Origin: Acidobacteriota bacterium
Lineage (GTDB): Bacteria; Acidobacteriota; JAAYUB01
Length of the DNA stretch: 64,000 bases
Assembly (NCBI GenBank): GCA_029565065.1
Contig: JAKQOW010000027.1
Location: forward strand, 1-64,000
Reading direction: 5' to 3'
Shown: piece after piece, positions 1 to 64,000 of the stretch
Position numbering within the stretch: the first letter of the stretch is position 1
Layout: each line of letters begins with the position of its first letter
Notes under the pieces: generated by a model
What the model saw: only the letters and a program-made list of their open reading frames with translations
Told to the model about the DNA's origin: nothing
Database searches by the model: none
Made by a program: the position numbers and the translations under genes

Positions 1-170
1 CTGGCTTCCTTCAGAAAACGGGCCGCCTTTTCCGCGTCGTCGATAAACTGGGGAAAGAGCGCCTTGATGGCGACAAAACGGGCCAGCCGGCGGTCGAAAC
101 CCTTGTAGACCGTGCCCATGGCACCGGCCCCGATCGTGCCCACCACCTCGTATTTGCCGATGGATCTCAT
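1..170 (-). CDS. Serine/threonine protein kinase, N-terminal fragment (cut by window edge)
   Basis: The 56 visible codons begin MRSIGKYEVVGTIG and contain the glycine-rich loop GAGAMGTVYKG and the VAIK segment with the ATP-contacting lysine, which are subdomains I and II of Hanks-type kinases. The gene reads leftward out of the window, so the catalytic loop, any transmembrane segment and any sensor domain are not visible. ATG at 170 is the natural start because it directly precedes the usual kinase opening; the Shine-Dalgarno is weak. A second kinase of this type lies at 49157-51781, in keeping with lineages rich in PknB-like kinases. Confidence 0.9.
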   Translation of the reverse strand, partial: MRSIGKYEVVGTIGAGAMGTVYKGFDRRLARFVAIKALFPQFIDDAEKAARFLKEA

Positions 171-257
171 GCGCCCCAATCTACCACAGGTAGGAGGCGA
201 TTAGAAGCATCCAGCCCGACGGAAACCACCCGGGCAACTCATGGTCGTCAGCGCGTC

Positions 258-872
258 TCACTTTCGCCGGATATACACCATCTCCATCGACCGGAACGGC
301 TTGCCATCGGGACCAACATCGAAGGCTTCCATCCGGCGGTGATCCGCGTCGTCCTCGTATTCGACCGCCCGTTGCTGGCGGTACTTGTTGGCAACCGGGT
401 CCGGAAGATCACCCACGTACTCGATGGATTTCCCGTCCGCGGCCGGTACACCCTCGGAAGTCATGATGCCCGTGCTCAAGCTGTCAATCCAGATGCCGAC
501 ATACTTCTTCTTGATGTTGTCGAAACCGGTCAGCCCAAGCCCGCTGAACGGCTGACCCATGACCATGCTCTCAATTTTTTCGTGGATAAAGCGCCCCCCC
601 ATGATCAGACTGCATTCACTGGTCCCCTTCGATTCCTCCGCCGGCGAGCCGGGAGCCACCCACATTCGAACGGTGACGTCCCATGTGCCGGCCCGCTGCT
701 GGAGCAACCGATGCTCTTTACCAATCTCGCCGTAGCGGGCGTAGGCGGCCATCACGGCTTGCATCGGGTCGTCCTTGGCCGCGGCCGGCTCCTGGGCCCA
801 GGCAGGCAGGCCGAGCGCCATCAGGATCAGGACGACGCCGTAGAAACGGGGACGGCAGACGAATGGTTTCAT
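258..872 (-). CDS. DUF1579-family secreted protein
   Basis: A 204-residue protein. It starts at ATG 872, preceded by GGAGG, rather than at an upstream in-frame codon. It opens with a signal peptide (positive MKPFVCRPR, hydrophobic stretch, cleavage near AWA-QEP). The mature part resembles DUF1579: a region around EHRLLQQRAGTWDV, a GRFIHEKI segment, then GLGLTGFDNIKKKYVGIWID and a C-terminal beta-rich end. Members are beta-barrel-like, probably lipid-binding-fold proteins of unknown role. It is transcribed away from the aminotransferase at 1114, and the 241-bp gap between them holds no gene that I can see. Assignment rests on motif memory; function is unknown. Confidence 0.75.
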   Translation of the reverse strand: MKPFVCRPRFYGVVLILMALGLPAWAQEPAAAKDDPMQAVMAAYARYGEIGKEHRLLQQRAGTWDVTVRMWVAPGSPAEESKGTSECSLIMGGRFIHEKIESMVMGQPFSGLGLTGFDNIKKKYVGIWIDSLSTGIMTSEGVPAADGKSIEYVGDLPDPVANKYRQQRAVEYEDDADHRRMEAFDVGPDGKPFRSMEMVYIRRK

Positions 873-1113
873 GTTGTCCTCCAGATTATGAGATTCAACC
901 GAATGCAACTGTCGACGGTTTGTCTTTCAACTAACTCTGATGCATTCGGTGATGCTGCTGATTCTGGCTTAACGCGGCGTGGGCGTCCGTCGGATTGCGT
1001 CCAACCGGCGACAGAGGTATCATCACGGAGTTCTGGTTCAGGCAATGCCTCCGCTGCGGGTTACGGCCCGGATCCGTGCTGACGGCCAGCCCTTGTCCCA
1101 TGAGGTTGCCGCA

Positions 1114-2238
1114 ATGGACATCCGTGATTTTCAGTTGGAGCGCTTTTTCGCCGCTCACGAGTTCGAGGCGCGCTTTTTACTCAGTCCGTCAGACTGTGAG
1201 AGCCTGTCGCTAGAGGACCTGCTGGCACTTGCGGATTCGGACAGCCTGAAGCGGTGGCGACAACTGCGCCTGGGTTACACACAGTCAGCCGGCCACCCCG
1301 ACCTTCGCGCTGAGATTGCCCGGTTGTACCCGGGCGCGAGTTCCGATGACGTCCTGGTTTGCGCGCCGGAGGAAGGCATCTTCATCGCGATGCACGTCCT
1401 GCTTCAGCCCGGAGACCGGGTGGTAGTGATGGCCCCGTGTTATCAATCGCTGGCCGAGCTGCCGGCAATGCTGGGCTGTGCTGTTGACCGGTGGGAGGTC
1501 CGTACCGAGGGAAACCGCTGGACTTTGGACCCGGACGAGCTGGTGGCGGCGTTGACGCCTCAAACCCGACTGGTGATCGTCAATTTTCCCCACAATCCCA
1601 CGGGTTACATACCATCCTCCGACCTGATCGCCCGCCTGGTTGAGCTGACCGCTGCACGGGGCATCTATATATTTTCCGACGAGATGTACCGGTTTCTGGA
1701 GCATTGTCCGGGATGCCGGCCGGATTCCCTGCTCGGCGCCCACGAGCGTGTGATTGCCTTGGGCGGACTCTCCAAAGCGTTTGGCTTGCCGGGCCTGCGT
1801 GTCGGCTGGCTGGCCACCCGTGACCGCCGGTTACTGAACCGCTGCGCCGCCTTCAAGGACTACACCACCATCTGCAGTGCGGCGCCGGCGGAGATCCTGG
1901 CGATCATGGCCCTTCGCCGCAAGAGCGAGATCACTGCGGCGAACCGGCGGATCATCAGCGTGAATCTCGAAGCCTGCAGGGAGTTCTGTCGGAGACATTC
2001 TTCCTGGCTGGACTGGCTGGAGCCGGACGGCGGCTCCACGGCGTTCCCCCGCCTGCGGCCGCCGCTGGAAATGGACGAATTCTGTGACCGCCTGCTGCAG
2101 CGCAGGGGTGTGCTGGCCGTCTCCGGCCGGCTGTTCGACTGGCCGGGTGAACACATCCGGGTGGGTCTGGGTCGCCGCGATTTACCGGAAGTTCTTGCGG
2201 TTGTTGCGCAAGAACTCGAATCGAGTTCATCGGGCTGA
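1114..2238 (+). CDS. PLP-dependent aminotransferase, class I/II
   Basis: A 374-residue fold-type I aminotransferase. Visible marks are the NFPHNPTGYIP motif (substrate/PLP pocket), SDEMYR (the Asp that pairs with the pyridine nitrogen, followed by Tyr), the Schiff-base lysine in GGLSKAFGLPGLRVGW and the distal Arg in HIRVGLG. Start ATG 1114 follows a GAGG and opens MDIRDFQLERFF. The 45 residues upstream in frame are not convincing coding sequence. The amino-acid specificity cannot be read. The gene stands alone, and a divergent DUF1579 gene lies upstream. It resembles aspartate/capreomycidine-type aminotransferases more than HisC, which is encoded separately at 4846. Confidence 0.88.
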   Translation: MDIRDFQLERFFAAHEFEARFLLSPSDCESLSLEDLLALADSDSLKRWRQLRLGYTQSAGHPDLRAEIARLYPGASSDDVLVCAPEEGIFIAMHVLLQPGDRVVVMAPCYQSLAELPAMLGCAVDRWEVRTEGNRWTLDPDELVAALTPQTRLVIVNFPHNPTGYIPSSDLIARLVELTAARGIYIFSDEMYRFLEHCPGCRPDSLLGAHERVIALGGLSKAFGLPGLRVGWLATRDRRLLNRCAAFKDYTTICSAAPAEILAIMALRRKSEITAANRRIISVNLEACREFCRRHSSWLDWLEPDGGSTAFPRLRPPLEMDEFCDRLLQRRGVLAVSGRLFDWPGEHIRVGLGRRDLPEVLAVVAQELESSSSG

Positions 2239-2392
2239 GGGCTGGGCGCAAGCTGCCGGGCCGACAATACGAGCTGCCTCACAGTGAATCAGGCACATCG
2301 CCCTGACATCGACAAGCCACAACATCGACCGCCAAGCCACCCTTCACCACGACCACCGCCGCGATGATTCCCGAATAACGCCAGGATCCGAA

Positions 2393-3358
2393 TCAATGCC
2401 GGAAACGGAAACCGACACCGAAGAATCCGGTCTTTTGATAGTCCCCTTTCTCACGGGTGCTCCCGCCGGAGTCCGCAAGGCTGAGTTGTCCCCCCAGTTC
2501 AACGCCCCCGATCAGGTTGACCTGAAGACCCGGACGAATCCGCCAGAGGACCCCGCCGTACAGCGGGAACTCCCGGTTGCTCCCGATCCCGGCCGTCTCG
2601 ACGCCGTCACCGCGGAGCCTGAAGTCTGATTTTTCATAACGGCCGCCCACAAACACCCGCCATTTGCCCGTGGGGTCCCAGTTCAAGACCAGGCCGGGTC
2701 CCCGGGTGGCGCCGAGGCCGCCGCCGGTCTCCATGTTCAAGCTCTCAGTGATCCGCCAGTTGACGAACAGCACCGGAAAGACACTCGGATCGTCTTCCAG
2801 CTGGGTGATGACGCCGATGCCGGGACCCAGGGTCAGACGGTCACCGAAGCGATAAGAAAAACCGGCCAGACCCCCGCCGGTGATTGCGTTGCCGAAATCG
2901 TCGCCGCTCTCGGCCGTCGTGCGGAGTGTCGGAATTATGAAGACCGTCCACTCCCGGCTGATGCCGTAGCGGACGAAGGCCCCGACACTGATGGTGTGGA
3001 TCGCCCCCCATGGTTCCTCCGTTGCGGTGCCGGACTGCCCCTCAAAAGCATAGGCGTTCCGATCGTAACCGATTGCGATGGAGACGCTCCGTCGGAAATC
3101 CGGTGCATATGTGAACCCGCCTTCAAATAGCAATCGGCCAGTGCTAAACGAGCCGCCGGAATCGATCTCACTGCCGAGCTGGTGTAGAAACGCGCCTTCG
3201 GCGAACACCGACCACTTGTCCGCCGTTCCGGCCGGTGATTCACCCCTTGGCCGTCCCTGTCCGGCAACACCGACGAGCATGGTCAGCGCCAGTGTGATCG
3301 CCAGCGCGCATCGGCGAATCTGCAGGCCGTTCCTAAAATTCAAATCACCTGTTACCAT
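2393..3358 (-). CDS. Putative outer-membrane beta-barrel protein
   Basis: A 321-residue protein when started at ATG 3358, which has a GGGAG Shine-Dalgarno and is directly followed by a signal peptide (IRRCALAITLALTMLVGVAG). The rest is a series of short alternating hydrophobic/polar strands with many Gly and aromatic residues, such as LTLGPGIGVITQL and WRVFVGGRYEKSDF. The end, GVGFRFRH, fits a transmembrane beta-barrel of the transporter/porin-like class, though the last residue is not the usual aromatic. An upstream ATG at 3454 lacks a ribosome site. No specific family is recognised. It is divergent from the his leader region. Confidence 0.6.
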   Translation of the reverse strand: MVTGDLNFRNGLQIRRCALAITLALTMLVGVAGQGRPRGESPAGTADKWSVFAEGAFLHQLGSEIDSGGSFSTGRLLFEGGFTYAPDFRRSVSIAIGYDRNAYAFEGQSGTATEEPWGAIHTISVGAFVRYGISREWTVFIIPTLRTTAESGDDFGNAITGGGLAGFSYRFGDRLTLGPGIGVITQLEDDPSVFPVLFVNWRITESLNMETGGGLGATRGPGLVLNWDPTGKWRVFVGGRYEKSDFRLRGDGVETAGIGSNREFPLYGGVLWRIRPGLQVNLIGGVELGGQLSLADSGGSTREKGDYQKTGFFGVGFRFRH

Positions 3359-3541
3359 TTTCACTCCCGGCTGATCGGTATGCGCACCAAGCATGAAAGC
3401 GCTCTCTGAGATGCGTGGTGCCTTGCGGCGATTCTCAGATTCGATCCGGATCATTGTAATGACACGCCGCGGTTAAGGCGTCTCCGGTCCGGTCAGTGGC
3501 CCGCCCCGTGCGCCGCCCGCGCCCGATCCCGCAGATTGTGC

Positions 3542-3570
3542 TTGACACACTCCCCCCGCCTGTATATCTT
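3542..3570 (+). promoter_or_regulatory. Sigma70-type promoter of the his leader
   Basis: A perfect -35 TTGACA (3542-3547), a 17-bp spacer and a -10 TATCTT (3565-3570). Transcription would begin near 3577, about 12 nt before the first His-rich leader ORF and about 400 nt before hisG. It is among the best consensus matches in the window and is correctly placed for an attenuated operon. Confidence 0.8.
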
Positions 3571-3588
3571 GTGCCGCGAGGTCAACGA

Positions 3589-3669
3589 ATGGTAATCGCA
3601 ACGGTTTCCCGGCATCATCACCACCATCACCCGATACTCGGGCCGGGCACCGGTGCGCGCGCTGTTTAG
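3589..3669 (+). CDS. His leader peptide 1 (six consecutive His codons)
   Basis: A 26-codon ORF with ATG at 3589, a GAGG ribosome site about 8 nt upstream and TAG at 3667-3669. It reads MVIATVSR, then six His codons (3613-3630), then PILGPGTGARAV. A run of His codons just upstream of an intrinsic terminator and the his structural genes is the hallmark of ribosome-mediated attenuation, as in enterobacterial hisL. A short hairpin, CCCGA (3630-3634) with TCGGG (3638-3642), starts on the last His codon. Segment GGCCGGG (3641-3647) can pair with CCCGGCC (3707-3713), the left arm of the terminator, giving the antiterminator expected when the ribosome stalls. It is far below usual ORF length cut-offs. 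Confidence 0.88.
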   Translation: MVIATVSRHHHHHHPILGPGTGARAV

Positions 3670-3704
3670 CCATCTACCTACCTCCACAGCACAGATCACA
3701 CCAA

Positions 3705-3729
3705 CCCCCGGCCAAGGCCGGGGGTTTTT
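3705..3729 (+). terminator. Attenuator terminator 1 of the his leader
   Basis: The 9-nt arms CCCCCGGCC (3705-3713) and GGCCGGGGG (3716-3724) are fully complementary around a tiny loop and are followed by TTTTT, a textbook intrinsic terminator. The left arm is also the pairing partner of 3641-3647, so terminator and antiterminator are mutually exclusive. Confidence 0.88.
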
Positions 3730-3773
3730 GTGTCTCTGTGTGAAACATGCGGGCATCGTCTATGGATGAATAC

Positions 3774-3905
3774 ATGAAACCAAGCAAGGCAGAATCGATT
3801 AACACTCAGCGATCAGCATCCAGCCGCCTGTCATCTGGCCCTGGACGGTTCGTCGTGCCGTTTCATGCCCATCATCATCACCACGTCCACTTCCCCCCCG
3901 GGTGA
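3774..3905 (+). CDS. His leader peptide 2 (seven His codons within nine codons)
   Basis: A second small ORF ends at TGA 3903-3905. Its last part reads VPFHAHHHHHVHFPPG, with seven His codons between 3864 and 3890. The start is uncertain. In-frame ATGs lie at 3747, 3762 and 3774 and a GTG at 3855. ATG 3774 is chosen for a GGATGA upstream, giving 43 residues, but the GTG would give a 16-residue leader of classical size. The stop codon lies inside segment CCCGGGTGA (3897-3905), which is perfectly complementary to TCACCCGGG (3938-3946), the left side of the next terminator. A ribosome that reaches the stop would mask the antiterminator and one stalled on His codons would free it. Confidence 0.78.
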   Translation: MKPSKAESINTQRSASSRLSSGPGRFVVPFHAHHHHHVHFPPG

Positions 3906-3938
3906 CGGTGTACACAGCAAATCGTCCCACGTTTCCCT

Positions 3939-3966
3939 CACCCGGGCTCCTGTGCCCGGGTTTTTT
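3939..3966 (+). terminator. Attenuator terminator 2, just before hisG
   Basis: Stem ACCCGGGC (3940-3947) with GCCCGGGT (3954-3961), a 6-nt loop and TTTTTT. It ends 5 nt before the hisG ribosome site GAAGGAG. The left arm overlaps the 9-nt perfect antiterminator partner 3938-3946 of leader segment 3897-3905, so termination would depend on translation of the second His-rich leader. Confidence 0.87.
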
Positions 3967-3982
3967 ATTTGAAGGAGCCGTC

Positions 3983-4846
3983 ATGATCAACGATGACCGA
4001 ATTCAACTGGCGTTGCCCAAGGGGCACATGTACGCAGCGGTGGAACAACTGCTGGGGGATGCCGGTCTGGCCGTACAGGGCAACGGTCGTAACTACCGCC
4101 CGGTCTGCGCCGACGACCGGTTTGAGCTAAAGATTCTCAAACCCCAGAATATCGTGCGGATGGTGGAACTCGGTTCCCACGACCTGGCCTTTGCCGGCTA
4201 CGACTGGGTGGTGGAGCTGGGTGCGGCTATCCGTGAACTGCTGGACACCGCGCTCGATCCGGTCTGCCTGGTGGCCGCGGCGCCGCAGGAGCTGGCCAGC
4301 GATCCGGCTTTTTTCCGCCGCCGGCTGCTGGTGGCCTCAGAGTATGAAACCATCACCCGGCGCTACTTGGACGGCCGCGATGCCGATTACCTGTTCGTCC
4401 GCAGCTTTGGAGCCACCGAGGTTTTTCCGCCTGAAGATGCCGACTTGATCGTGGACAACACCGCCTCCGGCCGGACGCTGCGTGAGAACGGTCTGGCCAT
4501 TGTAGCCACTCTGCTGCGGTCATCCACCCGGCTCATCGCCAACCCCTCCGCCATGGACGGCCCCAAGGGGCAAACCATCGCGGAGCTGGCCATGCTGGTA
4601 CAGGCCGTCCTGGACGCCCGAAGCCGGGTCATGCTGGAAATGAACGTGGCCGGAGACCGTCTACCCGCGGTGCTGGCCGTGCTCCCCTGCATGCGCAAGC
4701 CCACCATGTCCAGCCTGTCTGACGGGACCGGCTTTGCCGTCAAGGCGGCCGTGCCCAAGCATCAGGTCGTCCGGCTGATGCCGGAGCTGAAAGCAGCCGG
4801 AGCCACCGATATTCTCGAGTATCCCTTCTCCAAGGTGGTGCTGTGA
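3983..4846 (+). CDS. hisG: ATP phosphoribosyltransferase, long form
   Basis: Catalyses the first step of histidine synthesis, ATP plus PRPP to phosphoribosyl-ATP. It has 287 residues, the length of the long HisG form, which carries its own C-terminal histidine-binding ACT-like domain (about residues 210-287, ending in ATDILEYPFSKVVL) and needs no HisZ. Seen: N-terminal LALPKGHMY, AFAGYDWVVE, and a PRPP-loop-like segment DADLIVDNTASGRTLRENGL. Start ATG 3983 has GAAGGAG 5 nt upstream; an earlier in-frame ATG lies in the attenuator. It is the first gene of the his operon, and hisC starts within its stop codon. Control is probably dual: feedback through the C-terminal domain and attenuation upstream. 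Confidence 0.96.
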   Translation: MINDDRIQLALPKGHMYAAVEQLLGDAGLAVQGNGRNYRPVCADDRFELKILKPQNIVRMVELGSHDLAFAGYDWVVELGAAIRELLDTALDPVCLVAAAPQELASDPAFFRRRLLVASEYETITRRYLDGRDADYLFVRSFGATEVFPPEDADLIVDNTASGRTLRENGLAIVATLLRSSTRLIANPSAMDGPKGQTIAELAMLVQAVLDARSRVMLEMNVAGDRLPAVLAVLPCMRKPTMSSLSDGTGFAVKAAVPKHQVVRLMPELKAAGATDILEYPFSKVVL

Positions 4847-5937
4847 TGGTCGGCCCGGTGATCCCCCGAATCCGGCCGGCCTTGCGCGATATCACTCCCT
4901 ATACGGCTCCCACCGGCCGCGGTCGGTACCGCCGCCTCGACGCCAACGAAGGACCCCCACCCGCGCCCGGCCTGTTGCGCAAGTTGCTGGTCGAGGCGGC
5001 GTCCCGGCTGTCGTATTATCCCGAATACACCGAACTGCGGCGGCTGGCCGCTGCTCATTACGGCGCCCCCGCCGGCGGCATCATGCCGGTCTGCGGCGCC
5101 GATGAGGGTCTCCGGCTGGTGATCGGGGCGTTTGCCGGCCCGGGCGACCGGATGGTCACGGTGCGCCCCACCTTCAGCATGTACGCCTTTTACGCACGGC
5201 TGTCCGGTGCGGCGGTCACCGCGGTGCCGCTCGCTCCCGATTTCGAACTGAACCTGGATGCGGTTCTTGAAGCGGTCGGCGGAGCGGCGCTGGTCGTGCT
5301 GGCGTCACCGAACAATCCCACCGCCCGCCCCATCCGACCCGGCGACTTGGCCCGATTGCTCCAACTGGCACCGGACCGCCCTCTCCTCCTGGATGAGACC
5401 TACGCCGAATTCTGCGGCCAGAATTTTATCCCCTGGATCGAGCGCTTCCCCAACCTGATCATCCTGCGCACGCTGAGCAAGGCGCGCGGCTTGCCGGGAT
5501 TGCGCTGCGGTTTTGTCATCGGCGATTCTGCGGTGGTCTCGTCATTGGATACCCTCCGCTCGCCCTACAACCTGACCGCCACGGCTGCCTGGGTCGGATC
5601 CGCCCTCCTGGCGGGCGACTCGGCTTTCCGGAAACGGCTCGCCGCCGCCACCTCCGCCCGGGCCACTCTGCAACACGAGCTGGTGCGGCTGGGCGTACCG
5701 GTCTGGCCGTCAGTCACCCATTTCTGCCTGGTCTATTTGGGCGGCGCCGCCGGTCCGGCGGCGTCCGCTCTAGCCGAGCAGGGGGTCCTCGTCCGATCGC
5801 TGGGCGACGACCTGTCGGGATTCATCCGGATCAGCGTCACCGGACCGGACGACACGGCGGCGTATCTGTCCGCATTCACCCCATGGCAGGCCCGACATCG
5901 TCCGGAACCTATCCCCGCCGCCTGGAGGTTGGCATGA
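4846..5937 (+). CDS. hisC: Histidinol-phosphate aminotransferase
   Basis: PLP enzyme converting imidazole acetol-phosphate to histidinol-phosphate, 363 residues. Visible: RLDANEGPPP near the N-terminus, ASPNNPTARP, LLDETYAEFCG and the Schiff-base lysine in RTLSKARGLPGLRCGF, all typical of HisC. It starts at ATG 4846 overlapping the hisG TGA; a GTG one codon earlier is also possible. The last codons overlap hisB by an ATGA junction, so translation is coupled. Position and family agree, making this the dedicated HisC although another class I/II aminotransferase lies at 1114. Confidence 0.95.
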   Translation: MVGPVIPRIRPALRDITPYTAPTGRGRYRRLDANEGPPPAPGLLRKLLVEAASRLSYYPEYTELRRLAAAHYGAPAGGIMPVCGADEGLRLVIGAFAGPGDRMVTVRPTFSMYAFYARLSGAAVTAVPLAPDFELNLDAVLEAVGGAALVVLASPNNPTARPIRPGDLARLLQLAPDRPLLLDETYAEFCGQNFIPWIERFPNLIILRTLSKARGLPGLRCGFVIGDSAVVSSLDTLRSPYNLTATAAWVGSALLAGDSAFRKRLAAATSARATLQHELVRLGVPVWPSVTHFCLVYLGGAAGPAASALAEQGVLVRSLGDDLSGFIRISVTGPDDTAAYLSAFTPWQARHRPEPIPAAWRLA

Positions 5938-6515
5938 AACCAGACCGCATCCCCATCAATCGGCAGACCCGCGAGACATCTGTCTCCGGATCACTGGCCG
6001 GTGATCCGTCGGTGCGCCGGATCGTCACGCCGATCCCGGTGTTCTCCCACTTTCTGGATCAACTGGCGTTCTACTCCGGACTGGGCCTCGAGCTGGACGC
6101 TCGCGATCTGGTGCCGGCTGATGACCACCACGTGGTGGAAGACACGGCGTTGGCCGTCGGTGAGGCCTTGAACACATGGTTTGGCGACCGCGTCGGGCGC
6201 CGGCGCTTCGGGCAGTGCTGGCTGCCCATGGACGACGCCTTGGCACTGGCTGCCTTGGATATCGGTGGCCGCCCCGGGTTCTGGTTTCGCGGGCGCTTCC
6301 GGCGTGAAGCGGTCGGGGGTCTGGCGGTGGAGAACATCCTGCATTTCTTCCGCTCGTTTGCCCACACCGCCCGCTTCACTCTGCACCTGCGGGTCAGCGG
6401 ACAAAACGTCCACCACATGGCCGAGGCACTCTTTAAAGCCACCGGCCTAGCTCTTGAGGAGGCCCGACAGCCCTGGGCCGGCTTGGCCCGGAGCACCAAG
6501 GGAGGCCTCCGATGA
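5934..6515 (+). CDS. hisB: Imidazoleglycerol-phosphate dehydratase
   Basis: A 193-residue monofunctional HisB, dehydrating imidazole glycerol phosphate. The manganese-binding histidine motifs are visible as DHHVVEDTALAVGEAL and, in the second repeat half, VHHMAEALFKATGLAL. N-terminal RQTRETSVSGSL corresponds to the family's RxTxET motif. There is no fused histidinol-phosphatase domain, unlike enterobacterial HisB, so that activity must come from elsewhere. The ATG at 5934 overlaps the hisC stop and the TGA overlaps the hisH start. Confidence 0.96.
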   Translation: MKPDRIPINRQTRETSVSGSLAGDPSVRRIVTPIPVFSHFLDQLAFYSGLGLELDARDLVPADDHHVVEDTALAVGEALNTWFGDRVGRRRFGQCWLPMDDALALAALDIGGRPGFWFRGRFRREAVGGLAVENILHFFRSFAHTARFTLHLRVSGQNVHHMAEALFKATGLALEEARQPWAGLARSTKGGLR

Positions 6516-7102
6516 TTGGAATTGTGGACTATGGCGCCGGAAACTTGCGGAGTCTGGAGCATGCACTGGCTGCGCTGGGTCGGCCGTCGCGGCGGGTGTC
6601 GCAGCCCGGCGCGCTTCGGCGGTGTTCCCGGCTGGTGCTGCCGGGAGTGGGACACTTTGGCGCCGCGGCAGCCGCGTTGCACTCGAGCGGTCTGGCCGCC
6701 GCTTTGCAAACCTGGGTCAGTTCCAACCGCCCGTTGCTGGGGATCTGTCTGGGTCTGCAACTCCTGTTCGAGGCATCCGACGAGGCCTCCGGTACCACCG
6801 GGCTGGGCGTATGGCCGGGGAGGTGCCGGTCCTTCGACTCCGACTGTCTGAAGGTACCCCACATGGGATGGAGCCCTGTGCATATGACAACCGGACCAGA
6901 AATACCGGCGGCCTATTTTGTGCACTCCTATTTCGTCCCCACCGCCGCCGGTCCCACGCACTGGAACTGGCGGGGCACGGCGCATTACGGCGTCGAGTTT
7001 CTGGCCGCCGGACAATCCGGCGCGGTGACCGGCTGCCAGTTTCACCCGGAAAAAAGCGGACCGCGGGGATTGGATTTCCTGAAGGAGGTGTTGTCATGGT
7101 GA
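6512..7102 (+). CDS. hisH: Imidazole glycerol phosphate synthase, glutaminase subunit
   Basis: A class I glutamine amidotransferase of 196 residues that supplies ammonia to HisF. Visible: opening IGIVDYGAGNLRSL, oxyanion region PGVGHFG, nucleophile elbow LGICLGLQLLFE with the catalytic Cys, and HPEKSGPRGLDFLKEVL with the catalytic His-Glu pair. The central PHMGW segment is also typical. The start overlaps the hisB stop (ATGA). Its end overlaps the hisF start by 7 nt, fitting stoichiometric production of the heterodimer. Confidence 0.96.
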   Translation: MIGIVDYGAGNLRSLEHALAALGRPSRRVSQPGALRRCSRLVLPGVGHFGAAAAALHSSGLAAALQTWVSSNRPLLGICLGLQLLFEASDEASGTTGLGVWPGRCRSFDSDCLKVPHMGWSPVHMTTGPEIPAAYFVHSYFVPTAAGPTHWNWRGTAHYGVEFLAAGQSGAVTGCQFHPEKSGPRGLDFLKEVLSW

Positions 7103-7851
7103 TGAGACGGATCATCCCCTGTCTGGATGTCATGGGCGGCCGGGTGGTGAAAGGCATCCAGTTCCAAGGACTCCGCGACGGCGGCGACCCCGTGGAGCTG
7201 GCCCGGCGCTACTACGCCGACGGCGCCGACGAGCTGGTTTTCCTCGACATCACCGCCGGCATCGAGGGCAGGAAAACCATACGGGACCTGGTGGAGCGGA
7301 CCGCCCGGTCGGTGTTTGTGCCCCTGACGGTCGGCGGGGGTATCCGGTGCGTGGACGACGCCTGGCGGCTGCTGCGCTCCGGCTGTGACAAAGTGGCGGT
7401 CAACACGGCGGCCGTGCGGCGGCCACAGCTCTTGTCCGAATTGGCGGACCGGTTCGGCCGCCAATGTGTGGTTCTGGCCGTGGACGCCCTGCGGACAGAG
7501 ACCGGTTACCGGGTGGTGGTGGATGCCGGCCGGTCAGTGACGAGGCTCGAGTTGTCCGAGTGGCTGCGACGGGGTCAGACATTGGGTATCGGTGAGATTC
7601 TGCTCACCGTCATCAACGCCGACGGCCGGCAGGAAGGGTATGACCTGGCGGGGCTCCGGCTGGCCAGCTCCATATGCCGGGTGCCCGTCATCGCCTCGGG
7701 CGGCATGGGCACCGCCGCACACATGGTCGATGCCTTGGCCGCCGGCGCGGACGCGCTTCTGGCCGCTTCGGTGTTCCATTACGGCCGGTACACGGTCCGT
7801 TCATTGAAGGCCGCACTGAGCCGTTGCGGTGTGGAGGTGCGCCCATGCTGA
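7096..7851 (+). CDS. hisF: Imidazole glycerol phosphate synthase, cyclase subunit
   Basis: A 251-residue (beta/alpha)8 barrel that forms imidazole glycerol phosphate and AICAR from PRFAR and ammonia. Motifs seen: RIIPCLDVMGGRVVKG with the catalytic Asp, FLDITAG, PLTVGGGIR, VLAVDALR with the second Asp, and PVIASGGMG at the second phosphate site. ATG 7096 has an ideal GAAGGAGG; a second ATG lies at 7102. The usual SxxxDG element near strand 6 appears as NADGRQEGYD. The AICAR by-product could be reused by PurH, encoded at 34748. The end overlaps the hisA fusion gene by 7 nt. Confidence 0.96.
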   Translation: MVMRRIIPCLDVMGGRVVKGIQFQGLRDGGDPVELARRYYADGADELVFLDITAGIEGRKTIRDLVERTARSVFVPLTVGGGIRCVDDAWRLLRSGCDKVAVNTAAVRRPQLLSELADRFGRQCVVLAVDALRTETGYRVVVDAGRSVTRLELSEWLRRGQTLGIGEILLTVINADGRQEGYDLAGLRLASSICRVPVIASGGMGTAAHMVDALAAGADALLAASVFHYGRYTVRSLKAALSRCGVEVRPC

Positions 7852-9071
7852 TCCCGAGCATCGATTTGATGGGCGGCCGGGCCGTCCAGCTCGTCGGGGG
7901 GCGTGACAAGGTGTTGGAACGAGACGACGTCGAGGAGCTGGCCCGCCAATTCGGCCTGTACGGCGAGATTGCCGTGATCGACCTGGATGCAGCCCTGGGC
8001 CGCGGCAACAACAACGCGCTGGTTCGGCGGTTGTGCCGCATCGCCCGCTGCCGTGTCGGCGGCGGCATCCGGGACGAGCGGCGCGCCGCCGAGTTGCTCC
8101 GCGCCGGAGCGGCCCGGCTGATCGTGGGTACGGCTGCAGATGAAGCGCTCCTGACTCAGTTGCCGCGTGACCGTGTCCTCGTGGCCGCAGACCACGACCA
8201 CGGCCGGGTCATGAGCCACGGCTGGCGCCAGGATGCCGGGGAATCGCCGGCCGCGCGCCTCAGCCGGCTGGCCCCTTTCTGTGGCGGCTTCCTGATCACC
8301 GCAATACACAACGAGGGGCGGATGGACAGCTTCGACATGGACGAAATTCAATCGCTGCGCCAGGTCGCCAATTGCCCGATCACCTACGCCGGCGGCGTAA
8401 CGGCAGCCGCCGAGGTCGCGGCGCTCGATCAGATGGGTGTCGACGCCCAGGTGGGCATGGCCCTCTACACCGGCCGGCTGGACCCCACCGAGGCGTTTCT
8501 AGCCTGTCTGGATTTCAACAAAGAAGGCGGGCGTCTGCCGTGCGTGGTCCAGGACGCCGCCGACCGGGTACTTATGGTCGCCTGGCAGACGCCGGAAAGC
8601 CTGCGTGAGGCCTTTCGCATCGGTCGTGGTGTGTATTTTTCGCGGCGTCGCCAAAAGTTGTGGACAAAGGGTGAAACTAGCGGCCACGTCCAGCGGCTGG
8701 TCCGGGTGGTGCCCGACTGTGATCGGGACACCGTCCTGTTCACGGTGGAACAAGAGGGGCCGGCCTGCCATACCGGATCCGCCGGCTGCTTCGGTTCGCT
8801 GGAGTTCACGCCGGCAGACCTGGAAGCGGTGCTGCGCCAGCGTGCCCAACACCCAACCGATGACAGCTACACCTGCCGTTTGCTGCGAGATCGGGTGCTG
8901 CTGGCGGCCAAATTGCGTGAAGAGATAGATGAGGTGATCGAGGCCACCGGCCGGATGGACGACCTGGTTTGGGAATGCGCTGATGTCCTCTATTTTTTAC
9001 TGGTTCAGATGACTGCCTCTGGCATCGGTTTCGACCAGGTACTGAGCGAACTTGAGCGACGCAGGAGGTGA
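7845..9071 (+). CDS. hisAIE: Trifunctional HisA-HisI-HisE fusion
   Basis: One 408-residue ORF holds three his activities. Residues 1-222 are a HisA isomerase barrel: IPSIDLMGGRAVQL with catalytic D7, AADHDHGRVMSHGW with D117, and T152 in LITAIHNEG. Residues about 223-318 are HisI, PRA-CH: KLWTKGETSG, the metal site DCDRD (291-295) and EGPACHTG with zinc cysteines C308 and C315. Residues about 325-408 are HisE, PRA-PH: KLREEIDEVIEA and ECADVLYFLLVQM. HisI-HisE fusions are common; joining HisA in front is not. The three domains catalyse successive steps 2, 3 and 4 of the pathway. No stop or frameshift separates them, and all key residues are present. Confidence 0.93.
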   Translation: MLIPSIDLMGGRAVQLVGGRDKVLERDDVEELARQFGLYGEIAVIDLDAALGRGNNNALVRRLCRIARCRVGGGIRDERRAAELLRAGAARLIVGTAADEALLTQLPRDRVLVAADHDHGRVMSHGWRQDAGESPAARLSRLAPFCGGFLITAIHNEGRMDSFDMDEIQSLRQVANCPITYAGGVTAAAEVAALDQMGVDAQVGMALYTGRLDPTEAFLACLDFNKEGGRLPCVVQDAADRVLMVAWQTPESLREAFRIGRGVYFSRRRQKLWTKGETSGHVQRLVRVVPDCDRDTVLFTVEQEGPACHTGSAGCFGSLEFTPADLEAVLRQRAQHPTDDSYTCRLLRDRVLLAAKLREEIDEVIEATGRMDDLVWECADVLYFLLVQMTASGIGFDQVLSELERRRR

Positions 9072-9075
9072 TCGC

Positions 9076-10353
9076 ATGATGAGAATGGTAGACGTGAAAG
9101 AAGCTTTGGAATGGGCTCGACAGCCTCGCCAGCCGGTTCCGCCGCCGGAGGTGGCGCAGATCCTGGACGATATCCGTAACGGTGGCGACGATGCGGTGCG
9201 CCGTTGGGCCGGCCGCCTCGACGGTCACACCGGTGACGACTTTGAAGTGCCACGAAAATCGGTGCAGGCCGCGCTCGACGGTTTGGACCGAGAGATCCGC
9301 GCCCAGCTTGAAGACGCTGCCCGAAGGATTCGGATCGTGGCCGCCCGCCAGCGGGAGCTGTTCACGGACCTCTCGTTCGAGCTGGACGGCGTGGTCCTCG
9401 GCCACCGGGTGATGCCCGTAGCGCGCGTGGCCTGCTATGCGCCGGGGGGGCGATACCCGTTGCCCTCATCCGTGCTCATGGGCGTGATCCCGGCGCACGA
9501 GGCCGGTGTGAAGGAGATCGCCGTGCTCAGTCCGCGCATCCTTCCTGTGACGCTGGCGGCCGCGGCGATCGCCGGCGCCGATCGGGTGTTCAACATCGGC
9601 GGCGTGCAGGGTGTGGCCGCCGCCGCCTGGGGCCTGGCCGGCCTGCCCCGGGTGGATCTGATTGTGGGACCTGGCAACCGGTTCGTCACGGCCGCCAAAC
9701 AGGCGCTCTACGGCCAAGTGGGCATTGAATTCCCAGCCGGACCGTCGGAACTGCTCATCCTGGCCGATCGCACCGCAGACCCCGTGCTCCTTGCGGCAGA
9801 CCTTCTGGCCCAGGCGGAGCATGATCCGGACGCACTGCCCGCTCTGGCCAGTCCGGATGGAGGCCTGCTGGAACGCGTGCGGCAGGAACTGGTCGTCCAG
9901 CTCGAGACGCTGCCGGCCGCCTCGCCCTCACGGGTCAGTGTGTCCAACGGTTTGCTGGTGCGGATATCCAACTGGACGGAAGCGGTGGAGTTGGCCGACC
10001 GGTTGGCGCCGGAGCATTTGGAACTTGCCGGACCCGAAGCGGAAGCACTGGCTGACCAGTTGAACAACTATGGCAGTTTGTTCATCGGCTCCCTGTCAGC
10101 AGAAGTTTTCGGCGACTACGGTTCGGGCACCAATCACATCCTGCCCACCAGCGGTGCCGCGTGTTTCACCGGCGGTGTCTGGGTCGGCACATTCCTGCGG
10201 GTACTCACGCGGCAGCGTGTCCGGGCCGACGGCCTGCCCGCGCTGGTGCGTCTGGCGGAAGGGCTCGCCCGGGCCGAAGGCCTGCCGGCCCATGCGGCGT
10301 CCGCCCGGCTGCGCATTGAACGGCGCGCAAACGGCCACGGTCTGATTCACTGA
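9076..10353 (+). CDS. hisD: Histidinol dehydrogenase
   Basis: The last enzyme of the pathway, oxidising histidinol to histidine with NAD+ and zinc. It has 425 residues. Seen: YAPGGRYPLPSS, VGPGNRFVTAAKQ, GPSELLILAD, the zinc/catalytic region AQAEHDPDA and DYGSGTNHILPT. ATG 9076 has an AGGAGG 8 nt upstream and lies 4 nt after the hisAIE stop, the only junction of the operon without overlap. It is the final gene of the operon. The cluster lacks a recognisable histidinol-phosphate phosphatase. Confidence 0.96.
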   Translation: MMRMVDVKEALEWARQPRQPVPPPEVAQILDDIRNGGDDAVRRWAGRLDGHTGDDFEVPRKSVQAALDGLDREIRAQLEDAARRIRIVAARQRELFTDLSFELDGVVLGHRVMPVARVACYAPGGRYPLPSSVLMGVIPAHEAGVKEIAVLSPRILPVTLAAAAIAGADRVFNIGGVQGVAAAAWGLAGLPRVDLIVGPGNRFVTAAKQALYGQVGIEFPAGPSELLILADRTADPVLLAADLLAQAEHDPDALPALASPDGGLLERVRQELVVQLETLPAASPSRVSVSNGLLVRISNWTEAVELADRLAPEHLELAGPEAEALADQLNNYGSLFIGSLSAEVFGDYGSGTNHILPTSGAACFTGGVWVGTFLRVLTRQRVRADGLPALVRLAEGLARAEGLPAHAASARLRIERRANGHGLIH

Positions 10354-10359
10354 TCGTCG

Positions 10360-10383
10360 CAGGTCGGCCGCGCGGCCGACCTG
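10360..10383. terminator. Perfect hairpin between convergent hisD and yfcE-like gene
   Basis: CAGGTCGGCCG (10360-10370), CG, then CGGCCGACCTG (10373-10383): an 11-bp perfect stem with no T-run on either side. It lies 7 nt after hisD and 22 nt from the stop of the converging gene, so it probably ends or protects both transcripts. A similar T-less hairpin lies at 58424-58454. Confidence 0.6.
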
Positions 10384-10404
10384 CCACCGGCGGTTTGTGC
10401 CTTG

Positions 10405-11085
10405 TCAGCGGGCGTAAACGGATCGGCATTCGGCGGTTACGCCGACCGCGGTGACCTCCACCCAAACATACCCGCCCCGTCCGAATGGACCCGGATTCAG
10501 GACCCGGGTGCGTCCCAAGGTGTCTTCGCCGGCAGCTTCGTGGATGTGTCCGCACAACAGCAGGTCGGGACTGTGCTCCTCGATCAGCCGTCGGACCGAC
10601 CGGCTGCCGGCGTGAAATCCCAGTCGGACGCGGTCGACGCGTGTGCCCCTCGGCGGCGTGTGGCTGATCATCAACCGGACCGCACACCCGCCGATGGCGC
10701 GGAGCGGAGCACCCAGTTGACGGTAGATCTCCTCTTCACTGATCTCCATTGGGGTTCCGAAGGGTGTGGGCGCCGACGCTCCCAGACCGGCGACGCCCAC
10801 ATGATCCTCAAGCACTCGGTGGCTCCCGTGCAGAGAGACGCCCTCGCTCACCAGCAGATCCAGCACATCCGGATGGTCCACGTTTCCCGGCACGGCGAGA
10901 ACTTGCGGATTGATCCGCCTAAACGCGTCCAACACTCGGGCGGCTTGGGCGGCATGGCCGAAATGCGTCAGGTCTCCCAGCAACAGTACCCAGTGTGCGG
11001 CTTCAATGGTTCCCGCCAGCTGCTCGAGATAATCCAGTCGCTCGTGGATGTCGCTGGCTGCGAATATGCTGAGATTATCCAACAT
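10405..11085 (-). CDS. YfcE-like metallophosphoesterase
   Basis: A 226-residue calcineurin-type phosphoesterase. The dimetal motifs are complete and in order: SDIHE, GDLTHFG, GNVDHPD, SHTPPRG and GHIHEAAGED. This matches the YfcE/MJ0936 phosphodiesterase group. The physiological substrate is unknown. It converges on hisD, and the his operon lacks a histidinol phosphatase, but this family is not known for that activity, so neighbourhood alone does not support the link. The AT-rich 237 bp after its start hold the promoter of the next gene. Confidence 0.85.
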   Translation of the reverse strand: MLDNLSIFAASDIHERLDYLEQLAGTIEAAHWVLLLGDLTHFGHAAQAARVLDAFRRINPQVLAVPGNVDHPDVLDLLVSEGVSLHGSHRVLEDHVGVAGLGASAPTPFGTPMEISEEEIYRQLGAPLRAIGGCAVRLMISHTPPRGTRVDRVRLGFHAGSRSVRRLIEEHSPDLLLCGHIHEAAGEDTLGRTRVLNPGPFGRGGYVWVEVTAVGVTAECRSVYAR

Positions 11086-11243
11086 TGCAGGCGCCTTCCG
11101 GTTTATGACCCACGATCCATATCATAACAGAGTTGTGCTTCCCCCTCCATCCGGCGGAACGGGACATGACTTTCAATTGCCGAACACTCCTGATTCCGTT
11201 ATGTGTTTTAGACTACGAAATTGAAGCATATATAAAAAAGTAT

Positions 11244-11272
11244 TTGCCATATACCTTAAAAGAAACTAAAAT
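11244..11272 (+). promoter_or_regulatory. Promoter of the response regulator gene
   Basis: TTGCCA (11244-11249), 17-bp spacer, TAAAAT (11267-11272), each one base from consensus, inside a distinctly AT-rich stretch (about 11195-11300) that holds no credible gene. The start codon of the regulator follows at 11323. Confidence 0.65.
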
Positions 11273-11322
11273 ACTGCAAGATTCTAATCCCGCAAACGCT
11301 ATTCAACTTTCGAGGATGTCTT

Positions 11323-11922
11323 ATGTTGAAGAAAGTGCGTATTTTGATTGTGGATGATGACCCGGATGTCTGTGAGTATCTCCAGAAATTTCTCTCCAAA
11401 GACGGCTATGACGTCACCACGGTCGCCAATCCCACCCAGGTTTTGGACGAGCTGAAAAACAAACCATACCAGATCATCATTCTCGACCTGAAGATGCCCG
11501 GCATGTCCGGCGAAGAACTGTTACGACGCATTCGCGCCATTGACTCAGATATTTGCATCATTATCTACACCGGCTATCCCACGGTGGATTCCGCGGTCGA
11601 CACCATGAAACAGCAGGTGTTCGACTATATTAAAAAGCCGTTCAACATTGATGATTTTCGCGCTGTGATTCGCAAAGCCATCGAAGAACGCGGATTGATC
11701 ATCACCCCTGAAGCACGGCTGAACCAGGAGATCGGCAACAAAATCAGGACGCTGCGTAAAAAGAAAAACCTGACGCTGAAGAAGCTGGCGAATCGTACCG
11801 GATTGTCTGTCAGCCTGATCTCCCAGATTGAACTGGCCAAGACGTCGGCATCCGTATCGACTCTGTATAAAATCGCCTCGGCCCTGGGGATTAAGATCGG
11901 CTACTTTTTCAGCGATATCTGA
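11323..11922 (+). CDS. Response regulator with Xre-type HTH output domain
   Basis: A 199-residue protein. Residues 1-122 form a receiver domain with acidic pocket DDD (11-13), phospho-acceptor D55 in ILDLKMPGMSG, T83 and K105 in the KKP motif. Residues about 137-193 form a Cro/C1-type helix-turn-helix: IGNKIRTLRKKKNLTLKKLA, then TGLSVSLISQIE and VSTLYKIASALGIKI. Output domains of response regulators are usually OmpR, NarL or NtrC types; Xre is much rarer. GAGG lies upstream of ATG 11323. The PAS kinase gene that follows is the likely partner. Phosphorylation presumably alters operator binding, which is inference. Confidence 0.88.
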   Translation: MLKKVRILIVDDDPDVCEYLQKFLSKDGYDVTTVANPTQVLDELKNKPYQIIILDLKMPGMSGEELLRRIRAIDSDICIIIYTGYPTVDSAVDTMKQQVFDYIKKPFNIDDFRAVIRKAIEERGLIITPEARLNQEIGNKIRTLRKKKNLTLKKLANRTGLSVSLISQIELAKTSASVSTLYKIASALGIKIGYFFSDI

Positions 11923-12017
11923 TCTTCCTCGGGCAGTGCGCGCAGATTCAGCTGTTGGCCGTCCTGTGTGACGGATGACCGTCCGGCCCATCGATCAATC
12001 CCTCAATTAAAAATTCG

Positions 12018-12046
12018 TTGTAAACTTTTTACAATCCACATACAAT
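12018..12046 (+). promoter_or_regulatory. Kinase promoter with overlapping palindrome
   Basis: TTGTAA (12018-12023), 17 bp, TACAAT (12041-12046). A perfect inverted repeat TTGTAAA-CTT-TTTACAA (12018-12034) covers the -35 box, the expected place for a repressor operator. The upstream Xre-domain regulator is an obvious candidate binder. The -10 overlaps an ATG at 12045, ruling that codon out as the start of the kinase. Confidence 0.6.
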
Positions 12047-12062
12047 GGCAGTCGGTCCTCGT

Positions 12063-13127
12063 ATGTCACAAGCAGCGTTTCCCATGAGCATTGACTTGCT
12101 CTGCGGTCTTCTGCACCGGTCGGCGGGTATTTCCATCTTTATACTGGATAAAGACTTTCGTGTGATCTGGAAGAATTCCGAGGATGAGTGTCCCCTCCAG
12201 CACGTTCCCCACGCCGAAGGTACCTACTGTTACCGGATGCTCCGTTCCAGGGATGGTCGTTGCGTCCTCAGTTGCCCGCCGGTGTCCGGGGGACCTGGCG
12301 CCTGTCAGCAGTATCATGAGCATGCCGACGATCGGGAAGCTGTCTTTCATGTGACAATTTCGGCCCGCCGGGATCAATCGGGTGAGAACGCCGGATATCT
12401 GGTGGTGCAGCAGGACATCACGCAATGGAAACAGCGCGATGAACAACGCTATCAAGATGCCAACCGCCAGTATCTGCTGCATCTGGCAGGCGGATTTGCC
12501 CACGAGATCAACAATCCGCTGACGGTTGTCAGCGGTATGCTGCAGGAATATTCACAGCTGAGCGATTTGGACGAAGAGCGCCGACAGGACTTTCGGACCA
12601 TGGTCCGGGCGTGTAATCGGATCCGGGAATTCGTCAACCGCATCCGCGCACTATCCGCCGAGGAATCCGAAGACAGCAGCGCCGCCGACACCGCCACGAT
12701 TTTCAAACGGGCCGTTGGGTATTTTCAGGAATTTTTCCGCATCAAGGATATTCACATCGCTTGGGATCTGCCGGACCGCTGGCCCAACCCGAGCATGAGT
12801 CCCGGCATTCTGGCGAAGATCGTTTTCAACCTGCTGCACTATATCGCCGACTCCATTCGGCCCGGCGGGACGATCCGGATCGAAGTTCCCCCTCCCAACG
12901 ACCATCCGTACCTGCAGGCTGTGTTTTCCAGTGAGGAGTTCATCAGCCTGCCTCACCATCTGAACAACATTTTTCTATCCCCCGGCCATCCCAGCGAGCT
13001 CGATGCCATCCACGCACTCGGCCTCACCACGGTGCACAACCTGGTCAAAAGCCACCACGGAAATCTGCGCATCGAGCAGAAGGCGCCGCGCGGAATGGCT
13101 TTTTTTCTTGAAATTCCCTTAAGTTAG
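12063..13127 (+). CDS. PAS-domain sensor histidine kinase with divergent ATPase domain
   Basis: 354 residues from ATG 12063, chosen because the promoter -10 overlaps the earlier ATG at 12045; ATG 12084 is also possible. Residues about 8-120 form a PAS domain with a cysteine-rich insert (C43, C56, C67, C71, C81; segments TYCYRML and SCPP). H147 in GGFAHEINNPLTVVSG is the phospho-accepting H-box. The ATPase domain keeps an N-box-like stretch and a C-terminal LGLTTVHNLVKSHHGNLRIE. The DxGxG box is missing, replaced by a segment around EEFISLPHHLNNIF, so ATP binding may be altered. No transmembrane segment: cytoplasmic. It probably pairs with the regulator at 11323. Confidence 0.85.
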   Translation: MSQAAFPMSIDLLCGLLHRSAGISIFILDKDFRVIWKNSEDECPLQHVPHAEGTYCYRMLRSRDGRCVLSCPPVSGGPGACQQYHEHADDREAVFHVTISARRDQSGENAGYLVVQQDITQWKQRDEQRYQDANRQYLLHLAGGFAHEINNPLTVVSGMLQEYSQLSDLDEERRQDFRTMVRACNRIREFVNRIRALSAEESEDSSAADTATIFKRAVGYFQEFFRIKDIHIAWDLPDRWPNPSMSPGILAKIVFNLLHYIADSIRPGGTIRIEVPPPNDHPYLQAVFSSEEFISLPHHLNNIFLSPGHPSELDAIHALGLTTVHNLVKSHHGNLRIEQKAPRGMAFFLEIPLS

Positions 13128-13436
13128 AAACGTGACCGGCTCAGTGGTGGGTTCGTAGGCGCTGAAATCCGGGATGTCCGGGAATGCGCTCAGATGAGAG
13201 ATCTTGGTGAACGGGACGAACACCTGGGTCTTGGACAACTCCACCTCACCCGTCCGCTTGTTGGTCAGCGGAAACTTGTCGTGCTCGAAAAAGATCCCGT
13301 GCTCGTCTACGCCGGTCAGTTTGACAAAGATAAGGCGGGTCGGACCGGGCGGTTCATAACCGGCGATCACCAGGCTTTCCGTAAACCCGATATAGACGTA
13401 GCTGCCGACGAGCTGTTGGAGCGTGAGGATGTCCAT
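13119..13436 (-). CDS. Small conserved-looking hypothetical protein
   Basis: 105 residues from ATG 13436, which has a strong GGAGGG site. It is a mainly beta protein with segments MDILTLQQLVGSYVYIGF, RLIFVKLTGVDEHGIFFE and VFVPFTKISHLSAFPD, resembling small Sm/SH3-like folds by strand pattern only. No signal peptide or membrane segment. The stop overlaps the end of the kinase gene by 9 nt (convergent). It has its own promoter 31 nt upstream. I do not recognise the family. Confidence 0.7.
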   Translation of the reverse strand: MDILTLQQLVGSYVYIGFTESLVIAGYEPPGPTRLIFVKLTGVDEHGIFFEHDKFPLTNKRTGEVELSKTQVFVPFTKISHLSAFPDIPDFSAYEPTTEPVTFLT

Positions 13437-13466
13437 GTTGCGCCCTCCTGAGAGCCATTTGTGCTT

Positions 13467-13495
13467 ATTGTAATGGAGGGCGGACGACCCGCCAA
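13467..13495 (-). promoter_or_regulatory. Promoter of the 105-residue hypothetical gene
   Basis: Read on the minus strand: TTGGCG (13495-13490), 17-bp spacer, TACAAT (13472-13467). It starts only 6 bp after the stop of the upstream YitT-family gene, so the small gene has its own promoter. Confidence 0.55.
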
Positions 13496-13500
13496 GCACT

Positions 13501-14403
13501 TTAGAGCGAAGCCCGTCGGAATCCTTCCCCCATGATCTCGTACACCTCGCTCACCATCACGAACGCGTCGGGGTCGTGATCGCGAACGATACCTTTCAGC
13601 CGGGGCAGTTCGCGTGGTCGGATCACGACGAGAATGATGGGCCGGTCTTCGCCGGAATAGACGCCGACGCCGTTGAGCAGGGTGGCGCCCCGACCCATCA
13701 CCCGGATGATATCGTCGGCAATCTCACGGTACTTCCGGCTGATGATTAGGAATTTCTTCCCTTGGTTCATGCCCTGGATCAGGAAGTCGATGGTCTTGGA
13801 ATTGACAAATATGGCGATGATGGCGAACATGGCCATCTCCGCTCCGAACACGAATCCCGCCCCCACCGTGACCAGGGCGTCGATCATCATGAGGCTGCGC
13901 CCGATTGGTATTTCGGTGTATTTGTTGAGGATGCGGGCCAGGATATCGGTCCCGCCGGTGGAGGAGTTTTTCAGAAAGACCAGCGCCATTCCCGCACCGG
14001 TCAAGATGTCGCCGAAGATGGTGGCCAGCAGCACATTCTGGGTGATGCCCCGCTCAGCCAGATCGGGTCCCGCACCCAGCATGGGCGCCAGAAGATAGAT
14101 CCCGTCCACCATGAATGACAGCGCCACGGTGGCGACAGCCGAGCGCAACCCGAACTCGCGTCCCAGGGTCATTAGGGCGACCAGAAACAGCAAACCATTG
14201 AACCCCAACATGGATAAGCCCACCGGAACACCCAACAGGTGGAACAGAATCGTGGAGATCCCGCTGACACCGCCAGCGGTGATCCGGTTCGGGATCAGAA
14301 ACAGGTCCAAGCCCAAGGCCACCAAAAAACAGCCGAATATGATCGCCGCGTAATCAACGACCGGCTGCATCCGCCCCAGTTTAATCACTTTTTTCGCTAC
14401 CAT
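13501..14403 (-). CDS. YitT-family membrane protein (DUF161/DUF2179)
   Basis: 300 residues from ATG 14403, with a G-rich site upstream; ATG 14421 is an alternative. The N-terminal two thirds hold five or six hydrophobic helices, with the family-typical PNRITAGGVSGISTILFHL, the repeat-like LKNSSTGGTDILARIL and YTEIPIGRSLMMIDALV. The last 80 residues are a soluble DUF2179 domain (GRGATLLNGVGVYSGEDRP and a VYEIMGEGF end). The family is widespread and of unknown transport role. Confidence 0.9.
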   Translation of the reverse strand: MVAKKVIKLGRMQPVVDYAAIIFGCFLVALGLDLFLIPNRITAGGVSGISTILFHLLGVPVGLSMLGFNGLLFLVALMTLGREFGLRSAVATVALSFMVDGIYLLAPMLGAGPDLAERGITQNVLLATIFGDILTGAGMALVFLKNSSTGGTDILARILNKYTEIPIGRSLMMIDALVTVGAGFVFGAEMAMFAIIAIFVNSKTIDFLIQGMNQGKKFLIISRKYREIADDIIRVMGRGATLLNGVGVYSGEDRPIILVVIRPRELPRLKGIVRDHDPDAFVMVSEVYEIMGEGFRRASL

Positions 14404-14433
14404 GACAACATCCCCCACCAAAATGAGGGCCGG

Positions 14434-14461
14434 ATTATATCATCGGCCGTCCCAATTGCAA
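14434..14461 (-). promoter_or_regulatory. Promoter of the YitT-family gene
   Basis: On the minus strand: TTGCAA (14461-14456), 16-bp spacer, perfect TATAAT (14439-14434). The start codon lies 31 nt downstream at 14403. Confidence 0.65.
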
Positions 14462-14478
14462 GTTTGTCAGAAACCCCA

Positions 14479-14487
14479 TGTTAGAAT
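14479..14487 (+). promoter_or_regulatory. Extended -10 element directly before the DUF72 gene
   Basis: TG-T-TAGAAT (14479-14487) ends 6 nt before ATG 14494. A transcript starting 6-7 nt after this -10 would begin at the start codon itself, giving a leaderless mRNA. No Shine-Dalgarno precedes the ATG, which fits. No good -35 is visible, as is usual for extended -10 promoters. Confidence 0.5.
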
Positions 14488-14493
14488 AGCTGC

Positions 14494-15327
14494 ATGGCGG
14501 CCCGCTTTTTCATCGGTCCGGCTGGTTGGAGCTACGCTGATTGGGCTGGAACTGTCTACCCGCAGGAGATTATCCGGCGCCGGCAGCAGCTTGCCTGGCT
14601 TGCCCGTCAATTCGACCTGGTGGAGATCAACACCAGTTTTTACCGCATCCCGTCTCCGGCGATGACGGCACGTTGGCTGCGTGCCGTGAGCGACCGTCCG
14701 GCGTTCCGTTTCACCGTGAAATTGTTCCAGGATATCACTCACGCACGGCGACTGGATCCGGATGTCGTGGCTGACTGCCGCAACGCCATCGCACCATTGC
14801 ACCGCGAAGGCCGCCTGGGCGGATTGCTTCTCCAATTCCCCTGGTCTTTTCGCTGCGGGCGTCAGGAAAAAATTTTTCTCCGTCAAGTCCTGGACGCCTT
14901 CGAGGGATTTCCGCTGGCGGTGGAAGTCCGCCACGGAAGCTGGAACCAGGACGCTTTCTTCGATTATCTGCGCTCCCGCGCCGTCATGTTTTGCAACATC
15001 GACCAGCCGGTCATCGGCGATTCGCTGGAATTGACTGCCCGCGTTACAGCCCCCAGCGCCTACCTCCGCCTGCACGGCCGAAACCAGGCGGATTGGTTCC
15101 GCCCCGATGCCGGTGTGGCTCAGCGCTATAACTATCTGTATAGCGAAGCTGAAGTCGCCGCGCTGGCCGAAATGGCGGAGGTCCTGGGGCGTGAAGCGGA
15201 CCGCGTCTATATCGTGACGAACAACCACTATCGGGGAAAGGCGGTTGTAAACGCCATCCAACTCAGCCACCGACTCATTCCCGGATTCTCCCCCACCTGG
15301 GAGCCGAATCTCGGAACAATTCCTTAA
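14494..15327 (+). CDS. DUF72-family protein
   Basis: 277 residues with the DUF72 signature: opening FFIGPAGWSYADW, then FDLVEINTSFYRIP, FRFTVKLFQDITHARRL, LLLQFPWSFR, LAVEVRHGSW and the C-terminal YIVTNNHYRGKAVVNAIQL. The family adopts a TIM-barrel fold with conserved acidic and aromatic residues; its reaction is not established. Divergent from the YitT gene. Transcription and translation appear to start together (see the -10 at 14479). Confidence 0.9.
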   Translation: MAARFFIGPAGWSYADWAGTVYPQEIIRRRQQLAWLARQFDLVEINTSFYRIPSPAMTARWLRAVSDRPAFRFTVKLFQDITHARRLDPDVVADCRNAIAPLHREGRLGGLLLQFPWSFRCGRQEKIFLRQVLDAFEGFPLAVEVRHGSWNQDAFFDYLRSRAVMFCNIDQPVIGDSLELTARVTAPSAYLRLHGRNQADWFRPDAGVAQRYNYLYSEAEVAALAEMAEVLGREADRVYIVTNNHYRGKAVVNAIQLSHRLIPGFSPTWEPNLGTIP

Positions 15328-15360
15328 AACTTTTCACCTGTGGCAGCCGTCTAATAGCCC

Positions 15361-16098
15361 ATGAGTGTCGTTGCCGGTCTTGGGCGCATGCTCCGCTCCA
15401 CCCTCATCGGTCTGCTGCCGGTGTGGGTCTGGCTCGCCCCCGTGTCGGCCCAGGTTGAGCCGCGGGAGCTGATCCCGGCTGTGACGCGCGAAGCCAGTCT
15501 GTCGATGCTGGCCATCAAAGCCGAGTTCCATCTGGGAAAAACATGGCACGAGACCCTGCAGCCGTTTCCCGCCCTGGAGAAGCGGATTCTGGTGGTTAAC
15601 CTGACCGTGACCAACACAGGCGCCTTGCCGCAAAGTCTCTACCTCGACGAGGTTTGGCTGTATCTTAAAGGAGAAGACCAGCGGGTCAGCCGCATACACG
15701 CAGAAGAACTTGGTCCGCAGGTATATGTTTCTCCCCAGCAGATTTTCCCCGATTCTGACCCCGGCCGGAATTCACGGGTTCAAACGGCCACCCCCGGCCC
15801 GGTGTACCGGGACGGCCAGGTGGTGGTGAATCCGACACACTCCTCGGGCGTGATGGTGGATCTCGGCGGCACCAAGGACAAAACATCCCCAACCAGCCTG
15901 CAGAAATTCATTCTGGCCTTGTTTGGGAAAGAATTCAGTGCCTCCTACCTGAAACCGGGCCAGACCGCCAACGGCCTGTTGTATTTTTACCTGCCGTGGG
16001 AGATGGATTCATTCACCGGAATCACGTTCCATCTGGACGAAGTGTTGGGAGGAACCGAACAGCTTCAGTTGGAGATCGCCACGCCCCCCGCACCCTGA
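15361..16098 (+). CDS. Secreted hypothetical protein
   Basis: 245 residues with an N-terminal signal sequence (MLRSTLIGLLPVWVWLAPVSAQ), starting at ATG 15361 or 15388; neither has a clear ribosome site. The mature part contains KRILVVNLTVTNTGALPQSL and GQTANGLLYFYLPWEMDSF, a pattern of beta strands like extracellular immunoglobulin-like domains that describe added ligands or ornaments. I do not recognise the family. It is 33 bp downstream of the DUF72 gene and may share its transcript. Confidence 0.68.
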   Translation: MSVVAGLGRMLRSTLIGLLPVWVWLAPVSAQVEPRELIPAVTREASLSMLAIKAEFHLGKTWHETLQPFPALEKRILVVNLTVTNTGALPQSLYLDEVWLYLKGEDQRVSRIHAEELGPQVYVSPQQIFPDSDPGRNSRVQTATPGPVYRDGQVVVNPTHSSGVMVDLGGTKDKTSPTSLQKFILALFGKEFSASYLKPGQTANGLLYFYLPWEMDSFTGITFHLDEVLGGTEQLQLEIATPPAP

Positions 16099-16155
16099 CA
16101 ATCCGGCTTCGTCCGCTTCCCGCCGAGTGGCGCATCCGCGTCACGGAAAGAAGCC

Positions 16156-16185
16156 TTGCTATATCCCGGTGCGTTCTGATATAAA
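16156..16185 (+). promoter_or_regulatory. Possible promoter of the protease/PDZ gene
   Basis: TTGCTA (16156-16161), 18-bp spacer, TATAAA (16180-16185) within the 236-bp gap before 16335. The gap otherwise holds nothing I can recognise. Confidence 0.4.
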
Positions 16186-16334
16186 AAAAACAGCATGCGG
16201 ATGCACCTATTCGCCAGAACGGAAATCCAATCTCCCAATCGAGGATCTCGGGAGACCATGCGGTCTCTGTCGTCCGATCCAGCCATCTGAACATCAAACG
16301 CCTGACCCGTGGGGCGTCCGATAAGGAGTCGATG

Positions 16335-18143
16335 ATGAAACGAACCGTGTTCTTCGTTTGCCTATTGTCGCTCGGTCTGCTCGCGACCGGCCTGGCAATA
16401 ACGCCCCAGGAGCTGGTTCAGCGGCATCGGCAGGCGCTGTCGGCGAATCAGGAACTCCTCTTCAATCTGTCAACCATCCGGATGGTGGGGCAACTCGAGA
16501 AATACGGCCTGCAGGGCGATGTCGGTGTTTTTGTCTCCTTTCCCGACCGGTTTGCCGTCGCCCACGAATTCCCACTGTTCTCGGAACGCTGGGTTACCCG
16601 AGGCAAGGATGCGGAATTGCTCGAGATGACCGGCTGGCGCCGCACCGCGGCCAGAGGTGACCTGTTCCATCTGCGTGCCCTCCAGTTCGTCCTCGGTTAT
16701 CAGTACCTGAATCCGGGCGTGGCTCTGCCCACCGACCTCCGTGAGGTCGAGGGTGAAGTGAGCGCCACGTTGCTCACTGCCGAAGGGGTTCCGATCCGGG
16801 TGGTCTACGACGCCGGCACCTTTCTCATTCGCAGCTTCGCCTTCACCGGATCTGACGGGCTGGGTGTGGTCATACAGGTTGAATCGTACCGCCAGTGGGA
16901 TGGCGTGCAGCTGCCCGGTCGGCTGCGCGAGGAATCGGTCAATCCAGCAACCTACACCTTCACCCAGTGTGAGGTCAACCGGGGTGTGGACGGCTCGTTC
17001 TTCAATATTCCGCCGTCTGCATCGGACAGCAATTTGCCCGAGCGGTCCTCGATTCGGCTTCCTCTTCAGCGCTATTTCGGCCTGCCGTTGATCAAATGCT
17101 GGATTGGCAATTCGCCGGCTCTCACGTTCCTGATTGACACCGCCCTGCCGTTTTCGGTCATCGATCGCAGCATCGCCACCCAATTGGGTTTCACCCCCCA
17201 GGGGCGTCGCACGGCCGCCGTCCGGTACCCGCTCGGTGATCTGGCGTTCGTGCGCCTGCCCTCGGTGTTGCTGCGCGAGGTTGAATACCGCAACAAACTG
17301 TTTCTGGCCGCCAACATGATCCCCGCCAGCACCAATATCCAGCTGCCCGTCCACGGCATCCTTGGAGCCGACTTCTTCCACCAGCAAATCATCAATCTGG
17401 ACTTGACCACCGAATCGTTCCGGATCACCTCAACGCGAGGCTTTAATCCGGAGCAGCAATGGGCGCGGGTGCCGCTTCTCACCACCGGAGGCACGCTGGC
17501 CATGATCGCCACACTCAATGGAGTGGAAACGGCCATGGAGCTGTCCACATCCAGCGGCGAATCCATCGGCTTCAGCGCCACAAGCGAAACCGCGCGGGGA
17601 CTCCTCCGCCGTCAGGGTCCGTCGGCCGAGGCCTTCTCCGTTGGTCTGGGCTTCGGCTTCCCGGAGACGGTCGTGCCCCTAGGTGCCCTGAACTTGGGTG
17701 GCCAGACGGTCGACGCTCCGCTCGCCCATCTGGTCCAGTTTCCCGATACCTATCCCGGTGGTCGCCGTCAGATTGGCTGGTTGGGCACTGGCCTGCTACG
17801 CCGTTTCTCCGTCCATCTCGACATCCCCGGCCAGACAGCCTACTTAGAACCCACCACCGCTCTCCGCGAGGCGGATACATTCAATGCGGCCGGATTGTAC
17901 CCGGTCAGATCGGGCGGCAAGCTGGTGGTGCAACGGGTGGTGCCGGACTTGCCGGCGGCGAAGGCCGGGGTTGAACCCGGCGATATCATCATCCAACTGA
18001 TGGGCTACCCCGGCGAGCAGATCGTGTTCGATCGGGTATACGCGTTTCTGAACATTCCGACGGGCCAGAGCGTCTCGCTTCAGGTCCAGAAAGGCGACGG
18101 CCGCGTCCTGGACTTGCAGCTCCGGAATGAGAGCGCGTTTTAG
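16335..18143 (+). CDS. Exported retropepsin-like aspartyl protease with PDZ domain
   Basis: 602 residues from ATG 16335 (AAGGAG 6 nt upstream; the ATG one codon earlier is too close). A signal peptide ends near ATGLAITPQ. Residues about 20-240 are a beta-rich domain of lipoprotein-carrier style. At about 260 a retropepsin-like domain begins with FLIDTALPFSVIDRSIATQLG, the active-site triplet reading DTA rather than DTG, followed by HGILGADFF. The C-terminal 85 residues form a PDZ domain (VVPDLPAAKAGVEPGDIIIQ). The layout is known from predicted periplasmic clan AA proteases, but the Gly to Ala change makes activity uncertain. The stop overlaps deoB by 4 nt, convergently. Confidence 0.85.
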   Translation: MKRTVFFVCLLSLGLLATGLAITPQELVQRHRQALSANQELLFNLSTIRMVGQLEKYGLQGDVGVFVSFPDRFAVAHEFPLFSERWVTRGKDAELLEMTGWRRTAARGDLFHLRALQFVLGYQYLNPGVALPTDLREVEGEVSATLLTAEGVPIRVVYDAGTFLIRSFAFTGSDGLGVVIQVESYRQWDGVQLPGRLREESVNPATYTFTQCEVNRGVDGSFFNIPPSASDSNLPERSSIRLPLQRYFGLPLIKCWIGNSPALTFLIDTALPFSVIDRSIATQLGFTPQGRRTAAVRYPLGDLAFVRLPSVLLREVEYRNKLFLAANMIPASTNIQLPVHGILGADFFHQQIINLDLTTESFRITSTRGFNPEQQWARVPLLTTGGTLAMIATLNGVETAMELSTSSGESIGFSATSETARGLLRRQGPSAEAFSVGLGFGFPETVVPLGALNLGGQTVDAPLAHLVQFPDTYPGGRRQIGWLGTGLLRRFSVHLDIPGQTAYLEPTTALREADTFNAAGLYPVRSGGKLVVQRVVPDLPAAKAGVEPGDIIIQLMGYPGEQIVFDRVYAFLNIPTGQSVSLQVQKGDGRVLDLQLRNESAF

Positions 18144-19318
18144 CCCCGTTCCGGGCCGAAAGCACTCAAGAAACTCTGTCCCGCCGGCAGGGTGAAGCCG
18201 AAATTCTCGGCGATGGTCTGACCCACATCGGCCAGGCTGGAGCGCAGCCCGATATCTGCGCCGCGCGTCAGGTCGGGGGCCCACCCCAGCAGAGGCACAT
18301 ATTCCCGGCTGTGATCCGTGGACGTTGTGGTCGGATCGCAGCCGTGATCCGCCGTGATCAGCAGACAGTCGCCGGGCTCCATGGCGGCCATCCATCCCGG
18401 CAGGGCGTGATCCAGCTCCGCCAAGGCGGCCGCATATCCGGCGGTGTCGTTCCGGTGGCCGTACAGCATGTCAAAATCCACCAGATTGGTCAAGATAACC
18501 TCACCGCCGCCCGATGCGATCATCTCGCGCGTGATCCGGATTCCATCGGCGTTGGTCTTCGTCTTGATCTCCTGCCCCGTATGACGCCAGGCGAAGATGG
18601 AAGCTATCTTGCCAATGGAAGCGAGCGACCGCCCCGCCAGCGACAATTCGCTCAACAGATTGGGTTCGGGCGGAGGAACCGCGAAATCCTTTCGGTTTGT
18701 GGTCCGGGTGAAGGCCCCCGGCTCGCCGATGAACGGCCGGGCGATCACCCGGGCGACCCTGTGTGGACCCTGGAGCAATTCCCGGGCGGCGAGGCACATG
18801 CCATACAGTTGTTCCAGCGGGATAACGGCTTCGTGGGCCGCCAGTTGAAATACGCTGTCCGCCGACGTGTACAGGATCGGGTTCCCGGTCCGGACGTGCT
18901 CGGGCCCCAGATGTTGGATGATCTCGGTGCCCGATGCCGGGTAGTTGCCCAACACCTGTCGGCCCACTCGCTGTTCAAACGCACCGACAACATCGGGCGG
19001 AAAGCCGCCGGGATAGGTGGGAAACGGCTGTTCGGTTATGATGCCCGCCATCTCCCAGTGACCCACCGTCGTGTCCTTGCCCTGTGAGGCGGTGGCCGCC
19101 TTGCCGTGAAGCGACGTGGTGTCGGCCAGGCGGGGGTGGCCCGCCAGCGTCGCGATGTTGCCTAGTCCCATGCGATGTAGGTTCGGCAGGTACACCCCGG
19201 TGGCCGCCAGGGTGTGGCCGATGGTGTCCGAACCGGCGTCGCCCCACTGGTCGGCGTCGGGCATTGCCCCGATGCCCGCGGAATCGGCCACAATCAGAAT
19301 CATGCGTCGGAATCTCAT
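18140..19318 (-). CDS. deoB: Phosphopentomutase
   Basis: Interconverts ribose/deoxyribose 1- and 5-phosphates in nucleoside breakdown and salvage. At 392 residues it has normal DeoB length. Metal and catalytic motifs of the alkaline-phosphatase superfamily are visible: ILIVADSAGIGAMPDA, GDAGSDTIGH, TVGHWEMAG, DFDMLYGHRND and TADHGCDPTTTSTDHSRE. Its ATG overlaps the TGA of the deaminase gene upstream, so the two are translated together. Confidence 0.95.
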   Translation of the reverse strand: MRFRRMILIVADSAGIGAMPDADQWGDAGSDTIGHTLAATGVYLPNLHRMGLGNIATLAGHPRLADTTSLHGKAATASQGKDTTVGHWEMAGIITEQPFPTYPGGFPPDVVGAFEQRVGRQVLGNYPASGTEIIQHLGPEHVRTGNPILYTSADSVFQLAAHEAVIPLEQLYGMCLAARELLQGPHRVARVIARPFIGEPGAFTRTTNRKDFAVPPPEPNLLSELSLAGRSLASIGKIASIFAWRHTGQEIKTKTNADGIRITREMIASGGGEVILTNLVDFDMLYGHRNDTAGYAAALAELDHALPGWMAAMEPGDCLLITADHGCDPTTTSTDHSREYVPLLGWAPDLTRGADIGLRSSLADVGQTIAENFGFTLPAGQSFLSAFGPERG

Positions 19319-20730
19319 GGCTGCCCGCCCGTGATGCGCTGGATTTCCCCTCGGTGACCGGACGCCAGGCGAGCGAGCCGCTTCGGATCAAGGGTCAGCA
19401 GCCGGCGGTCCTTCATCAGCCACCGTCCGGCCACCATGGTACCGATGACCGCCTCACCGTGAGCGACGTAAACCAAGTGGGAATAGATATTGTGCACCGG
19501 TTCGTACAATGGTCCGCTCAGGTCCAGGACGATCAGGTCCGCCTGCTTGCCGGGCTCCAGGGATCCGATCTGTTTTTCCGCACCGATCGCCGCCGCTCCT
19601 TCGATGGTCGCCATTCGGACGACGTCCCGCGCCGGCATGACCGTCGGATCGCTGTCCCGCTGCTTGTGTATCTTCGCCGCCAGATCCATCGCCGCAAACA
19701 GGTCCAGCCGGTTGTTGCTGGCGGCGCCATCGGTGCCAAGACCGACGGGGATGCCGCGCCGACGGATCTCTGGAATCGGGGCGATCCCGGAAGCCAATTT
19801 CAAATTACTGTCGGGATTGTGCGCCACCGCCGTCCCGCTGCCCTGGAGGAGACCCAGGTCGGCCGGCGTGAGCTGTACACAATGGGCGGCCAGCCGGCCC
19901 TTTCCCAACAAGCCCAACCGCGCGGCATGCTCCACCGGGCTCGCATCGTAACGCTTCCGCACGTCGGCCACTTCGTTGGCGCTCTCCGCCAGATGATACG
20001 TCATCGGCGAGTCGAACCGCACGGCCAGTTCGCCGGCCAGACGAAGCGTCTCCGGCGAGCAGGTGTAGCAGGAGTGGGGAGCGGGGATCACCCGAACCAG
20101 CGGATCGGCCCGCCAGCGCTGCATCGTCGCCTCCGTGTACTGAAGCGCCTCGGCCGGCGTGGCGAAATCGGGCGCCTTGAAATCGATGATGGTCTGGCCC
20201 AGCCAGCCGCGCAGGCCGGCTTCGCGGACCGCCCGCGCGACGTCATCCTCAAAATAGTACATGTCAACGACCGTTGTTGTCCCGCGGCTGATCAATTCGG
20301 CGCAGCCGAGCAGGCTCGCCTCATACACGAAACGCGCATTGACCAGCTTGGCCTCAAGCGGAAAGATGTACCGGCGGAGCCACGCCATCAGCTCCATGTC
20401 GTCCGCCACGCCACGCATGGGATTCATGGCGATGTGCGCGTGCAGATTGACCAGACCGGGCAGAATCCACCGGTTGCCCACCCGCTCTGTCCGGCGAGCC
20501 CGCACCTGCCGGCGGACCGTCTCCAGATCCCCGACCGCGACAATGGTGTTGCCGCGGATCGCAACGGCGCCGGGTTCCCAGACGGCCATCTCCGGATTCA
20601 TGCTCACGACATGGTCCGCTTCGATCAGCAAGTCGGCCGCCCGCCGGTCAGCCGCCCGCAAGCCGGGTGCACCAGCCGCCAGGGAGGCACCGGCAATCAG
20701 AACAACCCAAATGATTGATCGAAGGTTCAT
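19315..20730 (-). CDS. Exported amidohydrolase of the MTA/SAH (TRZ/ATZ) deaminase group
   Basis: 471 residues from ATG 20730, directly followed by a signal peptide (SIIWVVLIAGASLAAGAPG, cleavage near LRA-AD). ATG 20742 is possible but abuts the GGGGAGG. Metal ligands: NLHAHIAMNPMRG (HxH), TYHLAESANEV, AAHCVQLTP and LGTDGAASNNRLDLF with the catalytic Asp. These match the methylthioadenosine/S-adenosylhomocysteine deaminase and chlorohydrolase group; the exact substrate is not determinable. Export is unusual, since these are mostly cytosolic enzymes. Coupling to deoB suggests a nucleoside-derived substrate. ATGs far upstream are not credible starts. Confidence 0.85.
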   Translation of the reverse strand: MNLRSIIWVVLIAGASLAAGAPGLRAADRRAADLLIEADHVVSMNPEMAVWEPGAVAIRGNTIVAVGDLETVRRQVRARRTERVGNRWILPGLVNLHAHIAMNPMRGVADDMELMAWLRRYIFPLEAKLVNARFVYEASLLGCAELISRGTTTVVDMYYFEDDVARAVREAGLRGWLGQTIIDFKAPDFATPAEALQYTEATMQRWRADPLVRVIPAPHSCYTCSPETLRLAGELAVRFDSPMTYHLAESANEVADVRKRYDASPVEHAARLGLLGKGRLAAHCVQLTPADLGLLQGSGTAVAHNPDSNLKLASGIAPIPEIRRRGIPVGLGTDGAASNNRLDLFAAMDLAAKIHKQRDSDPTVMPARDVVRMATIEGAAAIGAEKQIGSLEPGKQADLIVLDLSGPLYEPVHNIYSHLVYVAHGEAVIGTMVAGRWLMKDRRLLTLDPKRLARLASGHRGEIQRITGGQP

Positions 20731-20874
20731 GGTGATGTGCATCCTCCCCGCCCAAACATGCCGCCACCGAAGCCATATTGTATCGTGAACAGGTCGTTCC
20801 GTCGCCCCTGGAGAAAAAATTTTCCATTCTCCCGTCGCTTGTGTTACATTGAGGTCCGGTGAAGGGGTGTCCCA

Positions 20875-22389
20875 ATGAAAGACCGCAAGGCTGTCCTGGC
20901 GGCGAAAATCCTTGAAGTCATCCAGAAAGCGACGGCGAAGTCCGCCGAGGTCCGGATCATCTTCAGTCATGGCGATTCCTGGAAAAGCATCGACATCAGC
21001 GGCGAGGATATTCTCCACATCGACAGCACCGAGATCACCGAGAAGTACGGCGCCTTGCTGCTGATGAACAAGTTGATCGCGCCGTCTGACCTCAAGAAGG
21101 CCACGGCGAGCGACGCCAAGCCCTGGCAGATGGACGACGCGCTCATCGCCGAGCTCAAGCTGGACGCCAACCAGGTGCGCAAGGTTTTTTCACTGCAGCT
21201 CTCCCGGCTGATCCATGCACTGCTCGAATGGCCGACGCTCAGTTTCAAGATCAGCACCCGCGATGCCGGCAGCCGACCCGTCGGCAAAAAACCGCTGCCC
21301 CTCGCCGAACTGAAACTGCACCTGCTTCGCCTCGCGCCACCGGAAGACAAGATCCGGGAAATCCGGGATAAGAAAGACCGCCTGTTCGTGCTGGATTCCG
21401 GCAAGATGAGCGTTCTTCGCCATCTGCCTCTCAATGCCCGGGAAGGTAATATTCTGAGCCGGATCAAGGGTCGGCTTACTCCCGAATCGATCGCCCGGGA
21501 AGGTCAGCTGCCGCCGGAGCAGGTGTTTGAACTGGTCGCTGTCTTCCGCGCCCTGGGCTTCATCGAGGAGGACGGCCACCTGCCGGCGGTGCCGCCGGCG
21601 CCCGCGCCGCCAACCCCGCCGGCTGAGGTGCCGGTCACCGAAAACGATATTTCGGCCATCCTAAAGGAGATTCGTGAGTACCGCGAGGAGATGGACAACA
21701 AGGATTACTACGAAATCTTCAGCATGACCCGGGATGCTTTCAACGCATCGCGACTAAAAACCAACTACTACGCGCTCGCCAAGAAGTACCATCCGGATAA
21801 ATATCGAAAATTCGGATCCGAAGACATCAATCGCATTCTGGAAGACGTGCTCAATTTGTTCAACACCGCCTATGATGTCCTCAAGGATCCGCAGCGAAAG
21901 CAGAATTACGACACCGAGTGCAGCACCTCTGAGTTGAAGCCGACCGTTGCATCGATGGCCAAGTCTGGACCCCGACCGCAGGAGATGGACCAGATCGCGC
22001 TCGACAACTTCCACCAGGGTCGGAACCTGATTCAGTTGCAGAAGTATGCGGAAGCCATCTCGTTCCTGCGACGCTCAGTGCAGATCAAGCCCGACAATGC
22101 CGAGTACAACGCCTACCTGGGCTATGCCATGTCGAAGGTGCCCCAGTTCCGCAAAGAAGCGGAGAAGCATTTCCTTCGTTCGATTGAGATCAACCCGATG
22201 AACGTCAACACCTACCTCCATCTCGGCCGGCTTTACAAAGAGGCGCATCTGGCCAACAAGGCGGTAGCCGCCTTTCAGGAGGCACTGCGCTGGGACCCGG
22301 AGAACAAGGTGGCGCTGCAGGAAATCGATGAGATCAGCGGCGTGCGCAAATCCCGGGGCGGCCTCTTCGGCGGCTTGTTCAAAAAATAA
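20875..22389 (+). CDS. PATAN/DUF4388-like, J-domain and TPR protein
   Basis: 504 residues in three parts. Residues 1-245 are a soluble domain like the PATAN/DUF4388 segment (LLLMNKLIAPSDLKKA, LQLSRLIHALLEW, then a winged-helix-like end), followed by a Pro-rich linker. Residues about 278-345 form a J domain with the Hsp70-stimulating HPD in YALAKKYHPDKYRK. Residues about 375-490 carry three TPR-like repeats (AISFLRRSVQIKPDNAEYN, HFLRSIEINPMNVNTYLHL, AVAAFQEALRWDPENKVAL). Such proteins are thought to link regulation to DnaK clients. ATG 20875 has a GAAGGGG-like site. No dnaK lies nearby. Confidence 0.82.
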   Translation: MKDRKAVLAAKILEVIQKATAKSAEVRIIFSHGDSWKSIDISGEDILHIDSTEITEKYGALLLMNKLIAPSDLKKATASDAKPWQMDDALIAELKLDANQVRKVFSLQLSRLIHALLEWPTLSFKISTRDAGSRPVGKKPLPLAELKLHLLRLAPPEDKIREIRDKKDRLFVLDSGKMSVLRHLPLNAREGNILSRIKGRLTPESIAREGQLPPEQVFELVAVFRALGFIEEDGHLPAVPPAPAPPTPPAEVPVTENDISAILKEIREYREEMDNKDYYEIFSMTRDAFNASRLKTNYYALAKKYHPDKYRKFGSEDINRILEDVLNLFNTAYDVLKDPQRKQNYDTECSTSELKPTVASMAKSGPRPQEMDQIALDNFHQGRNLIQLQKYAEAISFLRRSVQIKPDNAEYNAYLGYAMSKVPQFRKEAEKHFLRSIEINPMNVNTYLHLGRLYKEAHLANKAVAAFQEALRWDPENKVALQEIDEISGVRKSRGGLFGGLFKK

Positions 22390-22596
22390 CGCCCGTCGGC
22401 ATCATCTCTTGAAAATATCATGATGACAGCCGCGTTTTCGGCCGAATGGCGGTGCTTGAGGTGAGGCATCAGCGAAGCCGCCGAAGGCCGCTTACCCATG
22501 ACCGGCCTTCGAATATCAGCTTTTTCCAGAATCCCGACATTATGAAAAAAAGTTAACGAAAATAAAAAAAATCTTTTTCCCCGTTCCATTTTTTTC

Positions 22597-22625
22597 TTGA
22601 ACTGCAAGGGTTTTTGATCTATTTA
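22597..22625 (+). promoter_or_regulatory. Possible promoter of the OmpR-type regulator gene
   Basis: TTGAAC (22597-22602), 17-bp spacer, TATTTA (22620-22625), in the AT-rich end of the 276-bp gap 22390-22665. The -10 match is poor. The rest of the gap shows no gene. Confidence 0.35.
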
Positions 22626-22665
22626 TGAATCCGTCAAGGGGGCAAACCCTTATCAGACGGGCACC

Positions 22666-23394
22666 ATGACAGAAAAGCAATTGAAGATCTTGATCGTTGA
22701 CGACGAACCCGAGGTCACTCGATCCATCGCCGCCTATCTCGAACGGATCGGCTACGAACCCCGCGGCCTGAATGATCCCGATCAATTCATGGACACCTTT
22801 CTCGAGTTCAAACCAGACCTGATCATTCTGGACATCATCATGCCGAAGGTGGACGGTGTTGAATTATGCCGATCCGTCCGCCGGCTGCCGCTGTACTGCC
22901 CCATCATCATGCTGACATCCAAGGGCGACGTCGTCGACAAGATCGTCGGTCTTGAGGTCGGCGCCGACGACTATGTCCCCAAGCCGTTCAGCCTGCGTGA
23001 GCTCGAAGCCAGGATCAAGGCGGTTCTCCGCCGACAGATCCTTCAGGCCAAGGCGCTGGACAGTGCCGCCGCCGCCAATCTGCTGCAGCATGGCAACATC
23101 ACCATGGATCTCAAGAACCGGATCCTGAAGATCGGCAAGAAGAAAATTGAGCTCACGCCGAAAGAGTTTGAACTGATGCGGCTCTTCTTGTCCAATCCCG
23201 GCCGCGCATTCAGCCGGGAGGATCTGCTGGAGAAGGTGTGGGGCGATAACTACCGTGGCTATCACCGGACCATCGACTCCCATATCAACCGTTTGCGCGC
23301 CAAAGTCGAATCCAATCCCGAACACCCGGAGATCGTCGTCACCGTGTGGGGCGTTGGATACAAGTTTAACGAGGATTATCAACCCAAAACCTAA
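22666..23394 (+). CDS. OmpR/PhoB-type response regulator
   Basis: 242 residues. The receiver domain (1-120) has the DDE acidic pocket, phospho-acceptor D56 in ILDIIMPKVDG, TSKG with the conserved Thr, and KPF. The C-terminal winged helix (about 145-238) shows KIELTPKEFELMRLF, SREDLLEKVWG and the recognition helix RTIDSHINRLRAKVE, ending in TVWGVGYKF. No histidine kinase gene is next to it. HU follows after 15 bp and probably shares the transcript. There is no strong ribosome site before ATG 22666. Confidence 0.93.
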   Translation: MTEKQLKILIVDDEPEVTRSIAAYLERIGYEPRGLNDPDQFMDTFLEFKPDLIILDIIMPKVDGVELCRSVRRLPLYCPIIMLTSKGDVVDKIVGLEVGADDYVPKPFSLRELEARIKAVLRRQILQAKALDSAAAANLLQHGNITMDLKNRILKIGKKKIELTPKEFELMRLFLSNPGRAFSREDLLEKVWGDNYRGYHRTIDSHINRLRAKVESNPEHPEIVVTVWGVGYKFNEDYQPKT

Positions 23395-23409
23395 CCTTTA
23401 GGAGGTACT

Positions 23410-23679
23410 ATGAACAAAGCAGATCTGATCAAGAAGATGTCGAACGACGCGGACATCACCCTGACCCAGGCGACCAAAGGCTTCAATGCCATCATCGAAG
23501 GCATCGCCAAGGAGCTGTCCAAGAACCGCCGGGTGACCATCGTCGGTTTCGGCACCTTCTCTGTCAGCCACCGGAAGGCCCGCATCGGCCGCAACCCCAA
23601 GACCGGCGCGCCCCTGAAGATCGCGGCCCGCAAGGTCCCGAAGTTCACGCCGGGCAAGGCGCTGAAAGATCGCTTCTAG
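23410..23679 (+). CDS. HU-family DNA-binding protein
   Basis: 89 residues, the standard length of HU/IHF subunits. Seen: MNKADLIKKM start, TIVGFGTFSVSHRKARIGRNP with the DNA-inserting arm (NPKTGAPLKI) and KFTPGKALKD at the end. It has an excellent AGGAGG 6 nt before ATG. It follows the response regulator closely and is closed by a strong terminator. Confidence 0.95.
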   Translation: MNKADLIKKMSNDADITLTQATKGFNAIIEGIAKELSKNRRVTIVGFGTFSVSHRKARIGRNPKTGAPLKIAARKVPKFTPGKALKDRF

Positions 23680-23703
23680 TTCATCCCAGAACAGAAAAAA
23701 ACG

Positions 23704-23733
23704 GGGTCGGGCTTGTCGCCCGACCCTTTTTTT
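23704..23733 (+). terminator. Intrinsic terminator after the HU gene
   Basis: GGGTCGGGC (23704-23712), 5-nt loop, GCCCGACCC (23718-23726), then seven Ts; an A-run before the stem might let it act in the other direction too, on the leftward dnaN transcript. Confidence 0.88.
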
Positions 23734-23832
23734 GTCTACGGAATGGATTCGCGCTGGGCGCTGACTTTTCGTTGTGGAATAACCAGGCTTGGTTGGTTCC
23801 GCCGGCTCTAGGCTGTCACCCCGCGGGCAAGG

Positions 23833-24948
23833 CTAAATCGACATCGGCATGACAATGTACTTGTAGGTGTAATCGAGGTCGCCCGCCGGACGGAACATCC
23901 CGGCGATATTTTCGTCAGTGAATTCAAATCCGACCTGTGGTGTCTCCACCACATTCAGAAACTCCAAAAGATACTGGGAGTTGAAGCCCAACTCCACCGG
24001 ATCCCCCTGGTATTCCACCTCGAGCACCTCTTCGGCTTCACCCTTGTTAACATCCTCGGAGCGCAGCAGGATCCGTCCATCCTCCATTCGGAAAATGATC
24101 CGCTTCGATACTTCATCGGCGAGCACATTGAGACGGTTGATGACCGCCCGCAATTCGTTTGTTTTCAGGACAAACCGGTGATGCAGACTGCGCGGGATGA
24201 CCATTTCATAGTTCGGAAACTGTCCCGCCAGCAGCCGCGAGACCAGAAGCCTGTTCTCGATACGGAAGAAGAGGTTGTTCTCGTTGTGGGCGAACTGGAC
24301 CGTCAATTGCTCTTTCGACAACATCCGTGACAATTCCAAAACGGTCTTCTTTGGAATCAGAATCCGGATATCGGTTTCCAGGTTTTCCAGAACCTTCGGC
24401 GCTTCCACATAAGCCATCCGGTGGCCGTCGGTGGACACCATTTTCAGATAATTATTGTTCATGAGCAGCAGCAGCCCGTTCAGCGCAAACCGGGACTGTT
24501 CCTGGGTCGTCGAGAATATGGTCATCTGGACCATCCGCCGCAGGATATCACCCGGGATATCGAGAAACTCCCCCTGGAACATGGAAATGATGGGAAACGT
24601 GTCCACCGGCAAGCAGACCATGCGCGACTTGGAGCGTCCGTGACTGATGATAACCCGTTCCGAATCCTCGCTGAAAATCTCGATCTCGGCCGATTCCGGC
24701 ATAAACCGGATGATGTCGGTCAGCTCCCGGGCCGGCATCGCCAGCGCGCCTTCTTCCTCGACCGCCGCCGGACACGTGGACTTGATGCTGACCGTCAGGT
24801 CACTGCCAGCCAGCGTCAGACTCTGTGACTCCGCACGGGGTTCCACCAGGACATGAGCCAAGATAGGCATCTTGGAGCTTTTTTCCACAATGGGAGTGAT
24901 GTAGCTCAGCTCGGTCAGAATGTCCTGTCGCTTGACTTTGAATCTCAT
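23833..24948 (-). CDS. dnaN: DNA polymerase III beta sliding clamp
   Basis: 371 residues, the usual clamp length, with a start at ATG 24948 after AGGAG. Typical segments: MRFKVKRQDILTELSYI, EDSERVIISHGRSKSRM, FALNGLLLLMNNNYLKMVSTDGHRMA in the middle domain and the ending YKYIVMPMSI, whose MPM is the hallmark C-terminus of the hydrophobic cleft. It forms the ring that holds replicase on DNA. It lies downstream of dnaA on the same strand, the classical dnaA-dnaN order, with the probable origin between them. Confidence 0.97.
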   Translation of the reverse strand: MRFKVKRQDILTELSYITPIVEKSSKMPILAHVLVEPRAESQSLTLAGSDLTVSIKSTCPAAVEEEGALAMPARELTDIIRFMPESAEIEIFSEDSERVIISHGRSKSRMVCLPVDTFPIISMFQGEFLDIPGDILRRMVQMTIFSTTQEQSRFALNGLLLLMNNNYLKMVSTDGHRMAYVEAPKVLENLETDIRILIPKKTVLELSRMLSKEQLTVQFAHNENNLFFRIENRLLVSRLLAGQFPNYEMVIPRSLHHRFVLKTNELRAVINRLNVLADEVSKRIIFRMEDGRILLRSEDVNKGEAEEVLEVEYQGDPVELGFNSQYLLEFLNVVETPQVGFEFTDENIAGMFRPAGDLDYTYKYIVMPMSI

Positions 24949-25197
24949 CGGCTACTCCTGTCCTATTTCCTGATCAATCGTAAAATTTATAACGGTTGGA
25001 CCAGTAGTAGTAATAGTGCCTGTGGAAAGTGATGATAATCAACGGAATGATTGTAGCATGAACCAGTTGTTTTGTTGAAAAAAATGTTTGGAAACGATCG
25101 CCAAGCTGTGGATAACAGTGATTTGAGTGATACGGGATTGTTTTTCAGAGAAAAGTCACAGACTTTTCCACAGGATGATTGTGAAAATGTGGATAAT
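24949..25197. other. oriC: Probable chromosomal replication origin (oriC) in the dnaA-dnaN gap
   Basis: A 249-bp AT-rich gap. Two perfect DnaA boxes TGTGGATAA lie at 25107-25115 and 25188-25196; near-boxes are TTTTCCACA (25164-25172) and TGTGGAAAG (25021-25029). Immediately beside the last is TGCC, then TAGTAGTAATAG (25005-25016), which read 3' to 5' is four DnaA-trios (GAT AAT GAT GAT), and then an AT-rich stretch TAAAATTTATAA (24981-24992). This box, GC spacer, trio, AT-rich order is the basal unwinding element described for bacterial origins. The cluster at 25107-25196 is beside the dnaA stop. Confidence 0.8.
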
Positions 25198-26523
25198 TCA
25201 GTCAAGTAGAGCACGAAGCCGGTTCAAGGTTGCGCGAAGTTCTGGATCCTTCTCCTTTCGCTGATCGATCTTCTCGATGGCGTAAAGGACTGTCGTATGG
25301 TGTTTGCCACCAAATTCTTTGCCGATACGGGGAAGGGAATGATCCGTGTGCCGCTTGCAGAGATACATGGCGATCTGGCGGGGTTCGGTGATTGCGCGCG
25401 AATTGTTCTTGGAAATCAGGTCGGACACCTTGATTTTGAAAAACTCCGCCACCACCTTTTGGACCCGGTTGATGGTGACGATTCGCTGTTCCGGCGACTT
25501 GATGTTGGTCAGAATCCGCTTGGCCAGGGTGAGATCCAGTTTCTCGCCGGTCAGCGACGAGTAGGCGATGAGACGGATCAGCGAACCTTCCAACTCGCGG
25601 ATGTTCGATTTGATATTTGAGGCAATGTAATAAATCACGTCGTCGGGGATGGGGACGCCTTCGATCTCCGCCTTCTTGCGGAGAATCGCGATCTTGGTCT
25701 CCAGTTCAGGCGGCTGAATGTCGGCGATCAAGCCCCACTCAAACCTTGAGTGCAGTCGTTCTTCGATGTTGGGGATCTCTTTGGGCGGACAATCGCTGCT
25801 GATGACGATCTGCTTCTGGGAGTCGTACAGGGCGTTGAAGGTGTGAAAGAACTCCTCCTGCGTCCGGTCCTTGCCGGACAGGAACTGGATATCGTCCACC
25901 AGCAGGACGTCGATGTTCCGGTACCGCTCGCGGAACAACAGCATCTTGTCGTAACGGATACAGTTGATCAGTTCGTTCATGAACCGTTCGGAGGACATGT
26001 AGACCAACTTGGCTTGGGGTCGTTTCAGCAGGATGTAATGACCAATCGCGTGCATCAGGTGCGTCTTGCCCAACCCAACGCCGCCATAGATATACAGCGG
26101 GTTGTAAGCCGTGGACGGCTGCTCCGCCACCGCCATCGCGGCGGCATGGGCGAACTGGTTGCTGGAGCCGACAACAAACGAATCAAATCGATACTTGGGA
26201 TTCAACCGCACCTGGCCCAGCAGCGCCTGCGCCTGCTCGCCCGTGGCCAATGTTTTCTCCGGACGGAGATAGCCGTTGGTTGTCGTGTCATTGTCCACCA
26301 GGAAGCGGATGCGGTAGCCGTCCAGATCCAGGGACTGTTGAATGCTCTGGAGCAGGTCGGAAAAATTCTCCGTGATCCATTCCTTGTAGTACTTGTTCGG
26401 TACACGGACGACGATCTCGTCGGCGGTTACCCGGGCTGCCTCCGTGGATTCAAACCAGGTTTTGTAGCACTCGGACGATACTTCGCCCTTGACCTTCTGA
26501 AGAATCTGCTTCCACTGATTCAT
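25198..26523 (-). CDS. dnaA: Chromosomal replication initiator DnaA
   Basis: 441 residues from ATG 26523; an upstream GTG at 26565 would add 14 residues of unlikely sequence. Domain I begins MNQWKQILQKVKGEVSSE. The AAA+ domain has Walker A GGVGLGKTHLMHAIG, Walker B VLLVDDIQFL and the box VII arginine region NIRELEGSLIRL. Domain IV ends with RQIAMYLCKRHTDHSLPRIG and the signature GGKHHTTVLYAIEKI, which contacts the DnaA box. It binds the boxes between this gene and dnaN and probably represses itself. Confidence 0.98.
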   Translation of the reverse strand: MNQWKQILQKVKGEVSSECYKTWFESTEAARVTADEIVVRVPNKYYKEWITENFSDLLQSIQQSLDLDGYRIRFLVDNDTTTNGYLRPEKTLATGEQAQALLGQVRLNPKYRFDSFVVGSSNQFAHAAAMAVAEQPSTAYNPLYIYGGVGLGKTHLMHAIGHYILLKRPQAKLVYMSSERFMNELINCIRYDKMLLFRERYRNIDVLLVDDIQFLSGKDRTQEEFFHTFNALYDSQKQIVISSDCPPKEIPNIEERLHSRFEWGLIADIQPPELETKIAILRKKAEIEGVPIPDDVIYYIASNIKSNIRELEGSLIRLIAYSSLTGEKLDLTLAKRILTNIKSPEQRIVTINRVQKVVAEFFKIKVSDLISKNNSRAITEPRQIAMYLCKRHTDHSLPRIGKEFGGKHHTTVLYAIEKIDQRKEKDPELRATLNRLRALLD

Positions 26524-26666
26524 GCGGTGTCCCTTCAGACCGAAAAACCCCTCGTCCAACTCCACGTGACCGGCATGGAATGTTTGTTGTGGACGATGTG
26601 ATGAACAGCCGAGGTGCCCTATTTAAGCACAGTCACCGGCATCGATCAAATGAAAAAAAGAGCCTA

Positions 26667-27104
26667 CTATTTCTTCTGAACAACGGTCAGGACGTGACAC
26701 GGGGCTTTGTGAATCACGGCCTCCTCGATGGAAGTGAAGAACAGGCGGGCGAACACGCTCTTGGCTGAGTTGCCCAGGATGATCAAGTCGATGCCGTGTT
26801 TTTTAGTGAAGCGCACGATCTCCTCAACGGGATCTCCTGCGGACGTGTGGTAAGAAGCCGAAACCGAGGAGAGAAACTCCGCCGGAACGAATTCCAGAAT
26901 CCGCTCGCGCAATTCGTCGCTGGTGTGCCGGGGTGTGTGCTGGGAGCCGGCCACCAGGCTTGGCGCGCCGGCCAGCGGGTCGTCGACGTGCAGAAAGCAG
27001 ACCGTCGCCTTGAACAAGGAGGCGAACTGCACCGCGGTGCGGGCGACGTCGTCGATCAGGTCGTCAAATTCTACCGGCGCCAGGATCTTGTGAATTTGCA
27101 GCAT
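26667..27104 (-). CDS. Universal stress protein (UspA family)
   Basis: 145 residues from ATG 27104 (GGGGAGA upstream). Opening MLQIHKILAPVEFDD has the usual first beta strand and loop; the C-terminal half shows HGIDLIILGNSAKSVFARLF and APCHVLTVV. The ATP-binding G2xG9xG(S/T) motif is incomplete here (LGNSAKSVFARLFFTS), so nucleotide binding is uncertain. A perfect TATAAT on the minus strand lies at 27141-27136, with a poor -35. It is upstream of dnaA on the same strand. Confidence 0.85.
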   Translation of the reverse strand: MLQIHKILAPVEFDDLIDDVARTAVQFASLFKATVCFLHVDDPLAGAPSLVAGSQHTPRHTSDELRERILEFVPAEFLSSVSASYHTSAGDPVEEIVRFTKKHGIDLIILGNSAKSVFARLFFTSIEEAVIHKAPCHVLTVVQKK

Positions 27105-27245
27105 GGTGTTCTCCCCGACAAGTGGCTTGGACTGTATTATACCCGCAGGGTTCGCTGGAAAGAAAGAGGCCGTCCGGGCAATCTCCTCCGCTGCCCACAC
27201 GGAGCCCGCGGTGTGGTCGCCGGCGGGGCGGCGCTCGACGACGGC

Positions 27246-27968
27246 TCAGGATGAACAGGAGATATCAAGAGCGGACCATGAGGAATCGGCAACCGTTTTC
27301 CAGCCCCGGTTGGCGAGGGGACTTGCCGGACTCGGGTGCGGCAGGCAGCCCAGGCGGACGGAGAAACCGGTCAGCGCCGTCGCGGAGCGATGCGCCGCAA
27401 AACGGCCGATGCCGATCACCCATCGCGGCCGCAACCAGGCGACGGTGGCGCACAAGGCCTCGTCGCAGGCAGACAGCAACGGCGCCCGGTCGCTCACCGA
27501 CAGCTTGTCAGGTGTCAGGTTGGCCCCGGTGGCACCGAAGAACGCCAGGGGGCAATAATTGGCGACAAAACCTTGCCGGAAGAATGCTGCCGGAGTCGTC
27601 CAGCGCTCCTGGATCCATCCCCAGAGGCGGCGGCCGCTCACCTCGCTGCGCCGGCAGGCGAAACCGAGCACAGGCCGGCGGGGATGCTGCTGATCCGGCT
27701 GCCCCACAACAGTCTCGATGCCCAGCCAGTCGCGAACGGCAGACACTTCGCCGAACGGGATCCCGGTCTGAACCATGCCCCAGGGGCCCGGGTTCATACC
27801 CAGGAGGAGAAACTCCTTGCCGGCGAACCCGTACCGGTCGACGTAGGCGGCGTAAGCCGGACGGGCGTACTCCAGTGGATTGTACACACAGCTCACCGGC
27901 GGGGAGAAGCGCATACCATCAAGCTGGCGGTTCAGGCCATCGGCGATGGCCAGGAGCGGGTGAATCAT
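27246..27968 (-). CDS. SMUG1-type uracil-DNA glycosylase (UDG family 3)
   Basis: 240 residues. The family 3 signature GMNPGPWGMVQTGIPFGEV is almost identical to that of animal SMUG1, and the second motif HPSPASPLANRGW supplies the catalytic-pocket histidine and the DNA-intercalating segment. It removes uracil and oxidised pyrimidines such as hydroxymethyluracil from DNA. SMUG1-like enzymes occur only in scattered bacteria. It is divergent from ileS and shares its strand with the stress protein; no other repair gene is adjacent. Confidence 0.92.
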   Translation of the reverse strand: MIHPLLAIADGLNRQLDGMRFSPPVSCVYNPLEYARPAYAAYVDRYGFAGKEFLLLGMNPGPWGMVQTGIPFGEVSAVRDWLGIETVVGQPDQQHPRRPVLGFACRRSEVSGRRLWGWIQERWTTPAAFFRQGFVANYCPLAFFGATGANLTPDKLSVSDRAPLLSACDEALCATVAWLRPRWVIGIGRFAAHRSATALTGFSVRLGCLPHPSPASPLANRGWKTVADSSWSALDISCSS

Positions 27969-28001
27969 GCCGTCCAGTCTAGCATAGAACGGAAATCCTC
28001 A

Positions 28002-28030
28002 TTTACTTTCCGGGATCAAGTGCTTATAAT
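28002..28030 (+). promoter_or_regulatory. Promoter of ileS
   Basis: TTTACT (28002-28007), 17-bp spacer, perfect TATAAT (28025-28030); start codon at 28067. No T-box-like leader fits in the roughly 30-nt untranslated region. Confidence 0.7.
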
Positions 28031-28066
28031 GCCGCGCTTAACGAGAACCGTCAGGAGAGTCTCCCC

Positions 28067-30862
28067 GTGGACAAGCCGTTCAGTGTAAAGGATTCCGTCA
28101 ATCTGCCGCGGACAGATTTCAAAATGCAGGCCAACCTGGTGCAGAACGAGCCGAAGATGCTCCGGTTCTGGGAGTCCATCGGCCTGTATGAGAAAATCCT
28201 GCGGAAGAACGAAGGGCGTCCCGCTTACATTCTGCACGACGGCCCCCCGTACGCCAACGGCAACATCCACCTGGGCACCGCGCTGAACAAGGTCCTCAAG
28301 GATTTTGTCGTCAAGTACAAGTCCATGAAGGGATTCTTCAGCCCCTACATTCCCGGGTGGGATTGTCATGGCCTGCCCATCGAGAAACGGATGGAGACGG
28401 AGCTGGGATTCGGCAGCAAGCAGATGGACATTCTGGAGTTCCGGCAGCACTGCCGCCGCTACGCCGAGAAATACGTGGGCATCCAGCGGGAGCAGTTCAA
28501 GCGGCTGGGGGTGTTCGGCGACTGGGCCGACCCGTACTTGACGATGAGCTACTCGTATGAGTCGACCATCGCCCGCGTCTTCGGCGACTTCGTGCGCATG
28601 GGCAACGTCTACCGTGGCGCCAAACCGGTGTTCTGGTGCATCTCCTGCCAGACGGCCCTGGCCGAGGCCGAGGTGGAATACAGCGATCATGAGAGTCCGT
28701 CGGTCTACGTCAAGTTTCCCGCCAAGTCGGACTTTGGCCGGGCGATCCCGGAAGTTGTCGGCAAGCCGGTCAGCGTGGTGATCTGGACCACGACGCCGTG
28801 GACCTTGCCAGCGAACCTGGCCATCGCCCTGCACCCGGACTACGACTACGCGGCTGTGGAAGTTGATGGCGAGATCTTAATAGTAGCCGAAGGCCTGCTT
28901 GCCAGCTTTCTGCGGGACTGCGGCCTGGGCCAAGGCGCGGTGCTGGCCCGGGTCAAGGGCGCGGTCCTCGAGGGTCAGGTCTGCCGCCACCCGTTCATCG
29001 ACCGTGACTCCGTGCTGGTCCTGGCCGATTATGTCACCCTGGAACAGGGTACCGGCTGCGTCCATACCGCCCCGGGGCACGGGCAAGAGGATTACGTTAC
29101 GGGCCAGCGGTATGGCCTGCCGGTGCTGTGCCCGGTGGACAACGAGGGCCGGTTCACCGACGAGGTGCCCAATTGGAACGGGATGGTGGTTTTCGAAGCC
29201 AATGAACCCATCGTCGAGCACATGCGGCGGACCGGGTCGTTGATTCAGGCGGCGGCGATCAGCCACAGCTATCCCCATTGCTGGCGCTGCCACAAGCCCA
29301 TCGTCTTCCGTTCCACCAAGCAGTGGTTCATCGCGCTGGACCAGAGCAACCTGCGCGCCAGGGCGCTGGAGGAGATCAAGCGGACGAAGTGGTATCCGGA
29401 GTGGGGCGAGATCCGCATCACGAACATGGTGGCCAACCGACCCGACTGGTGCATCTCACGCCAGCGGAGCTGGGGCGTTCCCATCACCGTCTTTTATTGC
29501 CGCCAATGCGGCCAGGTGCTGATGGATGCCGCGGTGGTGGAGCACGTAGCCGGAATCTTCGAACGCGAAGGTGCCGACGCCTGGTATCGGCACAGCAGCG
29601 CCGAACTGCTGCCGCCGGGCACCGCCTGTCCCAATTGCCGGCACGCCGAATTCGACAAGGAATTTGACATTCTCGACGTCTGGTTCGACTCAGGAGTCAG
29701 CTATGAGGCGACCAGCCGGAACCGCCCGGAGCTGCCCTGGCCGTCCGATATGTACCTCGAAGGGGGCGACCAGTACCGTGGCTGGTTCCACTCGTCGCTG
29801 CTGGCGTCGCTGGGCTGCCGCAACACGGCCCCGTACCGGGAAGTGCTGACCCACGGATGGGTGCTGGACAAGGACGGGCTGGCGATGTCCAAGAGCCGGG
29901 GCAACGTGATCGAGCCCGAAGCGGTGATCAGCCAGTCGGGCGCCGAGATCCTCCGGCTCTGGGTGGGTTCGGTGGAATATCGTGAGGACGTGCGCATCAG
30001 CGACGAAATCCTGTCGCGGCTCCGCGAGGCTTACCGCAAGATCCGCAACACGCTCCGCTTCCTTCTGGGCAATCTGGCGGGCTTTGATCCCACCCGGGAC
30101 GCCTGCGACTACGCGTCGCTCCATGAAATCGACCGCTGGGCGCTGGCGCGGCTCCACCAGTTGCTCGAACGCTGCGGTCAGGCATACGACCGGTATGACT
30201 TCCACATCATCTACCACAGCGTATACCAGTTTTGCACTGTCGACCTGTCGGCGGTCTATTTCGACGTTCTGAAGGACCGGCTCTATACGTCCGCGGCCGC
30301 CTCTCCGGAACGGCGTTCGGCGCAGACCGCACTCTGGACGATCCTGCACCACCTCGTCCGCCTGCTGGCGCCGCTGATCCCCTTCACCACCGAAGAGGTG
30401 TGGCAACACCTGCGGCCCGTGACGGACTTGCCGGAGTCGGTGCACCTGGCAGATTTTCCGACTCCGCAGGCCGTGTGGCTGGATGCGGGATTGCTGGCCA
30501 AATGGGATCGGGTGCTGGCAATCCGAGAACTAGTCAGCAAGGCGCTGGAGACGGCGCGCCAGGAGAACCGGATCGGCAACTCGTTGGAGGCGCGCATCAC
30601 GGTCTTTGCCAGTCCCGGCGACTTTGCATTCCTCGAGAGCATGGCCGACGACCTGCGCTACATCTTCATCGTGTCCGCCGTGGTCCTGGCTGAAAAACCT
30701 GGCGTCGGTGACGGCCAGCCGGAAGTGGCGGTGGACAAGGCGGCCGGCGCCAAGTGCGAGCGGTGCTGGAATTACTCCGCACAGGTGGGCGCGTTCACCG
30801 ATTTTCCGACGGTGTGCGAACGGTGTGCCCCGGTAGTCCGCACGCTGGCCGGCAAGGTCTGA
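28067..30862 (+). CDS. ileS: Isoleucyl-tRNA synthetase
   Basis: 931 residues starting with GTG 28067, which has AGGAGAG upstream. Class I signatures: PPYANGNIHLGTALNK (HIGH box), LAMSKSRGNVIEP (KMSKS), the WGVPITVFYC and DVWFDSGVSYE stretches of the catalytic and editing modules, and a C-terminal zinc finger CERCWNYSAQVG...CERC. Length and zinc finger match the common bacterial IleRS1 type, which is mupirocin-sensitive in model species. It is monocistronic and convergent with the M16 homologue. Confidence 0.98.
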   Translation: MDKPFSVKDSVNLPRTDFKMQANLVQNEPKMLRFWESIGLYEKILRKNEGRPAYILHDGPPYANGNIHLGTALNKVLKDFVVKYKSMKGFFSPYIPGWDCHGLPIEKRMETELGFGSKQMDILEFRQHCRRYAEKYVGIQREQFKRLGVFGDWADPYLTMSYSYESTIARVFGDFVRMGNVYRGAKPVFWCISCQTALAEAEVEYSDHESPSVYVKFPAKSDFGRAIPEVVGKPVSVVIWTTTPWTLPANLAIALHPDYDYAAVEVDGEILIVAEGLLASFLRDCGLGQGAVLARVKGAVLEGQVCRHPFIDRDSVLVLADYVTLEQGTGCVHTAPGHGQEDYVTGQRYGLPVLCPVDNEGRFTDEVPNWNGMVVFEANEPIVEHMRRTGSLIQAAAISHSYPHCWRCHKPIVFRSTKQWFIALDQSNLRARALEEIKRTKWYPEWGEIRITNMVANRPDWCISRQRSWGVPITVFYCRQCGQVLMDAAVVEHVAGIFEREGADAWYRHSSAELLPPGTACPNCRHAEFDKEFDILDVWFDSGVSYEATSRNRPELPWPSDMYLEGGDQYRGWFHSSLLASLGCRNTAPYREVLTHGWVLDKDGLAMSKSRGNVIEPEAVISQSGAEILRLWVGSVEYREDVRISDEILSRLREAYRKIRNTLRFLLGNLAGFDPTRDACDYASLHEIDRWALARLHQLLERCGQAYDRYDFHIIYHSVYQFCTVDLSAVYFDVLKDRLYTSAAASPERRSAQTALWTILHHLVRLLAPLIPFTTEEVWQHLRPVTDLPESVHLADFPTPQAVWLDAGLLAKWDRVLAIRELVSKALETARQENRIGNSLEARITVFASPGDFAFLESMADDLRYIFIVSAVVLAEKPGVGDGQPEVAVDKAAGAKCERCWNYSAQVGAFTDFPTVCERCAPVVRTLAGKV

Positions 30863-30993
30863 GCAACACCCTGCGGTCTGCCGCGACAGCCGCGCAGATC
30901 GGCCGAAGGCTCGTCTCGCCCGGACGAAGCCGGCAAAACCATGGATGCAAACCTACTGTTGGGCGGCTATTGACGCCGGCGGCGGAGCGACGG

Positions 30994-33705
30994 TCACGGC
31001 TTTCCGGGCGGCGGGACGCGAGGCGTATCTGCGGGGGTGGGCGCCGGGGCATCCAGGGATCGGGCGGCGACGGCATATTGCGGACTGAGCCAGAAACGGC
31101 TGATCAGCTCGCGAACCTGCTCGCGGCGACCGATCCGCAAGGCCGACTCGATTTCTACTCCATCCCAGAGGCGGGTTTCCCACAGCCCGTTCAGCACCAG
31201 CCATTGGGTCAAGGCCTCGGGTGAAGCCAGCCGGATGCTCTCGCCGAGCTCAGCCAGCTTGATGGCGGAAGCCAACTGCCACAGGTTGAGCGGGCGTTCC
31301 GGCAGGCTGTTCAACCACGTCCGCACTGCGGCCAGTTGTTGCTGCCAGCCGCTTGCCGATTCCGCAACGAATTGGAAATGGATGTAGCCGCGGCCGGACA
31401 GGGGCTGGCTTTCCATATCCAGGGCAACGGGTGGGCCGCCGGTGGACCGCCGCAGGTAGAGTTGACGCAGCAATTCCAAGCGAAGAATATCCCGCTCACC
31501 CCCGTATGGACCCGGCAGCAGGAGGCTGACCACGGCGCGGGATGCCGCCGGTTGATCCGGAATTTTTCCCGGCGCGAAGGCAATGGCCTGGGTCGGCGGC
31601 CGGAACGGGACGAATTCCGAGGTAGAAATCAAGTCCGTGATAGGCGGCAGCAGCTCGGTGCCGGCGAATCGGCCGACCATCGCCATGACCGGCGGATTGC
31701 GGTAGAAGCAGGCGTCGTAATGGGCGCGCAGGGCCGGGCCGTCTATTGCAGCCGCGGGCACGGCGGACCGGCGGGCGTATGGGCTGTCGGGACCATAGAA
31801 CGCGCGGAGCGCTTCCGCCAACGCCGCCTGCGCGGGGACATGGTCGGGGTGGGCGACGAAGAGCGGCGCCAACGCGGCGGCCCGGGCCAGATCGGTGTCC
31901 GACGGGCTGTGGCGATGCAGGATGCGGAAGAACACGCTGAGGGCGGGTTGGCGGAAATAGGCCGGGCAGACGAGGGTGGCGGAGGTCAGCTCCGGTCCGG
32001 CTTCGATTCCGATGCGGGCACCCAGCATTTCCAGCCGCTCCAGAAGGAGTCGATCCTGGTTGTCGCGGCAGGCCAGGAAGCGTGACCAGAGAGCCAGCCG
32101 GTTCAAGCCGGGCTTGTCCGCCGGCTCCGTGTGGACGCCACCGGGATAACCCGCGCGGACCCAGACCAGCGGAAAACGGTGAAACTCCTTCAAATAGGCT
32201 GAGGGCCCCCGCAGGATGCCGGAGGTGACGATGCGGTCCATCTTTTCAGCATTGAACTCCGGCTCGGGATCGAAATCCGGGACGGCCAGCGGGATGTCCG
32301 GCGTGTCTTTGAGCGCTTGCGCCGCATCACCGACCATGTTCGGCAAGACTGTTGCCAGGGTCTGGCGAAACGCGGCCGGAGTCATTTCGTGACGGCCGCC
32401 GCCGCCAGGCAGTTCCAGTACCAGCGCGCGGTCCAGGGTCAGATGCGACTTGGCGGCGTCGGCGATTTCGCGGCGGTTGGGGGCAGCCAGGCGGCGGCGC
32501 CAGTCGGTGTACCATTCAGGCCGGATCGGCTGGCCGCGCTCCAGCATGATTTCGTGAAACACCGGCACCTCGGCGATGGCGGCACCCAAATGGGTGAAGG
32601 CCTGGTGCCGCGCCCGCTCCTGGTCGACATCCAGCCAGCGGCCGGAGGCCACCAGCTCGGCTGCGGCGAAGAATCTGCCTTCCACGGCATCGAATGATTC
32701 CGTCGGGCAGAGCAACTCCACCGTGAAGACCGAACGGTCCCGGCCCACCCGAAAACCGCTCCGCACCAGCACCGGGACCCAGGCCGGACCCTGTCGATAT
32801 TGCCGGCCGGCCACCGAGGTGAGCCCGTCGGCCAGCAGGCTCGCGGACAACAGGAACGCGCCCAGCCGGGCCGAGTTCCAGCCGGGACCCTGGTAGAACA
32901 CCACCACCCGCGGCGGATCGGCCGGGAAATCCCATTGGGCGAAAGCGAGCGGTGCACCGGCTTCGGTGGACGCGGTGACCGGATCTGCCGGCGGGCTGGG
33001 CCAGCCGCCGGCACGCTGGGCGAGCAGGTTGGCGGCTTCGGCGGCGTCGCCCCGACCGGTGACCACAATGCGGATTCGACCCGGATTCGCCAGGTGCGCG
33101 CGCAGCGCGGAGAGGGCCAGCGGATCCGGCGGGGTTGCGTCCAGGAGGGCGGGGATGCGTTCCAACCGGCCGCCGGCAAGCACTTCGGTGGTCAGATCAT
33201 CCCGGACAGCCTCCCACCCCAACGTTCGGGCGCGGACCGCCCGGAGGCGGATCCGGGCGGCGGCCTGCGCCCAAAACGGATCTTGGACCCGGTCAGCGAA
33301 CAAGGTGTCCATCAGTGTTGACAGGGCACGCGGCAATCCCTCGGGCCGGCAGACCAGGTCGAAAACCACATGGCGGCCATCGTACCGGACGGACGGCACG
33401 GCATCCAGAGTGGCCAGGGCCTCGCGCGGCGTGTCCTCGTCGGGACGGCTGGTATCCAGATAAAGCGCTTCCAACCAGGCCGCGCCTTGCCGGCCGTGGG
33501 ACAGCCAGCCGGCCGGCAGGGGCAGATAGACCGAGACGTAGGTGAACTCCAGCTCGTAGCGAGGTTGGTAGATGAGCCGCAGTCCGTTGCCGAGAGTGTG
33601 GGTGGTGATTCCCTCAGGCTCCGGCGGCGGGACGCCGACTCCCTGGGCGGCGACCGTCACGGTCAGCGCAGCGGCCAGACAGATCGTCCAACACCTGCTC
33701 TGCAC
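30994..33705 (-). CDS. Exported M16-peptidase homologue lacking zinc ligands
   Basis: 903 residues starting at GTG 33705 (AGGAGG 8 nt upstream), with a signal peptide (CWTICLAAALTVTVAAQG). The M16 layout is present: an N-terminal ITTHTLGNGLRLIYQ strand and later half-domain repeats. The zinc motif HxxEH is replaced by A76-W-L-E79-A80 (GAAWLEALYLDTS), both histidines being alanine, so it should not be a metalloprotease. M16 proteins often occur as an active/inactive pair, but no active partner is in this window. It is the last gene of the leftward unit with purH and lies 24 bp after the oxidoreductase. Confidence 0.83.
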   Translation of the reverse strand: MQSRCWTICLAAALTVTVAAQGVGVPPPEPEGITTHTLGNGLRLIYQPRYELEFTYVSVYLPLPAGWLSHGRQGAAWLEALYLDTSRPDEDTPREALATLDAVPSVRYDGRHVVFDLVCRPEGLPRALSTLMDTLFADRVQDPFWAQAAARIRLRAVRARTLGWEAVRDDLTTEVLAGGRLERIPALLDATPPDPLALSALRAHLANPGRIRIVVTGRGDAAEAANLLAQRAGGWPSPPADPVTASTEAGAPLAFAQWDFPADPPRVVVFYQGPGWNSARLGAFLLSASLLADGLTSVAGRQYRQGPAWVPVLVRSGFRVGRDRSVFTVELLCPTESFDAVEGRFFAAAELVASGRWLDVDQERARHQAFTHLGAAIAEVPVFHEIMLERGQPIRPEWYTDWRRRLAAPNRREIADAAKSHLTLDRALVLELPGGGGRHEMTPAAFRQTLATVLPNMVGDAAQALKDTPDIPLAVPDFDPEPEFNAEKMDRIVTSGILRGPSAYLKEFHRFPLVWVRAGYPGGVHTEPADKPGLNRLALWSRFLACRDNQDRLLLERLEMLGARIGIEAGPELTSATLVCPAYFRQPALSVFFRILHRHSPSDTDLARAAALAPLFVAHPDHVPAQAALAEALRAFYGPDSPYARRSAVPAAAIDGPALRAHYDACFYRNPPVMAMVGRFAGTELLPPITDLISTSEFVPFRPPTQAIAFAPGKIPDQPAASRAVVSLLLPGPYGGERDILRLELLRQLYLRRSTGGPPVALDMESQPLSGRGYIHFQFVAESASGWQQQLAAVRTWLNSLPERPLNLWQLASAIKLAELGESIRLASPEALTQWLVLNGLWETRLWDGVEIESALRIGRREQVRELISRFWLSPQYAVAARSLDAPAPTPADTPRVPPPGKP

Positions 33706-33729
33706 CGCAGGTTCCTCCTCGGCCGGCCG

Positions 33730-34662
33730 TTAGCGGCCGGCGGCAATCCGAGCCAGTACCGCGTGGGCGGCTTCCAGCGCGGCCAGCCCTTCCTCGCCGC
33801 GGCAGCCGTTGGGACCCTCTCCCCGAACGGCCTGGATGAAAGACTCCAACTCGAGGCGAAGCGGTTCACCGGCCTGGACGGAAATTTCCAGGGCCGCCAT
33901 CTCCCGCCCCACGGGGTTGTCGGCGGGCTGCACCCGGCGCGACACGACGGCCTGGCGGCCGAGGTCGACGCTGAAGTATTGACCCTCCTGAAACCAGCGG
34001 AATTTGCGGAGTTTTTCCGCCGAAATCCGGCTAGCGGTCAGATTGGCCACCGCGCCGTTGGCAAACTCGATGCGGGCGCTGGCGATGTCAATCTTGCCGG
34101 TCAAGACCGGCGCGCCGGAGGCCCGGATGTCCCGGATTTCCGACTGGACCAGGTGCAGCACGAGGTCCAGGTCGTGGATCATCAGGTCCAGGACAACGTC
34201 CACGTCAAGGCAGCGGGGGACGAACACACCCAGCCGATGGGCTTCGAAAAATCGCGGATCCCGGGCCAAGCCGCGAACGGCGAGGAGGGCCGGATTGAAC
34301 CGTTCCAGGTGGCCGACCTGCAGCACCACTCCGGCTTGGGCCGCCCGCCGGATGAGGTCCCGGGCGTCGGTGGGATCGGCGGCGATGGGTTTTTCCACCA
34401 GCACGTGCCGGCCGGCGTCGAGGAACGGCACACAAATCCGGTGGTGGTCGGTGGTGGGAGCGGCGATGGTGACGCAGTCAGTCAGGGAGACGAGCTCCCG
34501 ATAATCCTGAAAAAAACGGGTCCCGTGGCGTTCCGCCACCGCTCGGCCCTGGTCGGAGTTGATGTCGGCGACGCCCACCAGGCGCACTCCGGTGGTGGAG
34601 GCCAGGATGCGGGCGTGATGCTGTCCCAAGGAGCCGACACCGATCACGGCGGCCTTGATCAT
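33730..34662 (-). CDS. Gfo/Idh/MocA-family NAD(P)-dependent oxidoreductase
   Basis: 310 residues from ATG 34662 (GGAGG). The Rossmann fold opens MIKAAVIGVGSLGQHHARIL; VEKPIAADPTDA is the family's EKP motif with the catalytic lysine, and MIHDLDLVLHLV carries the active-site DxxxH-type residues. The C-terminal half is the usual substrate domain. The substrate, probably a sugar or inositol derivative, cannot be told. It is 85 bp after purH on the same strand. Confidence 0.9.
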   Translation of the reverse strand: MIKAAVIGVGSLGQHHARILASTTGVRLVGVADINSDQGRAVAERHGTRFFQDYRELVSLTDCVTIAAPTTDHHRICVPFLDAGRHVLVEKPIAADPTDARDLIRRAAQAGVVLQVGHLERFNPALLAVRGLARDPRFFEAHRLGVFVPRCLDVDVVLDLMIHDLDLVLHLVQSEIRDIRASGAPVLTGKIDIASARIEFANGAVANLTASRISAEKLRKFRWFQEGQYFSVDLGRQAVVSRRVQPADNPVGREMAALEISVQAGEPLRLELESFIQAVRGEGPNGCRGEEGLAALEAAHAVLARIAAGR

Positions 34663-34747
34663 GACTGTTTCCTCCGCAAAATCAGCAGTGAATCTCTGGC
34701 GGCATCGGCTGGTATACGAAACACGGGTACGGCGGGTTGCGGCCGGG

Positions 34748-36319
34748 TTAGTGCCGGAAGTGCCGCCGGCCGGTGAACACCATGGCCAATCCACGGGCAT
34801 TGGCCGCGGCGATGACCTCTTCGTCCCGAATGGATCCGCCGGGTTGGATCACCGCAGCGATGCCGGCGTCGGCGGCCAGATCCAGGGTGTCACGGAACGG
34901 GATGAAGGCGTCTGAGGCCAGCACCGCGCCATCCAGCGGCTGGCGCGATTTGGAGATGGCGATCCGGGTGGAATCCACCCGGCTTGTCTGGCCGGCGCCC
35001 GAGCCCAGCAACCGGCACTCCCGGGCGACAACAATGCCGTTGGACTTGACATGCTTCACGCAACTCCAGGCGAAGAGCAAGTCTGCCCACATCGCCTCGG
35101 CCGGCTCGCGGGCTGTCACGACGCGCAGGTCTTCGCGCCGGAGAGCGCCGGTGTCGGCCTCCTGGGCCAGGATCGCGCCCTCGATGCTGCGGAATTGCAG
35201 GGCGGGCGGTCCGGGCCGGGGCGCCGGCTTGCGAATCAGCCGCAGGTCCTTTTTGCGGGTGAAGACGCCGAGCGCCTCAGGATCGAAATCGGGCGCGATG
35301 ATCACCTCGACGAACAACTTGCCGATCTCGCGGGCGGTCGGCCCGTTCACGGTCCGATTGAAGGCGATGATGGAGCCGTAGGCCGAGTCGGGATCGGCCT
35401 CAAACGCCCGGCGGAACGCTTGGGCGCCGGTATCGCCCAGCGCGACGCCGCATGGATTGGTATGCTTGATGATGGCGCAGGCGCACGCCTCGCATTCCAC
35501 CACCAACTGCCAGGCGGCGTCCATGTCCTGGTAATTGTTATAGGAGAGCTCTTTGCCGTGCAGCTGCTCCGCAGCCAGCCAGCCGTCGGGTGGTTGCCCG
35601 CCGATCCCGTAAACGGCCGCGCCCTGGTGAGGATTCTCACCGTAGCGCAGGGAGCGCTGCCGACGCAGCACGTGGCAGATGAGCCCGGGCAGCCGAGCGG
35701 CGGGTGCCGCTTGTTGGACCGCACCGTCCGCAACGACGACGGTATTCAGATATTGACAGATGCCTGCGTCGTACACGGCCGTGGTCTCAAAAGCTTTCTG
35801 CGCCAGCGCCAGTCGGGAATCCAGGGCGAGACCGCCTGTCTCGTCCAACTCCCGGATCACCTGAAGATAATCGTCCGGATCCACCACCACGGCCACGTCG
35901 GGAAAATTCTTGGCGGCCGCCCGGATGAGGGTCACACCGCCGATGTCGATTTCTTCCAGCGCCGCGGGTACCGTGATGCCGCAGGCGATCCGCTCTGCAA
36001 ACGGATATAAATTCACGACCACAAGGTCAATCGGCGCAATGCTGCGCTCACCGAGGCTGTCCATGTCGGTCGGACGGTTGCGGCGGGCCAGAATCCCCGC
36101 GTGCACCGCCGGATGGAGGGTTTTCACCCGGCCGTCCAGCAACTCGGGGAAACCGGTCACGTCAGACACTTCACGCACTCCCAGGCCGCATTCTCGGAGC
36201 AGTCGGGCGGTGCCGCCGGTGGAAATGATGGCGGCCCCATGGCGCGCCAGCGCGGCGGCCAGTTCCGGCAGGCCGCGTTTGTCGTGGACGCTCAGGAGGG
36301 CGGTCCGGACTCGGATCAC
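34748..36319 (-). CDS. purH: Bifunctional AICAR transformylase/IMP cyclohydrolase
   Basis: 523 residues, standard PurH length. Start is GTG 36319, with AAAGGAG upstream and 4 nt of overlap with the gene before it; the upstream extension in frame is not real. The IMP cyclohydrolase part shows RTALLSVHDKRGL, ISTGGTARLL and GRVKTLHPAVHAGILARR; the transformylase part shows LRYGENPHQGAAVYG, KHTNPCGVALG, KHVKSNGIVVARE and DAFIPFRDTLDLAADAGIAAVIQPGGSIRD. It catalyses the last two steps of purine synthesis and consumes AICAR, also a product of HisH/HisF. Confidence 0.97.
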   Translation of the reverse strand: MIRVRTALLSVHDKRGLPELAAALARHGAAIISTGGTARLLRECGLGVREVSDVTGFPELLDGRVKTLHPAVHAGILARRNRPTDMDSLGERSIAPIDLVVVNLYPFAERIACGITVPAALEEIDIGGVTLIRAAAKNFPDVAVVVDPDDYLQVIRELDETGGLALDSRLALAQKAFETTAVYDAGICQYLNTVVVADGAVQQAAPAARLPGLICHVLRRQRSLRYGENPHQGAAVYGIGGQPPDGWLAAEQLHGKELSYNNYQDMDAAWQLVVECEACACAIIKHTNPCGVALGDTGAQAFRRAFEADPDSAYGSIIAFNRTVNGPTAREIGKLFVEVIIAPDFDPEALGVFTRKKDLRLIRKPAPRPGPPALQFRSIEGAILAQEADTGALRREDLRVVTAREPAEAMWADLLFAWSCVKHVKSNGIVVARECRLLGSGAGQTSRVDSTRIAISKSRQPLDGAVLASDAFIPFRDTLDLAADAGIAAVIQPGGSIRDEEVIAAANARGLAMVFTGRRHFRH

Positions 36320-37143
36320 GGCGAGCTCCTTTCGCCTTGCGGGGGCTTTCTCGGATATGAGTAGAACGGTGTGCCGGTCAGGTCGCCGTTGGCCCGGCGC
36401 CAGCAGTAAAGCCACAGGTTGGCGATGTCGGTGATCGTGTGGGAATAGTGCAACGCAGCCAGCCCGAACGCGGGAGAACGGTCATCGAAGGTCCGGGCGC
36501 TGCCGCCTCCGCGGTACAGTGCCGCGACCCGGTGGGCGTAGTTCCGATTGCGTTGAGCCATCGTGTCCAGGTAAAGATCTGACCGGCCGTCCGAGAACAG
36601 CAGGGGCGAGTAATCGTTGAACACCGCAACGAAGCGGGGATGCTTGCGGTCGATGAAGCCGTTGAAATCGGTAAAGAACGCGTGTTCATCGGCGGATTCG
36701 GCGAATTTTTCCCAGGCGTTGTGGTCGCAGACGCGCCGGGCGATGGCGCCGAAACCCGCGACCACCTCATCGAACAGGGGCGTGCCGGCCAGACGGCGGT
36801 CCATCGCGGCAAGTTCGTCAACGAGCGCCGCCCGGGCGCCGGTCAGGTCGGCGGACGGTGCGGTGTTCCGGAAGGCGGTCAGCAACGCATGCTGCCGGCG
36901 TTCCAGGATGTCCCGCAGCGCCGGGGGCATCAGCTTCCGGGCATTGATGGCGATGGCGTCCGGGGGCGGGCTGGACTCGGCCGGCACGGCCGGGGCGGCG
37001 CCGGCTGCGCTGCCCATCAGGAGCCAGTACAGGCCGCAGAACGCCGCCGCCAGCCCCGCAGCGTGGAGGTGTCGGGTGATGGGGCGGCTAGGTATCAGTT
37101 CGGCTGACCGCAACAGGGTCCAGCGACGGAATTCCCTGATCAT
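36316..37143 (-). CDS. Helical exported or anchored hypothetical protein coupled to purH
   Basis: 275 residues with an N-terminal hydrophobic segment (about 29-51, AAGLAAAFCGLYWLLMGSAAG) after a basic stretch, so either secreted or membrane-anchored. The mature part is alpha-helical and His/Asp/Trp-rich (VCDHNAWEKF, DEHAFFTDFNGFIDRKHPRF, LAALHYSHTITDIANLWLY), a pattern recalling zinc-dependent phospholipase C/S1 nuclease helices, but no family match is certain. Its stop overlaps the purH GTG. It has its own promoter just upstream and appears to lead the four-gene unit. Confidence 0.68.
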   Translation of the reverse strand: MIREFRRWTLLRSAELIPSRPITRHLHAAGLAAAFCGLYWLLMGSAAGAAPAVPAESSPPPDAIAINARKLMPPALRDILERRQHALLTAFRNTAPSADLTGARAALVDELAAMDRRLAGTPLFDEVVAGFGAIARRVCDHNAWEKFAESADEHAFFTDFNGFIDRKHPRFVAVFNDYSPLLFSDGRSDLYLDTMAQRNRNYAHRVAALYRGGGSARTFDDRSPAFGLAALHYSHTITDIANLWLYCWRRANGDLTGTPFYSYPRKPPQGERSSP

Positions 37144-37155
37144 GCTGATGAATAT

Positions 37156-37184
37156 AGCATAGCCGGGGCGGGATTTCGCTTCAA
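37156..37184 (-). promoter_or_regulatory. Promoter of the leftward purH unit
   Basis: On the minus strand: TTGAAG (37184-37179), 17-bp spacer, TATGCT (37161-37156). It lies back to back with the rightward promoter at 37194, the two -35 boxes being 9 bp apart. Confidence 0.55.
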
Positions 37185-37193
37185 AAAACCTCG

Positions 37194-37221
37194 TTGAATC
37201 CGGAGCGTGTTTTGTTATAAT
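37194..37221 (+). promoter_or_regulatory. Promoter of the PpiD-like gene
   Basis: TTGAAT (37194-37199), 16-bp spacer, perfect TATAAT (37216-37221), 47 nt before the start codon. Confidence 0.7.
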
Positions 37222-37268
37222 GCCGTCTTTTCGGGACTTGGATTTCTGGCCATCGGTTGGAGGCAGGC

Positions 37269-39188
37269 ATGTTAAATTTCATCCGGGACAAGAAGGCGAA
37301 ACTGAAATGGGTCCTCTGGCTAGTCATCATCGCGCTCGGCGCCGGCATGGTGCTCATGTTCGTCACCACGCCGTCCGGAGGCGGCGAGGTCGAGATGGGC
37401 AACTATATCGCCAAGGTCGGAGACAGCGAGATTTCCATCAACGCCTATCGCTCCAACCTGCTGACGGTTCTCAACATGATGGGACCCGAAGCCCGGCGTG
37501 ACGAGAATGCGATCCGGCAGTACGGCAACATGGTGCTGGGCCAGATGATCCGCACCGTGGTGCTGTCGCAGGAAGCGGCCCGCAACGGCTTCGCCGTGTC
37601 GGACGAAGAGGTGATGAACACCATCGTCAACAGCCCGGGATTCAACATCGACGGCAATTTCATCGGTACCGAGGAGTACAAGTCCAACCTGAAGCGGCTG
37701 GGTATCTCGCCGGAAGAGTACGAAGCCAACGTCCGGCGGAACCTGCTCAGCCAGAAGCTGCAGGATTTCCTGGCCAGCTCCGCGGCTCTCTCCGAGCAGG
37801 AGATCCAGGCCAAGTTTGTGGATGAAAATGACAAAGCGAAGATCCGCTACGTCACATGGGGCGAGTCTGCCTATGCCCCCAAGGTTGTATATAACGAAGC
37901 GGACGCCCGCAAGTACTACGAGTCAAACAAGAACAATTACAAAATCGACGAGACGCGCCAGTTCAAGCTGCTGATTCTGGACACCAACAAGCTGGCTGCG
38001 GCACTGGCGGCGTCGGTCACGGACGCCGAGATCCGTGCCGATTACGAGGCCAACCGCGCGGAGCGTTACCAGGAAATGGTGCGGGCCTCGCACATCCTGA
38101 TCAAGGTGCCGGAGAACGCCAATCCGGCCGAAGTGGGGCTGCTGCGTCAGAAGGCCGCCACCGTGCGGGAGCTGGCCGTGCGCCCCGGGGCTGATTTCGC
38201 CAAGCTGGCGGAGCAATACTCCGAAGACGAGGGCTCGGCAAAACGCGGCGGCGACTTGAGCTTCTTCCCCCGCAACCGCATGGTCAAGGAGTTCGAAGAC
38301 GCGACCTTTGCGCTGAGCAAGGGTCAGATCTCCGAGGTGATCCAGTCCCAGTTCGGTTTCCACATCATCCAGTGCACCGACCGGCGCGATTTCGATTTTT
38401 ACCGCTCGGTCATCGCGCGCAATCTGAGCCGCACCAGGGCCGAACAGCAATTGGAAGGCTCCGCCCGACAGGCGCAGCAGAAAGCCCGCGAGAGCAAGAA
38501 CCTCGAGGTGGTCGCCAAGGAGTTTGGCGGCACCGTGGAGCTGTCCAACCCGTTTAGCAAAACCCAACCCGACTACTCGCTCGGCCTGCCGCCCGACAAG
38601 ATCGACGCGCTGCTCGCGCTGCCGCTCAATGAGGTGGGCGATCTCCAGCAAACCAGCCGGGGTTTCCTGATCCCGCAACTCGTGAAGATCATTCCGCCGC
38701 ACGTCCAGGGATTTGACAAGGTGAAGGTGCAGGTGGACCGCGATTACCGCACTGCCAAGGCCCGGGAACTGGCTGCCGCGGACGCGCGCGTGTTTCTGGC
38801 CGAGCTCAAGGCTTCGGGCGATCTGGACAAGACCGCCGCCAAATACAAGCTCACCGTCGAGGCCTCGGAGCTGTTTAACGTCAGCGGGTCCATCACCAAC
38901 CAGCTGGGCGCCTCGCCGGCGCTGGCGCTGGAAGCCCTCCGTCTAGAACCGAACGGTGTAGGCGGACCGGTCTCGGTGCGCGACAACCAGGTGGTTTTCC
39001 AGGTCACGGAGCGGGTGAAGCCCGATCTTTCAAAGTTGGCCGCGGAGCGGGAAGCGATGGTCGAGAAACTGCTGGGTGAAAAACGTCGCCAGCTCACGGA
39101 CGCGCTGCTCAATTCCCTGGTCAAGCGGTATCAGGATGACAAGCTCATTCAGGTGAACCAGCCGTTGCTTGACCGGATTCTGGGTTAA
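37269..39188 (+). CDS. PpiD/SurA-like periplasmic foldase with parvulin domain
   Basis: 639 residues from ATG 37269, with GGAGG 10 nt before. A single N-terminal membrane anchor (KWVLWLVIIALGAGMVLMFV) is followed by a SurA-N-like helical chaperone region (about 50-200, IAKVGDSEISINAYRSNL) and a parvulin-type PPIase domain (about 272-368: ASHILIKVPENANPAE, FAKLAEQYSEDEGSAKRGG, FGFHIIQ). A C-terminal helical/beta part resembles the second foldase region of PpiD. It would help outer-membrane and periplasmic proteins fold. Own promoter and terminator. Confidence 0.9.
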   Translation: MLNFIRDKKAKLKWVLWLVIIALGAGMVLMFVTTPSGGGEVEMGNYIAKVGDSEISINAYRSNLLTVLNMMGPEARRDENAIRQYGNMVLGQMIRTVVLSQEAARNGFAVSDEEVMNTIVNSPGFNIDGNFIGTEEYKSNLKRLGISPEEYEANVRRNLLSQKLQDFLASSAALSEQEIQAKFVDENDKAKIRYVTWGESAYAPKVVYNEADARKYYESNKNNYKIDETRQFKLLILDTNKLAAALAASVTDAEIRADYEANRAERYQEMVRASHILIKVPENANPAEVGLLRQKAATVRELAVRPGADFAKLAEQYSEDEGSAKRGGDLSFFPRNRMVKEFEDATFALSKGQISEVIQSQFGFHIIQCTDRRDFDFYRSVIARNLSRTRAEQQLEGSARQAQQKARESKNLEVVAKEFGGTVELSNPFSKTQPDYSLGLPPDKIDALLALPLNEVGDLQQTSRGFLIPQLVKIIPPHVQGFDKVKVQVDRDYRTAKARELAAADARVFLAELKASGDLDKTAAKYKLTVEASELFNVSGSITNQLGASPALALEALRLEPNGVGGPVSVRDNQVVFQVTERVKPDLSKLAAEREAMVEKLLGEKRRQLTDALLNSLVKRYQDDKLIQVNQPLLDRILG

Positions 39189-39217
39189 ATCAGAAGATCG
39201 ATCGTTTTTGGCATACC

Positions 39218-39246
39218 ATCGCCGGGGTATCACCCCGGCGATTTTA
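39218..39246 (+). terminator. Intrinsic terminator after the PpiD-like gene
   Basis: ATCGCCGGGGT (39218-39228), loop ATC, ACCCCGGCGAT (39232-39242), followed by a T-rich tail TTTATTATC. Confidence 0.78.
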
Positions 39247-39286
39247 TTATCAAGGGAACGCCACTTTCCCGGGTGTCTGCCACCAT

Positions 39287-39315
39287 TTGATCGGCCTGGA
39301 GTGGTGTGCTATATT
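39287..39315 (+). promoter_or_regulatory. Promoter upstream of the single-TM protein gene
   Basis: TTGATC (39287-39292), 17-bp spacer, TATATT (39310-39315); the start codon lies at 39355. It may also drive the downstream lipoprotein, rsmE and later genes, which follow with short gaps. Confidence 0.6.
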
Positions 39316-39354
39316 GGGCCGAGTTCCAACGCCTTCCGCTCCGCAGGAGGAAAC

Positions 39355-39876
39355 ATGCCGGATCCCTCCGGGATGTTCAGCGCGGCGACAGAGAAGCGGC
39401 CCTTTCCGTGGAAGCGGCTCTGGCTCATCATCTCGGCGGCGGTTGTGGTCGTGGTGGTGATTGGCGCCATCGTGATCGTTCAAAAGAAGGGCCCCAAGTA
39501 TCGGGAGGGCCGCACCATCCACGCCGGCGTGCTGCGACAGGGAGAGCCCGGCTTTCCCGACTACCTGCCGTACCTGAGGATTGTCAACGCCGGGGGCATG
39601 GTGTCCGAAAACCTTCTGGGGGGACAGCAGGCGGTGGTCGCCGGAACCCTGATCAACCAGGGAAACCGCCTGGTCGAAGTGGTCGAAATCCGGGCATCGC
39701 TCTACGATGCTGAGGACCGGCTGATGCAGCAGTTTGTCAAGACGCCCATCCAACCGGATTTTCCCCTCCAACCCATGGAGATGCGGAAGTTCAGCCTGTG
39801 GGTGGAACCTTTTCCGCCCCAGTGGCTGACGGGCCGCATCGAGGTCGAGCTCCATGGATACCGGGTCCGCCGCTAG
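39355..39876 (+). CDS. Single-pass membrane protein with extracytoplasmic beta domain
   Basis: 173 residues from ATG 39355 (AGGAGG). One transmembrane helix around residues 22-42 (LWLIISAAVVVVVVIGAIVIV) precedes a soluble region with VAGTLINQGNRLVEVVEIRA and MEMRKFSLWVEPFPPQW, reminiscent of FxLYD/DUF2393-type immunoglobulin-like domains. The long upstream extension in frame is not coding. Function unknown. It lies 50 bp before the lipoprotein gene and is probably cotranscribed with it. Confidence 0.75.
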   Translation: MPDPSGMFSAATEKRPFPWKRLWLIISAAVVVVVVIGAIVIVQKKGPKYREGRTIHAGVLRQGEPGFPDYLPYLRIVNAGGMVSENLLGGQQAVVAGTLINQGNRLVEVVEIRASLYDAEDRLMQQFVKTPIQPDFPLQPMEMRKFSLWVEPFPPQWLTGRIEVELHGYRVRR

Positions 39877-39926
39877 CCGCCGCCGGCTCGGGCGGTCCCG
39901 ACTCCAGACCGCGAGAAGGAAAACGC

Positions 39927-42056
39927 ATGAAGCGCATCGTACCCATCACCGTGGCCCTGCTCGGCGGCGTCCTGCTGCTGGCCGGGTGCTCCAGAGAAGC
40001 TGAAGAGAAACGGCGCATCGAGACGGAATTGCGGATCATCCAGTGCGAGGCGGGCCGCTGGGGCGGCGCCGACGACTTTCTGCCACGGCTGTTCTCGGAC
40101 CGCGCCCAGGAGCCCGACATGCGCCGGCGCGCGGCCATGGCGATGGGCCGGATCGGCCAGCCCGCGTTTCTCGCCGCGTTGCAGCAGGGACTGAACGCCG
40201 CGGACGCCGAGATGCGGGCCGCCGCCCTGCTGGGCATCGGCGAGATCATCGATGCGGAAAACATGGGGCTGTACGGGGCGGCGCCGAGCCCGGCGGTGAT
40301 CGACGCCGTCCACCGCTGTCTGGCCGATCCGGCTGCGATTGTCCGCGCCCGCGCGGTGGAGGCCCTGGGCAAGACCGGGCGGCTGGATTTTTTGCCTCCG
40401 CCGACAGCGATCGCGCCGGACCCGGGGCGGCTGGACGAGGAGACCCAGCAATTCTATGCCCGGGAATGGGTCAAGGCCGCCGCCCGGGTGGAACAAGTGG
40501 CAGCGGTTCCGGCCATGATCCGCCTGCTCCCGAGCCCGGTGGGCGGCACGGCGGCGCGGATGCTGGCCCGCCTGGCCCGCCGACGAGCCCTGACACTGGA
40601 GCTGCCCGCGGATCGCCTGGGCGCGTTGCTGGTAAGCCCCGATCCGCTGATCCGATCGGGCGGACTGGATCTGGCGCCGTTTGTCCAGTCGCCGCCGGAC
40701 GCATCAGTTCTGGCGGTGCTGCTGGCTGACCCGGACCACGGCGTTCGCATCCATGCGCTGGGCGCGCTGGGCCGCCTGAAAACCACAGCTGCCGCAGCCG
40801 CCATCATCAGGCATGGCGAGTCGACCCTGGCGCGGTCCGAGCTCAAGGGGAACGCCCGTCACGCTTACTTGTGGAAGGAGCTCGAGGCGGCGGTCAACGC
40901 CCTGGGTCAGGTCGGCGATCCTTCGGGTCATACGGCGGTGAGACGCTGGATGGCGGTTGACGGCTTTCTGGCGGCGCGGGGCTTTCAGGCCCTGGTGGCT
41001 GGCGATCCGGCCACCGTGATGCCGCTGCTGACGGATGTCGCACCGCTGAGCGACCAGGCTTCGGCGTCGCATTGGATCCAGGCGGCGGCCGCCAGCCAGG
41101 ATCCGGCGGCGCTCGCCTGGCTGCGCGGGCTGGAACAGGGACAGCGCCCCGATGGCTGGCACGCGGACTGGGTGGCGGGCGCCCGGCCGTTCTACATCAG
41201 TCGGCTGCTGGATGCCACTCCCGGCGAGACGGCCGATGTCCTGCGCCTGCTGGCGGACCCCGATCCGTTTGTCCAGGCGGCCACGCTGGACTGGCTTCGC
41301 GAGAAGGCCCCGGTGTTGGATGCGGAACAAACCGAGGCGGTGTGCCGCCTGGTTGCGAAGGGCCTGAACGGCGATGTGGCGGATCCGCTGATTGCGGCGG
41401 TGCCCCTGCTGCCGCAGGCCGGCGAGGCCGGACGCGGCCTGCTCGTTCGGCTGCTGTCGTCTCGGTATTACCCGGTTCGTCTGCGGGCCGCCCTCACCTT
41501 GAAACAGATGGGTGAGGCAGATCCATTTGCGCGAATCGTCCCGATGCCCACGGCGCCAGTGGATTTTTACCGGAATTTCCTGAAGCGTGGCCGTTACGGC
41601 TGCCAAGTGGAAATCCGGACCAACAAGGGTTCATTCTTTATCGAGTTGTTCCGCAACGATGCGCCGCTTACGTGCATGAATTTCCTCAGCCTGGCCGGCG
41701 AGCGCTACTTCGACGGCGTCAGGATCCACCGGGTGGTCCCCGATTTTGTGGTTCAAACCGGCTGTCCGCTGGGCACGGGCAATGGCGGTCCGGGTCACTC
41801 GATTCCGTGTGAAATTAACACGCTGGTCTATGACCGCGGCATGGTGGGCATGGCCCTCTCCGGCCGCGACACGGGCGGGAGCCAGTTTTTCGTGACCTTG
41901 TCACCCCAGCCGCACCTGGATGGCGGTTACACCATCTTCGCCCGGGTGTCGGGAGGCCTGGAGGTGGTGGATAACCTGATCGAAGGCGACCGGATCGAAG
42001 GGATCGAGATTTTCTGGGATATTCCGTGGGAAGAAAAACGGCCCCTCAGGATCTGA
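39927..42056 (+). CDS. HEAT-repeat lipoprotein with C-terminal cyclophilin PPIase domain
   Basis: 709 residues from ATG 39927 (AGAAGGA). A lipoprotein signal (ALLGGVLLLAGCSRE, lipobox LAGC) targets it to the cell envelope. Residues about 55-560 are HEAT-like helical repeats (RRRAAMAMGRIGQPAFLAAL, VRARAVEALGKTGRLDFL, VRIHALGALGRLKTTAAAAA). Residues about 570-700 are a cyclophilin domain: FRNDAPLTCMNFLSL, DGVRIHRVVPDFVVQTG, GMVGMALSGRDTGGSQFFV and HLDGGYTIFARV, with key Arg, Phe, Gln and His seen. HEAT arrays bind proteins, so this may present clients to the isomerase. It overlaps rsmE by 31 nt. Confidence 0.9.
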   Translation: MKRIVPITVALLGGVLLLAGCSREAEEKRRIETELRIIQCEAGRWGGADDFLPRLFSDRAQEPDMRRRAAMAMGRIGQPAFLAALQQGLNAADAEMRAAALLGIGEIIDAENMGLYGAAPSPAVIDAVHRCLADPAAIVRARAVEALGKTGRLDFLPPPTAIAPDPGRLDEETQQFYAREWVKAAARVEQVAAVPAMIRLLPSPVGGTAARMLARLARRRALTLELPADRLGALLVSPDPLIRSGGLDLAPFVQSPPDASVLAVLLADPDHGVRIHALGALGRLKTTAAAAAIIRHGESTLARSELKGNARHAYLWKELEAAVNALGQVGDPSGHTAVRRWMAVDGFLAARGFQALVAGDPATVMPLLTDVAPLSDQASASHWIQAAAASQDPAALAWLRGLEQGQRPDGWHADWVAGARPFYISRLLDATPGETADVLRLLADPDPFVQAATLDWLREKAPVLDAEQTEAVCRLVAKGLNGDVADPLIAAVPLLPQAGEAGRGLLVRLLSSRYYPVRLRAALTLKQMGEADPFARIVPMPTAPVDFYRNFLKRGRYGCQVEIRTNKGSFFIELFRNDAPLTCMNFLSLAGERYFDGVRIHRVVPDFVVQTGCPLGTGNGGPGHSIPCEINTLVYDRGMVGMALSGRDTGGSQFFVTLSPQPHLDGGYTIFARVSGGLEVVDNLIEGDRIEGIEIFWDIPWEEKRPLRI

Positions 42057-42796
42057 CGCACAGCCGGACCATCCGCGTATTCGTGGAAGGGGGCGCCGCC
42101 GGGCAGGAGGTCCGGTTGGGCGTCGTGGAGGTTCGGCACCTGTTTCGCGTGCTCCGGTTGCGGGCCGGGGCCGGCGTGACGGGTTTCGACGGCGAGGGTC
42201 GGGAATATCCGGGGGTGCTGTCTGCACTGGATGCGCACACCGGCCGGCTTCTCATCACACAGGTGGTGACCGTGCCCCCGCCCGAGTTGCCTGAGATCTG
42301 CCTGGCCCCGGCGCTGATCCGGCCCGACGCTTTCGAGTGGGTGATCCAGAAAGCGACGGAACTGGGTGCGAACCGGCTGCTGCCGCTGGTGGCCGATCAC
42401 TGCTCGCGAACGGACACGCGCGACGGCTCCCCCCGCCGGCGGATGCGCTGGGAACGAATCGCGCGGGAGAGCCTCAAGCAGTGCTGCCGGAACCACCGGC
42501 TACAAATCGCCGAACCGGTTTCCGCCCGCGAATTTCTGGGAAAGCCTACCGGCGGCGAGGCCTGGTTCTGCCACCCGGCTGAAGTCGAAACCCTTCTCGC
42601 CGCCGCGGCGGCGGTGGAGAAACCGATGCGGGTTGTCGTCGCGGTGGGACCCGAAGGTGGTTGGAGCGAGGAGGAGGTCAGCATCGCACGGGCAGCCGGC
42701 TTCCGGCCCGGTCACCTGGGCCGGTATGTGCTCAGGGCCGAAACGGCCGCGTTGGCGGCGCTGACACTGGTGATGCGCCGGTGGCGGTGGCGATGA
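42026..42796 (+). CDS. rsmE: 16S rRNA m3U1498 methyltransferase
   Basis: 256 residues of the RsmE SPOUT family, which methylate U1498 of 16S rRNA. Seen: N-terminal PUA-like HLFRVLRLRAGAGV, DAFEWVIQKATELGANRLLPL, RWERIARESLKQCCRN, and the knotted SAM site VVAVGPEGGWSEEEV with LRAETAALAALTL. The start is GTG 42026 inside the end of the previous gene. It could also begin slightly later, but no better-placed start codon with a ribosome site is obvious. Confidence 0.93.
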   Translation: MGRKTAPQDLTHSRTIRVFVEGGAAGQEVRLGVVEVRHLFRVLRLRAGAGVTGFDGEGREYPGVLSALDAHTGRLLITQVVTVPPPELPEICLAPALIRPDAFEWVIQKATELGANRLLPLVADHCSRTDTRDGSPRRRMRWERIARESLKQCCRNHRLQIAEPVSAREFLGKPTGGEAWFCHPAEVETLLAAAAAVEKPMRVVVAVGPEGGWSEEEVSIARAAGFRPGHLGRYVLRAETAALAALTLVMRRWRWR

Positions 42797-42830
42797 AATC
42801 GGCGGGATATCGTTTCGGAGGAGGACAAAC

Positions 42831-43478
42831 ATGATGTGGCGCGCGTTGGTGGTGACGGGGCTGTTGGCGGGATTCGCGGCGGCCCAGGAGGCGGCGCCTC
42901 CGCCGGCCGATTCATCCGTCGCACCGGCCAAACGGGAACTGGTGCTTCAGATCATCGCCATCATCGAACCGGCCAAGCTCACCGGTGAGATCGAAACGGC
43001 GCTCATTGCAGATCTGGAGCGGCGCTATCCCCAGATCCTGCAGCAGGTGGTGCCGGGATTCACCCGGCCGGAGGAGGAATCGGCGAGAAGCGCCCACGAC
43101 CAGGCTGTGGCCGAGAGTTTCCAGCGCGTCGTCAAACGTTTCCGGACGCTGTATGAGGAACGGATCCAGCTGGCCCAGATTCTTGAAGAAATCTACGTAC
43201 CCCTGTATGATAAGCACTACACGGACGCAGAACTCCAGGACCTCCTCGCCTTCTACCGGACGCCGACCGGCGGCAAGACGTTGCGTCTCATGACCCAGCT
43301 GGTCCAGGAAGCCATGGACGGATCCAACGCCCGATTGATGCCCCAGCTGCTGGGAATTCTGCAGGAGGTCATGGAGGAGGAGAAGGCGGCGTGGCCGAAG
43401 CCTGAACCGCCCCAGGAGCAGGCACCCAAGGACGCTCCGGCAAACCCGCCGCCTCCTGCCGCGGGCGACCATTCGTGA
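42831..43478 (+). CDS. DUF2059-family exported protein
   Basis: 215 residues from ATG 42831 (GGAGGAGG upstream), with a short signal peptide (ALVVTGLLAGFAAAQ). The DUF2059 signature is clear: LYDKHYTDAELQDLLAFYRT followed by PTGGKTLRLMTQLVQEA. The C-terminus is a Pro-rich tail (PPQEQAPKDAPANPPPP). Function unknown. It lies close after rsmE and ends next to telA, so probably in the same transcript. Confidence 0.88.
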   Translation: MMWRALVVTGLLAGFAAAQEAAPPPADSSVAPAKRELVLQIIAIIEPAKLTGEIETALIADLERRYPQILQQVVPGFTRPEEESARSAHDQAVAESFQRVVKRFRTLYEERIQLAQILEEIYVPLYDKHYTDAELQDLLAFYRTPTGGKTLRLMTQLVQEAMDGSNARLMPQLLGILQEVMEEEKAAWPKPEPPQEQAPKDAPANPPPPAAGDHS

Positions 43479-43495
43479 ATCAAGAGGTGAACACC

Positions 43496-44578
43496 ATGGA
43501 ACCACAACCCGCCACCGCGCCCGAGGCGCCGGAACAAGCCGTGCAATTGTCGGCGCATGACCGGGAGCGGATCGATGCGATCAAACGCCAGACCGATCTG
43601 GGCCAGCACCAGGCCATCCTCGGGTACGGCGTGGACGTTCAGGGCAAGATCTCGCATTTTGCCGACCAGGTGCTTGGCGAGGTGCGAGCCAAAGATGCCG
43701 GGGTGGTCGGCGACATGCTCACCGATCTCCTGCTGCACGTGAAGTCGGTCAAGGTCCACCGCCTGGCCGAAGGGCCGGGCTTCCTGGCATCCCTGCCGCT
43801 GATCGGCGGCCTGTTCGACCGGATCAAGCGGTTCATGGCCGAATACCAGTCGCTCAGCTCCCAGATCGACCGGATCGCCGGTCATCTCGACAAGGCGCGG
43901 AACCAGCTGCTGCAGGACGTCTCGCTGCTGGACAAGCTATTTGAGCAGAACGTGCTCCACTTCAAGGATCTCGAGGTCTACATCCAGGCAGGCGAGGAAA
44001 AGCTGGCGGAATTTCAACAGACCGTTCTGGCTGAAGCGCGAGCGAAGGCCGAGAACAGCGGCGATCCCATTGACGTCCAACGGGCCGACGATCTGGGCCG
44101 GCTGGCGAACCGCTTCGAGAAACGGCTCCACGACCTGAAGCTGAGCAAAACGGTGTCGCTCCAGACGCTGCCCCAGATCCGGCTGATCCAGGCCGGCAAT
44201 CAGGAATTGGCCGAGAAAATCCAGAGCTCCATCCTTAACACCATCCCGCTGTGGAAAAACCAGATGGTGCTCGCCATCGGATTGATCCGCCAGAAGAAGG
44301 CGCTGGAACTGCAGCGCGAGGTGTCCGCGACGACCGACGAGCTGCTGCGGCGCAACGCCGAACTGCTCAAGGAGAGCACGGTGGAGATCGCCAAGGAAGC
44401 GGAGAAAGGAATCGTGGATGTGGAGACCGTCCGCAAGGTCAACACCGACCTGATCACGACCATCGAGGAAGTGATCCGGATCCAGCGGGAGGGCCGCAAT
44501 CGGCGCCAGGCGGCTGAGCAGGAACTCGTCCGCCTGGAACAGGAGCTCAAGGACAAACTGGCCGCTGCCGGCAAATAG
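43496..44578 (+). CDS. telA: TelA-family (toxic anion resistance) protein
   Basis: 360 residues from ATG 43496 (AAGAGGTG upstream), preferred over a GTG at 43475 that overlaps the previous stop. Long amphipathic helices dominate, with TelA segments such as SLSSQIDRIAGHLDKARNQLL, DVSLLDKLFEQNVLHFKDLE, IRLIQAGNQELAEKIQSSIL and TIPLWKNQMVLAIGLIRQKKAL. Named for tellurite resistance, the family is more generally linked to envelope stress. No tellurite-related ter genes are present, so the role here is open. Confidence 0.93.
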   Translation: MEPQPATAPEAPEQAVQLSAHDRERIDAIKRQTDLGQHQAILGYGVDVQGKISHFADQVLGEVRAKDAGVVGDMLTDLLLHVKSVKVHRLAEGPGFLASLPLIGGLFDRIKRFMAEYQSLSSQIDRIAGHLDKARNQLLQDVSLLDKLFEQNVLHFKDLEVYIQAGEEKLAEFQQTVLAEARAKAENSGDPIDVQRADDLGRLANRFEKRLHDLKLSKTVSLQTLPQIRLIQAGNQELAEKIQSSILNTIPLWKNQMVLAIGLIRQKKALELQREVSATTDELLRRNAELLKESTVEIAKEAEKGIVDVETVRKVNTDLITTIEEVIRIQREGRNRRQAAEQELVRLEQELKDKLAAAGK

Positions 44579-44618
44579 GCAGCACGCCGATCCGGATATC
44601 GGCTGATCCCGCAGCAGC

Positions 44619-45797
44619 ATGAAGCTCAAAGTGCTCCCCGGAGATTTTGTGGTCGAGGAAGTGCTGGCCACCGCGATCGGCCGGGAACCGGCGGCGTTTC
44701 GCGTGTACCGACTGCGCAAACGGAGCTGGGACACCTTCGACCTGCTGGATGTACTTGCCCGACGGTTGCACGTTCGCCGTGGTGACATTTCGCTCGGCGG
44801 CATCAAGGACCGCCACGGCGACACGACGCAACACGTGGCCGTCCCCGACCGGGTCGACTTGCCGGACGCGGTCACCGACGGCAACTATGAACTGGCTGCG
44901 GCGGGATTCTCACGCCGGCCCCTGTCCGCCAGGGATGTGCGCGGAAACCGCTTCCGGATCACCCTGAGGGACGTCCCGCCGGGCGAAGCGGCGGCTGTGC
45001 GCGACGCCGCCGCAACCGCGGGCCGCGACGGCTTTCCGAATTACTTCGACGACCAGCGCTTCGGCTCGGCCCGTCACGGTCGCGGTTTCATGGGAAAAGC
45101 GATCTTTCTGGGCGAGCGCGAGCGCGCGCTGCGGCTGTTCTTCGAGCCGTCCCGCTGGGACCCGCCGCGGGAGCGCGCGCTCAAGGCCGCCGTGCTGGCC
45201 CACTGGGGGCGCTGGCGCCAGATGCCGGATCAGCCGTTCGGTCCGTACCGGAAGGTCCTGCAGGTTCTGACCACCGAGTCCTTCGAGCGGTCGTACACCC
45301 GGGCCCTGGCCGCCATCGACAAAGACCGGCTGCAGATGGCGCTCAATGCGTATCAATCGTTTTTATTCAACGAGATTCTCTCGCGATGGCTGATCCGCCG
45401 TCACACGGAGGCGGACGGCCCGCTCCGCCGCCGCCGCTATCTGGTCGGGGAAATGATTTTTCCGGAGCGCCTCTCGATGGAATTGCGGGCGGAGCTCGGA
45501 ACCTTGAAACTGCCGGTGCCGGCATCTGACAGCGTGATCGCCGATCCGGCGATCCGGGCGATGGTGGAGGATGTGCTTGCCGAAGAAGGCATCCGCCTCG
45601 ATCATCTCCGGGTAAGAAAAATACCCGGACTGTCGGTTCAGGCCACGGAACGGTCCGCGTGGGTGCTGCCGGAGGGACTGGCGGTGGCGCCCGCGGAACC
45701 GGACGATCTCAATCCAGGGCGATGCTCCATCGGCTTGGAATTCTTCCTGCCGCGGGGCGCCTATGCGACGGTGCTGATCAAGCGGCTGGGTGGTTGA
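44619..45797 (+). CDS. truD: tRNA pseudouridine(13) synthase TruD
   Basis: 392 residues. The TruD catalytic motif is present as GIKDRHGDTTQHVAVP with the nucleophilic Asp, followed by GNRFRITLRDV and NYFDDQRFGSARHGRGFMG, both diagnostic. The C-terminal insertion domain and FLPRGAYATVLIKRL end are typical. It modifies U13 of certain tRNAs. Downstream of telA by 40 bp with no strong ribosome site. Confidence 0.94.
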   Translation: MKLKVLPGDFVVEEVLATAIGREPAAFRVYRLRKRSWDTFDLLDVLARRLHVRRGDISLGGIKDRHGDTTQHVAVPDRVDLPDAVTDGNYELAAAGFSRRPLSARDVRGNRFRITLRDVPPGEAAAVRDAAATAGRDGFPNYFDDQRFGSARHGRGFMGKAIFLGERERALRLFFEPSRWDPPRERALKAAVLAHWGRWRQMPDQPFGPYRKVLQVLTTESFERSYTRALAAIDKDRLQMALNAYQSFLFNEILSRWLIRRHTEADGPLRRRRYLVGEMIFPERLSMELRAELGTLKLPVPASDSVIADPAIRAMVEDVLAEEGIRLDHLRVRKIPGLSVQATERSAWVLPEGLAVAPAEPDDLNPGRCSIGLEFFLPRGAYATVLIKRLGG

Positions 45798-45878
45798 TCG
45801 GCAACCGTCCATCCGCGACGGCATGGGGTTTGACTCCGGCATGCGGGCACCGGTCAGTTCGGGACACCCGCCACCCGA

Positions 45879-45907
45879 TTGATCCCTGCCCCGTTTCACG
45901 GTAGAAT
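45879..45907 (+). promoter_or_regulatory. Promoter of the parA-like gene
   Basis: TTGATC (45879-45884), 17-bp spacer, TAGAAT (45902-45907), 40 nt before ATG 45948, in the 150-bp gap after truD. Confidence 0.62.
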
Positions 45908-45947
45908 AGTGCCCATCGATCGGCGATTCTTCCTTTGACTGGCTGAC

Positions 45948-46712
45948 ATGCGCAGAGTTGTGGTGATCAATTTCAAGGGCGGAGTGGGCAAGACCACCAC
46001 GGCGGTCAACGTGTCCTACGGTCTCGCCGAGCTGGGCTTTCACGTCCTGTTGGTGGACAACGATCCGCAGGCCAATGCCACGTTCGTGCTGGACCGGAAA
46101 TTCAGGTATAGCCTGACCGAGGTGTACCGGGAGGAAGTGCCGCTCGAACAGGCCATCGTGAACGTGCGGCCGAACCTGGACCTCATTCCGGCGTCGAAAT
46201 CGCTGTCCAACATCAACACCTGGCTGATCGAGAACAGCATCCCCAACCGGGCCCAGGTGCTGGACCGCGTGCTGGCGCGGGCCCCGGAATACGACTTCAT
46301 GATCATGGACACGGCGCCCAGCTTCTCGCTCCTCAACGCAAACGCGATCTCCTACGCCCGCGAAGCATGGGTGCCGGTGGCCATGGAATACCTCGCGCTG
46401 GCCAACGTCCGGGAGCTGATCCACGTGTTCTCCCGGGCCGAGGTGCATCTGGCCCGCAAGATCCCCATCAGCAACGTCATCCCCTATTTCGTGGATTCCC
46501 GCAACAAAAAGACCCGCCAGATCATGCGGATGCTGCAGGACATCTTCGGTGACAACCTGACCAACCCCATTCACACAAACGTCAAAGTGTCCGAGGCCTG
46601 CTTCCATTTCAAGACGGTTCTGGAATACGATCCCGAATCCCGCGGCGCCAAGGATTTCCGGCTCCTCATCCGGAAGATCGTCGAAGAAAATTCCCATTAC
46701 CAATCCACCTGA
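45948..46712 (+). CDS. ParA/Soj-family ATPase, orphan
   Basis: 254 residues. The deviant Walker A is INFKGGVGKTTTAVNVSYGLAE cut here as KGGVGKTT, followed by A' VLLVDNDPQANAT and Walker B FMIMDTAPSFSLL. This is the MinD/ParA fold that works as a nucleotide-switched dimer on DNA or membrane. No parB gene or parS-like site is adjacent and the gene is about 20 kb from oriC, so it may position something other than the chromosome, such as protein clusters or chemosensory arrays. Own promoter. Monocistronic or followed distantly by the phosphatase gene. Confidence 0.9.
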   Translation: MRRVVVINFKGGVGKTTTAVNVSYGLAELGFHVLLVDNDPQANATFVLDRKFRYSLTEVYREEVPLEQAIVNVRPNLDLIPASKSLSNINTWLIENSIPNRAQVLDRVLARAPEYDFMIMDTAPSFSLLNANAISYAREAWVPVAMEYLALANVRELIHVFSRAEVHLARKIPISNVIPYFVDSRNKKTRQIMRMLQDIFGDNLTNPIHTNVKVSEACFHFKTVLEYDPESRGAKDFRLLIRKIVEENSHYQST

Positions 46713-46837
46713 CGCCCCGATTCCCGTGTTCTGCTGTCGGACGAATTCAGGTCCGTCCTCAGACACGGCCTGGCCGATGTACCGGTCGGAACCGGCCGTA
46801 CTCCGTGCGAGGGAGTTCTCGGGAGCACCTGAAAATA

Positions 46838-46866
46838 TTGTGAAAACGTGGCGCATTGTTTATAAT
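46838..46866 (+). promoter_or_regulatory. Promoter of the GAF-SpoIIE phosphatase gene
   Basis: TTGTGA (46838-46843), 17-bp spacer, perfect TATAAT (46861-46866). It lies in the 306-bp gap 46713-47018, which otherwise shows a GC-rich inverted repeat near 46764-46797 (ACGGCC ... GGCCGT) that may end parA transcription, and no gene. Confidence 0.65.
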
Positions 46867-47018
46867 AAGCGCAACAAAAGGCATTTCAACGGGATCGGAA
46901 GTTCGTTGTCACAAACAGGGCGTGCCGGCTGAAGGCAGGCCAATTGGCGGATCTGCGGTATTGGTGACGGTGCCAATCCCTGGTGTCCGATTCGCTCGGG
47001 CGGAAGGGTGCTGCGGCC

Positions 47019-48329
47019 ATGGACGAAGAACACCCGTTGTCGCCGGACCATCTGAGTCGGGAAAACGCGCGCTTGCGTCGGGCGGTCGAGGAACTGTCCA
47101 TTCTGAATGAGATCGCCACGGCCATCAATTCCACCCTGTCGCTGGACCGGATCTTGAGCCTCACCCTCCAGAAATGCCTGAAGCATCTCAAGGTGGAACA
47201 AGGGGCCATCCTGCTTCTGGATGAGGGCGGAGGCGACAACCCGTTTCGCACCAAGGTGCGCAAGGCCGACACCGACAGCGATGCGCTGCCCTACCGCCTG
47301 AACGAGCAATTGGCCGGTTGGATGCTCAAATATCACCGGCCGCTGCTGGTGCAGGACCTGCTGCGGGACGAACGCTTCCACGTGCCCGGCAATCAGGAAT
47401 TTCCCATCCGGTCGCTCCTGGGCGTGCCCCTGATGTCGAAAGGTCGAATGATCGGCATGCTGGCGCTGTTCAACAAAAAAACGGGAGACAGCTTCACCGA
47501 CGATGACCAACGATTGCTGAGCATCATTGGAGCCCAGGCGGCGCAGGTGATCGAGAACAGCCGGTTGTTTGAGGAAGAGCAGGCCCTGCAGCGGATGCAG
47601 GAGGAACTGCGGCTGGCCTTCGAGCTGCAGGTCAATCTCCTGCCGAAACTGCCACCGACCATCACGGGCTATGACATCGCCGGTCGCAGCCGGCCCGCCC
47701 GCCAGGTGGGCGGGGATTATTTCGATTTCATCGAGGTGCAGCAAGACCACGTGGCGTTCTGTCTGGGCGATGCCACGGGGAAAGGCATGCCGGCGGCGAT
47801 GCTGATGGCCAATCTCCAGGCCACGATCCGGGGACAGGCCAAGGTCAGCGCCAGCGTCTCCGATTGCCTGCAGCGGGCCAACACCATGCTGTATCACAGC
47901 ACGTCGGCGGAGAAGTTCGCAACCCTCTTTTTCGGATGTCTCGACACATCCGCTCACCGGTTCTGCTTCGCCAACGCCGGACACTGCCCGCCGATCCTGA
48001 TGGATGCGGCCGGCGCCGCCCGCCGGCTGACTCAGGGCGGAATGGTGCTGGGTTGTTTGGAGGATTCCGCCTATTCGGACGACGCGGTGAGACTCCAACC
48101 CGGAGACGTGTTGACGCTGTTCTCCGACGGGGTCACCGAGGCGATGAACGGGCAGGACGAGGAATTCGGCGAACTCCGCTTGGAGGCGGTCATCCGCGAC
48201 AACCGGGAGCAGCCGGCCGAGGTGTTGATCGAAGCGGTGTTTCGGTCGGTTTGTGAGCACGCGGGCGATCGGGCCCAGGCCGATGACATGACCGCGGTGG
48301 TGATCAAGCGGTGCGTCGGCCGGTCCTGA
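47019..48329 (+). CDS. GAF-domain SpoIIE/RsbU-type protein phosphatase
   Basis: 436 residues from ATG 47019; an in-frame GTG at 46983 is possible. A short coiled coil (RENARLRRAVEELSILNEI) leads into a GAF domain (about 35-185: GAILLLDEGGGDN, LRDERFHVPGNQEFPIRSLLGVPL). The C-terminal 230 residues are a PP2C-type SpoIIE phosphatase: RPARQVGGDYFDFIE, LGDATGKGMPAAMLMA, FANAGHCPPILM and FSDGVTEAMNGQDEEFG, with metal-binding Asp residues present. It probably dephosphorylates an anti-sigma antagonist or another regulator in response to a GAF ligand. It precedes an ABM-like gene and a Ser/Thr kinase, suggesting a phosphorylation switch. Confidence 0.92.
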   Translation: MDEEHPLSPDHLSRENARLRRAVEELSILNEIATAINSTLSLDRILSLTLQKCLKHLKVEQGAILLLDEGGGDNPFRTKVRKADTDSDALPYRLNEQLAGWMLKYHRPLLVQDLLRDERFHVPGNQEFPIRSLLGVPLMSKGRMIGMLALFNKKTGDSFTDDDQRLLSIIGAQAAQVIENSRLFEEEQALQRMQEELRLAFELQVNLLPKLPPTITGYDIAGRSRPARQVGGDYFDFIEVQQDHVAFCLGDATGKGMPAAMLMANLQATIRGQAKVSASVSDCLQRANTMLYHSTSAEKFATLFFGCLDTSAHRFCFANAGHCPPILMDAAGAARRLTQGGMVLGCLEDSAYSDDAVRLQPGDVLTLFSDGVTEAMNGQDEEFGELRLEAVIRDNREQPAEVLIEAVFRSVCEHAGDRAQADDMTAVVIKRCVGRS

Positions 48330-48363
48330 AACCGCAGGGCAGATCTGCGGAGAGGAGGCGGCA

Positions 48364-49128
48364 ATGGGGCTGTTCCTCCGGATGCTCAAGCTGAAGCTGC
48401 ATCCCGAGTTCGTGGGTCTCATGCGGGAGTTTTACTCAGGGCGGGTGCTGCCGGCGCTGCGGGATGTGCCCGGCTGCCGGTTTGGCGGATTGTTGCAAAG
48501 CCGGGCGCAACCCACCGAAGTCGTGTCCATGACCATCTGGGACAGTCCGGAGCAGGCGGAAGCCTACAGCGGCAGCCCGCTGTATGCCGGCTTGGTCGAG
48601 GCGATTCGGCGCGGTCTGGCCGATGCGGCCGAATGGAAAGTGCGACTGACCGATGACCTGCAGCTCGAGGTGGACAGCGAGCATCGGGAGCCGGTGGTCA
48701 AGGGCTATGTCCTGGCGTCGGACGGCTGCCTGAATCCGGCCATGGACGCACAACCGGGCCGGAGCTTTCTGCGCATCGTGGCGCTGCGGGTCGCCCCCGG
48801 CCGGCTCGCCGAAAGCCGGAACATCTACCAGGGGGAAATTCTGCCGGTGCTGCTCGCCACACCCGGCTGCCGGTGTGCCTGCCTGCTGGACAGCCTGGCG
48901 GACGAGGGGGAAGTGATATCGGTGACCGTCTGGGACAGCTTGGAAGACGCCGATCGCTACGAGCGGAGCGGACAGTTCGAGACGCTGATGGATCGGCTGG
49001 GCCCCGCACTGACCGGGCTTTTCCGCTGGAAAATCGCCCTGGAACGCGAGTCGGCGTTGCAGGTGCGCACCAGCGACGACGCGGCGGTGACTGGCTACGC
49101 GTTGGTGGCGGCCGAGCGATTTTGTTGA
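48364..49128 (+). CDS. Protein with two ABM-like (dimeric alpha+beta barrel) domains
   Basis: 254 residues made of two similar halves. Each has a strand pair, a helix with GRVLPALRDVPGCRFGGLL or GEILPVLLATPGCRCACLL, and then EVVSMTIWDSPEQAEAY or EVISVTVWDSLEDADRY, followed by a helix. This is the antibiotic-biosynthesis-monooxygenase-like fold, used by haem-degrading and small-molecule enzymes and as a sensor; no catalytic signature is clear. It lies 34 bp after the phosphatase and 28 bp before the kinase gene, so it is probably part of the same unit. Confidence 0.78.
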   Translation: MGLFLRMLKLKLHPEFVGLMREFYSGRVLPALRDVPGCRFGGLLQSRAQPTEVVSMTIWDSPEQAEAYSGSPLYAGLVEAIRRGLADAAEWKVRLTDDLQLEVDSEHREPVVKGYVLASDGCLNPAMDAQPGRSFLRIVALRVAPGRLAESRNIYQGEILPVLLATPGCRCACLLDSLADEGEVISVTVWDSLEDADRYERSGQFETLMDRLGPALTGLFRWKIALERESALQVRTSDDAAVTGYALVAAERFC

Positions 49129-49156
49129 AGGCGGGTGCGGGCAGGAGGCATGGACG

Positions 49157-51781
49157 GTGATCGGCCGGACGGTCTCGCATTACACCATCGTGGAACAGCT
49201 GGGCCGGGGCGGCATGGGGGTCGTCTACAAGGCGCTGGACAACCGCCTGGGCCGAACCGTAGCACTCAAGTTCCTCTCTCCGGAGCTTTCTCTCGACCCT
49301 GAGGCCAAGCGGCGCTTCATCCACGAGGCGCGGGCCGCGTCAGCGCTGGAACACCAGAACATTGGCGCGGTCCACGATATCGAGGAAACCCCCGACGGCC
49401 AGATCTTCATCTGCATGTCGTACTACGAGGGCCAGACGCTGCGCGACAAGCTGCGGGGCGGGCCGTTGTCCCTGGCGGACGCCGTGCGCATCGGACGCCA
49501 GCTGGCCGAAGGGCTCGAGCGCGCGCACCGCTCCGCGATGATCCATCGGGACGTCAAGCCGGCCAATCTGATCATCACGCCGGCCGGCGAGGTGAAGATC
49601 GTGGATTTCGGCCTGGCCCGGCTGGCCGACCAGACGCGGATCACCAAGTCGGGAGTCACCATCGGCACGGCGGCCTACATGGCGCCGGAGCAGGCACTAG
49701 GCGAGCCAACGGACGAACGGACGGATATCTGGGCGGCCGGTGTCGTCCTCTATGAAATGATCGCCGGCCGGCTGCCGTTCAAGGGGGATTACGACCTGGC
49801 GGTCGCCTACTCGATCATCAACGAGTCGCCGCCGTCGCTGGCCGGGCTGAACCCGGCGGCGCCGCCCGAGCTGGTGCGGGTTGTCAGCCGATGCCTGGCG
49901 AAGAAGCCGGCCGACCGGTATGCGCATGCGGCGGAGTTGGGCGCCGATCTGGCCAGGCTGCAGGCGCAGTACTTTCCCGTCGAGGAGACAGTCCCTCACC
50001 GTGCGGGTTCATCCGTGCGGCGGTGGCTCCGCGGCCGGCGACTGGTTGCGGCGGCGGCGGTGTTGGCGCTGCTGGTCGCGGCGGGGCTCTTCACCTCTCA
50101 CCCGGCCTGGCGCAGCACCGCCGCCCGCTGGCTGGGTGCGGAGGCGCTGCCCCCGGCGCGACGCGTGGCGGTGCTCCCCTTCGACACCGCCAGCGCGGAC
50201 ACGGCCAGCCGGGCCGTCGCCGACGGTTTCCGGGCGGCGCTGCTGGACAAGCTGGCGCAGATGGAACGGGAGGGCGGCCCGTTCTGGGCCCTCTCGCTGG
50301 ACGAAATGCGGGAGGACGGCATCACCTCGCCGGCCAAGGCCCGCCAGCTGTACAACGCCAACCTCGTCCTGACCGGCCGCTATGAGCAACGCGGCACCCG
50401 GGCGATCCTGACGCTGGCGGTGCGGGATGCGGCCGACGGAGCGACATTCCGCACCCGGCAGATCGAGGACCACGTAAGCAGCGTGGCGGCGTTCCAGGAC
50501 GGGCTGCTGGTGGCGGCCGAGGACCTCCTGGGCTTGAACGTTCCGAGCGCAACGCGCGCCCGACTGGCGGCGGAACGGACGGCCCTGCCAGGAGCCTATC
50601 GCTTCTATCTGCAAGGGATGGGGTACCTGTCCCGCCCCGGGGAAAGAGGCGCGCTGGCGACGGCGCAGGAGCTGTTCGGTCAGTCAGCGCAGAATGACCC
50701 CGCGTATGCCTTGGCTCCGGCGGGGCAGGCGGAAGCTCGACTGCGCCGGTATGTGAACGACAACCGGCCGGAGGACCTCGTCGAAGCGGAAGCGCATATC
50801 CGGCGGTCGCTGAAACTCATAGACCGGCCGCCGGCGCGGCTGCTGCTGGCCTACATCCTGCGTCGGCAGAAGCGTCTCGAGGAGGCGACGCATGAACTCG
50901 AGGCGGCGCTGCGGATGCAGCCCGCTTTGTTTGAGGCGGTCCTCCTGCTCGCCCGTACCGAACATGAGCGCAACCGGCTTCACGAGGCGGAAGGCCACTA
51001 CCGGCGGCTGATCGGGCTCCGGCCGGATTGCTGGCTGGGTTACTCGAACCTGGGCGCGTTCTACTACCGCATCGGCCGCTATGCCGAGGCGGCGCGATTG
51101 TTCGAGCAGGGCATCCTGCGGGCGCCGGAAAACATCACCCTCCACAGCAATCTCGTCGCCATGCGCTTCAAGTTGGAGGAGTACGATCAGGCCGAGGTGG
51201 CGATCAGCCGGGTGCTGAAAATGAAAATGGAGCTGTCAGCGGCCGCCCTGTCCAACTGGGGGACCATGTTTTTCTACCAGCGCCGTTTTGTGGATGCGGC
51301 TGGGATGTTCGAGCGGGCCGCCGCCCTGGGCGCCGGGACCGACGACTACGTGATCTGGGGCAACCTCGCCGAATGCTATCGCCAGCTGCCGGGACGTGAA
51401 GCGGAGGCCCGGACCAGTCTGGTGAAGGCCATTGAGCTGGCCGAGGGCCAACGGCGGGAACGGGCGGAAAATCCCGCCCTGCGTTCGCGGCTGGCGTTCT
51501 ACTACGCTTTGGGCGGGCGCGGCGCGGAGGCGTTGGCCGAGATCGGCGAGGCTCGCCGCCTGGCGCCGCGAGACGCTGAAGTCTTGCTCCGGGCGGTCCG
51601 CGTGTATGAACTGTCGGGCAGACGGGATGAAGCGCTGGCCGCTCTGGGCGAAGCAGTGGTCCGCAACGCATCGCTGTCCGATCTGCCCAATGATCCGGAC
51701 TTGGCCGCCCTGAGGCAGGACCCGCGATTCGGACAGATCGTCAATACCGTTCCGACGAACGGACAGAACCCAAGAAAATAG
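49157..51781 (+). CDS. Transmembrane Ser/Thr kinase with TolB-like and TPR regions
   Basis: 874 residues from GTG 49157. The kinase domain (about 8-265) is complete: GRGGMGVVYKAL loop, VALKFLS, HRDVKPANL catalytic loop, DFGLARLAD, and GTAAYMAPEQ activation region. One membrane helix (about 295-314) follows, then a TolB/FlgO-like segment (RRVAVLPFDTASADT, GFRAALLDKLAQME, LVLTGRYEQRG) and roughly eight TPR-like helices to the end (YSNLGAFYYRIGRYAEAARLF). This architecture is common in Acidobacteriota and relatives. The C-terminal part is probably outside the cytoplasm. The upstream GAF-phosphatase could reverse its action. Confidence 0.92.
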   Translation: MIGRTVSHYTIVEQLGRGGMGVVYKALDNRLGRTVALKFLSPELSLDPEAKRRFIHEARAASALEHQNIGAVHDIEETPDGQIFICMSYYEGQTLRDKLRGGPLSLADAVRIGRQLAEGLERAHRSAMIHRDVKPANLIITPAGEVKIVDFGLARLADQTRITKSGVTIGTAAYMAPEQALGEPTDERTDIWAAGVVLYEMIAGRLPFKGDYDLAVAYSIINESPPSLAGLNPAAPPELVRVVSRCLAKKPADRYAHAAELGADLARLQAQYFPVEETVPHRAGSSVRRWLRGRRLVAAAAVLALLVAAGLFTSHPAWRSTAARWLGAEALPPARRVAVLPFDTASADTASRAVADGFRAALLDKLAQMEREGGPFWALSLDEMREDGITSPAKARQLYNANLVLTGRYEQRGTRAILTLAVRDAADGATFRTRQIEDHVSSVAAFQDGLLVAAEDLLGLNVPSATRARLAAERTALPGAYRFYLQGMGYLSRPGERGALATAQELFGQSAQNDPAYALAPAGQAEARLRRYVNDNRPEDLVEAEAHIRRSLKLIDRPPARLLLAYILRRQKRLEEATHELEAALRMQPALFEAVLLLARTEHERNRLHEAEGHYRRLIGLRPDCWLGYSNLGAFYYRIGRYAEAARLFEQGILRAPENITLHSNLVAMRFKLEEYDQAEVAISRVLKMKMELSAAALSNWGTMFFYQRRFVDAAGMFERAAALGAGTDDYVIWGNLAECYRQLPGREAEARTSLVKAIELAEGQRRERAENPALRSRLAFYYALGGRGAEALAEIGEARRLAPRDAEVLLRAVRVYELSGRRDEALAALGEAVVRNASLSDLPNDPDLAALRQDPRFGQIVNTVPTNGQNPRK

Positions 51782-51843
51782 AAAGAATTAAGGCCGTAGC
51801 CGGGTCAAGGGATCCGGAAACCAACGGGAAGGAGGATAAATCT

Positions 51844-52191
51844 ATGGGCGCGGAACAGGTCTTGTTAAGTTTGTCTGATCCCCCCGTCAGAATCCTTTAT
51901 TCCAGTGATGGAGTACATTTCTACCCCCATCATCGTTTCTATGTCACCGCCGATGACATTGTTGAATGGCGTTTTCATCCCGGCAAACTGTGCATTCATT
52001 TCGTCGGGGTGTCGCCGCTGGTTCCACATTTTCCTGTCGGGGAGACTCCGGGCGTGCTGCAGGGAAAAGTGGCCAACGTGCTGCCTGGATCCTACAAATA
52101 CTTTGTGGCGCTTTACGACAGCGACCGCGGAATCCTGGTCACGGACGATCCCGACATGATCGTGAATCCGGGCGGCGGCACGGGCAAGTAA
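51844..52191 (+). CDS. Small hypothetical protein, cupredoxin-like strand pattern
   Basis: 115 residues with an AAGGAGG ribosome site before ATG 51844. A beta-rich sequence: VRILYSSDGVHFYPHHRFYV, DIVEWRFHPGKLCIHFVG, SYKYFVALYDSDRGILVTDDPDMIVNPGG. Strand order and the GSYKYFV...DDPDMIVNPG ending recall cupredoxin or fibronectin-like folds, but there is no signal peptide or clear copper ligand set. Family unknown. It is 62 bp after the kinase gene and convergent with the triple-repeat gene. Confidence 0.68.
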   Translation: MGAEQVLLSLSDPPVRILYSSDGVHFYPHHRFYVTADDIVEWRFHPGKLCIHFVGVSPLVPHFPVGETPGVLQGKVANVLPGSYKYFVALYDSDRGILVTDDPDMIVNPGGGTGK

Positions 52192-52241
52192 CGGAACGCT
52201 CCGTACCTTCCATCCGGCGCCAGGTCCGACCGTGAACCGAT

Positions 52242-52832
52242 TCACACGCCGGGCCGGCCCAGGATCACCACGACCTCGTCGCCGCCGAAGGCGGTCTCGG
52301 CCACCGTCTCGCCGAGGAAAATGAACCCGTCCCGGGCGGCGGCCTGCAATTCTCTTTCCATGGTGGACGTCTTGTTGGTGGCGAGCAGCCGGTACTGGTA
52401 CCGGCGGGGTGGCGCGCCGGCGTGCCGTTCCAGCACCACAACCACCTCCCGGCCGCCGAAGGTGCTGTCATAGATGGTCTGGCCGCGGAAGAGAAAGCCG
52501 TCGGCACCCGCCTGCGCCATTTCCCGCTCCATTGTGGACGTGCGGTTGGTGGCGAGCAGCCGGTACTCGTACCGCTCCGCGTCGTCCGCCGGCAGGCGGC
52601 GGACGATGGCCACCAGCTCGTTGCCGGGCACCAGTGTGCCGCCGCCCATGAACGCCTCGAAGCGGGATCCGTCGCGGGCGGCGTCGTTCAACTCCTTCTC
52701 CATGGTGGATGTGCGGGATGTGGCCAGCAGCCGGTAGTGGACGGTTGAATCCTCTCCGGCGACGGATCCGGCGAGCAGCGCCAGCAGCAACAACACCATT
52801 CCGCAGATTGAAAACAGTCTTCCCCGGTTCAT
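52242..52832 (-). CDS. Secreted protein made of three DUF4177-like repeats
   Basis: 196 residues. Signal peptide (FSICGMVLLLLALLAGSVAG) then three near-identical units of about 55 residues, each opening YRLLATSRTSTMEKELNDAA, YRLLATNRTSTMEREMAQAG or YRLLATNKTSTMERELQAAA and ending in an FGG(R/D)EVVV(V/I)L strand or its equivalent. The pattern of tyrosine strand, helix with ELN/EM, DG turn, strand resembles DUF4177. The units are separate domains on one chain, not a low-complexity tract. Role unknown. Confidence 0.82.
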   Translation of the reverse strand: MNRGRLFSICGMVLLLLALLAGSVAGEDSTVHYRLLATSRTSTMEKELNDAARDGSRFEAFMGGGTLVPGNELVAIVRRLPADDAERYEYRLLATNRTSTMEREMAQAGADGFLFRGQTIYDSTFGGREVVVVLERHAGAPPRRYQYRLLATNKTSTMERELQAAARDGFIFLGETVAETAFGGDEVVVILGRPGV

Positions 52833-52981
52833 GTGGCCTCCCTCTGCGGGCCCGGCGTCGGGATTCGCTCTTGGTCCCGGCGGCCGGGCGTGGTATATCT
52901 CCGCATGAATAGACCAACGAGCCGAGCGGAAGGTTCAACGGGTCGACGGCCCGGCGGATGCCGGGGGCGGGAGGAGGTGGC

Positions 52982-53557
52982 ATGGAGATCCGGACACGCG
53001 ATGTGACCGCAGCGCTCTGGCCCGACGTGGAGTCCCTGTTCGGCGCCCGCGGCGCCTGCGGGGGATGCTGGTGCTGGTACTGGCGCCTGGCCAAAGGCGA
53101 GTCGTGGGACGCGGTCAAGGGCGAGCCGGCCCGTCGGCGGCTGCGTCGGGGAATCGCCAACGGCGCGGTCATGGGCGTGCTCGCCTATGCGGATGCCGAA
53201 CCGGTGGGCTGGTGCACCTACGGGCCGCGTCCGTCGTTCGCCCGGTTGGATCGCGCGCCCAGCCTCCGGTGCCCGGACGCCGATGCCGTGTGGTCGGTGC
53301 CGTGCTTTTTCGTCCGGCGGGACCATCGCGGCCGGGGTGTGGCCACCGCGCTGCTGGCCGCCGCGGTGGCGGCGATCCGGGCCCGCGGCGGCCGGATTGT
53401 CGAAGGTTATCCGGTCAAGCCGGCCCGGACCGGCCGTCATGCCGACGCCTTCGCCTGGACGGGGACCCGGGCGCAGTTCGAGCGGGCGGGCTTCGTGTTG
53501 GCGGGCAATCCCGACGGCGGGAAGCAGCGGTACCGGCTCCGGCTGGCCGGCGAGTGA
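52982..53557 (+). CDS. GNAT-family N-acetyltransferase
   Basis: 191 residues from ATG 52982 (GGAGGAGG upstream). The acetyl-CoA signature is RRDHRGRGVATALL, and the fold continues with IRARGGRIVEGYPVKPARTG and FERAGFVLAGNPDGGKQRYR. A cluster of tryptophans and cysteines (GACGGCWCWYWRLAKGE) near the start is typical of a group of GNAT proteins close to this type. The substrate is unknown. A very long ORF on the other strand over this and the next two genes is a shadow of GC-rich codon usage. Confidence 0.88.
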   Translation: MEIRTRDVTAALWPDVESLFGARGACGGCWCWYWRLAKGESWDAVKGEPARRRLRRGIANGAVMGVLAYADAEPVGWCTYGPRPSFARLDRAPSLRCPDADAVWSVPCFFVRRDHRGRGVATALLAAAVAAIRARGGRIVEGYPVKPARTGRHADAFAWTGTRAQFERAGFVLAGNPDGGKQRYRLRLAGE

Positions 53558-53623
53558 ATCCGGGCGGATCCGATGGCGGGGCGTCCGCATCTGTTCATGA
53601 GTTAGTATGAGCCGGGTGGGTGA

Positions 53624-54523
53624 ATGGCCGACCGAACGTTCTGTATCTGCTGGAACTGGGAACACGACGCGGGCTTCATCCGCCTGCTGGAGGCCGCGTG
53701 CGCCAGCCGGGGGCTGGGCCTGATCCAGGTGACCCCGGCCAACCTGGCCGACAGCATCCGGCAGTTGCGGGAGGGCTGGCTGACCTTCCACGGGTTGCTG
53801 GACCGCGCCTCCGACACCGACGAACGGTTTCTGGAAGTGGTGGAGTGGGCCAGCGACCGCGGCGTCTATCGGATCAACCCGTACGAGCGGGCGCGCCTGC
53901 AGTGGGACAAGGCGGCGGTCCATATCGTGCTGAGCCATGCCACCCACACGCCGCGCACCATCATCCTGCCGCCCTTCGACCGGGTGCCGGAGCTGCCGCC
54001 CCTCGATCTCGCGCCACTCGGCGAGAGTTTCTGCATCAAGCCGGCCCAAGGCGGCGGCGGCGACGGGGTGGTGGTGGGCGCCACCACGCTGGACGAGGTG
54101 GTCGCCAGCCGGCAGGAGTTCGCCGCCGACCGCTACCTGCTGCAGTCCATGGTCCGTCCGGCGGACCTGAACGGCCGGCCCGGCTGGTTCCGCGTGGTCC
54201 ATTTCACCGGTCGCGTGTTTCCGTTCTGGTGGAATCCGGAAACCCATGTCTACGCCCCGGTGACCGCCGAGGAAGAAGCCGGTTTCGGGCTGGGGCCGCT
54301 GCGTTCGGTGTCGGCGTCCATCGCCTGGGTGTGCGGTCTGGAGCTGTTCTCTTCGGAAATTGCCCGGACCCACGACGGCTTGTTTGTGGCAGTCGATTAC
54401 GTCAACGACCCGGTGGACCTGCGCCTCCGGTCGGAGACGCCCGACGGTGTTCCGGACGAGACGGTCGCCGAGCTGGCGGCCGGACTTGCTGATTTGGTTC
54501 GAGGCGGCGGGCCGCCGCTGTAG
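53624..54523 (+). CDS. ATP-grasp-domain protein
   Basis: 299 residues. The middle contains CIKPAQGGGGDGVVVGAT, the glycine-rich ATP-grasp loop preceded by the binding lysine, and further on ADRYLLQSMVRPADL, RVVHFTGRVFPFWW and VAVDYVNDP, the last with possible metal/phosphate residues. The N-terminal third would be the preATP-grasp region. Such proteins ligate carboxylates to amines or act as kinases. No neighbouring peptide precursor is seen, so the role is open. It is 67 bp after the GNAT gene. Confidence 0.78.
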   Translation: MADRTFCICWNWEHDAGFIRLLEAACASRGLGLIQVTPANLADSIRQLREGWLTFHGLLDRASDTDERFLEVVEWASDRGVYRINPYERARLQWDKAAVHIVLSHATHTPRTIILPPFDRVPELPPLDLAPLGESFCIKPAQGGGGDGVVVGATTLDEVVASRQEFAADRYLLQSMVRPADLNGRPGWFRVVHFTGRVFPFWWNPETHVYAPVTAEEEAGFGLGPLRSVSASIAWVCGLELFSSEIARTHDGLFVAVDYVNDPVDLRLRSETPDGVPDETVAELAAGLADLVRGGGPPL

Positions 54524-54613
54524 ATTGGGATGATCCCCCGCGTGCGTGGACGAACATCCCGGCTGAAATTCCGTAAGACAATTTTGTTCTCCAGCATCGA
54601 TGACGAGGTGACC

Positions 54614-56653
54614 ATGCGACCCAAACTGTTCCTCGCGGTGTGGCTGGTGTTGCTGGCGGCGGGAGCCGCCGGCGCCGGCGAGACGCCGCCGTTCGCTTTT
54701 GACCGATACCACGATCCCGAAGTCGTCGCGGCCCGGCTGCATCAACTGGCCCAGGTGCACCCGGACGCGGCACGGGTGCACGCACTGGCGGACAGCCCGG
54801 GCGGGCGGCCGCTCCTGCTGCTGGAGATCGGTCCCGAGACGGCGGCGCCGTCGCACCGGCTGCCGGCGGTGCTGGTGGCGGCCAACCTGGAGGGCAGCGT
54901 CCCCGTGGCCAGCGAAGCCGCCCTGTACCTGGCGCAGCTCCTGCTGGACAAGCCCGAGGCCCGCGGCGACCGCACCTGGTACATCACCCCCCTGGGCAAT
55001 CCCGACGCCGCGGCCCGCTTCTTCCGCCGGCCGCTCGTCGAGGACAACCGGAACGACCGGCCGTTCAACGACGACCAGGACGACCGCATCGATGAGGACG
55101 GGCCCGACGATCTCAACGGCGACGGGCTGATCACCCAGATGCGGGTGCCCGATCCCGCCGGCGAGTGGATCCCGGTGGAAGGCGAACCCCGCGCCCTGCG
55201 CAAGGCGGACTGGTCCAAGGGGGAAAAGGGTCAGTTCAAGCTCTACACCGAGGGCATAGACAACGACGGCGACGGCCGCTACAACGAGGACGGCCCGGGC
55301 GGGGTGGATGTGGGCCTCAACTTCCCCCACCTGTTCAAACCGTTTACACCCACCGGCGGTGCCTGGGCCGGCAGCGAGGCGGAGAGCCACGCGCTCGTGG
55401 CCTTCGCCTTCGCCCATCCGGAGATCGCGCTGGTGGTCACCTTCGGCCGGTCAAGTTTCTGCCTGAACCCGCCCCGCGGCGGCCGGACCGGCACCGCCGA
55501 CTTCAACCGGATCAAGATCCCCGAGCGCATCGCCAAGTGGATCGGCCTCGAGGCGGACAAGACTTACACCATGGCCGAAGTGATGGAAGTCGCCAAGCGC
55601 TTGGCCCCGCCGGGCATGGAGCTCACCGAGGCGATGGTGGCCAGCTTCCTGGGTCTCGGTCCCGTGGTCAATCCGCTCCCGGAGGACCTGAAGTTCTATG
55701 AAACGCTGTCCAAGCAGTGCAACGATTTTTTGAAGGAAAGGAAACTCGATGCCAAGCGCCTCGATCCGCCGGCCGACCGGGACGGCAGCTTCGAGCTGTG
55801 GGCCTATTATCACCTGGGCCGGCCGTCCTTCGCCATGGACTTCTGGACGCTCCCCGTGGTGGAGAAGGCCAAGCCGGCCGGGGCCGACCCGGATGCGCTG
55901 ACACCCGATAAACTGGAAACCATGACCAGCGAGGAGTTCCTGGCTCTGGGCGAGGAAAAAATCACCGCCTTCATCAAGTCATCCGGAGCACCGGCCTCGG
56001 TCCAGCCGGCCATGGTCATCAATGCCGTCAAGGCTGGCATGATGACGCCGAAAAAAATGGCCGAGATGATGAAATCCATGCCCAAGCCGAAAAATGCCGA
56101 AGGTCTCGACACGGAGACAGAAGCCTTGCTGGCTTTCAGCGACAAGACGCTGGGTGGTTCGGGATACGTGGCCTGGCAACCATTCCAACACCCCACCCTC
56201 GGGGCGGTGGAGATCGGCGGCGCTGCGCCTTTCGCTGCCGGAACGCCGCCGCCGGCCCAGATGCTCCAGCTCCTGGAGGGGCAGGTCCCGTGGGTGCTGA
56301 CCCTTGCGGACAAAATGGCACGGATCCGCCTGGCGAAGGTGGAGGTGACGGCGCTCGGCGGCGGCATCCACCAGGTCAAGGCCTGGGTGGAGAACAGCGG
56401 CTATCTGCCCTACACCACCGCGATGGCGCAGCGGAACATCCAGTGCACGCCGGTGGTGTTGGAGCTGAAGGGAGACGGCCTGAAATTCCTGGAGGGGCGC
56501 CCGCGCAGCCTGATCCGGCAGGTCGGCGGTCACGGCGCCGAAACGATCACCTGGCTCGTGCAAGCCGACCGACCCGTCAGCGCCATCATCGCCGCCACCA
56601 CGGCCACGGCGTGGGGCGATGAGACCCGCGTCCAGATCGGAGGTGCCCAATGA
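54614..56653 (+). CDS. Catalytically dead M14-carboxypeptidase homologue, exported
   Basis: 679 residues from ATG 54614 (GAGGTG upstream) with a signal peptide (FLAVWLVLLAAGAAGAGE). It shares the layout and calcium-loop inserts of the next gene: DDRIDEDGPDDLNGDG and EGIDNDGDGRYNEDGPGG. The zinc motif HxxE is replaced: where the next protein has NIHGNE, this one has NLEGSV (E93 and V96). The third ligand region TFHNFGG is TFGRSS, and the catalytic Glu region VGELY is AMDFW. A helical insert (about 360-520) is extra. It is probably a binding or scaffold partner. The last 4 nt overlap the active paralogue. Confidence 0.87.
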   Translation: MRPKLFLAVWLVLLAAGAAGAGETPPFAFDRYHDPEVVAARLHQLAQVHPDAARVHALADSPGGRPLLLLEIGPETAAPSHRLPAVLVAANLEGSVPVASEAALYLAQLLLDKPEARGDRTWYITPLGNPDAAARFFRRPLVEDNRNDRPFNDDQDDRIDEDGPDDLNGDGLITQMRVPDPAGEWIPVEGEPRALRKADWSKGEKGQFKLYTEGIDNDGDGRYNEDGPGGVDVGLNFPHLFKPFTPTGGAWAGSEAESHALVAFAFAHPEIALVVTFGRSSFCLNPPRGGRTGTADFNRIKIPERIAKWIGLEADKTYTMAEVMEVAKRLAPPGMELTEAMVASFLGLGPVVNPLPEDLKFYETLSKQCNDFLKERKLDAKRLDPPADRDGSFELWAYYHLGRPSFAMDFWTLPVVEKAKPAGADPDALTPDKLETMTSEEFLALGEEKITAFIKSSGAPASVQPAMVINAVKAGMMTPKKMAEMMKSMPKPKNAEGLDTETEALLAFSDKTLGGSGYVAWQPFQHPTLGAVEIGGAAPFAAGTPPPAQMLQLLEGQVPWVLTLADKMARIRLAKVEVTALGGGIHQVKAWVENSGYLPYTTAMAQRNIQCTPVVLELKGDGLKFLEGRPRSLIRQVGGHGAETITWLVQADRPVSAIIAATTATAWGDETRVQIGGAQ

Positions 56654-58416
56654 ACCGCATCACCGCAACCGGCCTCTGCCTGATGATCGCTCTGATGCTG
56701 GCCCTTCCCGTCCGGGCGGACGGGGCGCGGACGGCCGTGCCCCTGTCGTTCGACGACTACTATACCTACGAGGAAGTGGGCCGGGCGCTCGAGGCGCTCC
56801 AGCAGGCCTATCCCAGGCTGACCCGGCTCGATGTGGCCGGTCACAGCGACGAAGGGCGGGCCATCTGGTGCCTCACCGTGAACAACCCGGCTACCGGCGC
56901 AGAACTGGAGAAGCCGGCGGTCTACGTGGACGGCAACATCCACGGCAACGAGATCCAGGGCGGCGAGGTGTGCCTGTATCTCCTGAATGAGCTTCTCACC
57001 CGCTACGGCAAGAACCCGGAAATCACCCGGCTCTTGGACACACGCTGTTTCTACGTGGTGCCGGTGGTGAATCCCGACGGTCGGCACCACTTCTTCGCCG
57101 ACCCCGGGAGCCACAGCAACAACCGGAGCCTCCGCTACCCGCTCGACGACGACCGGGACGGGCTCGTGGACGAGGATTATCCCGACGACCTGGACGGGGA
57201 CGGCAACATCTGCACCATGCGCCGGCGCGATCCGTTCGGCACCCATCGCACCCATCCGGAGGATCCCCGTCTGATGGTCCGGGTCAAGCCCGGTGAAAAG
57301 GCTGAATGGGCCTTGCTGGGTTCCGAGGGGATCGACAACGACGGCGACGGCCGGGTCAATGAGGACGCGGAAGGATATATCGACCCGAATCGCAACTGGA
57401 GCTATGACTGGATGCCCGGCTACGTCCAGAGCGGCTCAGGACCTTACCCGTTTGCCGGCCGGGGCCTGCGGGAGCTGGCCGCCTTCATCGCGGCCCGCCC
57501 CAACATCAACATGGCCTGGACGTTCCACAACTTCGGTGGCATGTACCTCCGCGGACCCAGCGCCAAGAGCCAGGGCGAGTATCCGCCTGAGGACGTGGCG
57601 GTCTACGACTACATCGGGAAGCAGGCCGAAAAGATCACGCCCGGTTACCGTTACATGCTGAGCTGGCGGGATCTCTATGAAACCTACGGCGATTCGGGTG
57701 AGTGGCTGGCCATGACCCAGGGCGCCTACGTTCTCGTGGGCGAGCTGTACGCCTCGGAAGAGGAGAACTTCAACAAACCGTCGGCCGAGCGCAAGGTGGA
57801 TCCGGACTACGAGTCCGGCGCCATGTTTGGCGACGATGCCGCCCGGACTCTGGAGCGGCTCCGGTTCAACGACAACCTGGCCGGGGGCGAACTGTACCAG
57901 GCTTGGCGCGCCTTCAAGCACCCGCAGTATGGCGACATCGAGATCGGCGGCTGGGTGAAGATGAGCACCCGCCTGCCGCCCCCCTTCCTGCTTCGGCAGA
58001 TGCTTCACCGGAACGCCGCGGCGGTCCTGTTCTCGGCCAGGCAGACTCCCGAAGTCGGTCTCGAGATCGCCGCCGTGGAGCCGGCGGGCGGCGGCCTGCA
58101 CCGGGTCACGGTCCGACTCAGCAATCCGGCGGCGATGCCGTCCATGACCGCCCACGCCCGCCGAGTGGAGCTTTACCCGCAGGACACGCTCACGCTGGCC
58201 AGCTCGGGTGTGAAAGTGATCGCCGGCGGACGGGTGACCAATCCCGCCTCCGGCGAAGTGGACTTCGTGGATCATCGCCCGGAGGTGCAGTTCCTGACGG
58301 TGCCAGGCTTCAGCCGCGTGGAGCACCAGTTTCTGGTGTCGGGCAAGGGGCAGGCGGTGGTGACGTACACGTCCCGGCACGCAGGCGTGCGGCGGGCGAA
58401 CGTGCAGATTCCGTAA
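56650..58416 (+). CDS. Exported M14-family zinc carboxypeptidase
   Basis: 588 residues. Signal peptide (ATGLCLMIALMLALPVRAD). Zinc ligands H98 and E101 in NIHGNEIQGGE, third ligand H293 in WTFHNFGGM, catalytic Glu E365 in VLVGELYAS: a complete M14 site. Between the first and third ligands lie acidic calcium-type loops (LDDDRDGLVDEDYPDDLDGDG region and EGIDNDGDGRVNEDAEG). A C-terminal beta domain (about 430-588) may bind substrate or anchor. It starts within the stop of the dead paralogue, so equal amounts of the two are expected. Confidence 0.94.
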   Translation: MNRITATGLCLMIALMLALPVRADGARTAVPLSFDDYYTYEEVGRALEALQQAYPRLTRLDVAGHSDEGRAIWCLTVNNPATGAELEKPAVYVDGNIHGNEIQGGEVCLYLLNELLTRYGKNPEITRLLDTRCFYVVPVVNPDGRHHFFADPGSHSNNRSLRYPLDDDRDGLVDEDYPDDLDGDGNICTMRRRDPFGTHRTHPEDPRLMVRVKPGEKAEWALLGSEGIDNDGDGRVNEDAEGYIDPNRNWSYDWMPGYVQSGSGPYPFAGRGLRELAAFIAARPNINMAWTFHNFGGMYLRGPSAKSQGEYPPEDVAVYDYIGKQAEKITPGYRYMLSWRDLYETYGDSGEWLAMTQGAYVLVGELYASEEENFNKPSAERKVDPDYESGAMFGDDAARTLERLRFNDNLAGGELYQAWRAFKHPQYGDIEIGGWVKMSTRLPPPFLLRQMLHRNAAAVLFSARQTPEVGLEIAAVEPAGGGLHRVTVRLSNPAAMPSMTAHARRVELYPQDTLTLASSGVKVIAGGRVTNPASGEVDFVDHRPEVQFLTVPGFSRVEHQFLVSGKGQAVVTYTSRHAGVRRANVQIP

Positions 58417-58423
58417 GCATATG

Positions 58424-58454
58424 CGGGCGCCCGTTCGAACCGAACGGGCGCCCG
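58424..58454. terminator. Perfect 14-bp hairpin between convergent genes
   Basis: CGGGCGCCCGTTCG (58424-58437), loop AAC, and its exact complement (58441-58454). It sits between the M14 stop at 58416 and the stop of the leftward gene at 58463, without a T-run. It probably serves both transcripts, as at 10360-10383. Confidence 0.65.
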
Positions 58455-58462
58455 GCCCACGG

Positions 58463-60370
58463 TCAGGGCAATTCCAGGTAGTACCAGATGATCTTCCAGG
58501 CGCCGCCCTCCCGCCGCCAGACCAGATAGGTGACGGCCGGTTGGTCGCCGGCCACCTTCAGCGAGAAGGACGTGCCGAAATAATTTCCATAGGCAAGACC
58601 GCCGGGCGGGGGCTCGCGGTGCAGGCCCTGCTCGATCGGTTGGCTGCAATCGAAGGCGTCCCCATAATGGTCCGGGATGCACAGGATGGTGAAAGCCTTC
58701 ATGTGGTCGTGCCGCACCAATTGGACGGCGCGGTTGGCCGGTGTGGAAGCCCGCAAAGCGTCCTCCAGGCGGGCCACCGCGCCCGTCGTTTCGCTCACCC
58801 GCGCCATGCTGGCACGGATGAAGGCGGCGAAAGCCTCCGGTGAATCCATCGGCGGGGTGCCTTCCGGCAGGAAGTAGTTCAGGCAGGGGAAGGTCCGGGG
58901 CGCGATGTGGCCCAGGCTCCGGTCGAAATCCCGGTCCACGAACCAGGCGGTGAAGAAGTCGGTGGCGGCCGCGACCATCCCGGGATCGCCGGCGACGGGC
59001 GCTGGTGTCGCGACGGGAGCTTCATCGGGGCGCAGGTCCGGCACCTCCGGCTGCGGCGCATCGTCCGGCTCGGTATTGAACGCGACGATCTGCCAGTATT
59101 TCTTTTCTTTGGCCCACAGCAGGTAAATGGTGGCGCCCCGCCGGGAGGGGGTGGAAACGTAGAACGCCGATGCATAGAACCGGCCATACTGTTCGTCGGC
59201 CTGCGGCGTGGCCCGGTTCGGCGGCAGCCGGAGTCCGTCTTCGCAGCGGATGGCGCTGCCGAGCGCGGTCGGAACCCGATACAGGGAGAACTCGTGCTGG
59301 TCCTCGTTCTTGACCAGTTGCAGGCGGGGATTGTTCAAGGGAACAGCCTTGACCACTCCCTCCAGGCTGGTGATTTTACCGATGACCCGGGTTGCCTCCG
59401 CCATGGATTTCAAGAGGCGGAATGGGACCATACCACGATCCACGGGTTGACCCGGTTCGTCGGGCGGATAGCAAGCGTAGGCGGAGTTCGAAAAATACGC
59501 CATAGACAGTTCCGGCCGCTGCTCCACCAGCCAGGCGGACAGGAAATCCTTCACCGCCACCCGGATCTTCTCCCGGCCGGCGCGCGGCACTTTGGGGATG
59601 ATCGTGTCGCCGGTGTCCTCACCGGCCGCTCCCAGGAACGGCAGACCGAAGATGTTCCGCCACCAGTCAGTCAGGCCTGACCACCGCTCGTTGTGGCGGT
59701 TTGAATTGTCGCCGGCGCGGACGTCGGAGTTGGCGGCGGAGAGGTGGCCGTTGAGGAGGGCCGTGGGGAACTTGGACGAGCGGTAATCCACGTCGATGTC
59801 CGCGCGGTGACCGTCCGCCGAGACCGAAATCTGGATGGACGGCACGCCACCCTGCTGGCGGAAGCTCTGCGGGTAGCCTTTGTGAAACGTGACATTGTCC
59901 GGACCGCGCTTGAATTCCCGACAGCGGTGCAGGATGTCCAAGGCGTCGGGGCGCAGCCGCGCGTACATGCGGAATTGCAAGTCTCCTCCGACGCCCGGCA
60001 TCTGACCCCTCACGGTCTCCATGTGAAGAACCAGTTCCAAGGCGTTTCCCATCGGGGCGCCCGACTCGTCGCTCAAGGAGGTGTTGAGCAATGCGTGGGT
60101 GATGGCCTCAAAGGTGGCTCGGTTGGAGATAGACACGCGCTCGTAGATTTCTTCCGTCGGAGGGAGCGTCTTCCCGGTCAATTGAATGAACCGCTCAAGC
60201 CAGTCGTTCAGCAAGCGCTGCTGGGCGGGTGCCAAGTCGGCATAGCGGCCGCTGAACTGGAACGTCGGGCCGGACTGTCCCGCGGGCGCGTCAGAAGGTA
60301 TGGCTGTGGCTGCTGTGCCGATCAAGACCAGTGAAAACATCCAGCCGACCATGCGGGACCTGCTGACCAT
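58463..60370 (-). CDS. Secreted protein with two homologous C-terminal domains
   Basis: 635 residues from ATG 60370 (AGGAGG 6 nt before; a GTG two codons upstream abuts it). A signal peptide (MFSLVLIGTAATAIPSDA) is followed by an N-terminal domain (about 30-270) of unknown family with SGRYADLAPAQQRLLNDW and SISVSADGHRADIDVDYRSS. Then come two similar domains: AVKDFLSAWLVEQRPELSMA...ACYPP and AATDFFTAWFVDRDFDRSLG...CLNYF, each ending in strands such as TIYLLWAKEKKYWQIVAF and VTYLVWRREGGAWKIIWY. I do not recognise either family. Convergent with the M14 genes. Confidence 0.72.
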   Translation of the reverse strand: MVSRSRMVGWMFSLVLIGTAATAIPSDAPAGQSGPTFQFSGRYADLAPAQQRLLNDWLERFIQLTGKTLPPTEEIYERVSISNRATFEAITHALLNTSLSDESGAPMGNALELVLHMETVRGQMPGVGGDLQFRMYARLRPDALDILHRCREFKRGPDNVTFHKGYPQSFRQQGGVPSIQISVSADGHRADIDVDYRSSKFPTALLNGHLSAANSDVRAGDNSNRHNERWSGLTDWWRNIFGLPFLGAAGEDTGDTIIPKVPRAGREKIRVAVKDFLSAWLVEQRPELSMAYFSNSAYACYPPDEPGQPVDRGMVPFRLLKSMAEATRVIGKITSLEGVVKAVPLNNPRLQLVKNEDQHEFSLYRVPTALGSAIRCEDGLRLPPNRATPQADEQYGRFYASAFYVSTPSRRGATIYLLWAKEKKYWQIVAFNTEPDDAPQPEVPDLRPDEAPVATPAPVAGDPGMVAAATDFFTAWFVDRDFDRSLGHIAPRTFPCLNYFLPEGTPPMDSPEAFAAFIRASMARVSETTGAVARLEDALRASTPANRAVQLVRHDHMKAFTILCIPDHYGDAFDCSQPIEQGLHREPPPGGLAYGNYFGTSFSLKVAGDQPAVTYLVWRREGGAWKIIWYYLELP

Positions 60371-60455
60371 GACCACCTCCTCACGATCTTTCGAGAACTT
60401 CTGAATGAAAGGCAGAATACTACGATAGCGGCCTCGTTTTCAAAGGCTGAACACT

Positions 60456-61649
60456 TCAGCGCGGGACCACCCAGAGGTTGTCCTCGAGCTCCAGCCGGAC
60501 GTCGTCGAGCCAGACGGCCTGTCCGGCGCCGCCGGGCCGGAAATCAGCCACGATGTCCACGTGCTGGGCGGAGGTGTTGCAGGCGCCCTGCCGGCTCAGC
60601 TCCTCCAGCCGGGCCTTCCCCTCCGGCGAGTCGGGGTCGTCCACGTAGCTTTGCTTATAGCTGCTCCCGATGGCGATGTGCAGGGTGCCGCCCACCTTTT
60701 CCACAAACAACGGATGCTTCAGGGCTCGTTCCAGGCCGTTGTTCATGCCCAGCGCCACCTCGCCGAGCCGGTGGGATCCATCGTCGGTTTCGATGATGCC
60801 GCGCAGCGTCTCCAGCCCCTCCTCAGCTGCGTACTCGCAGATCCGGCCGGCCTCCAGCCGGAGATAGATGCCGCGGATGGTCGCACCCGAGTACAGCACC
60901 GGCAGATCGAGATAAATCTCGCCGGCCACCGAGTTGGCGTCGGGGCTGGTGTAGACTTCGCCGTCGGGGAAATTGCGCTTGCCGGTGCACTTGATGATGC
61001 GTTGGCCGGCAATGGACATGCCCAGCTCCAGGGTCCGGCCCGTCCGGGGGCAGGCGGTGAGGATGCGCACGTGCCGGGTTTGGGACATCAATCGGTAGAT
61101 GTCCTCTTCGACCGCTTCGAGCAACCGGGGATCCGTGACCGATGCCCGCACGATCACCCGGGTGTACTCCTCGAGCGTCAGCCCCTCCAGATCGGCAAAA
61201 CCCTGGGTGGGAAACAGCGTGAGCAGCCACGGTTTGGCCAGCCGGATGTTCTTGAACGGCTCGTCGGCACGGACGATCGCCTTGATCCCCGCTTCGGGCA
61301 GGTTGGCGTAGAGGTCGGGCCGCTCTGCGCCAAGAATTTCGATGTACTTGGTCATGGCCTCGTACCGCCGGCGGTGCCACTCGGGGACGCGGGCGATCTG
61401 ATCGGGGGCGCCGAATCGTGCCATGGCGGCGCCCCACACCCGGCCGCGGTCGTTGTCGGGCGGCACCAGGCAGAGATCGGCGACGGCCCCGGCGGTGACG
61501 ATCTTGTCCTGCAGTGCGGCCATCAGCGGCCAGGTGATCGGCTCGCCTTTGACCATGACGACGTCGTCAGGTTCGATACCATCCAGCGAATAATCCAGCA
61601 GATAACCAGCCCAGGTGTTCAGATCCCGGGCGGAGATGGCGGGGTGCAT
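60456..61649 (-). CDS. M29-family aminopeptidase
   Basis: 397 residues from ATG 61649 (AGGAGG 4 nt before). The metal-binding part of the M29 (thermophilic aminopeptidase) family is visible: NFPDGEVYTSPDANSVAGEI, the EVALGMN stretch, GTLHIAIGSSYKQS and HVDIVADF, giving the Glu, His, Tyr and Asp ligands expected. It removes N-terminal residues with two divalent ions. Cytoplasmic by sequence (no signal). It is followed by a 149-bp gap without a gene. Confidence 0.92.
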   Translation of the reverse strand: MHPAISARDLNTWAGYLLDYSLDGIEPDDVVMVKGEPITWPLMAALQDKIVTAGAVADLCLVPPDNDRGRVWGAAMARFGAPDQIARVPEWHRRRYEAMTKYIEILGAERPDLYANLPEAGIKAIVRADEPFKNIRLAKPWLLTLFPTQGFADLEGLTLEEYTRVIVRASVTDPRLLEAVEEDIYRLMSQTRHVRILTACPRTGRTLELGMSIAGQRIIKCTGKRNFPDGEVYTSPDANSVAGEIYLDLPVLYSGATIRGIYLRLEAGRICEYAAEEGLETLRGIIETDDGSHRLGEVALGMNNGLERALKHPLFVEKVGGTLHIAIGSSYKQSYVDDPDSPEGKARLEELSRQGACNTSAQHVDIVADFRPGGAGQAVWLDDVRLELEDNLWVVPR

Positions 61650-61798
61650 ACGACCTCCTGTTGTCGTCGATTCAGCGGCGGTGCGGAAACCATTATACCG
61701 CTCGGCGGACGCCGTGCCAATCGCACCCCGGGCGGCGGCGAGCCGGAAATGGTTCCCGGTGTCGGGAGCCCCTGTAGTATGTGCGGATCCCGACGCGA

Positions 61799-62074
61799 TC
61801 AGAGCCGGTCGGATTTGGCCGTGTTGATCCACCCGGCGTCCGACTGGATGTCGGTTTTGTAAACCACCAGATCGGCGTCCCACTGGCTGTCGGTGAAATG
61901 GACGATCCGGTCGGCGTCGCTCTGGATGTCGGTGTAGCACCAGACGGCGCTTGTGGTGGCGTCCCACGGGCTGGTGGTCTCAAAAACAGCTAGGTCGGCC
62001 TCGGAGCGGATGTCGGTCACAAAGACCTTCAGGTTGGCTTCTGATGCGATGTCGGTCCGGAACAGTTTTGGCAT
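61799..62074 (-). CDS. Small 13-residue-repeat protein (DUF6150-like)
   Basis: 91 residues from ATG 62074 (GGAGG upstream). After MPKLFR it is almost entirely repeats of 13 residues on the pattern TDIxSxAxLxVFx: TDIASEANLKVFV, TDIRSEADLAVFE, a 15-residue divergent unit, TDIQSDADRIVHF, TDSQWDADLVVYK and TDIQSDAGWINTA. The periodic strand-turn pattern implies a small beta-solenoid or sheet. It resembles DUF6150-type proteins by memory. No signal peptide. The nearby gap 62075-62240 holds no gene. Confidence 0.78.
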   Translation of the reverse strand: MPKLFRTDIASEANLKVFVTDIRSEADLAVFETTSPWDATTSAVWCYTDIQSDADRIVHFTDSQWDADLVVYKTDIQSDAGWINTAKSDRL

Positions 62075-62240
62075 GTGTCCTCCTTGGCATGGGCGAATGC
62101 CGGTCTGCGAATCATCCGCACCGGACCGGCGGTCGCCGGAACCATAGCATTAGACGGGCAGAACAGCGATTTTTATGTACCGATGCGATCAGCGTCAGCG
62201 CCGCCGGACGGCGAGGACCTTCGGTTGGGAGACGGCCCCA

Positions 62241-63839
62241 TCAGCGTTGGATATTTTGAGCCGACGAGACGGCGGCTCCGACCTGCATGGCGGGTTCCGG
62301 AGTTTCAGCGGGGGCGGCAGTTGAGCGTCTGGTCAAGCCAGACCGAATCAGACTGATAATGGTCGGGGTGTTGGCGAGCAGGAGCCGGAACCAGGCCCAA
62401 CGGCTTTTCTGGGGGAAATAGATCCCCCTAGAAAACAACCGCGAGATGAAGTGCATGAACTGATACCCGAAATGCTTCTGGTTCCGTTTCAGCCACCGCT
62501 GCGACTGGCGGAACGCGGATTGCCGGTAACTGTGAAGCCATGAATGGTACACTTCCGCTTCCAAATCTGCGGCTGTCATTCGGCGATGGGTAAATGCGGT
62601 TTTAAATGCTTGAAAATCCAACCAATGGAGGGGGCGCGACAAACGGCGTTCCTTTTCCAGGCGTCGGTAGAGCGGGGTAGCCGGGTAGGGCGTCAGCAAT
62701 CCGAAGACCGGCAACACGGGTGGCCAGGTCCCGATCCGCTCGAGTGTTTTTTGGGAGACGCCGGTTTCATCGCCGTCCAGGCCGTAAATGAAAGAGGTGA
62801 TGGCGTAGATGTCGTGCTTGGCCAAGAGGGCCAGTGTGGCGGCATATTCGCCGGGCTTGTTGAAGTTCTTGTGGGCTTCAGCGAGGCTGGCCGGCACAAC
62901 CGATTCCAGCCCGACGAAAATCCAGCGGCAGCCGCTGGCGGACATCAGTTCAACCAGCTCTTCATCCCGAAGGAGGTTGATGCTGACCTGTCCCACCCAC
63001 GGGAGGCGGACATCCTCGGCGATCATGCGTCGCAACAAGTCTTTGGTGCGGCGCCGGTCGATCGCGAAGTTGTCGTCGACAAAAAAAACCATCATCAGGG
63101 CATTCTCACGCCGGCCCAACGCCTTGAGACGGCGAATTTCCTCAATCACATTGTCGTTGGTTCGGAAACGAACCTGGCCGCCAAAGAAGCCGGTAACCGA
63201 GCAGAATTCACAGCCGTAAGGGCAACCGCGCCCGGTTTCGACGGGGATGACGAACGCCCGTTGGAAAGGGATGCCGAGGCGACCGAACAGTTTGCGGACC
63301 ACGGCAGGGACGTGGCGCATCAGGTCAAATCGATCCATCTCCATTTGGTCCCACGGCACGATGGGATAGTTTTGAAGAGACGGCTTGGCCGCAGCCCCGG
63401 CACAGGCTGTAGCCTGGTACATGGGACGAAGCCGTCCGTCGGCTACATCACGGATGACCTCTGGCCAGAGATCCTCGGCTTCGCCGACTACGACGGCATC
63501 GGCGTGTCGTAAGCCGCTCCGGCCGCCCAGCGCTTCCTCGGGAAGCGCGCTGACGTGCGGTCCGCCCATGATGACAGGGATGGTGGTGGCGGCTCGGATG
63601 GCGTCGGCCATCCGATAGGCCTTTTGGGCCATGCGCGTCATAAAACCCATGCCCACCAATTCGATGTGGTGCTGATGGATAAACTCGACCAAGCCGGCCT
63701 CATCATAGCGGTCGACATTCCCATCGATGATGAAGACCGGGTGTTCCGGTGGCGTCAGGTGTTGCAGCAGGATTGGCCAAAGCTGGGGAACGAAATTATC
63801 GGTGACCTGGTTGTCGGGGACGTAGAACAGAATATTCAT
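62241..63839 (-). CDS. B12-binding-domain radical SAM protein
   Basis: 532 residues from ATG 63839 (GGGAAGGG upstream). The first 150 residues are a cobalamin-binding-like domain (NILFYVPDN, then IPVIMGGPHVSALPEEAL and ADAVVVGEAEDLWP). The radical SAM core holds the cluster motif GRGCPYGCEFCSVTG (CxxxCxxC), with FVDDNFAIDRRR and IFVGLESV after it. The C-terminal 150 residues are a helical extension with basic tracts (RQSQRWLKRNQKHFGY). This architecture covers methyltransferases and ring-forming or hopanoid/lipid enzymes; the substrate is not readable. No known pathway genes adjoin it. Confidence 0.92.
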   Translation of the reverse strand: MNILFYVPDNQVTDNFVPQLWPILLQHLTPPEHPVFIIDGNVDRYDEAGLVEFIHQHHIELVGMGFMTRMAQKAYRMADAIRAATTIPVIMGGPHVSALPEEALGGRSGLRHADAVVVGEAEDLWPEVIRDVADGRLRPMYQATACAGAAAKPSLQNYPIVPWDQMEMDRFDLMRHVPAVVRKLFGRLGIPFQRAFVIPVETGRGCPYGCEFCSVTGFFGGQVRFRTNDNVIEEIRRLKALGRRENALMMVFFVDDNFAIDRRRTKDLLRRMIAEDVRLPWVGQVSINLLRDEELVELMSASGCRWIFVGLESVVPASLAEAHKNFNKPGEYAATLALLAKHDIYAITSFIYGLDGDETGVSQKTLERIGTWPPVLPVFGLLTPYPATPLYRRLEKERRLSRPLHWLDFQAFKTAFTHRRMTAADLEAEVYHSWLHSYRQSAFRQSQRWLKRNQKHFGYQFMHFISRLFSRGIYFPQKSRWAWFRLLLANTPTIISLIRSGLTRRSTAAPAETPEPAMQVGAAVSSAQNIQR

Positions 63840-64000
63840 AGACCGACCCTTCCCTGTCGTGTTGACCGGTATGGGTGGCTGGGCAGCGGGTCAATGGGGG
63901 ATCGTCCTTTCTACCCTGGTCGGCATCGGCCGAAGTTTCGGTCGGCGGCGATGCGGCAACCCAAAAATGACGAACTGAAAACTACTGTAACACCTAATGC
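63840..64000. other. Right-edge non-coding stretch
   Basis: 161 bp upstream of the radical SAM gene, GC-rich at first and AT-rich at the very edge. It must hold that gene's promoter, but no consensus pair is convincing, and no gene is seen. Confidence 0.4.

Follow-up and report, generated by a model that had tools for sequence, protein, structure and literature searches.

The window covers the first 64,000 of the 101,666 bp of contig C1, which belongs to an Acidobacteriota draft genome of 4.4 Mb in 184 contigs; the DnaN encoded in it has its best named relatives in the Acidobacteriota. The dnaA and dnaN genes lie on the minus strand on either side of an intergenic region of 249 bp, with a GC content of 38% versus 63% for the window. 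The dnaA reading frame is counted from a GTG, and the alignment of its product to 8btg begins at residue 15; the true start is likely the ATG at 26523. The small gene beside dnaN appears HU-like by eye. The genes and the elements of the gap are the following:

23833..24948, minus strand: dnaN (beta clamp), three DNA_pol3_beta domains
24949..25197, minus strand: dnaA-dnaN intergenic region, 249 bp, very probable oriC, 38% GC
24974..24994, no strand: AT-rich flank of low stability, probable unwinding element
25002..25016, plus strand: five DnaA-trios, 3'-GAT AAT GAT GAT GAC-5' read on this strand, recognized from sequence
25017..25020, minus strand: GC-rich spacer GGCA; 4-nt spacers recur in relatives
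25021..25029, minus strand: trio-proximal DnaA box CTTTCCACA, 2 mismatches (sequence match)
25030..25038, minus strand: TTATCATCA, the upstream box of the weak tandem pair, 2 mismatches, identical in the same-genus relative G001
25050..25078, minus strand: possible dnaN promoter TCAACA-17-TACAAT, recognized by consensus match alone, within the conserved block
25107..25115, minus strand: distal DnaA box TTATCCACA, perfect; TTATTCACA in G001
25164..25172, plus strand: DnaA box TTTTCCACA, inverted, 1 mismatch (sequence match)
25188..25196, minus strand: distal DnaA box TTATCCACA, perfect; 2 bases differ in G001
25198..26565, minus strand: dnaA, Pfam Bac_DnaA (2.8e-72), Bac_DnaA_C and DnaA_N

Read on the minus strand from dnaA to dnaN, the gap presents TTATCCACA, an inverted TTTTCCACA, a second TTATCCACA, the abutting TTATCATCA and CTTTCCACA, GGCA, the triplets CTA TTA CTA CTA CTG, and finally AT-rich DNA. 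The two perfect boxes and two near boxes that the preliminary description had listed are all found, the near boxes being TTTTCCACA on the plus strand and CTTTCCACA on the minus strand; the weak TTATCATCA had not been listed. The order it gave, i.e., DnaA box, GC spacer, trios and AT-rich DNA, holds on the minus strand and fits the rule of PMC8287927. The draft genome contains the 9-mer TGTGGATAA only 5 times in all, and two of these copies lie inside the gap, 81 bp apart. Of all separate 40-bp stretches in the window, only three are less stable than 24953-24992. A comparison of the gap with plasmids gave no match.

According to PMC8287927, a basal unwinding system (BUS) comprises a box with at most 2 mismatches, a spacer of at most 16 bp and at least 3 NAN trios; its survey of 2070 bacterial origins predicted such systems in 1755, and tandem co-oriented boxes occur in 57% of the predicted cases and are not obligatory. 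The gap arrangement agrees with every sequence criterion of this rule. Box CTTTCCACA has 2 mismatches to TTATCCACA; the 4-bp GGCA lies within the spacer length of 0-16 bp and agrees with the GC-rich segment of about 4 bp expected in it; GAT AAT GAT GAT GAC provides the run of at least three 3'-NAN-5' trios, mostly GAT; and TTATCATCA adjoins CTTTCCACA, both being weak. The DnaA protein is equally consistent, as all six trio-contact and arginine-finger residues compared with 8btg (B. subtilis N187, I190, I193, R202, E228 and R264) are identical. In B. subtilis, a pocket with N187, R202 and E228 captures two bases per trio, and I190 and I193 flank the third base (PMC10721633), and R264 is the arginine finger (PMC8287927).

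The arrangement is rare by chance under a module score covering box, spacer and trios, a score of our own making whose trio weights were taken from the published 3'-GAT-5' consensus and set after inspection of the sequence: out of 300 dinucleotide shuffles of the gap, not one scored as high. Among 1624 overlapping 249-bp windows on both strands of the 101.7-kb contig, only two did, and both are the oriC site. The simpler pattern CCACAN{2,5}CTAYTACTA has one match in this genome, at the oriC site, and matches 28 of 297 genomes of the phylum; 13 of the 30 loci returned carry dnaA in the same stretch (tblastn). This pattern alone is no detector because matches of a reversed control pattern are, judged by eye, common too.

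Conservation within the genus is distributed unevenly over the gap. Between this genome and G001, 108 of 367 fourfold sites of dnaA and dnaN differ (L081). The dnaA-proximal part of the gap, which holds both perfect boxes (25088-25197), shows 21 differences in 110 bp, compared with a single difference in 128 bp at 24960-25087 and none in the 37 bp of boxes and trios (25001-25037), the latter lying within one identical run of 93 bp (24997-25089). Both perfect boxes are altered in G001, the one at 25188 by two changed bases and the other to TTATTCACA. Selection within the gap is therefore tightest on the weak boxes and trios, and, judged from this alignment, it is the module of weak tandem boxes and trios that forms the conserved core, not the two perfect boxes, a reason for care in annotating origins from perfect boxes. 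In the more distant G003, of the same family, TTTTTCACA, at the site matching 25030-25038, is followed by ACTTTCACA, so that the tandem boxes are kept; its trios are degraded and the module score is not reached (L053, p 0.09). Elsewhere in the 12-kb alignment with G001, three identical runs exceed the longest one of the gap (22586-22742, 157 bp; 23578-23701, 124 bp; 23353-23450, 98 bp); these longer runs cover a response regulator gene and the small gene that follows.

Because the promoter-like TCAACA-17-TACAAT shares the conserved block, the constraint need not all stem from an origin. DnaA boxes also regulate genes, and the gap could thus be purely regulatory, its boxes and promoter controlling dnaN (and dnaA) while replication begins elsewhere. 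A promoter, however, leaves unexplained the trios and the 4-nt distance to the box that recurs in many relatives, and the GC-skew switch falls at the gap itself; we consider a purely regulatory role highly improbable.

A skew switch at this site had been proposed as a check, for the whole replicon, in the preliminary description, and it is borne out within the 101.7-kb contig, which extends just 25 kb to the left of the site. The cumulative minimum lies at 24979 for the whole contig and the best single change point at 25000 (500-bp bins). In 2.5-kb bins, the mean skew is -0.035 to the left and +0.031 to the right (Mann-Whitney p 0.0004); 2 of 10 bins are positive on the left and 24 of 30 on the right, the remaining 6 of 30 not being positive. 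Gene direction does not explain the switch, since dnaN and dnaA, both on the minus strand, have opposite third-position skews (+0.147 and -0.055). In G029:C27, examined over 400 kb around dnaN (397179), where the skew is weak and noisy, the minimum lies at 412602, about 15 kb off. In the chromosome-level metagenome-assembled genome CP070717 (G297, L008), which has a short gap, dnaA-dnaN near 1,716,136 is close to a local skew maximum rather than a minimum; the skew of this chromosome is noisy throughout (58 stretches of 20 kb), and it is not used here to place an origin.

The remaining alternative is a bipartite origin, or one located upstream of dnaA, of which the gap would be only one part, as in the two-sided oriC of Bacillus. 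The B. subtilis oriC is indeed bipartite (PMC6669920), and paired boxes are present upstream of dnaA in some relatives of the genome studied here. In this genome, however, the region upstream of dnaA (26566-26720) shows just two isolated one-mismatch box matches, at 26623 and 26708, and we assign this alternative only the slightest probability.

Taken together, the elements and the order in which they stand, their conservation and the skew switch lead us to regard the gap at 24949-25197, with little doubt, as the chromosomal replication origin (oriC), which by analogy with Bacillus would be opened via a BUS-type module. In B. subtilis, the duplex is opened by a DnaA oligomer that grows in cis from boxes #6 and #7 onto the trios, and distal boxes raise the local amount of DnaA (PMC6669920). 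Here, DnaA would bind the distal strong boxes at 25107 and 25188 and the inverted box at 25164, which would raise its local concentration, and would next fill the weak tandem boxes at 25021-25038. The oligomer could then extend 3' to 5' over the plus-strand trios, from 25016 to 25002, capture two bases per trio and open the AT-rich DNA toward dnaN, where the replicative helicase would be loaded. DciA, described as a helicase operator (PMC5109545), is present in the genome (encoded at G000:C158) and probably takes part in this loading.

The gap resembles the BUS at B. subtilis incC in its position between dnaA and dnaN and in that its distal boxes are followed by paired boxes with 3'-GAT-5' trios (PMC6669920, PMC10721633). 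In B. subtilis, the pair next to the trios includes a consensus box, #6 (PMC10721633), whereas here the consensus boxes are the distal ones and those proximal to the trios are weak, each with 2 mismatches. The gap also resembles those of Pyrinomonadaceae (L010, L012 and L019), which contain tandem boxes, a 4-nt spacer and about five trios between dnaA and dnaN; these differ in having more TTTTCCACA boxes and a pair 8 nt apart instead of 9 nt.

The opening module had been described before in Bacillus and many other bacteria, and the picture of initiation is unchanged by the present finding. The finding provides exact origin coordinates for a draft-genome lineage and extends the module to a phylum not covered in the main texts of the cited BUS work. 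Acidobacteria are unnamed in the main text of PMC8287927, although its supplementary tables may well cover the phylum; a literature search combining Acidobacteria with 'basal unwinding system' found none, and one with origin terms returned nothing on point.

Across the Acidobacteriota, 77 dnaN loci were collected, 53 of them with a usable dnaA match in the stretch and 24 without, several of these because the contig ends. After exclusion of 4 short gaps and of L046, which is not from the Acidobacteriota, 48 gaps of at least 100 bp remained, including the window; the loci were not thinned for relatedness, and many are from Pyrinomonadaceae. The module is better than 95% of shuffles (p<0.05) in 35 of the 48 gaps, with a score of at least 6 in 27 of these 35. 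Similar modules are thus present in 34 of the 47 other gaps, and the broad conservation of the basal unwinding system proposed earlier is supported. The recurring form consists of two consecutive boxes, a spacer of 4 nt and some five CTA-like triplets. The 0.05 level is not reached in 13 of the 48 gaps (L001, L004, L007, L053, L055, L056, L058, L061, L062, L064, L065, L067 and L069), two of which, L055 and L061, carry trio runs rejected by the scoring rule.

The earlier placement of the origin in the gap instead of upstream of dnaA stands for this genome and fails for the phylum as a whole: at 4 of the 53 loci with dnaA beside dnaN (L006, L008, L016 and L054), the gap is 24-61 bp long with no boxes and no module. 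These four loci have paired, facing DnaA boxes upstream of dnaA, recognized partly by eye. The dnaA-dnaN BUS may be ancestral in the Acidobacteriota, the four loci having closed the gap and moved the opening site, perhaps to the paired boxes; we give this scenario somewhat less than an even chance. If true, the phylum would constitute a natural test of origin relocation.

In assemblies G004 (L068/L193), G012 (L060/L194) and G016 (L076/L195), dnaA and dnaN are not adjacent, and the G004 dnaA match contains one internal TAA. In assembly G007, where neither dnaA nor dnaN was found, several contig ends (L106, L113, L196 and L198-L205) carry a recurrent TTTCCCACA-CCTCCCACA-GCCC-CTACTACTA followed by GGGGACATTTCT repeats. 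This sequence resembles a BUS module and, by eye, the end of a multicopy, insertion-sequence-like repeat; the likeness may be either a coincidence or the mark of a captured origin piece.

Follow-up and report, generated by a model that had tools for sequence, protein, structure and literature searches.

Predicted dead and live M14 carboxypeptidases encoded as a conserved two-gene unit in two bacterial phyla

Bacterial M16B peptidases are encoded in two-gene operons that pair a dead with a live subunit (PMC11266112, PMC12731061). The gene pair described here, A and B, resembles these systems (SPH2681/SPH2682, TTHA1264/TTHA1265 and AlbF/AlbE, as well as mitochondrial MPP alpha/beta) in that homologous genes for a dead and a live metallopeptidase stand next to each other in a conserved order, and in that the dead subunit has no zinc motif and yet is kept. 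The fold and clan are different: M16B proteins belong to M16 and are endopeptidases with an inverted HxxEH motif, whereas A and B both belong to M14 and have neither the M16 fold nor HxxEH, making the pair analogous to M16B rather than a member of it. Furthermore, the M16B heterodimer is a physical one whose structure has been solved, whereas for A and B we infer one.

Within M14, domain III of carboxypeptidase D is, like A, a dead M14 domain beside live M14 domains, with nearly all of its active-site residues replaced, and has been proposed to help or present substrates. However, carboxypeptidase D is an animal protein, a single polypeptide with transthyretin-like domains, whereas A and B are products of two bacterial genes and have acidic loops and another C-terminal beta domain. 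AEBP1, CPXM1, CPXM2 and Ecm14 share with A a secreted M14 fold without catalysis, but they are encoded by eukaryotic single genes with no paired live M14 gene. Some of the zinc site is still present in them (table in PMC11266112), and the M14 pseudopeptidases named in that review are all eukaryotic. B, for its part, has the fold and full catalytic set of bovine carboxypeptidase A and Thermoactinomyces carboxypeptidase T, from which it differs by long acidic inserts between the NPDG strand and the Asn-Arg motif, by a C-terminal beta domain with an EIGG motif and by its tandem partner A. In the open-access literature searched we found neither a bacterial M14 pseudopeptidase tied obligately to a live M14 protein nor anything on point for the M14 proteins of Aminicenantes. 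The parts are of known kinds; what seems new is their combination, a bacterial M14 pseudopeptidase and a live M14 protein as an obligate two-gene unit.

The pair lies on the forward strand of the window, that is, the whole 64,000-nucleotide stretch of Acidobacteriota DNA that was analysed. Its layout is as follows:

54605..54610, + strand: GAGGTG, Shine-Dalgarno-like sequence for gene A (sequence)
54614..56653, + strand: gene A, probably secreted M14-fold pseudopeptidase, 679 aa (ORF and translation, Pfam, AlphaFold, homologue alignment)
56639..56645, + strand: GGAGGTG, Shine-Dalgarno-like sequence for gene B, within the 3' end of gene A (sequence)
56650..56653, + strand: ATGA, start of gene B overlapping the stop of gene A (sequence)
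56650..58416, + strand: gene B, probably secreted M14 zinc carboxypeptidase with a complete active site, 588 aa (ORF and translation, Pfam, AlphaFold, homologue alignment)

A preliminary description of the locus had reported an overlapping gene pair, and its coordinates, its frames and the ATGA at 56650-56653 all proved correct. It had also predicted from the ATGA that the two proteins would be made in equal amounts. This prediction did not hold: gene B has a Shine-Dalgarno-like sequence of its own, and the 4-nt overlap is found in only 34 of 74 pairs, the other stop-to-start distances being mostly 1-45 nt and reaching about 90, with most below 20. Since a separate ribosome-binding sequence for gene B lies within the last part of gene A, the overlap suggests translational coupling rather than equal synthesis. 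Both window proteins begin with a hydrophobic, signal-like N-terminus, as do 58 of 63 A and 62 of 67 B homologue sequences, and both would be exported by means of these signal sequences.

Pfam Peptidase_M14 (PF00246) matched both proteins above the cut-off, B with an E-value of 5.9e-39 and A, over its N-terminal part only, with 6.9e-11; an NCBIfam search gave no match for either. A and B are 36% identical over 286 aa of the catalytic part (E=3e-36), and a second aligned block (123 aa, 34% identity) covers the C-terminal beta domain with the conserved EIGG motif. Among PDB sequences, B matched carboxypeptidases D, M, A, B and T, and the matches of A were weak. Genome annotation is prone to label both genes as M14 peptidases, although only one of them can be. 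The active-site positions are:

54890..54901, + strand: A, lost H-x-x-E motif, reading E93-G-S-V96 (alignments)
55445..55447, + strand: A, Gly278 where the third zinc ligand, His, is expected (alignments)
55838..55840, + strand: A, Asp409 where the catalytic Glu is expected (alignments; end of strand 405-408 in the model)
56941..56952, + strand: B, zinc motif H98-G-N-E101 (75/75 homologues)
57526..57528, + strand: B, third zinc ligand His293 (75/75 homologues)
57742..57744, + strand: B, catalytic Glu365 (75/75 homologues)

In B, H98-x-x-E101, H293, E365, N247-R248 and Y343 correspond to the zinc ligands, catalytic base and carboxylate site of carboxypeptidase A. The HxxE motif, the His, the Glu, the Tyr and the Asn-Arg pair are retained in 75/75 B proteins, and the near-invariant columns of B include this whole set besides the acidic loops. 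The AlphaFold model of B (pLDDT 89.5) matched carboxypeptidases in Foldseek with a TM-score of up to 0.80 (on the target). By Pfam match and fold as well as by its residue set B is an M14 metallocarboxypeptidase, and its residues are those of a live one.

The alignments bear out all four replacements originally described for A (H98 of B to E93, E101 to V96, H293 to G278 and E365 to D409) and add two that had been missed: the substrate-carboxylate pair N247-R248 is lost in window A (G234-L235), and Y343 is likewise replaced. Window A has no His at any ligand position. When 82 A and 75 B proteins were aligned, not one canonical zinc ligand was in place in any A protein (0/82), the third-ligand position being Gly, Ser or Asp in every one of them. 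The dead residue state is thus found in 82/82 A versus 0/75 B homologues, which is more than chance. Elsewhere in the site the A proteins vary. His occupies the Glu72 position in 42 of 82, mostly with Glu at the His69 position (E-x-x-H for H-x-x-E), and at the R145 position of the carboxylate-binding Asn-Arg there is Arg in 41 and Lys in 10. An Arg aligns near R127 in 82/82 and Asp stands at the Glu270 position in 46/82, where the placement of R127 and of the catalytic Glu comes from sequence and predicted secondary structure, not from superposed coordinates. Many of the E-x-x-H proteins also retain the Asn-Arg pair; the window clade has neither. Homologues such as L093, L121 and L162 read E-x-x-H, or another residue and then H, as if the ligands had been swapped.

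Loss of the site has not been accompanied by any predicted loss of the fold. An AlphaFold2 model of A, built with 75 A sequences, reached a mean pLDDT of 89.2 and a pTM of 0.84 and shows a complete M14 catalytic domain followed by the C-terminal beta domain; its best PDB matches are carboxypeptidases (Foldseek E 5e-12 to carboxypeptidase A4). A has the M14 fold and kinship and lacks the zinc ligands and the catalytic Glu. As an M14 homologue without catalytic residues that is conserved as a gene, A classes as an M14 pseudopeptidase, and judged from these residues none of the known M14 chemistry is open to it.

Both proteins also carry three acidic loops:

55067..55099, + strand: A loop 1, residues 152-162 (D154 and D156 in 82/82)
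55109..55129, + strand: A loop 2, residues 166-172 (alignments)
55259..55291, + strand: A loop 3, residues 216-226 (D216, D218, D220, E225 and D226 in 82/82)
57145..57177, + strand: B loop 1, residues 166-176 (alignments)
57187..57207, + strand: B loop 2, residues 180-186 (alignments)
57334..57366, + strand: B loop 3, residues 229-239 (alignments)

All three loops were found in A and in B, in agreement with their claimed retention in both. Loop 3 reads D-N-D-G-D-G..N-E-D in A and B, a D-x-D-x-D-G motif with a downstream acid, and is near invariant; loop 1 of A is NDDQDDRIDED, in which D157 takes the place of the G of D-x-D-x-D-G. The near-invariant columns of A are chiefly in these loops (D154, D156, E161, D166, D216, D218, D220, E225 and D226). 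Their pattern suggests that the loops probably bind calcium; a Pfam search of A and B matched no calcium-loop family of the EF-hand, dockerin or thrombospondin type 3 kind. Live relatives encoded by single genes have the loops too, so these characterise the family and do not mark a dead role. Their constancy in A implies that A must stay folded there, and does not explain what A does.

To see how the pair is distributed, we surveyed 396 Acidobacteriota genomes, searching them with A and then with B and reading out the loci, together with 296 genomes from a second phylum, that of a Bacteroidales MAG; the sample covers these two phyla and consists mostly of draft MAGs. About 75 A-B loci were found across both phyla. 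In Acidobacteriota there were about 55, with A directly before B, and in the second phylum 29 genomes matched and 20/20 loci read had a dead A followed by a live B. Gene order and strand were constant in every locus, and no fusion of A and B in one frame was seen among the loci read. An unpaired A (L098, L103, L110, L115, L127) or B (L129, L176, L179) always lay at a contig end; in the genomes of L176 and L179, the A gene sits at the end of another contig. A is, in this sample, inseparable from B. Genomes that at first seemed to hold B only were rejected, as all of them turned out to be contig ends or live single-gene relatives (H-S/A/G-G-E types), and the archaeal locus L020, considered as a pair from a third phylum, turned out to be a weak M14 relative that is live, and not the pair. 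Some genomes (G072, G169, G215, G263 and G380) hold two diverged A-B pairs at separate places.

In a first tree, A formed one clade (support 100) and B another (99), and both clades persisted when the catalytic columns were removed and the second phylum was added (99 for A, 96 for B). The simplest reading of these trees is that the zinc site of A was lost once, early. A probably lost its activity first and later moved further away from substrate binding, still paired with B. Rooting the descent of A from a live first gene by means of an outgroup ran into outgroup branches that are too long to root. Distances among A proteins and among B proteins were correlated (r=0.95 over 54 pairs), with mirrored branching and A evolving about 1.4x faster. 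Such a correlation is expected for genes inherited together: it indicates that partners have not been exchanged and is no sign of contact, and the mirrored branching may reflect joint inheritance alone.

Tandem M14 pairs in which both genes are live occur at L142 (3820-7902), L143 (2045-6064) and L178 (1-3635), the first gene reading CGATHGNE or CGSTHGNE and the second DGAIHGNE. In the first tree the B clade has the second gene of these pairs as its sister, and the first gene branches beside the A clade. On this unrooted tree, the dead/live arrangement may thus go back to a pair of live genes.

Among close relatives, dN/dS (NG86) was 0.08-0.18 for A and 0.05-0.14 for B; values for the window against G016 were saturated at that larger distance and were left out. 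This ratio had been proposed as a check on the dead paralogue, and it places A under purifying selection. Decay of the first gene in relatives had been named as evidence against a selected role, and only two broken A genes were found, both in draft assemblies where sequencing error is possible: L085 (G021) has an in-frame TAG in A and a truncated B as well, and in L114 (G169) A is broken while a second, intact pair is present in the genome. The preliminary description had argued for a selected non-catalytic role from the residue loss together with the retained loops. The role itself is upheld, as A is conserved, under purifying selection, folded by prediction, paired with B and dead in all homologues, but the loops do not serve as evidence for it because live relatives share them.

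We consider it probable, with some reserve, that A is a catalytically dead M14 pseudopeptidase serving as the obligate partner of the live carboxypeptidase B. Made from one two-gene unit and exported through their N-terminal signal sequences, A and B would most likely assemble outside the cytoplasm as a heteromeric carboxypeptidase. B would cut, and A would shape or gate the substrate entrance, position the substrate or stabilise B. The acidic, probably calcium-binding loops would hold the family's loops on the substrate side rigid in A as well as in B, and may contribute to the A-B contact. Export, the physical complex, the handling of substrate by A and the binding of calcium are presumed in this scheme. 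The constant pairing, the residue split between A and B, the two clades, the dN/dS values, the predicted fold of A, the signal-like N-termini and the precedents described above all support the partner role, and the in-frame stops in the A genes of L085 and L114 count against it. That a dead gene has been kept by selection, always ahead of the live gene, in at least two phyla suggests a working partner.

Obligate adjacency would also fit an inhibitor, a protein that helps in folding or export, or a peptide binder acting in the same process without binding B. In the first two cases A would not be a stable subunit but a regulator dedicated to B, either blocking its cleft until removed or assisting its folding or export. 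Consistent with this explanation, gene A stands ahead of gene B at every locus and is translated before it, and the obligate pairing resembles that of enzyme-inhibitor or chaperone pairs. However, A has the full M14 catalytic fold plus a C-terminal beta domain and is far larger than M14 prodomains or protein inhibitors, and its conserved columns lie mostly in the acidic loops and not in a tail-like segment. We therefore regard a regulator as unlikely, if the strongest of the alternatives.

Somewhat less likely again is an independent binder of peptide C-termini that serves the same process as B, uptake or digestion, but makes no contact with it. In favour of it, the carboxylate-binding Asn-Arg is kept in many A homologues and the Arg near R127 in all 82, but Asn-Arg has been lost in window A and its clade (G234-L235), which is still paired with B. 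C-terminus binding thus cannot be the general role of A.

It is quite improbable that A is some other kind of enzyme, built around a different metal or active site. A rebuilt site is conceivable in the half or so of A proteins with E-x-x-H and in those with Asp at the Glu270 position, but the third ligand is Gly, Ser or Asp throughout, and A proteins as a whole have no invariant polar set, their constant columns being mainly acidic loops, glycines and prolines. With E93, V96, G278 and D409 in these places, another residue set forming an active site in window A is unlikely. Finally, a decaying pseudogene or annotation artefact, to which the faster evolution of A and the two in-frame stops might point, is refuted by the dN/dS values well below 1 and by the single ancient origin in two phyla, together with full-length frames in about 80 homologues and a confident fold, and has a negligible chance of being correct.

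Taken together with the M16B systems, the partner role suggests repeated origins of dead/live peptidase pairs, in folds unrelated to each other. We put at about even the chances of the fuller proposal, namely that A-B is a dedicated dead/live heteromeric M14 carboxypeptidase, independent of M16B and common to two phyla, with A the first bacterial M14 pseudopeptidase to have an assigned role. With dozens of homologous pairs in bacteria and products that are probably soluble and secreted, the role of a dead carboxypeptidase becomes open to ordinary co-expression.

When the loci were compared, no neighbour other than A and B themselves was conserved across groups. Neighbours were rejected as a general clue to function, because they are shared by close relatives only and their types differ by clade (sortilin-like beta-propeller, tricorn-like protease, glutamyl-tRNA synthetase). 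In the window, a gene for a 299-aa protein with no Pfam match (53624-54523, + strand) lies just upstream of A, is not conserved beside the pair elsewhere and adjoins a GNAT acetyltransferase gene (52958-53557). Downstream of the pair, a reading frame on the opposite strand (58463-60376, - strand), without a Pfam match, is followed 2 kb beyond the pair by an M29 aminopeptidase gene on the same opposite strand (60459-61967, - strand; Pfam 1.1e-41).
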